This document shows, piece after piece, positions 1 to 23,075 of a stretch of DNA of 23,075 nucleotides. The translations under genes were made by a program, and so were the position numbers. Position 1 is the stretch's first letter. Every line of letters begins with the position of its first letter. Below the pieces are notes generated by a model that was not told the DNA's origin, did no database searches, and worked only from the letters and a program-made list of their open reading frames with translations. The stretch covers positions 1-23,075 of IMG/VR virus record IMGVR_UViG_3300048033_000796. The stretch is one strand, 5' to 3'. This DNA comes from a virus.

Positions 1-1805
1 AATACTATGAAACACCACAAGTCATGTATATGATGATTGGTGCTACACTATTCTCTGCTTACACAGAAGACCGTCTACGTTGGGTTAAAGATTTCTATGA
101 CGCAGTATCAACATTCAAGTTGTCACTACCTACGCCCATTATGGCGGGTCTACGCACACCTACACGACAGTTTTCTTCTTGTGTTTTGATTGAAACTGAT
201 GATAGTTTGAAGTCTATCAATGCGACTTCTTCATCTATTGTAAATTACATTTCGCAGAAAGCGGGCATTGGTATCAATGCAGGTCGTATTCGTGCGGTTG
301 GTCAACCCATTCGCAATGGCGATGCTATGCACACAGGTTTGATTCCGTTTTTGAAGTTGTTTCAAGCGGCAGTTAAGTCATGTTCACAAGGTGGTGTTCG
401 TGGTGGTGCGGCAACAGTCTATCTGCCAGGTTGGCACCTAGAATTTGAAGACCTCGTTGTGCTGAAGAACAACAAGGGTACAGAGAATAACCGTGTTCGT
501 CACATGGATTATGCATTTCAGTTGAATAAGTTGATGTACACACGTTTGATTACAGGTGGTAACATTACGCTATTTTCACCAGATGAAGTACCTGACTTGT
601 ATGATGCGTTTTTTGCAGACCAAGATAAGTTCGAAGAGTTGTATGAGAAGTATGAGCGTTCACGTTCAGTTAAAAAGAAAACTATTTCTGCACAAGAATA
701 CTTCAGTGCGCTAATTTCAGAACGTAAAGACACTGGTCGTATCTACATTATGAATGTAGACAATGCAAATACTCACAGTGCATTTGATGAAAAGCAAGCA
801 CCAATCAAGCAGTCAAATCTTTGTTGCGAGATTAATCTACCAACAAATCCGCTTGATGATGTGAATGATGAAGATGGTGAAATTTCACTCTGCACATTAT
901 CTGCTATCAATTGGGGTGCATTCAGCAAACCAGAAGATATGCAGAAGACATGTGAAATCGCTGTTCGTGCGCTAGATGCATTACTAGACTATCAGAACTA
1001 TCCTATCAGAGCGGCAGAGATTAGCACAATGAACAGACGCCCATTGGGTGTTGGTATTATCAACTTTGCTTACTTCCTTGCAAAGAACGGTGTAAAGTAC
1101 GATGAGAGTGCATTTGAACTTGTTGATGAATGGGCACAACACTGGTCTTACTATCTAATCAAAGCATCTGTTGATTTGGCAAAAGAAAAGGGCGCAATTC
1201 CCTTGACAAATCAAACGAAATATGCTAATGGTATACTTCCAGTAGACACATACAAGGAAGCAGTAGATGAACTAATCAAACATGAAGATAAAGTTGACTG
1301 GGCAGGATTGCGTGAAGAACTAAAAGAATTCGGAATTCGTAACAGTACACTTATGGCATTGATGCCAGCAGAAACGTCTGCACAGATTAGCAACTCGACA
1401 AATGGTATTGAACCGCCTCGTGCGCTAGTATCAGAGAAGCAATCTAAAGACGGTATTATGAAGCAAGTTGTTCCTGGTATTCACCACTTGAAAAACAAGT
1501 ATGATTTACTTTGGGACCAGAAGTCGCCTGAGGGGTATATTAAATTGACTGCAATTTTGCAGAAATATATCGACCAAGGTATTTCAGTAAATACTTCATA
1601 TAATCCAATGAACTATGAAGATGAGAAAGTACCAATGTCTGCACTAATGACAGACTTGATTACTTGCTACAAATATGGTCACAAGCAATTGTATTATAAT
1701 AATACTTTCGATGGTCAAGGGGAATTAGAGTTTAAAGAAGAGAACACGCAAGTAGAGCAAACGCCAGAAATCGAAGACGAAGTTTGCGATAGTTGCACAA
1801 TATAA
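1..1805 (+). CDS. nrdA: Ribonucleoside-diphosphate reductase large (alpha) subunit, 5' end missing
   Basis: Reduces ribonucleoside diphosphates to deoxyribonucleotides with NrdB, supplying dNTPs for phage replication. The reading frame is open from base 3 and runs off the left edge, so the N-terminal ATP-cone part is outside the window; about 601 codons are present. Visible family marks are the substrate-site cysteine in TRQFSSCVLIE, the NLCCEINLPT segment carrying the radical-site Cys and Glu, EPPRALVS, and the C-terminal redox pair in CDSCTI that receives electrons from thioredoxin or glutaredoxin. nrdB follows 15 bases downstream and a glutaredoxin lies at 12696, a possible electron donor. 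The first in-window ATG (base 24) is internal, not the true start. Confidence 0.97.
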   Translation, partial: YYETPQVMYMMIGATLFSAYTEDRLRWVKDFYDAVSTFKLSLPTPIMAGLRTPTRQFSSCVLIETDDSLKSINATSSSIVNYISQKAGIGINAGRIRAVGQPIRNGDAMHTGLIPFLKLFQAAVKSCSQGGVRGGAATVYLPGWHLEFEDLVVLKNNKGTENNRVRHMDYAFQLNKLMYTRLITGGNITLFSPDEVPDLYDAFFADQDKFEELYEKYERSRSVKKKTISAQEYFSALISERKDTGRIYIMNVDNANTHSAFDEKQAPIKQSNLCCEINLPTNPLDDVNDEDGEISLCTLSAINWGAFSKPEDMQKTCEIAVRALDALLDYQNYPIRAAEISTMNRRPLGVGIINFAYFLAKNGVKYDESAFELVDEWAQHWSYYLIKASVDLAKEKGAIPLTNQTKYANGILPVDTYKEAVDELIKHEDKVDWAGLREELKEFGIRNSTLMALMPAETSAQISNSTNGIEPPRALVSEKQSKDGIMKQVVPGIHHLKNKYDLLWDQKSPEGYIKLTAILQKYIDQGISVNTSYNPMNYEDEKVPMSALMTDLITCYKYGHKQLYYNNTFDGQGELEFKEENTQVEQTPEIEDEVCDSCTI

Positions 1806-1820
1806 AAGGAAAGAGAAAGT

Positions 1821-2954
1821 ATGTCAGGATATTCGGTATTTAATACAGAAAACAAAAAAGGTCACATGGACAAAACTATGTTCTTTGATGAGGGCGTAGA
1901 TGTAGCACGATATGACCAAGTAAAGTATTCGCAATTTGAAAAACTAACAGATAAGCAGTTGGGGTTTTTTTGGCGCCCAGACGAAGTTGATTTGGGTAAA
2001 GACCGTAAAGACTTTGCTGATTTAACTGAACATGAACGACACATTTTTACATCAAATCTGAAGAGGCAAATTCTACTAGATAGTGTACAAGGTCGGTCGC
2101 CAAATATGGCGTTTCTACCTGTTGTGTCTCTACCAGAACTTGAAACGTGGATTGAAACATGGTCATTTTCTGAGACTATACATAGTCGTAGTTACACACA
2201 CATTATTCGAAATGTTTATAGCAATCCAAGCAAAGTTTTTGATGAGATTACTAGCATACAGGAAATCGCAGATTGTGCTGAAGACATTTCAAAGTATTAT
2301 GACGATTTGATTGATGGTACTATGTGGTATCAACTATTGGGTGAAGGTACACATACAGTCAACGGTAAAAAAGTTGAGGTTGATTTGTATGACTTGAAAA
2401 AGAAACTTTACCTGACTATTATGAGTGTGAACATTCTTGAGGGTGTCCGTTTTTATGTCTCGTTTGCTTGTTCTTGGGCATTCGCAGAATTGAAAAAAAT
2501 GGAGGGTAATGCTAAGATTATTAAGTTTATTGCCCGAGATGAAAATCTACACCTTGCGTCTACTCAACAAATTCTAAAAAACATCATCAAAGATGACCCA
2601 GATTTTGAGAAGATTGCAAAAGAGACAGAAGAAGAATGCATCAAAATGTTTACTGATGCAGTACAGCAAGAAAAAGAGTGGGCAGAGTATCTATTTAAAG
2701 ATGGTTCTATGATTGGTTTGAATAAAGAACTACTATCAGAATACATCGAATGGATTGGGGCACGCCGTATGCAAAGCGTTGGTCTCAAATCGCCCTACAA
2801 AGTGTCTCAGGCAAACCCTCTACCTTGGACACAGAAGTGGATTAGTGGTTCTTCAGTGCAAGTTGCACCTCAAGAAACAGAAATTTCATCATATGTGATT
2901 GGAGGCGTAAAACAAGATGTTTCTACTGAAACATTCAAAGGATTAAGTCTATAA
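1821..2954 (+). CDS. nrdB: Ribonucleoside-diphosphate reductase small (beta) subunit
   Basis: Carries the diiron-tyrosyl radical cofactor that starts catalysis in NrdA. At 377 aa it has the usual length. The ligand set of class Ia beta subunits is complete: D87 (LLDSVQGRSPN), E118 and H121 (ETIHSRSY), E207 (ILEGVRFY), E241 and H244 (RDENLHL); Y125, four residues after H121, sits where the radical tyrosine belongs. This makes it a tyrosyl-radical type rather than an R2c type. It forms an operon with nrdA (15-base gap with an AAAGGAAAGAG ribosome site) and shares one base with the next gene. Confidence 0.97.
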   Translation: MSGYSVFNTENKKGHMDKTMFFDEGVDVARYDQVKYSQFEKLTDKQLGFFWRPDEVDLGKDRKDFADLTEHERHIFTSNLKRQILLDSVQGRSPNMAFLPVVSLPELETWIETWSFSETIHSRSYTHIIRNVYSNPSKVFDEITSIQEIADCAEDISKYYDDLIDGTMWYQLLGEGTHTVNGKKVEVDLYDLKKKLYLTIMSVNILEGVRFYVSFACSWAFAELKKMEGNAKIIKFIARDENLHLASTQQILKNIIKDDPDFEKIAKETEEECIKMFTDAVQQEKEWAEYLFKDGSMIGLNKELLSEYIEWIGARRMQSVGLKSPYKVSQANPLPWTQKWISGSSVQVAPQETEISSYVIGGVKQDVSTETFKGLSL

Positions 2955-3145
2955 TGGGATTAAAAATAGAAGAAATAATATGTGAGGACTGTGGGCAAGA
3001 ATACGAAGTAAAATATGTAAGTAAAGAACCTATTATTCATTGTTTATTCTGTGGTAGTGAAACAATTCAAATTGAACCACAAGAAGATGACTTGAATAAG
3101 TGGTATGACGATGACGAAGATTTAGACGAAGAAAACGATTATTAG
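2954..3145 (+). CDS. Small zinc-ribbon protein with acidic tail
   Basis: A 63-aa protein whose start overlaps the nrdB stop (TAATG), so it is probably translationally coupled to it. Two CxxC knuckles (C10/C13 and C30/C33) make a classical zinc ribbon, followed by a strongly acidic tail (Asp/Glu from about residue 43). Small zinc-ribbon proteins commonly follow nrdAB in marine T4-like phages; their role is unknown to me. A nucleic-acid or protein contact function is inference from the fold alone. Confidence 0.8.
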   Translation: MGLKIEEIICEDCGQEYEVKYVSKEPIIHCLFCGSETIQIEPQEDDLNKWYDDDEDLDEENDY

Positions 3146-3150
3146 CGGTT

Positions 3151-3158
3151 CATAAATA
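3151..3158 (+). promoter_or_regulatory. Possible T4-type late promoter box
   Basis: CATAAATA differs by one base from the T4 late promoter TATAAATA. It stands alone in the 41-base gap before the RuvC-like gene, with no sigma70 -35 box nearby, at a distance (about 28 bases) normal for a late leader. A resolvase acting during DNA packaging would suit late expression. An eight-base match in AT-rich DNA can arise by chance. Confidence 0.35.
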
Positions 3159-3186
3159 GTTCATATAACAACTTTATGGACTAATT

Positions 3187-3759
3187 ATGATACACGTTGG
3201 AATTGATTACTCAATGAGTTGCCCTGCTTTGTGCATTCACAAGGTGGGGCATTTCTCGTTTCACTACCTCGCACCTGCCAAAAAATATGAAGGTGCATTC
3301 AAAGAGTTTGACTTACAATTTGAGAAGCCAACTATCTTTGGACACATCAAACCAGATTACCTAACCCAAGAAGAGAGGTTTGATAACATTTCGAACTGGG
3401 CTTTGTCGTGCATAGAAAAAGAATGTGGCGTAGAGAAGGGTTTGAACGAACCTATCAAAGTTGTCATAGAAGGGTATGCTATGGGCGCAAAGGGTAAAGT
3501 CTTTCACATAGCAGAGAATACTGGACTACTCAAACACAAACTATGGAAGCACAATATAGACTTCGACAGTCCCGCTCCAACGACTGTTAAGAAGTTTGCG
3601 ACAGGTAAGGGTAACGCAAACAAAGAAGCAATGTACGAAGCATTCTTTGATGACACAAGCATTGACTTAGAAAAGATACTTGACTGCAAACGTGACAAGA
3701 ATCCTGTCAACGATATCGTAGACGCATATTGGATGTGTAAGTACGGTATGCAAGACTGA
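3187..3759 (+). CDS. RuvC-like Holliday junction resolvase
   Basis: Probably cuts branched DNA before packaging, the job of endonuclease VII (gp49) in T4; marine T4-like phages often carry a RuvC-type enzyme instead. The 190-aa protein shows the RNase H-like fold in order: first strand with D7 (GIDYS), E95 at the end of the middle strand (VVIEGYA), a lysine-rich segment KKFATGKGNANKEAM typical of RuvC-type proteins, and the terminal acidic motif NDIVDAYWM (D176, D179). All acidic metal ligands are present, so it should be active. It starts with ATG after a short leader and ends just before a terminator hairpin. Confidence 0.85.
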   Translation: MIHVGIDYSMSCPALCIHKVGHFSFHYLAPAKKYEGAFKEFDLQFEKPTIFGHIKPDYLTQEERFDNISNWALSCIEKECGVEKGLNEPIKVVIEGYAMGAKGKVFHIAENTGLLKHKLWKHNIDFDSPAPTTVKKFATGKGNANKEAMYEAFFDDTSIDLEKILDCKRDKNPVNDIVDAYWMCKYGMQD

Positions 3760-3788
3760 TATATCTCCTTTGGGATATATACTTTTTT
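3759..3788 (+). terminator. Rho-independent terminator after the RuvC-like gene
   Basis: Stem ATATATC (3759-3765) pairs with GATATAT (3774-3780) and is followed by six T residues (3783-3788). The stem is AT-rich, so it may be only moderately strong. It overlaps the last base of the RuvC-like stop codon and closes the nrd-RuvC block. Confidence 0.65.
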
Positions 3789-3829
3789 GGGTTTTTCGTG
3801 TATACTGCACATATATACCGAGTTAAATC

Positions 3830-3847
3830 AGTATATGCTAATATACT
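3830..3847 (+). promoter_or_regulatory. Inverted repeat touching the ribosome site of the next gene
   Basis: AGTATAT-GCTA-ATATACT is a perfect 7-base inverted repeat that ends one base before the AAGGAG ribosome site of the secreted-protein gene. It could be an operator or an RNA hairpin that limits ribosome access. A possible -10 box TATACT lies upstream at 3801-3806, so the repeat would be inside the leader. Confidence 0.45.
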
Positions 3848-3859
3848 AAGGAGAACACA

Positions 3860-4093
3860 ATGAAAACATTAATCACTTATTTGTCAATCGCAGTTGGTAC
3901 AATTGCATTCACATTTGGTCCTGCACACGCACAAGAAGTCGTTGTTGAATTCGACAGAGAACTACCTTTCAAGTCATACCACTTTACACGAACATTCGAA
4001 GATAAAGACGAATTCGAAATGTGGTTAGCAACCCGATTAGAAGATAAAGGTTGTGACCCGTATCTCAAGTCGATGAAAATAAAATTCAAATAA
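3860..4093 (+). CDS. Small secreted protein with signal peptide
   Basis: A 77-aa protein with a textbook Sec signal peptide: Lys at position 2, a hydrophobic core over residues 4-20, and an AHA-QE cleavage site after residue 24. The mature part is about 53 aa, charged, with one Cys. It has its own leader between two terminators, so it is a single-gene unit. I do not recognise the family. A periplasmic site is inferred from the signal. A phage that exports small proteins early may be changing the host envelope, but no function can be assigned. Confidence 0.75.
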   Translation: MKTLITYLSIAVGTIAFTFGPAHAQEVVVEFDRELPFKSYHFTRTFEDKDEFEMWLATRLEDKGCDPYLKSMKIKFK

Positions 4094-4101
4094 TTTGGTA
4101 T

Positions 4102-4124
4102 AGGGGGTTGACAACCCCCTTTTT
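4102..4124 (+). terminator. Terminator with a promoter -35 box in its loop
   Basis: AGGGGGTTG (4102-4110) and CAACCCCCT (4112-4120) form a near-perfect palindrome followed by T residues. As RNA it folds with a loop around TTGACAA. It ends the secreted-protein unit and at the same time contains the TTGACA box of the next promoter. Confidence 0.8.
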
Positions 4125-4136
4125 ATTTGCTATATT
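4108..4136 (+). promoter_or_regulatory. Sigma70-type promoter, TTGACA-17-TATATT
   Basis: TTGACA at 4108-4113 and TATATT at 4131-4136, spaced 17 bases. The -35 box lies inside the terminator palindrome, so end and start of transcription overlap. It would drive the small membrane peptide and the gene at 4252. Confidence 0.8.
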
Positions 4137-4169
4137 ACAGATGTAGTCATTGATAAAGGAGAAAATATT

Positions 4170-4268
4170 ATGGCTGATTATATTGCAGTGCGTATGGCAC
4201 AAGTGTTTATTGTAATCGTGTTCGTAATGGGCATGATAGATTGTGTTCGCTATGCCATGGGGTACTGA
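4170..4268 (+). CDS. Short membrane peptide (32 aa)
   Basis: Too short for most gene finders, but supported by an AAAGGAG ribosome site 7 bases before the ATG, a promoter directly upstream, and a clean hydrophobic helix (about residues 9-23, rich in Val, Ile and Met) with charged flanks. Its last codons overlap the next gene. One-helix peptides like this recur in the window (14415, 20661, 22129). The function is unknown. Confidence 0.6.
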   Translation: MADYIAVRMAQVFIVIVFVMGMIDCVRYAMGY

Positions 4269-4533
4269 AACCGAGCGTCAAGTACGTCTAAGAATTCAAC
4301 TTAGTATTGCCGCATATGCGTATGAAATTATGGACGATAGTGTTATGTCTGACCATGACTTTGATAAGATGTGTTTAGAGATTGATGCATCTATCGATAC
4401 TGGCAATAAGAAACTTGATAAGTTCTTCAAAAAAGAGTTTAGTCCACACACAGGACAGTGGGTTCACAAACACCCAGAGAAAAGAAAACTTCATCAACTC
4501 TATTTGAACCACTACAAAAAAACCTCCAAATAA
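4252..4533 (+). CDS. Conserved phage hypothetical protein, small helical domain
   Basis: A 93-aa protein; ATG at 4252 overlaps the membrane peptide by 17 bases, and a GTG at 4243 is an alternative start. The helical first half, with YAYEIMDDSVMSDHDFD, looks like the small N-terminal domain of NAD-dependent DNA ligases, where a Tyr and a SDxxYD-type motif contact the nicotinamide end. No ligase core follows, so a stand-alone related fold is only a suggestion. The second half, KKLDKFFKKEFSPHTGQW followed by HKHPE, is of a kind I associate with cyanophage hypotheticals. Confidence 0.75.
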   Translation: MPWGTETERQVRLRIQLSIAAYAYEIMDDSVMSDHDFDKMCLEIDASIDTGNKKLDKFFKKEFSPHTGQWVHKHPEKRKLHQLYLNHYKKTSK

Positions 4534-4557
4534 AACCAAAAAAAACCAAATTAACCC

Positions 4558-4586
4558 TTGCAATCCTATCTGACATGTATTATATT
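4558..4586 (+). promoter_or_regulatory. Sigma70-type promoter, TTGCAA-17-TATATT
   Basis: TTGCAA at 4558-4563 and TATATT at 4581-4586, 17 bases apart. A-rich DNA with two ACCAAA blocks (4534-4553) precedes it, the same upstream element as at 5432, 8891 and 11421. It drives the genes at 4616 and 4851. Confidence 0.75.
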
Positions 4587-4615
4587 ATAAGAGTAGTCAG
4601 AAAGAAAGAGAGATT

Positions 4616-4831
4616 ATGATGCTTTTGAATAACGGTGCAATGATTAAGAATGACGTAATTGAAGCCTTCAACGCCGCAGTTACGAATCCCGAAAACATCA
4701 ACAACAGCGGAGGCATTAATTGGAACTTCGTTGATGCTGATTTGAACCTAGATTTGGGTGATTATTACGCAAGCAGTTATCTGTACGAATGTTTCGAAGT
4801 TCTCGTTGATAACTATTTTCAATATAACTAA
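4616..4831 (+). CDS. Small conserved hypothetical protein
   Basis: A 71-aa acidic protein behind its own promoter; the start is either of two adjacent ATG codons (4616 or 4619), preceded by GAAAGAGAG. It holds the segment INWNFVDADLNLDLGDYY and ends in aromatic residues. It has no membrane helix or signal and no motif that I can tie to a function. The next gene starts 19 bases on, so the two are probably cotranscribed. Confidence 0.65.
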   Translation: MMLLNNGAMIKNDVIEAFNAAVTNPENINNSGGINWNFVDADLNLDLGDYYASSYLYECFEVLVDNYFQYN

Positions 4832-4850
4832 AGCAAAGGTGGGTGGGCAA

Positions 4851-5432
4851 ATGACGGCTTTAGCGCAAAGACTTGGCGAGGTTGTAAACTGGGAAGCGTT
4901 CTTCTCAATGGTAAATGATTTGGGGTCGCAGTTGAATGAACGTCAACTCCGCTTTCTCAAAGCACGATTGATTGAGAGTGCAATTTCACGGATGTCAAAT
5001 GGTAAGATTGAATGGGTAGACAATATTGGTCAGGACCATCAATTTGAAGACATACGCATTGAAACAAAGTTCTGTACGAACTCACTAACTACATCGAAGG
5101 GCAACCCTAAGAAGGGTCATGCTACTTCTGAAATCAAACTTACAAATACATTGGGGTCTTCTGATGGACGTTCTTTACCAGACACTTTTGATTATCTTCT
5201 CATTATTGATGATGACGCATGTGCAATTGTCAGCCGCAGTAAACTCTTACCTCATGTCACCAGTGCTGGTGATGGTCTCAAAGCAAAAATCCCCTTTTGC
5301 GACTTAGAATTTATTTCAAAAATCGATAAAAATGCCTTGACAAAGGGGTCAGAAATTAGTATAATGTCCCAAGTTGATTCGATGTTATTTGAAATTGCTG
5401 ATGATTACTTAATGCAAGATGTTTTCAAATAA
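4851..5432 (+). CDS. Restriction-endonuclease-like protein, PD-(D/E)XK type
   Basis: A 193-aa protein. The start at 4851 (MTALAQRL) follows a GGTGGGTGGG stretch; an upstream in-frame ATG at 4758 would overlap the previous gene by 74 bases and is less likely. The nuclease signature is FEDIRIETK: D67, then E71 and K73, with a second EIK at 94-96. A hydrophobic strand FDYLLIIDDDACAIVSRSKL follows, as in type II restriction enzymes after the catalytic site. No methyltransferase lies next to it, so in a phage it may degrade host DNA or unmodified rival DNA, with phage DNA protected some other way. The substrate and cut site are unknown. Confidence 0.65.
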   Translation: MTALAQRLGEVVNWEAFFSMVNDLGSQLNERQLRFLKARLIESAISRMSNGKIEWVDNIGQDHQFEDIRIETKFCTNSLTTSKGNPKKGHATSEIKLTNTLGSSDGRSLPDTFDYLLIIDDDACAIVSRSKLLPHVTSAGDGLKAKIPFCDLEFISKIDKNALTKGSEISIMSQVDSMLFEIADDYLMQDVFK

Positions 5433-5455
5433 ACCAAAATAAATCAAATTAACCC

Positions 5456-5484
5456 TTGACAATTACATAAAAATAGTGTATATT
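5456..5484 (+). promoter_or_regulatory. Sigma70-type promoter, TTGACA-17-TATATT
   Basis: TTGACA at 5456-5461 and TATATT at 5479-5484. It is preceded by an A-rich tract with ACCAAAATAAATCAAATTAA, the upstream element shared with other promoters here. The spacer and -10 are almost the same as at 17322-17350. It drives the zinc-knuckle gene and probably the non-coding segment beyond. Confidence 0.85.
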
Positions 5485-5512
5485 TGTCTAGTAAAATGAA
5501 TGGAGTGAATAT

Positions 5513-5713
5513 ATGATTGATATCTGTGAAAATTGTTATGAAGAAGCAAATCTAGTAAAGATGCAAGGCATGCAAGTATGTAAGACCTGTGTCTCTGATA
5601 TGACCTCTTCTGAACAACCCGAAAGCATGTTGCTTGATGATGACCTTGAAGGTTTTGTTATGTCTGACGATGATGTAGTAGACATGTTTCGGGATGAGTA
5701 TGTGGGTTACTAA
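5513..5713 (+). CDS. Small zinc-knuckle protein with acidic tail
   Basis: A 66-aa protein with two CxxC pairs (C5/C8 and C23/C26) that should bind one zinc ion, followed by a very acidic second half. It resembles the 2954 protein in plan: zinc ribbon, then acidic tail. Start ATG is preceded by a GGAG ribosome site and a strong promoter, which points to early, abundant expression. Acidic small proteins of phages often bind host proteins; for this one that is inference. Confidence 0.75.
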   Translation: MIDICENCYEEANLVKMQGMQVCKTCVSDMTSSEQPESMLLDDDLEGFVMSDDDVVDMFRDEYVGY

Positions 5714-5727
5714 ATAGAACGTGAAGA

Positions 5728-5960
5728 GTGAAAGCGTTTTTAAATCGAGCATCACGCTCCGCTTTCACCAGGTAAGGTCTCGAAACTTCCCACACGAAGG
5801 ATGAGACAGAGATAGGCAGCCGGGGCGGGGGGCGTGCTTATCACCTTTAAGACTTCTTTTCTCAGCATCCGTGCGGAGGGAACCGGACCTAAAAGCATTG
5901 TTAATTAGTTTTGACAGCGACAGAGCGGCATCATCAATAAGTCCGTGCGTTAATGTCGGA
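5728..5960 (+). ncRNA. Candidate structured non-coding RNA, GC-rich
   Basis: The 301 bases between 5713 and 6015 hold no credible gene, but much of the segment is clearly richer in G and C than its surroundings. Stems visible by eye: 5728-5736 with 5760-5768 (9 perfect pairs, GTGAAAGCG/CGCTTTCAC), enclosing 5747-5750 with 5756-5759; 5777-5781 with 5803-5807 enclosing 5786-5789 with 5796-5799; 5884-5888 with 5941-5945, which crosses 5918-5922 with 5954-5958, so a pseudoknot or alternative folds. A G-tract lies at 5822-5832, and the octamer TCCGTGCG occurs twice (5868, 5942). It matches no RNA class I know. The strand is inferred from the upstream promoter. Confidence 0.45.
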
Positions 5961-6014
5961 GATACTATGGGTGTTGAGATAAGATGTTTTTGATACTAAA
6001 AGAGGAGACCTACA

Positions 6015-6221
6015 ATGTGGGTATTAGTATTTGTTAAATTGCTGTTCCCAGAACCAGGTTTCTATGATGTAGATGCTCAGTTGTATGGTCAGTATGAAAA
6101 TTTTGCAGATTGTTCTAAAGCAAGAGAACTATTAATTATAGACATGGGTTATATAAACGGTTACCCTGCACCAGACACACAAGTTGTCTGTATTCGAACC
6201 AAGAATGAGTTTGAAAAATAA
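6015..6221 (+). CDS. Small hypothetical protein with two cysteines
   Basis: A 68-aa protein starting with a short hydrophobic run (MWVLVFVKLLF) that is too weak and too short for a sure signal peptide. Two Cys residues (about 33 and 59) could form a disulfide if it is exported. An AGAGGAG ribosome site sits 7 bases before the ATG. The stop codon ends on the base before tRNA-Pro, so both are likely on one transcript. The function is not recognised. Confidence 0.65.
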   Translation: MWVLVFVKLLFPEPGFYDVDAQLYGQYENFADCSKARELLIIDMGYINGYPAPDTQVVCIRTKNEFEK

Positions 6222-6298
6222 CGGAGTATAGGTCAGTCTGGTAGACCGCTACGTTTGGGACGTAGATGTCGGTGGTTCAAATCCATCTACTCCGACCA
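6222..6298 (+). tRNA. tRNA-Pro (TGG)
   Basis: A full cloverleaf: acceptor CGGAGTA/TACTCCG, discriminator A, encoded CCA (6296-6298), D arm GGTC/GACC, anticodon stem CTACG/CGTAG around loop TTTGGGA with anticodon TGG at 6256-6258, and T arm GGTTCAAAT. The C1-G72 pair is typical of bacterial proline tRNAs. It reads CCA and, with wobble, the other proline codons. Confidence 0.95.
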
Positions 6299-6330
6299 AA
6301 TATATAATAATGATTAATATGGAGAATAAA

Positions 6331-6543
6331 ATGAGAAAACAAATGATTGAAGCGTTGAAAGCACACGCACAAGCACACATCGACAAACATAAAATGAATG
6401 TCGAAGTTTTTTTGACCAATCCAGTAGGGGTTGGCGAACATCCGCAAATCATGGATTCTATCGAAAAAGAACTTGATGAAATTGCGACATATGAAGACCA
6501 ACTTGAAGTCCTGAATAAACACTTCACTGATATTAAACTGTAG
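6331..6543 (+). CDS. Conserved small protein of marine T4-like phages
   Basis: A 70-aa charged helical protein. I choose ATG 6331, 6 bases after GGAG; earlier in-frame ATGs at 6310 and 6319 lie against the tRNA and have no ribosome site. Features are the His-rich helix MIEALKAHAQAHIDKHKMN, a short VEVFLTNPVGVGEHP turn, and a Glu-rich C-terminal helix. I recall near-identical small proteins in cyanophage and pelagiphage myoviruses, always as hypothetical proteins. The function is unknown. Confidence 0.8.
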   Translation: MRKQMIEALKAHAQAHIDKHKMNVEVFLTNPVGVGEHPQIMDSIEKELDEIATYEDQLEVLNKHFTDIKL

Positions 6544-6551
6544 GAGGTAAC

Positions 6552-6695
6552 ATGGCGGCACTTGGCGCATCTCTATTCGCACGTTCAAATACGAACGGTA
6601 AAAAGACTTCTCAAGGTAATGGGAATATCAAAAAAAGTTCAATGAACAAATCCAAAAAGCGTGGTTATAAGAAGTACCGCGGACAGGGTAAATAA
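6552..6695 (+). CDS. Small basic conserved phage protein (47 aa)
   Basis: Starts 8 bases after the previous stop with a TAGGAGG ribosome site, one of the best in the window. The protein begins MAALGASLF and then turns strongly basic (Lys, Arg, Asn, Ser and Gly), ending KKRGYKKYRGQGK. Nucleic-acid binding is plausible from its charge but not shown. Small proteins with this start and this end are familiar from cyanophage genomes. Confidence 0.75.
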   Translation: MAALGASLFARSNTNGKKTSQGNGNIKKSSMNKSKKRGYKKYRGQGK

Positions 6696-6709
6696 AAGAA
6701 AGAATTATT

Positions 6710-7357
6710 ATGGAAAATCCTTATCAAAATATGACTAAAGAGCAAGTTGCAAACTTGCCACCTATTGATAAAACACCTGACTTTATCGAACATTATAAAG
6801 GTGTTCTAACTAAAGAATTTTGTAAGCGGGTCACTGATTGGTTTGATTTTCAGGAAGAAACAAATTCATTTGTTATTGATAGGCGTTCTGATGAATATGT
6901 AACAGATACGCAAATCTTTGCTGGTACTGTTGGTTCGCCCGTATATCCAGGATTTCAATTAAATACAATTTCACCTGTTTTGCATAATCCAATCTTCGAA
7001 GTATTGAAGACAGCGGCACAAGACTATTTCAAAAAGTACCCGTTTATTCATACTGCGGGCAGTCATAGTATTGTTGACTTCAAAATGCAAAAGACAAAAA
7101 AGGGTGAAGGGTTTACTGGGTGGCACTATGAGAGTGGTGACATTCAACACAATCGCAGATTTTTGACTTTTATGATTTATCTAAACGATGTTAATAATGG
7201 TGGCGAGACTGAATTTTATTATCAGAAAAAGAAATTTAAACCTCGTGCTGGTGACATGTTAGTATGGCCTGCTGGTTTCACACATATGCATAAAGGTTAT
7301 TCCCCTAAAAAAGAGACCAAGTATATTATCACAACATGGATGGAGTATACTGGTTAA
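6710..7357 (+). CDS. 2-oxoglutarate/Fe(II)-dependent oxygenase, prolyl-hydroxylase-like
   Basis: A 215-aa protein of the double-stranded beta-helix oxygenase fold. Metal ligands are in the HxE variant: H139 and E141 in GWHYESG, and H194 in THMHKG; K204 sits where the 2-oxoglutarate carboxylate is bound. The core FLTFMIYLNDVNNGGETEF is the hallmark strand-turn of prolyl-4-hydroxylase-like enzymes. Such genes are frequent in marine T4-like phages, but their substrates are unknown; they may hydroxylate a protein side chain or act on nucleic acid. The stop codon overlaps the start of the ClpP-like gene. A second oxygenase (18905) has the usual HxD. Confidence 0.88.
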   Translation: MENPYQNMTKEQVANLPPIDKTPDFIEHYKGVLTKEFCKRVTDWFDFQEETNSFVIDRRSDEYVTDTQIFAGTVGSPVYPGFQLNTISPVLHNPIFEVLKTAAQDYFKKYPFIHTAGSHSIVDFKMQKTKKGEGFTGWHYESGDIQHNRRFLTFMIYLNDVNNGGETEFYYQKKKFKPRAGDMLVWPAGFTHMHKGYSPKKETKYIITTWMEYTG

Positions 7358-8010
7358 TGATTAACAAAAACAGGAATTCACCTATGAAAGACTTATTACA
7401 ATTGGGTGATAGCGTTAAAGGTTATTCAGTTAAACCTGCTATCAATCTTCATACGTTATATATGACAGGAGAGATTGAAAGTCCTGATGAGTACACAGAT
7501 GTTTTTGAGAGCATTCGAATGGCTTCGCCTAACGATGTAATCAAAATTCATATTAACTCACCTGGCGGTGATTTGTTTACTGCTATTCAGTTTATGCGAG
7601 TATTAAAAGAGACAGAAGCGAAAGTGATTACTTCTGTTGAGGGTGCTTGCATGTCTGCGGCAACCTTAATCTTTCTAGCGGCAGACCAATTTGAAATCAG
7701 TGAACACTCTGTATTCATGTTCCACAACTATTCTACAGTAATGTATGGTAAGGGTGGTGAATTGTTTGATGGGATTATGCACGACCGCAAGTGGTCAGAA
7801 AATCTACTCAAAACAGAATACGAAGGTTTCTTAACTGAGAAAGAAATTGAAACTGTCTTAGATGGTAAAGATATCTGGCTTGATGCTGATGACGCAGTAG
7901 AGCGTTTGAATGTTTTTGCTAAACTACAGCAACAGCGCATTGAAGAGCAAAAGGCTGAAGAACAGCAATCTACGCCAAAAAAGCGCAAATCAACCAAAAA
8001 AAGTGACTAA
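7357..8010 (+). CDS. ClpP-like serine protease
   Basis: A 217-aa member of the ClpP/crotonase-type fold. The catalytic triad is complete: S100 in GACMSAATL, H123 in FMFHNYS and D172 in GKDIWLDADDA. HINSPGG at 66-71 is the oxyanion-hole strand. The C-terminal tail (from about residue 187) is a Gln/Glu helix ending in Lys/Arg. ATG 7357 overlaps the previous stop; ATG 7384 is an alternative with its own AGG. In phages such proteins may serve as head-maturation protease or work with host ClpA/ClpX to degrade proteins. The early-type neighbours here favour the second, by inference. Confidence 0.88.
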   Translation: MINKNRNSPMKDLLQLGDSVKGYSVKPAINLHTLYMTGEIESPDEYTDVFESIRMASPNDVIKIHINSPGGDLFTAIQFMRVLKETEAKVITSVEGACMSAATLIFLAADQFEISEHSVFMFHNYSTVMYGKGGELFDGIMHDRKWSENLLKTEYEGFLTEKEIETVLDGKDIWLDADDAVERLNVFAKLQQQRIEEQKAEEQQSTPKKRKSTKKSD

Positions 8011-8036
8011 TTACTGAAAAAAAGTTGAGGAATCCC

Positions 8037-8065
8037 TTGACATTTACCTAAAAATAGGTTATATT
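8037..8065 (+). promoter_or_regulatory. Sigma70-type promoter, TTGACA-17-TATATT
   Basis: TTGACA at 8037-8042 and TATATT at 8060-8065 with the CCC just before the -35 that marks this promoter set. It lies in the gap after the ClpP-like gene and drives the HAD-type gene, very likely together with the two tRNA-Arg genes. Confidence 0.85.
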
Positions 8066-8093
8066 TGTATAGTAATTAGAAAGAGAGTATATT

Positions 8094-8711
8094 ATGAAGA
8101 AAGAAAAAGTGATACTCACAGATGCCGATGGCGTTCTCTTAGATTGGGAATATGCATTTGATTATTGGATGCATCGTCACGGCTATGAAGTCAAAACTGA
8201 AAACGTCTACGAAATGGACGTAAAATACGACATGGCGAAACCTGAGATGAAGCGTCTCATTCGCATGTTCAACGAAAGCGCATGGATTCGTAAGTTGCCA
8301 CCTTTGCGTGATGCAATCAAGTATGTTAAGAAACTACACGAAGACCATGGTTTCATTTTTCACTGCATTACAAGTTTAAGTAACGATGAATACGCACAAC
8401 ACTTGCGTACTAAGAACTTGCGTGAAATGTTCGGTGATAGCACATTTGAAAAGTATGTCTACTTAGACACTGGTGCTGATAAAGATGAAATTCTCGCACT
8501 TTACAAAGATACTGATTGTTATTGGATTGAAGACAAATATGAGAATGCAATGGTTGGTAAGAACCTTGGTTTAGATAGCATTCTCATGGGTCACGGCTTT
8601 AACATGAAGTACGAAACAAAGCGCCCAACTCCATTAGGGTTTGAGGGTAATGAAGATGCACCTACACGGGTGAACAACTGGAAAGAGATTTATAACTTAA
8701 TTACAGGTTAA
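8094..8711 (+). CDS. HAD-superfamily phosphatase, 5'-nucleotidase-like
   Basis: A 205-aa protein of the haloacid dehalogenase superfamily. Motif I is LTDADGVLLDW, with nucleophile D10 and acid D12; motif II is the Ser/Thr in FHCITSLS; the motif III lysine lies in TGADKDEIL; motif IV acids are in YWIEDKYENA. The closest kind is 5'(3')-deoxyribonucleotidase, which would fit dNTP-pool control next to nrdAB, but the substrate cannot be read from the sequence. It stands behind its own promoter and ends 9 bases before tRNA-Arg. Confidence 0.82.
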   Translation: MKKEKVILTDADGVLLDWEYAFDYWMHRHGYEVKTENVYEMDVKYDMAKPEMKRLIRMFNESAWIRKLPPLRDAIKYVKKLHEDHGFIFHCITSLSNDEYAQHLRTKNLREMFGDSTFEKYVYLDTGADKDEILALYKDTDCYWIEDKYENAMVGKNLGLDSILMGHGFNMKYETKRPTPLGFEGNEDAPTRVNNWKEIYNLITG

Positions 8712-8720
8712 ACAGTCATT

Positions 8721-8797
8721 GCCCTCGTAACTCAACAGGATAGAGTAACGGTCTTCTAAACCGTAAGTTGCAGGTTCGAGTCCTGCCGAGGGCGCCA
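8721..8797 (+). tRNA. tRNA-Arg (TCT)
   Basis: Acceptor GCCCTCG/CGAGGGC, discriminator G, encoded CCA (8795-8797), anticodon stem ACGGT/ACCGT with loop CTTCTAA and anticodon TCT at 8755-8757, and T loop GGTTCGAGTCC. It reads AGA and AGG, arginine codons that are favoured by AT-rich phages and often rare in hosts. Confidence 0.95.
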
Positions 8798-8809
8798 ATA
8801 TTTTTTCTC

Positions 8810-8885
8810 GGGCTTGTAGTTCAGCGGATAGAATACTTGTCTACGAAACAAGGGGTCAGAGGTTCGAATCCTCTCAAGCCCGCCA
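8810..8885 (+). tRNA. tRNA-Arg (ACG)
   Basis: Acceptor GGGCTTG/CAAGCCC, discriminator G, encoded CCA (8883-8885), anticodon stem CTTGT/ACAAG with loop CTACGAA and anticodon ACG at 8843-8845, and T loop GGTTCGAATCC. A34 would have to be converted to inosine by host TadA to read CGU, CGC and CGA. It lies 12 bases after tRNA-Arg(TCT). Confidence 0.94.
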
Positions 8886-8907
8886 ATGAGAAAAACCAAA
8901 ATAACCC

Positions 8908-8935
8908 TTGACAAACGAAATAATTCGTGTATAAT
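8908..8935 (+). promoter_or_regulatory. Consensus promoter with palindromic spacer
   Basis: TTGACA (8908-8913), a 16-base spacer and TATAAT (8930-8935): perfect boxes. The spacer contains ACGAA-ATAA-TTCGT (8915-8928), an inverted repeat that a dimeric repressor could bind. The upstream tract AAAAACCAAAATAACCC is the shared element. The gene it drives codes for a winged-helix protein, so self-regulation is likely but not shown. Confidence 0.85.
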
Positions 8936-8956
8936 GGGTAACAAGATTGAGGTAAC

Positions 8957-8994
8957 GATTGCACCTTGATGACACTATGTGAAATGAAGCAATC
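8957..8994 (+). promoter_or_regulatory. Leader stem-loop before the winged-helix gene
   Basis: GATTGC (8957-8962) pairs perfectly with GCAATC (8989-8994) across a 26-base loop that contains a small CAC-TAT-GTG hairpin. It sits in the unusually long leader (about 72 bases) between the promoter and the ATG at 9015. A role in translation or RNA stability is a guess. Confidence 0.35.
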
Positions 8995-9014
8995 AAATTA
9001 AAAGGTAGATTAAT

Positions 9015-9293
9015 ATGACTAGAGCAAAAAACGGACGTTTCGTCAAAACAGCACAAACAACTAAACTTTTGAATGCACTACAGAAAGGTGAAACTTTCAC
9101 TGCTAAACAAGCGGCGAAGCGTTTTAACATGCCTGTAGCAAACGTGAGCAAGCGTGTATATGACCTGCGCTCAGAAGGTTATTGTGTGTACAGTAATCGT
9201 GTAAGCGGTTCAACTGAAGTGTCGTATCGTATCGGTACTCCCTCTAAAGCGATTGTCGCCGCGGCTTTCCAAGCAGGCGTAGACTTTTCGTAA
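9015..9293 (+). CDS. Winged helix-turn-helix DNA-binding protein
   Basis: A 92-aa basic protein. The order is a basic N-terminus, a helix LLNALQKGE, then FTAKQAAKRFNMPVANVSKR as the helix-turn-helix, followed by VYDLRSEGYCVYSNRVSG as the wing strands: the layout of small phage winged-helix regulators. It is a single-gene unit between a consensus promoter with a palindrome in the spacer and a strong terminator, which suggests a transcription regulator made early and perhaps controlling itself and other CCCTTGAC promoters. The DNA target is unknown. The AAAGG ribosome site is 10 bases before ATG. Confidence 0.8.
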   Translation: MTRAKNGRFVKTAQTTKLLNALQKGETFTAKQAAKRFNMPVANVSKRVYDLRSEGYCVYSNRVSGSTEVSYRIGTPSKAIVAAAFQAGVDFS

Positions 9294-9312
9294 TTTGTTG
9301 AAATGGTAAACT

Positions 9313-9336
9313 GGGTGCCTTCGGGCACCCTTTTTT
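9313..9336 (+). terminator. Strong rho-independent terminator
   Basis: GGGTGCC (9313-9319), tetraloop TTCG, GGCACCC (9324-9330), then six T residues. A perfect 7-pair GC-rich stem with a stable UUCG loop that closes the winged-helix unit. Confidence 0.95.
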
Positions 9337-9354
9337 CCCTTAAGGACTTTTGTA

Positions 9355-9828
9355 ATGTACGCACCAAACTATGACTTTGATAAAGACTTGCCTATCGCTC
9401 AGGCGACAGAGAAGCAAGTAGCAAATTTTCTTGTTGAAAAAGCAAAGATGACTTTTATCAGTGATAATGACGATAATAAGTATGACTTGCTAATGAAGAC
9501 AAACGATGGTAAGAAAATTACTATCGAAGTGAAAGAAGATTTCTCTTGTCAAAGAACTGGTAATGTTGGTGTGGAATTCGAATGTAGAGGTAAACCATCT
9601 GGCATTGAAGTTTCTCAAGCAGATGCATATTTGTATAAAGTACATGAACCTAACGGTAAAAAGGGACTTTATGTAATCGCAACTAAGAACTTGAAAAAGA
9701 TGATTAGAGAAGAACAATACTTTCGTATTGTTTGTGGCGGTGACCCAGGTAGTAACTCTATGAACTATTTGTTCAAACTTGATGTTGTTAAAAATAATTT
9801 TAAGAAACTAGGTTACATCAATGAGTAG
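9355..9828 (+). CDS. PD-(D/E)XK-family nuclease
   Basis: A 157-aa protein with the full short nuclease core: E19 in the first helix (ATEKQVANFLVEKA), D44 in KYDLLMKTNDG, and E58 and K60 in ITIEVKED, followed by VEFECRGKPSGIEVSQADAY, typical of Holliday-junction-resolvase-like and VRR-type members. Small proteins of this kind occur in marine T4-like phages, where they are suspected to act in DNA repair or host DNA breakdown. Start ATG follows TTAAGGAC after a terminator; no clear promoter precedes it, so read-through or a hidden promoter is needed. Its stop overlaps the next start. Confidence 0.75.
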   Translation: MYAPNYDFDKDLPIAQATEKQVANFLVEKAKMTFISDNDDNKYDLLMKTNDGKKITIEVKEDFSCQRTGNVGVEFECRGKPSGIEVSQADAYLYKVHEPNGKKGLYVIATKNLKKMIREEQYFRIVCGGDPGSNSMNYLFKLDVVKNNFKKLGYINE

Positions 9829-10000
9829 GATAGAACCGAAAGGTGTTAAACATACACCTCTAAAACAAACTGAGAAATTTTGGGAGGATGTACCTTCTAC
9901 ATCAAAGACACCAAATGTTGGTGCTAATAATGATGTAGCAGAACTTCTCAAAATTATCATTACAAAATTAGATAAAATTATTAGTAAACTGGACGATTAA
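9821..10000 (+). CDS. Small hypothetical protein (59 aa)
   Basis: Starts inside the end of the nuclease gene (8-base overlap, ATGAGTAG), so translation is probably coupled. The N-terminal half is polar and Pro/Lys-rich without clear structure; the C-terminal third, ELLKIIITKLDKIISKLDD, is a regular amphipathic helix that could pair with another helix. I do not recognise it. The peroxiredoxin gene begins 3 bases after its stop. Confidence 0.7.
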   Translation: MSRIEPKGVKHTPLKQTEKFWEDVPSTSKTPNVGANNDVAELLKIIITKLDKIISKLDD

Positions 10001-10002
10001 AT

Positions 10003-10578
10003 ATGAGTTATAAACAAGTAGAAGTGGGTGATTTAGCACCTATGGTAACCTTTCGTATGCGTAGGGGTGATGTTACACCTGGCACAGAAGGGTGTGGCTT
10101 TGACGGCGAATGGGTAGAGACTAATTCTTATGAGTTATTCGAAAACAAAAAAGTCGTTTTATTTTCATTACCTGGCGCATTTACGCCAACTTGCACTACA
10201 ACAATGGTGCCTGGATTTGAACAGATGCATAGTCTGATGACTGATTTGGGTGTCGATGATGTGTATTGTATTTCTGTCAATGATGCGTTTGTGATGAATG
10301 CATGGGCAGATTGCTTGAATTTGAAGAACGTTAAAGTTCTACCCGATGGTAATGGCGAATTCACACATGATGTGGGTATGCTAGTAAGTAAGTCCAATCT
10401 GGGTTTTGGTTTCCGCTCATGGCGTTATGCCGCTGTGATTGAAAACGGCAAATTCACTTATTTGGGTGTTGAAGAGTTTGATAAAGATGATGAGTTTTCT
10501 CGCAACGATATTGAAGAAGACCCATACATTGAGAGTACACCTGAAAAGGTATTAGAATTCTTGCGAAGCGAGAGTTAA
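10003..10578 (+). CDS. Peroxiredoxin (Prx5/AhpE-like)
   Basis: Reduces hydrogen peroxide and organic peroxides with a cysteine thiol. The 191-aa protein has the peroxidatic motif PGAFTPTC with C64, preceded by VVLFSLP, and the conserved arginine R141 in FRSWRYAAVI. PGAFTPTC rather than FTFVCPTE puts it in the Prx5 group. Other cysteines (C31, C89, C104) could resolve the sulfenic acid, or glutaredoxin may do it; a phage glutaredoxin lies 2.1 kb on. It sits 2 bases after one gene and 1 before the next, so it is part of an operon. Protection of the infected cell from oxidative stress is inference. Confidence 0.9.
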   Translation: MSYKQVEVGDLAPMVTFRMRRGDVTPGTEGCGFDGEWVETNSYELFENKKVVLFSLPGAFTPTCTTTMVPGFEQMHSLMTDLGVDDVYCISVNDAFVMNAWADCLNLKNVKVLPDGNGEFTHDVGMLVSKSNLGFGFRSWRYAAVIENGKFTYLGVEEFDKDDEFSRNDIEEDPYIESTPEKVLEFLRSES

Positions 10579-10579
10579 T

Positions 10580-10912
10580 ATGAGTACACCTGCTTATAAG
10601 AAACGGCAACGTTTACAGGCGCAAGCAGATGAAAAGCGCCAACGTGATTTTGAGAAGAAGTATGGTTTATTCTCAAAACCTGTGAAGTCGAAGAAAAAAG
10701 ACTTCACACCCTATGAACCAAAAGAAGCGTATCGCAGAGATACACCTGACATTCCATGTAGTAATAATGTCGGTGGGTTTGCACCCAAGAAAGAAAGTCC
10801 TAAGTACACAGGAACTCTTATCAAAGGTATCGCTACGATGCACAAGAGTAATGCAGTACCAATCGTCAATAAACAAGAAGCGATTGATATATCTAACATG
10901 CGAAGGAATTAA
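10580..10912 (+). CDS. Conserved basic phage protein
   Basis: A 110-aa protein starting 1 base after the peroxiredoxin stop. The N-terminal 50 residues are a highly basic, probably disordered stretch (KKRQRLQAQADEKRQRDFEKK). The C-terminus carries a motif I know from many tailed-phage hypotheticals: PKYTGTLIKGIATMHKSN, then AVPI and an MRR near the end. The function is unknown. Nearly identical C-termini in unrelated phages suggest a fixed partner, perhaps a host protein. Confidence 0.8.
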   Translation: MSTPAYKKRQRLQAQADEKRQRDFEKKYGLFSKPVKSKKKDFTPYEPKEAYRRDTPDIPCSNNVGGFAPKKESPKYTGTLIKGIATMHKSNAVPIVNKQEAIDISNMRRN

Positions 10913-10915
10913 AAT

Positions 10916-11416
10916 ATGAAAGCACTACCAAAAACCACTTATACATTCTCTTCATGGGTCGTTGACGATTATGGAGATGATAAAGAAGTTAAAATTGAAT
11001 TCTCTACATCTGAAGAAACTCTAACAGACATGTGTGAAAAGTTTGGTGATTTTCTTCGTGCTACAGGATTTAGTTATGTCAAAGATGTTGTTGCATATGA
11101 CACTTGGGAAGAAGACCGTTATGACAGTTCAGAACCAGATGACACATTAGATTTTGGTACTGATGAAGAACAGCCCGATTTGTTCGATAACAGTGTGATT
11201 GATTTTCCAGTGACTTCCACCACTACTGACTATACTGCCTCGGGTTCATTTAGCATGTACCCTGGTGATATTCAGGTAACTTACGGTGGGGCAGATATCT
11301 CAACTACAAGTGAAAATATCACCTTGACAACATCGCCAATTGATGCTACTATTAATGTGAGAAATTCGATTGATGATGCAAGTCCAGAAGAATGGGATGC
11401 TCTAAAGGGAAAATAG
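10916..11416 (+). CDS. Acidic hypothetical protein
   Basis: A 166-aa protein with two parts. Residues 1-70 (YTFSSWVVDDYGDDKEVKIE, then EKFGDFLRATGFSYVKDV) form a small alpha-beta domain of a kind seen in cyanophage hypotheticals. The rest is acidic and Ser/Thr-rich and is probably flexible or beta-rich. It follows the basic protein at 10580 by 3 bases in the same operon. A TTGACA-17-TACTAT pair lies inside its 3' part (11324-11352) and may be an extra promoter. No function is recognised. Confidence 0.7.
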   Translation: MKALPKTTYTFSSWVVDDYGDDKEVKIEFSTSEETLTDMCEKFGDFLRATGFSYVKDVVAYDTWEEDRYDSSEPDDTLDFGTDEEQPDLFDNSVIDFPVTSTTTDYTASGSFSMYPGDIQVTYGGADISTTSENITLTTSPIDATINVRNSIDDASPEEWDALKGK

Positions 11417-11436
11417 GAAAAAAACCAAAATAACCC

Positions 11437-11465
11437 TTGACTTTCTCGGTTCTTTGTTGTATATT
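11437..11465 (+). promoter_or_regulatory. Sigma70-type promoter, TTGACT-17-TATATT
   Basis: TTGACT at 11437-11442 and TATATT at 11460-11465, after the shared tract AAAAAAACCAAAATAACCC. It starts the run of genes from 11496 to 13226. Confidence 0.85.
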
Positions 11466-11495
11466 TGTAATGTAATAATGATTGAGAGATAAATT

Positions 11496-12155
11496 ATGAA
11501 AAATGTGACGAAATACTCTGTTGTAAATGTAGTATCATGCGCTATTGGCGTGACTGAAAACAACGGGTTTGTCTCTAAAAAAGAGGCAACTGTTGATAAA
11601 CCATCAACAGCGTCTATCATTCAACAACAATTACTAAACCTTGATGCATCTGAGTTTTCTGAGGTGTATCAAGGTTATTTTGTTGAAGCGGTAGAGTTGA
11701 TTGAATGGGCAAAAGAAAATCTCAAAGGTGACTTCGGTCGTTCTACTGTTGAGATTATCAATAAGGGCGACATTACCCTTCCTCAAGTTGCATTTCTCGC
11801 AACACTACCAAATCAGAAGAAAATTGTAGATGAGCGTGAGGCGGCGAAAGAAGAACAGTCAAAAGAGACTGCAACTTCTGAGTGGTTTGGTACTGTCCGC
11901 AAACGTTCTGAGTTTTTTGTGAAGTTAGTCCAGAAAAAATATGTTCCTAGTTACGATAGTTACATATATAATATTGCAACCCGAGAAGGCAACTTAGGTT
12001 CATTCTTCTCTAAAAGTAATTTAGAACTAACTGCGGGTGATTGTTTTCTAATGAAAGCAACTCCCAAGCGTCATGTTGTGTCCTCTTGGCATGGCGGTAA
12101 AGAAACTCAATTTAATCGTGTCGTAGTCAAAGAGGTAATGGGAAAGGTAAAATAA
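11496..12155 (+). CDS. Hypothetical protein, possible OB-like C-terminal domain
   Basis: A 219-aa protein in two parts. Residues 1-115 are mixed and contain a helical stretch (SEVYQGYFVEAVELIEWAKE). Residues 130-219 are strand-rich: WFGTVRKRSEFFVKL, YIYNIATREGNLGSFFS, LTAGDCFLMKATPKRH, ETQFNRVVV. That order - a GTV strand, a carbohydrate-free G-N-L-G-FFS strand, a gd.f.mkaTpKrH strand and a final T-x-x-x-R strand - looks like an oligonucleotide-binding (OB) domain in phage DNA-handling proteins. DNA or RNA binding is inference. It is first in its operon, and the secreted protein follows 2 bases later. Confidence 0.7.
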   Translation: MKNVTKYSVVNVVSCAIGVTENNGFVSKKEATVDKPSTASIIQQQLLNLDASEFSEVYQGYFVEAVELIEWAKENLKGDFGRSTVEIINKGDITLPQVAFLATLPNQKKIVDEREAAKEEQSKETATSEWFGTVRKRSEFFVKLVQKKYVPSYDSYIYNIATREGNLGSFFSKSNLELTAGDCFLMKATPKRHVVSSWHGGKETQFNRVVVKEVMGKVK

Positions 12156-12157
12156 TT

Positions 12158-12694
12158 ATGAAAAGATTTTTAACAATTGCCGCAATTGCGGGTCTATCTA
12201 TTTTCGCTACTGAGAAAGCGATGGCGCAAGAAACAATTCAAGCACCTATTGTGAGTAAAGTTGCCCAGTATATTTGGGCGAAAGAATATATCGGTACAGA
12301 CCAAGTGTGTCGAACTGTGTATGTCAAAGAACCGCAAGGTAAATGGAACGATGGCGTTTCTGGCGCAATTAAGGGTGACGGTGACGCAATCGCTGGCGCA
12401 ATTATTGGTGGTCTTATCGGCAATCAGTTTGGTGGCGGTAAAGGTAAAGATGTAATGACTGGTCTAGGCGTAATCGTAGGTTCGAATGTTGCAAAAGGTA
12501 CTGCAAACCGAAATGGTGGTACAATCAAACGTACTATTTGCGATGATGTACCACAATATCATAAAGTGAAAGAAATCACTGGTTATAATGTGACGTATAT
12601 GTATGATGGGAGACATTATCAGGCATTCTTCAATGAAGACCCTGGTACACATGTTACACTTGAACTTAAAACAACGCATAGCGTAAGGAACTAA
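12158..12694 (+). CDS. Secreted glycine-zipper protein, 17-kDa surface antigen-like
   Basis: A 178-aa protein with a signal peptide (KRF, hydrophobic residues 5-17, cleavage at AMA-QE after residue 23). Residues 74-115 form a glycine zipper (GDAIAGAIIGGLIGNQFGGG), as in the two-helix membrane domain of the rickettsial 17-kDa antigen and UmoD-like proteins. C51 and C128 may pair in the periplasm. No lipobox cysteine follows the signal, so it is not an obvious lipoprotein. In bacteria such proteins sit in the envelope. A phage copy could alter the host surface, for example against superinfection; that is a guess. Acquisition from a host is likely. Confidence 0.8.
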   Translation: MKRFLTIAAIAGLSIFATEKAMAQETIQAPIVSKVAQYIWAKEYIGTDQVCRTVYVKEPQGKWNDGVSGAIKGDGDAIAGAIIGGLIGNQFGGGKGKDVMTGLGVIVGSNVAKGTANRNGGTIKRTICDDVPQYHKVKEITGYNVTYMYDGRHYQAFFNEDPGTHVTLELKTTHSVRN

Positions 12695-12695
12695 T

Positions 12696-12950
12696 ATGCA
12701 TTTTACAGTATATTCTAAAGATTTGTGTGGTTATTGCACAAGAGCAAAAACATTGCTTGATACGCATAGTCTACCATACAATGAAATCAAACTAGGGCGT
12801 GATATTGAACGTGATGCGCTAATTGAAGCAATTCAATTCTATGGTCACAGCAATACAATGCCTATGGTAATTGTCGAAGACGAACACGGCAATAAAGAAC
12901 GAGTTGGTGGGTATGAAGCCCTCAGCGATTTTGTCAAAAATAATGTTTAA
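12696..12950 (+). CDS. grx: Glutaredoxin
   Basis: An 84-aa thioredoxin-fold protein: first strand FTVYSKDL, dithiol site C11-G-Y-C14, the cis-proline loop NTMPMVIV (P56) and the glutathione-binding GGYEAL near the end. The CGYC site is dithiol, fit for reducing ribonucleotide reductase; T4 has a comparable NrdC. It likely donates electrons to the NrdA encoded at the left edge and may recycle the peroxiredoxin at 10003. It starts 1 base after the glycine-zipper gene stop. Confidence 0.92.
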   Translation: MHFTVYSKDLCGYCTRAKTLLDTHSLPYNEIKLGRDIERDALIEAIQFYGHSNTMPMVIVEDEHGNKERVGGYEALSDFVKNNV

Positions 12951-12968
12951 TTAAAAGTGAGGTAAATT

Positions 12969-13226
12969 ATGAATTACGATGAACTAAAAAGCACCCTTCA
13001 AGCAAACGTTGCTAATGTGACATTTACGAAGAAAAATGGTGACAAGCGTGTACTGAACTGTACACTCATTCCTGACTATCTTCCTGCCATCGAAGTAAAA
13101 GAAGGTGAAGAGAAAGCAGAACGTAAGGTGAATACAGACGCACTTGCTGTCTGGGACTTGGAAAACAAAGGCTGGCGAAGTTTTCGCCTAGATACTTTGG
13201 AGAATGTCGAAATAATCTCGGCATAA
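12969..13226 (+). CDS. Small SH3-barrel-like phage protein (DUF2693-like)
   Basis: An 85-aa protein. The pattern VTFTKKNGDKRVLNCTLIPD, then LAVWDLENKGWRSFRLDTLENV, is the one used by small phage proteins annotated as SH3 beta-barrel or DUF2693: a strand with a charged turn, then a VWDLE-x-x-WRSFR strand pair. These are common in marine T4-like phages, with no agreed function. It ends only 3 bases before the -35 box of the next promoter, and is the last gene of the 11496 operon. Confidence 0.8.
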   Translation: MNYDELKSTLQANVANVTFTKKNGDKRVLNCTLIPDYLPAIEVKEGEEKAERKVNTDALAVWDLENKGWRSFRLDTLENVEIISA

Positions 13227-13229
13227 CCC

Positions 13230-13258
13230 TTGACAACTTGGTTCGTACCATGTAGGAT
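13230..13258 (+). promoter_or_regulatory. Sigma70-type promoter, TTGACA-17-TAGGAT
   Basis: TTGACA at 13230-13235 with TAGGAT at 13253-13258 (TG directly before it). The spacer has TGGT-TCGT-ACCA, a short inverted repeat. It starts the 13288 gene; a TAGGAG ribosome site follows in the leader. Confidence 0.7.
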
Positions 13259-13287
13259 ATATCTATAACTTAGGAGAACGTTTAGAT

Positions 13288-14418
13288 ATGAGACGGAAAC
13301 TAGATATCGATACTCAGGTTTTGGGTCCCGAACCTACTTGGAGCGACCAACACCAACTATCTGAGATGGAATTCAAATCAAAAGTAGGTACTGCTTTAAA
13401 TTGGTACAACTACTTTTATGATAAGAATGCTGGTAAGCAGACATTGCTTGCTTACTTGAAACAAGAGAAGTATGATAGTGATATCATTACGGCTGTTAAG
13501 AAAGCGCCTGACTGGTGTTTAGGTTCGACTATTGTAGCATTGTGTAAGATGCGAACTAACGGGCTTGTACGGCAAGAGTATGGCGCTAATGCAGATGATT
13601 TCTTCAATAAGCGTTTAGAAGAGATTGTTGCCCGCGGTAAAGAGAACATCGCACCCGCTGAAGAAGACGATAAACCTAAAGCACCTGTTATTAGTATTCA
13701 ACAACGTATGAGAGAAACTGCGGCAAAGCAGTCTGATGAGATTGATGATGCAATCGAAGAGTTTGCGAGTGCTGGTTATAAAGGCAAATTCGACTGTTTC
13801 AAACTTCTTCAGAAAAATCAAATCAAAGGCATGATTGCTAAGACTATGTTAGGTTTCTATGCTCCAGAAGCAGATGAGTTAGAAGAAGCATTGGAAGGTA
13901 AAGATGAGCAACTTGTAGAGGGTTACTCACACTTCAAAAAAGCAGACCTGAAGAATTATGCTAAATTCATGCGTGGTATCTGTGATGATTTAGAACGCTG
14001 GATTAACAATCAAAAAGCAACACGAAAACCTCGTAAGACTAAAGCGAAGCCTGCACATAAAGTTGTAGAGAAGGTGAAGTATCGTAAGTCTGATAGCGAT
14101 TATAAACTTCAGAGTGTGCATCCCGAACAAATTGTAGGGGCTATGCAACTCTGGGTGTTCAATACGAAGTATCGAACATTGGGTGTGTATGATGCTGTTG
14201 ATAGAGGTGGGTTGACTGTTAAAGGTACAACAATTCAGAATTTTGAAGAGAAGACTTCTATGAAGAAGAAACTCCGCAAACCTGATGAGGTTCTACAGCG
14301 ATGCCTAACTGGTGGTAAGATTGTATTACGAAAATTGATGGGCGAAATCAATGCGAAAGAAAGTGCATTGAATGGTCGATTGAATGAAGAGACAATTCTA
14401 CTGAGAGTGATAAAGTGA
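13288..14418 (+). CDS. Conserved hypothetical protein of T4-like marine phages (376 aa)
   Basis: The largest unnamed protein here. The N-terminal 100 residues are helical (MEFKSKVGTALNWYNYFYDK), followed by an acidic/Pro linker, a central helical part (DDAIEEFASAGYKGKFDCF), a basic stretch around residues 245-270 (KATRKPRKTKAKP), and a C-terminal domain with YRTLGVYDAVDRGGLTVKG. The basic linker and the position just ahead of rnh suggest DNA or RNA contact; this is inference. I recall proteins of this length and order in cyanophages as hypotheticals. It has its own promoter, and its stop overlaps the next small start. Confidence 0.8.
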   Translation: MRRKLDIDTQVLGPEPTWSDQHQLSEMEFKSKVGTALNWYNYFYDKNAGKQTLLAYLKQEKYDSDIITAVKKAPDWCLGSTIVALCKMRTNGLVRQEYGANADDFFNKRLEEIVARGKENIAPAEEDDKPKAPVISIQQRMRETAAKQSDEIDDAIEEFASAGYKGKFDCFKLLQKNQIKGMIAKTMLGFYAPEADELEEALEGKDEQLVEGYSHFKKADLKNYAKFMRGICDDLERWINNQKATRKPRKTKAKPAHKVVEKVKYRKSDSDYKLQSVHPEQIVGAMQLWVFNTKYRTLGVYDAVDRGGLTVKGTTIQNFEEKTSMKKKLRKPDEVLQRCLTGGKIVLRKLMGEINAKESALNGRLNEETILLRVIK

Positions 14419-14519
14419 TACAAGAGATATTGACATTGGGCGGCATCGTACTTGGTGCGATTGTCGCTGTCAAAATCTTCTGGTGGTTGATGTGGTTTAT
14501 TTGGTTTTTTGTTATTTAG
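14415..14519 (+). CDS. Short membrane peptide with GTG start (34 aa)
   Basis: GTG start overlaps the TGA of the preceding gene (GTGA), a usual coupled arrangement, with CTGAGAG upstream as ribosome site. The peptide is nearly all membrane helix, from VIQEILTLGG to a tail of Trp and Phe (FWWLMWFIWFFVI). It ends 3 bases before the next -35 box. Short length and a non-ATG start make it less sure than its neighbours. Confidence 0.5.
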   Translation: MIQEILTLGGIVLGAIVAVKIFWWLMWFIWFFVI

Positions 14520-14522
14520 TCC

Positions 14523-14551
14523 TTGACAATGCCTGCCACCTATGTTAATAT
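14523..14551 (+). promoter_or_regulatory. Sigma70-type promoter, TTGACA-17-TAATAT
   Basis: TTGACA at 14523-14528 and TAATAT at 14546-14551, with CC before the -35. It drives the rnh gene. Confidence 0.8.
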
Positions 14552-14585
14552 ACATAATGTAATGAATGATAAAAGGCAATAAACA

Positions 14586-15434
14586 ATGATATTAGTAGAT
14601 TTAAACCAGGTTATGATTTCAAACCTGATGATGCAATTAGGCAATCATACAAATGTAGAGATTGAACCTAATCTTATACGACACATGGTGTTAAACTCAC
14701 TGCGGTCTTACCGTTCGAAATACAAAGAGAAGTATGGCGAACTAGTAATCTGTTGTGATAATCGTCACTACTGGCGTAAAGAGATTTTCCCTTACTACAA
14801 AGCAGGTCGTAAGAAGACTAGAGAAAAGTCTGAACTTGATTGGCATGCAGTGTTCGATACACTTGGTGTTATCCGAGATGAGATTGCAGAGAACTTCCCG
14901 TACAAAGTGATTAACATTCAAGGTGCAGAAGCAGATGATATCATTGGCGCACTAGCACGAAAGTATCACGGTTATGAGAAAGTCCTTGTACTGTCTGGTG
15001 ATAAAGACTTCATGCAACTACAGCGTTATCCTAACGTTGACCAATACTCACCTATTATGAAGCGTTGGTTACGACATGATGACCCTCTTGCATATCTGCG
15101 TGAACACATTATCAAAGGCGACAGAGGTGATGGTATCCCTAACTTCTTGTCAAAAGATGATGTATTCGTAGTAGGTGAACGTCAACGTCCTGTATCGAAG
15201 AAGAAACTAGAAGCATGGATTGATGCTGACCCAGAAGGTTTCTGTGATGAAGATATGTTGCGTAACTTCAAGCGAAATGAACAACTCATTGACTTGACAA
15301 AAACGCCACAGAAAATCGTTGATGATATTCTGACTACGTTTGAAGAATATGAAGTCCCACCTCGTTCTGGTCTTCTCAATTACTTTGTGAAGAACAAGAT
15401 GAAGTTGATGTTGGATTCTATTCAAGATTTCTAA
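14586..15434 (+). CDS. rnh: T4-type RNase H / 5'-3' exonuclease
   Basis: Removes RNA primers and adjoining DNA from lagging-strand fragments, a replication function of T4. The 282 aa compare with about 305 in T4. FEN-type metal ligands are in order: D5 (LVDLNQ), D58 (CCDNRHYWRK), E115/D117/D118 (GAEADDIIG), D139/D141 (SGDKDFMQLQ), D179 and D182 (GDRGDGIPN). FPYYKAGRK is the arch segment near the DNA. The C-terminal NKMKLMLDSIQDF is where T4 RNase H would contact the ssDNA protein. It stands behind its own promoter. Confidence 0.93.
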   Translation: MILVDLNQVMISNLMMQLGNHTNVEIEPNLIRHMVLNSLRSYRSKYKEKYGELVICCDNRHYWRKEIFPYYKAGRKKTREKSELDWHAVFDTLGVIRDEIAENFPYKVINIQGAEADDIIGALARKYHGYEKVLVLSGDKDFMQLQRYPNVDQYSPIMKRWLRHDDPLAYLREHIIKGDRGDGIPNFLSKDDVFVVGERQRPVSKKKLEAWIDADPEGFCDEDMLRNFKRNEQLIDLTKTPQKIVDDILTTFEEYEVPPRSGLLNYFVKNKMKLMLDSIQDF

Positions 15435-15437
15435 ACG

Positions 15438-15445
15438 GATAAATA
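15438..15445 (+). promoter_or_regulatory. Possible T4-type late promoter box
   Basis: GATAAATA, one base from the T4 late consensus, 36 bases before the TTG start at 15481, with no sigma70 boxes in the gap. It could give the small gene its own late transcription. Confidence 0.4.
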
Positions 15446-15480
15446 ACATATAACGTCCAATACTTAAAAGAGAGAATAAA

Positions 15481-15744
15481 TTGGAAAATTTAGAAGACAG
15501 ATTATGCACCGTTTTGCACAACGGTTCGAAATATGCAGGTGAGGTTCGCCAGATTGAACCTCGCAACTGGATAAAAGTTTGGGTTCCCGAACTACAAGAA
15601 ACGTTAGAGTTGAACTGGACTGGTCAAAGCGATGACTACGAAGGTTCGAACTCAACTGCGACCTTCTATTATTCTGAAACTGTCAATAGAGGTCGATTTA
15701 GTGAACAAAAGGTCACTAGACAGAAGCGTACAAAGACAGTTTAA
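15481..15744 (+). CDS. Small hypothetical protein with TTG start
   Basis: An 87-aa protein. TTG at 15481 is preceded by AAAAGAGAGAATAAA, and there is no ATG near it; the next in-frame start would lose the first strand. The protein is strand-rich: LCTVLHNGSKYAGEVRQIEP, IKVWVPELQETLELNW and ATFYYSETVNRGRFS read as a small beta barrel, then a basic tail. It is reminiscent of SH3-like small phage proteins. The function is unknown. Confidence 0.65.
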   Translation: MENLEDRLCTVLHNGSKYAGEVRQIEPRNWIKVWVPELQETLELNWTGQSDDYEGSNSTATFYYSETVNRGRFSEQKVTRQKRTKTV

Positions 15745-15785
15745 TTCACCCTTCAATCCCTAAGTAACAATGAGGACAATGCGTT

Positions 15786-15968
15786 ATGAGAGTGCATTCT
15801 CAGCGTAGTCAAAAAAAGACTAATCAAAAAAACTACCTTTCACTAGATGAAGACTTCCCACTCAAAACACATAAAACAGAGCGCAAAGCAAAAAAGCGCA
15901 AAGAAAACCAACGTTTTCAAAACCGTATTAAACAAGGTAACTTTGACTTTGAAGAAGATATGGAATAG
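15786..15968 (+). CDS. Small basic protein (60 aa)
   Basis: ATG is preceded by TGAGGACAATGCGTT. The protein is highly basic for most of its length (RSQKKTNQKNY, KTERKAKKRKENQRFQNR) and ends in an acidic FDFEEDME. The likely state is a long charged helix. Small charged proteins of this type are common in marine T4-like phages; nucleic-acid binding is possible. The following reading frame overlaps its 3' end. A weak promoter-like run CCCTTCAATCCC lies upstream at about 15749 but lacks a good -10. Confidence 0.6.
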   Translation: MRVHSQRSQKKTNQKNYLSLDEDFPLKTHKTERKAKKRKENQRFQNRIKQGNFDFEEDME

Positions 15969-16068
15969 CATAAAATTCAACGTTAAAACTATATTGCTTG
16001 ATATAGCACTTGGTGCCGTAAATGTCGCACTATTTTTCGCTGAATTGTGGAAAAAACTTTGGAAATAA
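15943..16068 (+). CDS. Short amphipathic or membrane peptide overlapping the previous gene
   Basis: The frame is open from an ATG at 15847 (73 aa), but that start has no ribosome site and overlaps the 15786 gene by 122 bases in another frame. TTG 15943 has AAGG 5 bases upstream, leaves a 26-base overlap, and gives a 41-aa peptide, so I prefer it. It has a basic amphipathic start (LKKIWNSIKFNVK), a helix LLDIALGAVNVALFF and a Trp/Lys end. Either start leaves the hydrophobic helix intact. It ends just before the next promoter. Confidence 0.5.
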   Translation: MTLKKIWNSIKFNVKTILLDIALGAVNVALFFAELWKKLWK

Positions 16069-16071
16069 CCC

Positions 16072-16100
16072 TTGACATTTAGGGTAAAAAGTATTATATT
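16072..16100 (+). promoter_or_regulatory. Sigma70-type promoter, TTGACA-17-TATATT
   Basis: TTGACA at 16072-16077 and TATATT at 16095-16100, with AACCC before the -35. It drives the genes at 16145 and 16328. Confidence 0.85.
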
Positions 16101-16106
16101 AGTAAT

Positions 16107-16127
16107 GTTGTGGGGAATTCCTACGAC
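16107..16127 (+). promoter_or_regulatory. Hairpin at the start of the 16145 transcript
   Basis: GTTGTGGG (16107-16114) pairs with CCTACGAC (16120-16127), 8 pairs with two G-U, loop GAATT. It starts at the expected first transcribed bases, so it may be a 5' stabiliser or an operator near +1. Confidence 0.45.
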
Positions 16128-16144
16128 AGAAAAGTGAGTAAATT

Positions 16145-16306
16145 ATGAGCAAAATAAGCGCAGTCATACAAGACATCGATGAAGAGTTATACGATGCAAT
16201 GCAGAAGCGTGTCGAAGACGCTGACTTATTGAACATTGCAGAGAAACTTGGGGTCCCCTATACTTGGGTTAAAGACCGTTACGATGTGTTAAGCACTGAT
16301 TGGTAA
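16145..16306 (+). CDS. Small helix-turn-helix-like protein (53 aa)
   Basis: A short gene behind a strong promoter, starting ATGAGC after GTGAGTAAATT. Residues 25-45, DADLLNIAEKLGVPYTWVKD, read as a helix-turn-helix: a helix, an LGVP turn and a second helix with Trp and Lys. The N-terminal helix is acidic. It might bind DNA or a sigma factor, but at 53 aa this rests on one pattern. The gene at 16328 follows 21 bases later. Confidence 0.65.
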   Translation: MSKISAVIQDIDEELYDAMQKRVEDADLLNIAEKLGVPYTWVKDRYDVLSTDW

Positions 16307-16327
16307 TCAAAAAAGAAAAGAGTTATT

Positions 16328-16519
16328 ATGGAATTCGGTTGGTACGAAGTTGTAACTATACTCCTAATTTTAGGAGCCCACATCCACGGCATTTATGAAG
16401 GTAAAAAAGGTGCTATGGTTGATGGTGTTGAAAAGACACTCAATATGCTAGAAAAGCAAGGCATTATTCATGTAGCAGAAAATGGTGAGATTACACCTAT
16501 ATGCGACAATAAAGCATAA
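16328..16519 (+). CDS. Small membrane protein (63 aa)
   Basis: One N-terminal membrane helix (about residues 6-22, EVVTILLILGAHIHGIYEG) followed by a soluble tail with an amphipathic helix (VEKTLNMLEKQGIIHV). The plan fits a membrane anchor with a cytoplasmic tail. I recall similar short proteins in cyanophage myoviruses without a function. It is the last gene of the 16072 unit; about 60 bases on there is a terminator. Confidence 0.65.
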   Translation: MEFGWYEVVTILLILGAHIHGIYEGKKGAMVDGVEKTLNMLEKQGIIHVAENGEITPICDNKA

Positions 16520-16582
16520 CAGACTTTCCATTTTAGCATAACAGATTTACGCACTTTCTGTAAAATGCAATATAAGTAGTAG

Positions 16583-16609
16583 CGGTAGGACAACAGTTCT
16601 GCCGTTTTT
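16583..16609 (+). terminator. Rho-independent terminator
   Basis: CGGTAGGAC (16583-16591), loop AACA, GTTCTGCCG (16596-16604), then five T residues. Nine pairs with two G-U. It ends the 16072 unit and stands 35 bases before the DUF1127 gene. Confidence 0.8.
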
Positions 16610-16643
16610 ACATATCATACAACATACAGGAAGGATTAATGTA

Positions 16644-16877
16644 ATGCATACATTAAAACAGGTCCATTTGGGCTTGCCAGATATTTCGGTCTGGTTCAAA
16701 AGAATTCGAAAAGAGATGAAGCGTAAAAGTGACATCCGTTCAACTATCAATCAACTCTCAGCACTTTCAGATTACGAACTCAGTGACATGGGTATTCATC
16801 GTGGTGAAATTTATGACATTGCACACTCTAGTGTAAAGAACGCTGAAGAGAACAAAAATCTAAGAGGGTGGGTATAA
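16644..16877 (+). CDS. DUF1127 (YjiS-like) small protein
   Basis: A 77-aa protein with the DUF1127 signature INQLSALSDYELSDMGIHRGEI: a helix, the L-S-D-x-E-L-x-D-x-G turn, and R-x-x-I. The N-terminal WFKRIRKEMKRK is the usual basic helix. DUF1127 proteins are very common in alphaproteobacteria; one in Rhodobacter (CcaF1) binds RNA and affects RNA turnover. The ribosome site AGGAAGGA is excellent. It looks like a gene taken from an alphaproteobacterial host, and an effect on host RNA is a possible role. The partner gene follows with an overlapping stop/start. Confidence 0.85.
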   Translation: MHTLKQVHLGLPDISVWFKRIRKEMKRKSDIRSTINQLSALSDYELSDMGIHRGEIYDIAHSSVKNAEENKNLRGWV

Positions 16878-17074
16878 TGGCTGTAGCATTTAGACAACCA
16901 ACATTCAGAAACCCAATACCTGCCCTATTCAAGGGAATTGGTAAGTTTCTTGCAGGCGTACTAGCAGTATGCATTACTGTTACTGAAAGCGCAGGTCGTG
17001 CAAGAGCGGCGCATCAACTACATCTTCTAGGTTACCATGAAGAAGCAAAAGAGTTAATGCTTAGAAAAGATTAA
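16877..17074 (+). CDS. Small DUF1127-related protein with hydrophobic helix
   Basis: A 65-aa protein starting at ATG 16877, overlapping the TAA of the DUF1127 gene (TAATG); GTG 16868 is a weaker alternative. A basic, Pro-rich start is followed by a hydrophobic stretch (FLAGVLAVCITV) and then ESAGRARAAHQLHLLGYHEEAKELM. The R-A-R-A-A-x-x-L-x-x-x-G-Y segment resembles short alphaproteobacterial proteins linked to DUF1127. Translation coupling suggests that the two proteins work together. It could sit at the membrane. The pqqA-like gene is 90 bases further on. Confidence 0.7.
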   Translation: MAVAFRQPTFRNPIPALFKGIGKFLAGVLAVCITVTESAGRARAAHQLHLLGYHEEAKELMLRKD

Positions 17075-17086
17075 TGATTTTCTGTA

Positions 17087-17115
17087 TTGCTTTTTTGGTA
17101 CAATTCATATAAGAT
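17087..17115 (+). promoter_or_regulatory. Possible promoter of the pqqA-like gene
   Basis: TTGCTT (17087-17092), 17 bases, TAAGAT (17110-17115). It lacks the CCC mark of the other promoters. A short hairpin, GTTGC-ATAAA-GCAAC (17122-17136), follows in the leader before the AAGGAG ribosome site. Confidence 0.5.
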
Positions 17116-17164
17116 ATTATAGTTGCATAAAGCAACATTTTATTAACTTAATAAGGAGTAACTT

Positions 17165-17236
17165 ATGTGGACAAAACCAACAGCAACAGAAATGAGATTT
17201 GGTTTCGAAGTAACAATGTATGTAATGAACAAGTAG
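17165..17236 (+). CDS. pqqA: PqqA-like pyrroloquinoline quinone precursor peptide
   Basis: A 23-codon gene, the exact length of Klebsiella PqqA. It starts MWTKP, has R11, and ends with GFEVTMY at 13-19 and NK. E15 and Y19, three residues apart, are the two side chains that the radical SAM enzyme PqqE joins to make the PQQ core; the Trp2-x-x-Pro5 start and Arg11 are shared with bacterial PqqA. AAGGAG lies 8 bases before ATG. No pqqB, C, D or E is in the window, so maturation would need host enzymes. It has its own promoter region and a strong terminator, as expected for a peptide made in excess. Likely effect: more PQQ for host dehydrogenases during infection (inference). A 37-codon GTG frame (17167-17277) overlaps it. 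Confidence 0.85.
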   Translation: MWTKPTATEMRFGFEVTMYVMNK

Positions 17237-17284
17237 ATTACATTCGAAGAATACTAGAAACACAAGATTGTATATGAGAGACAA

Positions 17285-17309
17285 GGGGTGCGTTTAGCGT
17301 CCCTTTTTT
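17285..17309 (+). terminator. Rho-independent terminator after pqqA
   Basis: GGGGTGC (17285-17291), loop GTTTA, GCGTCCC (17297-17303), then six T residues. Seven pairs with two G-U. It isolates the pqqA-like gene from the next promoter, 13 bases further. Confidence 0.85.
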
Positions 17310-17321
17310 CTTGGTTTTCCC

Positions 17322-17350
17322 TTGACAATTAAACAAAAATAGTGTATATT
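17322..17350 (+). promoter_or_regulatory. Sigma70-type promoter, TTGACA-17-TATATT
   Basis: TTGACA at 17322-17327 and TATATT at 17345-17350; nearly the same spacer as at 5456-5484 (AAAAATAGTG before the -10). It starts the transcript from 17391. Confidence 0.85.
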
Positions 17351-17354
17351 AGCA

Positions 17355-17362
17355 GATAAATA
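17355..17362 (+). promoter_or_regulatory. Possible T4-type late promoter box
   Basis: GATAAATA five bases after the sigma70 -10 box and 28 bases before ATG 17391. If functional, the lysis-containing operon would have early and late starts in tandem. Confidence 0.35.
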
Positions 17363-17390
17363 TACAACATTCACAATTCAGGAGAATGCT

Positions 17391-17570
17391 ATGTATGTCA
17401 TACGGGTAGAATTCCCAGACGAAGATAAGTATGCATATGTGACAAATGATGAAGGTGAACTGAAGAAGTTTTATAACAGACAGGATGCAGAGAAAGTCGC
17501 AATGACCTATGCTGGTAATCCTATTGTAATTGAGAGAAAAGACGATGAAGGTATCAATTGGTCCCTATAA
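17391..17570 (+). CDS. Small hypothetical protein (59 aa)
   Basis: Starts 7 bases after a CAGGAGA ribosome site. The plan is strand YVIRVEFPDED, strand YAYVTNDEGELKKFYN, helix RQDAEKVAMTYAG, strand PIVIERKD: a compact alpha-beta fold of a type seen often in phage early proteins. Acidic overall. Its last 26 bases overlap the start of the next gene in another frame. The function is unknown. Confidence 0.7.
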   Translation: MYVIRVEFPDEDKYAYVTNDEGELKKFYNRQDAEKVAMTYAGNPIVIERKDDEGINWSL

Positions 17571-18090
17571 AGACGAAGGTGAACGTAAAGAAGAAGTTCA
17601 TATACACGACTATGACACATGGTCGATGGACCACACACTTGGTCTGATTGCGCTACCAATGCTGAAACAGTTGAAAGAGACAAAGCATGGTGCGCCATAT
17701 GTTGACTTAGAAGATGTACCCCCACAACTACATCCTAAGAAATCACATGAAGCAGATAGCACTGATGAAACACATTTTCAACGTTGGGATTATGTGATGG
17801 ATGAGATGGTTTTCGCATTTGAAAGTCAGAACAATGATTGGGAAGACCAATTTCATCATACGTCTGAGGCGTCTGAAGAAGACGATGCAGGCTTTGAGTT
17901 TGTGGGTATTGGTTCAGCACAACTTCTACTGTTTCCTGATGAGAATGGAGACACAGAAGAATATGCGTTCTATGAGATGAAGCGTACAAATCCAGACAGA
18001 ACTGACTGGGAAGCGTACAAAGCATATGCAGAACGTGTTGCTAATGGCTTCAGATTGTTTGGTAAGTATTATCAGAGTTTATGGGATTAG
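17545..18090 (+). CDS. Widely conserved phage protein of unknown function (181 aa)
   Basis: The frame is open from TTG 17530, but ATG 17545 (MKVSIGPYK) fits known members. The signature DYDTWSMDHTLGLIALPMLK, followed by KHGAPYVDLEDVP and HFQRWDYVMDEMVFAFE, is one I know from many tailed phages, including cyanophages and enteric phages. Acidic and His-containing clusters (HIHDYDTW, HFQRWDYVMDEM) hint at metal binding, but no enzyme is established. It overlaps the previous gene by 26 bases and leads the group with the holin-like and spanin genes. Confidence 0.85.
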   Translation: MKVSIGPYKDEGERKEEVHIHDYDTWSMDHTLGLIALPMLKQLKETKHGAPYVDLEDVPPQLHPKKSHEADSTDETHFQRWDYVMDEMVFAFESQNNDWEDQFHHTSEASEEDDAGFEFVGIGSAQLLLFPDENGDTEEYAFYEMKRTNPDRTDWEAYKAYAERVANGFRLFGKYYQSLWD

Positions 18091-18092
18091 TT

Positions 18093-18476
18093 ATGAACGA
18101 AGAAACAACAAAAGAAGAGTATCAACAAGAGAGAACCATGAGCAAGGCGGCAAGTCTTGCGATGGAACTATCTAAAGAAAAGGGTAGACTTCAAAGAGAA
18201 CTTTCTGAACTACAAGAAGAGTTTGATGTAGTCAAACCCACAACGCCTACAGGCACTATTGACTGGTACGTTAAATGGGTATCAGTAATAGCGGCTGTTG
18301 TCGGTGTGTTTCTCATGTCTGCTAATTTTATCACAGAAGGACAGGTAGCATATATATTAAGTAGCATCGGTTGGGTTTACGTTGGTATGCAATGGGGCGA
18401 CCGAGCAATTATGATTGGTTCATCTATTAGTGGAACCGCAGTTGCAATGAATTTAGTACAATCATTTATAGGATAA
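18093..18476 (+). CDS. Membrane protein with N-terminal coiled coil, possible holin
   Basis: A 127-aa protein that starts 2 bases after the previous stop; an in-frame ATG at 18081 is less likely. Residues 15-46 are a coiled coil (KEKGRLQRELSELQEEFD), then two clear hydrophobic segments (about 60-78 and 84-100) and a third weaker one (105-125). Its size, its helices and its place about 1.1 kb before the spanin pair fit a holin, which opens the inner membrane at lysis; but no endolysin is in view, so this is inference. Similar proteins occur in cyanophage myoviruses as hypotheticals. Confidence 0.6.
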   Translation: MNEETTKEEYQQERTMSKAASLAMELSKEKGRLQRELSELQEEFDVVKPTTPTGTIDWYVKWVSVIAAVVGVFLMSANFITEGQVAYILSSIGWVYVGMQWGDRAIMIGSSISGTAVAMNLVQSFIG

Positions 18477-18482
18477 TAAATT

Positions 18483-18905
18483 ATGAATATAAAACATGAC
18501 CCTCTGATTGAAGTTGATAAGGTCGAACAACACTATACAGAAAAAGATGAAACACCCGTCAAGTATGTGGTTACATCTTCACTGAAGAACGATACAGTAC
18601 CTGTTGATATCTTCTATAGAGATACACCACATCCAGAATTCGGTAATAAATACTTTGGTATCTACTACGATTTTCTGGGCAAACATTATATGATTTGTAA
18701 TGCAGACTATATCGAAGAACTTGATTTTCAGTTTGCAGAAGATGCAGAAGGTAATCTACACTACTCACAGCACAGGCATGACTTTCATAGCATCAATGGA
18801 GAAAGTGCGATTGATGGTGGTCGTTCATACACACGATGTGTTGGTACTGTTAAGTTGACAGATACATACACTATAGTTGATGGTAATTTTAGAAAGAAAA
18901 ATTAA
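18483..18905 (+). CDS. Conserved phage hypothetical protein (140 aa)
   Basis: Starts 6 bases after the preceding stop. The protein is acidic and strand-rich, with PVDIFYRDTPHPEFGNKYFG, LGKHYMICNADYIEEL and a late HRHDFHSINGESAIDGGRSY. A His/Asp cluster there could bind metal, but no family motif is clear to me. Its stop TAA overlaps the start of the oxygenase gene, so the two are probably coupled; it may serve as substrate or helper of that enzyme (speculation). Confidence 0.65.
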   Translation: MNIKHDPLIEVDKVEQHYTEKDETPVKYVVTSSLKNDTVPVDIFYRDTPHPEFGNKYFGIYYDFLGKHYMICNADYIEELDFQFAEDAEGNLHYSQHRHDFHSINGESAIDGGRSYTRCVGTVKLTDTYTIVDGNFRKKN

Positions 18906-19549
18906 TGGATTATATTGTAATTGATGACCTTTTATCGCCTGAGAAGGCAGATGAGATTGAACAACTTGTTCAAACAGATAAGATGAAATGGGTTGAGTAT
19001 CCTTATGGCGGTACTCCCAAAGAATTCGAATGGGTTGATGGCATTCATTATGATGATAAACAGTGGGCATACCATATAGATGACAATAAATATAAGTATA
19101 TTGTAACTCATATAGAAGAGCAAATACAGAAGCATATATCAGGTAAAGAATTATCCTCAGCAAAGATTAACAAATCTCAGCCACCTATTGGTATCGAATG
19201 GTCTGATAACATATATGGAGGACCTCACTTTGATAGTACAGTTCCTGGATTACTTACTGGGATTTACTATATACATGATGTTGATGGTGATACACTCTTA
19301 TATAATGAAGTTTGGGACGAAGATGATGTCGAAGAAATTGGTCCAGAAAGTTTAACACTTCAAGCACGAATTTCACCCAAAAAGAATAGACTAGTATTAT
19401 TTAACGGGCATACATATCATTCTGCAAGTGTCCCAAGTAGCGGATTTAGATATGTAATAAACATAAACTGGGCTGACCCTGTTATCTTTGACTTTGAGAA
19501 TATGCTCTTCGAAGATACAGCCACAGGAGAAAAAGTAAAGATATGTTAA
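18905..19549 (+). CDS. 2-oxoglutarate/Fe(II)-dependent oxygenase (second copy type)
   Basis: A 214-aa oxygenase with the canonical facial triad H108-x-D110 in GGPHFDST and H172 in HTYHSAS, plus R182 in FRYVININW for 2-oxoglutarate. The core LLTGIYYIHDVDGDTLLYNE matches prolyl-hydroxylase-like phage enzymes. It differs from the 6710 enzyme in its HxD triad, and little sequence is shared beyond the fold, so two separate acquisitions are more likely than a recent duplication. The substrate is unknown. The gene overlaps by one base the one before and by 7 bases the i-spanin gene. Confidence 0.88.
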   Translation: MDYIVIDDLLSPEKADEIEQLVQTDKMKWVEYPYGGTPKEFEWVDGIHYDDKQWAYHIDDNKYKYIVTHIEEQIQKHISGKELSSAKINKSQPPIGIEWSDNIYGGPHFDSTVPGLLTGIYYIHDVDGDTLLYNEVWDEDDVEEIGPESLTLQARISPKKNRLVLFNGHTYHSASVPSSGFRYVININWADPVIFDFENMLFEDTATGEKVKIC

Positions 19550-19938
19550 GAATTTACGCAATCATAATTATAGTAGGTATCATTGGTACTGCCGCATATG
19601 GTGCTAAATATTATTATGAGACAACACAGAACACGATTGCACAGTTGCGTGAGAATAACACAAAACTAGTTGTTGCTAATGAGACAAACACAGCAACAAT
19701 CAATCGTATGCAAGAAGACGCACAGTTGCTACAAGAGACAATTGGTCAATTGAACGATTCCTTGCAAATGGCAGAAGCATATAAAGATGAACTGATAGGT
19801 AAGTTACAGAAGCACGATTTATCACGCTTGAGTGTAGCAAAACCTGGATTAATAGAGAGAAGAATAAATGATGGTACAAGAGGTGTATTCGATGACTTGG
19901 AAAATCTCACTCGCCCTAGCGACAGTATTCCTGATTAG
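19543..19938 (+). CDS. Inner-membrane spanin (Rz-like)
   Basis: A 131-aa protein with one N-terminal membrane helix (residues 5-22, YAIIIIVGIIGTAAYG), a long periplasmic coiled coil (about 28-90, rich in Gln, Asn and Leu) and a short C-terminal part. That plan, with the o-spanin gene starting inside its 3' end in another frame, is the typical Rz/Rz1 arrangement. Together the two span the periplasm and fuse inner and outer membranes at lysis, so the host is Gram-negative. Start ATG overlaps the stop of the oxygenase gene. Confidence 0.85.
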   Translation: MLRIYAIIIIVGIIGTAAYGAKYYYETTQNTIAQLRENNTKLVVANETNTATINRMQEDAQLLQETIGQLNDSLQMAEAYKDELIGKLQKHDLSRLSVAKPGLIERRINDGTRGVFDDLENLTRPSDSIPD

Positions 19939-20281
19939 TGGTTGTAGTGTTCTCAGACCTGAGACACAGATAATCACACAGACTGAATACGTTCAGCGCA
20001 ACATTCCTATTCAAGCGGCACCAAAACCCTTGACTTTGAATGAGGTGAATTGGTACGTTGTGACAGAAAAGAACTTCGAAGAATTCATAGAGAAGTATAA
20101 AAAAGAGAACGGTGAACCATGGGTGTTCTATGCAACTCCTGTACGTTCTTATGAGGCAATGGCACTCAATCTTGCAGAACTCAGACGCTATATTCAGCAA
20201 CAGCAAGCAATCATTCTATACTACGAACAGCAAGTAGAAAAAGAACTTGAAACTCCTGTTGACAATCCAGAAGAAAACTGA
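19892..20281 (+). CDS. Outer-membrane spanin lipoprotein (Rz1-like)
   Basis: Start ATG 19892 (MTWKIS) follows AGAGG by 8 bases; ATG 19868 would add 8 residues. A lipoprotein signal ends in the lipobox LISGC with C18. The mature part (PIQAAPKP, then a helical segment LNLAELRRYIQQQQAI) is longer than lambda Rz1, about 112 residues. It begins within the Rz-like gene in the +1 frame, as expected. A perfect promoter (20259-20287) is embedded in its last codons. Confidence 0.85.
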   Translation: MTWKISLALATVFLISGCSVLRPETQIITQTEYVQRNIPIQAAPKPLTLNEVNWYVVTEKNFEEFIEKYKKENGEPWVFYATPVRSYEAMALNLAELRRYIQQQQAIILYYEQQVEKELETPVDNPEEN

Positions 20282-20287
20282 TATAAT
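20259..20287 (+). promoter_or_regulatory. Perfect sigma70 promoter inside the o-spanin 3' end
   Basis: TTGACA (20259-20264), 17 bases, TATAAT (20282-20287): full consensus. The -35 overlaps the codons for Val-Asp-Asn of the spanin. It has no CCC or A-rich upstream element. It starts the operon 20311-22412. Confidence 0.85.
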
Positions 20288-20310
20288 ACAGTTAGAAAGG
20301 ATTGAGAAAC

Positions 20311-20481
20311 ATGTGGGAACTATGGTGCAAATCGATAGGGGAGAAAGCATATGACGATGACCGTAAGGCTGACCGAGTTGCAATTATTCGTACTGGGTGG
20401 GTGGTGCTTCACATTCTTACTTGCCTTGCTATCATAACTAATGCAATAGCAAATCATGGGTGGGGATTAATCGGATGGTAA
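20311..20481 (+). CDS. Small membrane protein (56 aa)
   Basis: First gene behind the perfect promoter, with GAAAGGATTGAG as ribosome site. It starts MWELWCKSIG, continues with an acidic/basic segment to ADRVAIIRTGW, then has a membrane helix VVLHILTCLAIITNAIANHG, ending in GW. I recall this plan, especially MWxLWCK and IRTxW, in small proteins of cyanophages and pelagiphages. The function is unknown. Its stop codon overlaps the next ATG. Confidence 0.75.
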   Translation: MWELWCKSIGEKAYDDDRKADRVAIIRTGWVVLHILTCLAIITNAIANHGWGLIGW

Positions 20482-20657
20482 AACCTAATGAAGAGTTTCA
20501 TCTGACAGTTGAAGAACTTGAGATTGTCGAAGTAGCACTGTTGCAGTATCAATCAGTGACTAACGAACCTAGAAAGGTGCAGAACCTCTTGGGTAAGTTT
20601 CACAATCAAAAGCATTGGTATGTACCACCTGATGACACACCTTATGTGAGTGGATGA
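20475..20657 (+). CDS. Small conserved phage protein (60 aa)
   Basis: ATG 20475 overlaps the preceding stop (ATGGTAA); an earlier ATG at 20460 is less fitting. The helix LTVEELEIVEVALLQYQ and then LGKFHNQKHWYVPPDD at the end match a short protein family in marine T4-like phages: it predicts one long helix, a second one and a Trp/Pro tail. The function is unknown. Confidence 0.7.
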   Translation: MVKPNEEFHLTVEELEIVEVALLQYQSVTNEPRKVQNLLGKFHNQKHWYVPPDDTPYVSG

Positions 20658-20660
20658 ATT

Positions 20661-20747
20661 ATGGCATTAATTGAAGTATTGGCAATTGCCTCACTGGCAG
20701 TATTATTATTTGTTTGGTTTATGATAAAAGGATATGATGATGAGTAA
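20661..20747 (+). CDS. Short membrane peptide (28 aa)
   Basis: MALIEVLAIASL, then more hydrophobic residues to FMIKGYDDE: one membrane helix with an acidic tail, ending in an overlap with the next gene. It starts 3 bases after the previous stop. Operon position and the overlap support translation; the size makes it uncertain. Confidence 0.5.
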   Translation: MALIEVLAIASLAVLLFVWFMIKGYDDE

Positions 20748-21042
20748 AAAAGATAAAGAGTATGTTCTAGTGAAAACAATTAGCACCTTCGAACATTCGT
20801 ATCTCATTCCGTTGAATGATGACATGAGAGTAGAAGACCATCTTGATTATGTTACATGTAACGAAGTCGAAGAAACCTCCCAATTATTCCTAGATGAGAC
20901 TATTCTAACGAACAGCACAAGGCTACTATCAGAGGATGAGGCTATCGAACTTTTTGATAGAGAAAACGACTATCTGAGAGGCTGGTCCTTAGAGAAGAAA
21001 CGTGAACATTTAAATAATAGAGTAAAGGAGAGTTATAGATAG
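20740..21042 (+). CDS. Acidic hypothetical protein (100 aa)
   Basis: Three ATG codons in a row (20734, 20737, 20740) can start it; the last is best placed, 8 bases after AAAGG, and overlaps the stop of the membrane peptide (ATGAGTAA). The protein opens KEYVLVKTISTFEHSYLIPL, a strand pair, then DDMRVEDHLDYV and a mostly acidic helical end (DEAIELFDRENDYLRGW). It has the look of an early phage protein; I do not recognise the family. Confidence 0.7.
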   Translation: MSKKDKEYVLVKTISTFEHSYLIPLNDDMRVEDHLDYVTCNEVEETSQLFLDETILTNSTRLLSEDEAIELFDRENDYLRGWSLEKKREHLNNRVKESYR

Positions 21043-21043
21043 C

Positions 21044-21544
21044 ATGGATAATCAAATACAAAGGGCGCAACAGCACAATATTCAAGCACGGTTGCGTATC
21101 GTCAATCAAGCACTTACTCAGATTACTATGACAATCAACGGCATGAAGAACCAGAGAGATTTGGGCGGAAGCGGTGGTGTCATGGGCGAACTAGAAGCGC
21201 AGAAAGAGAAGTTGATTGCAGAGAAGATTGAACTCACAGGAGCAGTCGATTTAAGCGATGCAGTAGCACCTGAAGTCTCTGAGACAACACAGACAAGCGC
21301 AGAAGAGAATGCAAGAGCAGTCGAAAAGCAAGGCACACAAGCATTCACAAAGCCTGGGAAAACATGGAAAGAGTATAAGTACGAAGAGTTGTTCCATGAG
21401 AATATAGACGGCGATTTAATACTCACATTCCCAGATGAAATCTTCAAAGAGACTGGTTGGAAAGAAGGAGACGAACTAGACTTTGAAGTAGTCGCAGGAA
21501 ATCTACACATCAAAAAGAGAGTAGATGTAAGTAAACTAAAATAA
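21044..21544 (+). CDS. AbrB/MazE-type DNA-binding domain protein with N-terminal coiled coil
   Basis: A 166-aa protein. Residues 1-65 are helical (coiled coil, Gln-rich), 66-105 a Thr/Glu-rich linker, and 122-160 read as a SpoVT/AbrB swapped-hairpin domain: GDLILTFPDEIFKETGWKEG followed by DELDFEVV and LHIKKR. Such domains bind DNA as dimers, or act as antitoxins; no toxin gene is next to it. The N-terminal coiled coil may set the oligomer. Regulation of early transcription is inference. It comes after an AAGGAG site in the operon that ends in groES. Confidence 0.7.
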   Translation: MDNQIQRAQQHNIQARLRIVNQALTQITMTINGMKNQRDLGGSGGVMGELEAQKEKLIAEKIELTGAVDLSDAVAPEVSETTQTSAEENARAVEKQGTQAFTKPGKTWKEYKYEELFHENIDGDLILTFPDEIFKETGWKEGDELDFEVVAGNLHIKKRVDVSKLK

Positions 21545-21559
21545 GATAGGAGAAGTACA

Positions 21560-21835
21560 ATGCAACATACTATTCAACAACTATTTGATAAAGTCAATGC
21601 AATGAGAGACATGGCAATGGTTGCACATAGAATGAAGTATGCTGAACCATCAGTAGACCATTTTGATGATATCACACATATCGTAGAGAATATTCGTCAA
21701 ATGGCAGGTGATATCTACCATGATAATGAGATACATCCTAAAGTAAAAGCAAAGCAAGAAGATAAAGCATGGAATGAAGTCTATCCACCTGTAACAGAGA
21801 ACGGACAAGACTTTCTAACAGAGAACATTAAATAA
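21560..21835 (+). CDS. Small helical hypothetical protein (91 aa)
   Basis: ATG follows AGGAGAAG. Two amphipathic helices dominate (QLFDKVNAMRDMAMVAHRMK; FDDITHIVENIRQMAGDIYH), with a charged C-terminus rich in Lys, Glu and Pro. Nothing suggests a membrane or an enzyme. Located between an AbrB-type protein and the co-chaperonin gene. I have no family name for it. Confidence 0.65.
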   Translation: MQHTIQQLFDKVNAMRDMAMVAHRMKYAEPSVDHFDDITHIVENIRQMAGDIYHDNEIHPKVKAKQEDKAWNEVYPPVTENGQDFLTENIK

Positions 21836-21850
21836 AACAGAGAAAGGTAT

Positions 21851-22123
21851 ATGCGAATACAACCAACACAAGACTATGTATTGATAAAGCAAGTCGAAGC
21901 ACCAAAAAAGAAATCTACAATCATATTAACAACAGACCCAGAGACAGGTATGAAGCCAGCAAAGATACTTGCATGTGGGAAAGACGTAAAAGACCTTGTA
22001 GAGAATACAATGATATATCCAATATGGAGTGAAGCAAAACCCGTAACAATCGATGGCGTAGAGTTAGCACTACTTAAAGAAGAGAGTGTACTAGCGTTTG
22101 TAACATCACTAGAAGAGGGATAA
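21851..22123 (+). CDS. groES: GroES-like co-chaperonin (gp31-type)
   Basis: A 90-aa GroES-fold protein: PTQDYVLIKQVEAPKKKSTI is the first strand and the roof of the mobile loop, whose STIILT matches the IVLT that touches GroEL. Then GMKPAKILACGKDV and VLAFVTSLEEG near the end. T4 gp31 replaces host GroES for folding the capsid protein gp23; this protein could do the same, which is inference. It is shorter than GroES (97) and gp31 (111), and the middle is reduced. AAAGG lies before the ATG. Confidence 0.78.
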   Translation: MRIQPTQDYVLIKQVEAPKKKSTIILTTDPETGMKPAKILACGKDVKDLVENTMIYPIWSEAKPVTIDGVELALLKEESVLAFVTSLEEG

Positions 22124-22128
22124 ACCAT

Positions 22129-22215
22129 ATGAATTGTGCAGAGAGAATAGGTGAAACATTAATAGCAGTATTTGTATTAAGCATCATATTCATTAGTATA
22201 GGGAGTATTGTATGA
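22129..22215 (+). CDS. Short membrane peptide (28 aa)
   Basis: MNCAERIGETLIAV, then LSIIFISIGSIV: one membrane helix near the end, start 5 bases after the co-chaperonin stop, TGA overlapping the next start (ATGA). The overlaps on both sides support it, but the size does not allow certainty. Confidence 0.5.
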   Translation: MNCAERIGETLIAVFVLSIIFISIGSIV

Positions 22216-22412
22216 GTAGATGGCATGGGGGAAAGGGCAGTAAGAGAAGACCTAGTACTGATAGTGAAGCATATGATAATGGATGGGATAGAATATTCGG
22301 TAAGAAGCGTTATACTCCATCAGATGCAGATGTATTAGAGCATATACAAGCAGATGAAGAAGAAGAGGATGATGATTTAAATGAAAACCTCTCTATTTAT
22401 AACCTAAAATAA
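22212..22412 (+). CDS. Conserved small phage protein, WDRIFGK type
   Basis: A 66-aa protein beginning MSRWHGGKGSKRRPST and continuing to WDRIFGKK, a motif that is frequent in small tailed-phage hypotheticals (GGKGS, then xNWDRIFGKK). The C-terminal half is acidic. The function is unknown. It is the last gene of the 20259 operon. After it the sequence turns to the non-coding block. Confidence 0.75.
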   Translation: MSRWHGGKGSKRRPSTDSEAYDNGWDRIFGKKRYTPSDADVLEHIQADEEEEDDDLNENLSIYNLK

Positions 22413-22419
22413 GGGGGTT

Positions 22420-22530
22420 TTAGAAAGCCCTATATAAAGCCTATTCGTCCATATGAGCGTGGGGGTCCAGTTATCTAAAGTCGCAGGCACCCGGACCTTC
22501 CGCCTCACGCCTGAGCGGACCATAGCGAAC
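22420..22530 (-). ncRNA. Candidate minus-strand structured RNA
   Basis: The only well-supported minus-strand unit. A promoter (22536-22564) points left into a GC-rich segment with nested pairs, in + coordinates: 22443-22447 with 22526-22530, 22457-22461 with 22506-22510 (GCGTG/CACGC), 22464-22468 with 22493-22497 (GGTCC/GGACC). The outermost stem has a G-U that is a mismatch on the other strand, which favours minus. A competing hairpin, 22500-22507 with 22512-22518, overlaps the second stem, so two folds are possible. The end near 22420 is a guess, with no good terminator. Reading frames here have no protein-like traits. Confidence 0.55.
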
Positions 22531-22535
22531 CGCCT

Positions 22536-22564
22536 ATTATACCACACCTCTTGTCGCAAGTCAA
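22536..22564 (-). promoter_or_regulatory. Minus-strand sigma70 promoter, TTGACT-17-TATAAT
   Basis: Reverse complement reads CCCCTTGACT, 17 bases, TATAAT: the same CCCTTGAC core as the + strand promoters, and a perfect -10. The only such pair found on the minus strand. Transcription would start near 22529. Confidence 0.8.
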
Positions 22565-22580
22565 GGGGTTTTTTGTTGCC

Positions 22581-22622
22581 TCCATGGATATCCAGGTGTT
22601 GTCCTTTGTCCATGGACGTCCA
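22581..22622. repeat. Two TCCATGGANNTCCA repeats
   Basis: TCCATGGATATCCA (22581-22594) and TCCATGGACGTCCA (22609-22622), start to start 28 bases, each with a TCCATGGA palindrome. They lie between the minus-strand promoter and the + strand promoter at 22663, followed by a tandem ATTTTAACA (22634-22653 region). This fits binding sites of a regulator or a replication initiator. Confidence 0.6.
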
Positions 22623-22662
22623 AAATACCTCCATATTTTAACAAAATTTTAACAGAAATCCC

Positions 22663-22691
22663 TTGACTTTTACTTGACAATAGTGTATATT
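22663..22691 (+). promoter_or_regulatory. Sigma70-type promoter, TTGACT-17-TATATT
   Basis: TTGACT at 22663-22668 and TATATT at 22686-22691. A second TTGACA lies at 22674-22679, too close to the same -10 to be its -35. The bases 22413-22738 hold no gene; they carry this promoter, the repeats and the minus-strand unit. Confidence 0.8.
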
Positions 22692-22738
22692 ACAGATGTT
22701 GAGATGATAATGTCTTAATGTAATTAAATCTATACTAT

Positions 22739-22867
22739 ATGAGTAATGCAATCTACAAGGCGTACAAACACTTAGAGAGTACAAACTTCATGGGCTTCAG
22801 AGACAGAAAGAAAGAACGTGCTAAAGCGTTTGTCCCTAAGCATAAGAGAAACAAGGATAAGAAGTAG
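22739..22867 (+). CDS. Small basic protein (42 aa)
   Basis: ATG 22739 opens MSNAIYKAYKHLESTNFMGF and then turns very basic (RDRKKERAK, PKHKRNKDKK). There is no classical ribosome site within 10 bases, which is a weakness, but the next gene starts at the base after its stop, and a strong promoter lies ahead. A nucleic-acid-binding or unstructured peptide is the likely nature. Confidence 0.55.
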   Translation: MSNAIYKAYKHLESTNFMGFRDRKKERAKAFVPKHKRNKDKK

Positions 22868-23062
22868 ATGACCTATACTTATTCGTGTGATGTTGCGTGG
22901 GAATGTCCTATTAGAGATATAGCGCACATTATGCAGTGTACTGATGCCGCCATGCGTGTTATTACTTGTGAAGGACCTGCTGGTGGCAATCCTTACTTAG
23001 AGTTTATCTTTATGAGTGCGAGTGATAGGGACCAGTTCATTGAGTATGTTGAGAGTGCTTAG
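22868..23062 (+). CDS. Small hypothetical protein (64 aa)
   Basis: Starts directly after the TAG of the preceding gene (TAGATG). Four cysteines or Cys-like spaced residues occur (SCDVAWECPI, MQCTDAAM, ITCEGP), and an end LEFIFMSASDRDQFIEYV of alpha-beta type. Zinc binding is conceivable, but the spacing is not a standard knuckle. The window ends 13 bases later. The family is unknown to me. Confidence 0.6.
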   Translation: MTYTYSCDVAWECPIRDIAHIMQCTDAAMRVITCEGPAGGNPYLEFIFMSASDRDQFIEYVESA

Positions 23063-23075
23063 GACCAGTGTTTAG

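Follow-up and report, generated by a model that had tools for sequence, protein, structure and literature searches.

An orphan pqqA gene in a T4-like phage fragment and its recurrence in phages of methylotrophic bacteria

The DNA analysed here (the window) is an entire 23,075-bp IMG/VR record, itself a fragment, and by its translation and family matches the segment 17165-17236 on the plus strand is a complete, intact pqqA, the gene for the PQQ precursor peptide. We consider it probable, with odds of roughly three in four, that this phage pqqA is an auxiliary gene supplying a precursor that is consumed, so that the host enzymes keep making PQQ. Within this reading we infer expression of the gene, processing by host enzymes and an effect on PQQ level and phage yield. 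A pqqA in a phage had been described before, and the window is a further case; the gene recurs in many unrelated viruses of the methylotrophs that are the probable hosts, which suggests that the supply of precursor counts while a cell is infected.

The pqqA gene of the window

The gene encodes MWTKPTATEMRFGFEVTMYVMNK followed by a stop codon. The translation has 23 residues, with an MWTKP start, R11 and GFEVTMY at positions 13-19, including E15 and Y19. The peptide matches both PF08042 of Pfam (2.2e-10; 40.7 bits against a cut-off of 21.1) and TIGR02107 of NCBIfam (4.1e-10; 39.3 bits against a cut-off of 20), and since both models give about twice the required score, the match is not due to chance. 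Its length lies within the range of PqqA peptides, which have about 22-26 residues with an N-terminal leader, and E15 and Y19 are a Glu and a Tyr four apart, as in the pair that PqqE cross-links. The same spacing is described in PMC10906245, where the residues are numbered E16 and Y20. The full PqqA plan that an earlier note on this DNA had read from the letters is therefore borne out, both by the translation and by the profile search that it proposed.

The gene stands alone in the gap between an ORF at 16880-17074 and another starting at about 17391. A Shine-Dalgarno sequence, AAGGAG, lies within aataaggagtaacttATG at 17153-17158 on the plus strand, 6 bases before the ATG, and the unit is closed by a terminator-like hairpin followed by a T run (17283-17305, plus strand; 9 pairs, 5 of them GC). 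The hairpin has an energy of -17.3 kcal/mol (z = -3.8), and 3 terminator-like sites were found in the pqqA region against 0.3 expected in shuffles. Both the strong ribosome site and the strong terminator claimed earlier thus hold. The promoter attributed to the gene fared less well: the sole upstream match, a weak sigma-70-like TTGGTA-17-TATAGT at 17095-17123 on the plus strand (9/12 matches), is no better than chance, as 3 sites of that grade were found near pqqA and 2.3 are expected. A strong promoter-like site, TTGACA-17-TATATT (17322-17350, plus strand, 11/12), lies past the terminator and would serve the next gene. In agreement with the earlier note, the window ORFs that were scanned include no further pqq gene.

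The carrier phage and its host

The window encodes a class I ribonucleotide reductase, an RNase H and T4-like families and, judging from these genes, is a piece of a T4-like phage, so that pqqA is carried here, like an auxiliary gene proper, by a bona fide phage genome. The top-scoring match of the RNase H is in methylophage Melnitz (52%). The relatives that were compared for an empty site around the window are about 50% identical and rearranged, and in gene-sharing clusters the window fell in none of the groups of the first set of pqqA contigs. The other genes include a ClpP-like protease (7336-8010), a peroxiredoxin of the Redoxin/AhpC type (10003-10578), a glutaredoxin (12696-12950), a GroES-like co-chaperonin (21851-22123), 2OG-Fe oxygenases and three tRNAs, namely tRNA-Pro(TGG) at 6222-6298, tRNA-Arg(TCT) at 8721-8797 and tRNA-Arg(ACG) at 8810-8885. 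A secreted-looking protein encoded at 12158-12694 on the plus strand has a weak similarity to PRK11280, below the cut-off, and may be a glycine-zipper protein of the outer membrane that derives from a host. Two genes before pqqA, a small DUF1127 (YjiS-like) protein is encoded at 16644-16877 on the plus strand (Pfam, 1.3e-9). DUF1127 is mostly a bacterial family, and this may be another small host-derived gene.

The EMRFGFEVTMY type of peptide is almost confined to Methylophilaceae genomes, as judged by record titles. Because the window peptide is of this type, and considering also the T4-like kinship, the host of the phage is very probably a Methylophilaceae methylotroph. In this family pqqA was found in 80 of 80 genomes, with a median of 4 copies (range 1-12) and at least two copies in 78. 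PqqE was present in 11 of 12 Methylophilaceae genomes, as one copy and once as two, and PqqC in 11 of 11, as one copy; of the pathway that the earlier note proposed to look for, these two genes are thus present in the family to which the host of the window very probably belongs. The multiplication of pqqA alone was already known in Methylophilaceae (Beck et al. 2014, PMC4109929), whose chromosomes encode the same peptide type in orphan copies apart from pqqBCDE, with only pqqA amplified, and five copies of pqqA have also been reported in a methylotroph that produces PQQ (PMC9851590). In contrast to these chromosomal genes, the pqqA of the window lies on a phage, and its best DNA identity to a sampled host copy is 91%. 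In the family to which a Rhodocyclaceae MAG belongs, 12 genomes had 1-4 pqqA genes each, mostly 2.

Occurrence of pqqA in cultivated and metagenomic phages

A tblastn search with PqqA returned 12 of 50,697 phage records: nine of methylophage isolates, one uncultivated podovirus and two Acinetobacter contigs. A second query, with a PqqA of the Acinetobacter type, returned the same twelve. Every one of the nine methylophage isolate records located in the collection (Venkman, P19250A, MEP301, MEP401, MEP402 and four of Melnitz) possesses pqqA, where MEP431-434, EXVC038S and phiMB624-A, known by name, are not among the nine. All seven isolate genomes run against the PqqA family model scored over its cut-off, and the peptides of Venkman, P19250A, MEP301, MEP401/402 and Melnitz are 77-96% identical to that of the window, intact and preceded by a good ribosome site. 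The genome backgrounds of these phages differ from that of the window. They also differ from each other, since clustering placed Melnitz, MEP401/402 and Venkman-P19250A-MEP301 in three unlinked groups; Venkman, MEP301 and Melnitz have been counted as three distinct groups before (PMC10580990). The isolate records that were read bear no pqqA label, a hypothetical ORF being placed on the opposite strand in two genomes, and the papers on Venkman, Melnitz, MEP301 and MEP401 mention no pqq gene. Since standard annotation missed pqqA in every isolate record, it may also overlook further auxiliary genes of such small size. Two pelagiphages that were tested, HTVC008M (kin of Melnitz) and HTVC010P, are devoid of pqqA. 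The Acinetobacter hits were rejected: the one that was read, CAKLQF020000010.1, filed in the phage collection as 'Acinetobacter phage MD-2021a', is a host contig with chromosomal pqq genes and ppk.

In IMG/VR, a scan by DNA pattern found pqqA in at least 120 contigs. By shared genes, the pqqA contigs and the isolates form about 12-15 unlinked groups, a count that leans high because contigs of one genome type can fall into several groups. For most groups, representative contigs contain viral hallmark genes (terminase, portal, major head protein, baseplate hub, DNA polymerase), and no PqqE over the family cut-off was found in 48 pqqA-bearing viral records.

In the Venkman lineage, pqqA keeps one position in 26 of 26 contigs whose neighbouring recombinase is at least 92% identical. 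At 62-80% identity it is present in 5 of 8 (one of the other three contigs is truncated), and at about 50% in 0 of 44. Where the T4-like neighbour gene of the window was examined, pqqA lay near it in 2 of 50 records, and the MEP401 group has the gene at its locus in 3 of 12 contigs. Contig L390, a close relative of MEP401 (neighbour gene 94% identical), is without pqqA there, and at about 1085-1400 it carries unrelated sequence in place of the pqqA block between conserved flanks, as if the block were an exchangeable cassette in this kin. From this lineage-wise presence and absence it follows that pqqA tracks methylophage lineages and is gained and lost, and, because most T4-like relatives and L390 are without it, that the gene is useful rather than essential.

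Selection on the viral gene and its proposed role

Two DNA patterns were used on IMG/VR. The first fixed E15 and Y19 and is of no use for testing their conservation, while the second fixed the N-terminal half only. In the scan with the latter, E15, Y19 and the stop at codon 24 are kept in 120 of 120 viral copies, none of which is frame-broken, and a ribosome site precedes the gene in 116. In codons outside the search pattern, pS is 0.73 and pN 0.048; the resulting pN/pS of 0.066, like the counts, describes the set and is not a formal test, since the viral copies are not independent. On these values the viral pqqA is under strong purifying selection, so that it is also, as an auxiliary gene should be, maintained by selection. 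The viral genes are close to those of the hosts: in 75 of 209 the encoded peptide is exactly that of a host, and at the DNA level the closest host copy is, in the median, 92% identical.

The cross-linking of Glu to Tyr by PqqE with PqqD, followed by the action of a protease, PqqB and PqqC, is established (PMC10906245). We propose that the phage copy of a Methylophilaceae pqqA would be a minimal auxiliary metabolic gene, making the 23-residue precursor only. Host PqqD would bind this precursor and host PqqE would join E15 to Y19, after which the host protease, PqqB and PqqC would complete the PQQ used by methanol dehydrogenase (XoxF or MxaF). Each PQQ costs one peptide, which makes the precursor the sole part of the pathway in need of continuous production. 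In a phage that seizes host transcription, selection would favour carrying a pqqA as well. Purifying selection, the invariant E15 and Y19, the pqqE and pqqC of the hosts and the host amplification of pqqA alone all support the extra-precursor reading preferred by the earlier note. We favour it also because the carriers are methylophages, where the demand for PQQ is high. That hosts amplify, and phages repeatedly carry, the same single gene would further suggest that the pressure falls on the supply of precursor.

However, the host is already multi-copy for pqqA, and an additional copy brings no evident gain unless the host genes are expressed less once the cell is infected. In a sub-case of precursor supply, to which we give slightly less than even odds, the phage gene would only replace host pqqA mRNA lost when the phage degrades host DNA or shuts off transcription, and PQQ output would be maintained rather than raised. 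T4-like biology agrees with this, as do the ribosome site and terminator that the gene possesses and the copy number of the host. Against it, small phages of unrelated types, which may not alter host transcription, also have pqqA; moreover the mechanism is the same precursor supply, and only the size of the change differs.

The opposite possibility, raised by the earlier note, is a decoy that ties up PqqD/PqqE; we include under it a peptide that acts as a brake on a later enzyme. In either case less PQQ would be made and methanol oxidation would shut down. A phage pqqA without PqqE would also suit such a titrating peptide, but a decoy would gain by losing one of the cross-linked residues and no cross-link-dead variant was seen in the 120 copies, while the many phage peptides equal to host peptides would simply be processed. 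A phage in an obligate methylotroph, besides, needs energy from methanol. We therefore regard a decoy as improbable.

It is more improbable still that a tiny gene was caught by recombination near host pqqA copies and is carried without effect. Chance capture would be easy, the host copies being many and scattered, but a silent passenger is contradicted by the selection on the gene (much synonymous change at a pN/pS of about 0.07, all copies intact), by its fixed place in the Venkman-like contigs and by its restriction to methylophages within the phage collection.

Least credible of all is that pqqA contigs in general are bacterial chromosome filed as virus: one 72-kb record, IMGVR_UViG_3300025120_009955, is probably such DNA, but the explanation is refuted for the window by its ribonucleotide reductase, RNase H and T4-like proteins and for the isolates by their complete genomes, and most groups have hallmark genes near pqqA. 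In that 72-kb record pqqA lies beside a PQQ alcohol dehydrogenase, an NADH-G-like oxidoreductase and SoxYZ; the dehydrogenase was rejected as a phage enzyme, its neighbours looking chromosomal.

Relation to earlier reports

The earlier note left open whether a phage pqqA had been described. It had, in 2020: pqqA was reported in the methylophage population VP_266 of Lake Baikal, and the same function was proposed for it (Coutinho et al. 2020, PMC7678222). Compared by description, VP_266 is like the window in being T4-like, in having a predicted Methylophilaceae host, in encoding PqqA without a full pqq operon and in the proposed support of methanol oxidation; unlike the window, whose 23-kb fragment has none, it was reported together with a methanol dehydrogenase carried by phages of that population. 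A virus-encoded pqqA is also listed in a reservoir study. The recurrence of pqqA across unrelated methylophages was not found in the open-access literature searched.

We lean, by a small margin, towards a wider proposal: that orphan pqqA is near-universal in Methylophilaceae phages, was gained independently by about ten or more unrelated lineages and was overlooked at 23 codons, and that precursor supply is the PQQ step limiting methylotroph infection. If this were true, the ribosomal precursor of a cofactor would be a repeatedly selected auxiliary metabolic gene. Phages of methylotrophs shape methanol turnover in the sea and in lakes, and a pqqA shared by many unrelated phages of one bacterial family would point to a common bottleneck of infection; it would then also be a simple marker for assigning methylophages in metagenomes. 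Whether PqqA supply is limiting for PQQ can be tested in cultured pairs such as Venkman and strain H5P1.

Other types of PqqA were observed in six viral contigs, some of them with terminase, portal or head genes, so that pqqA may also occur in phages that infect other PQQ producers.
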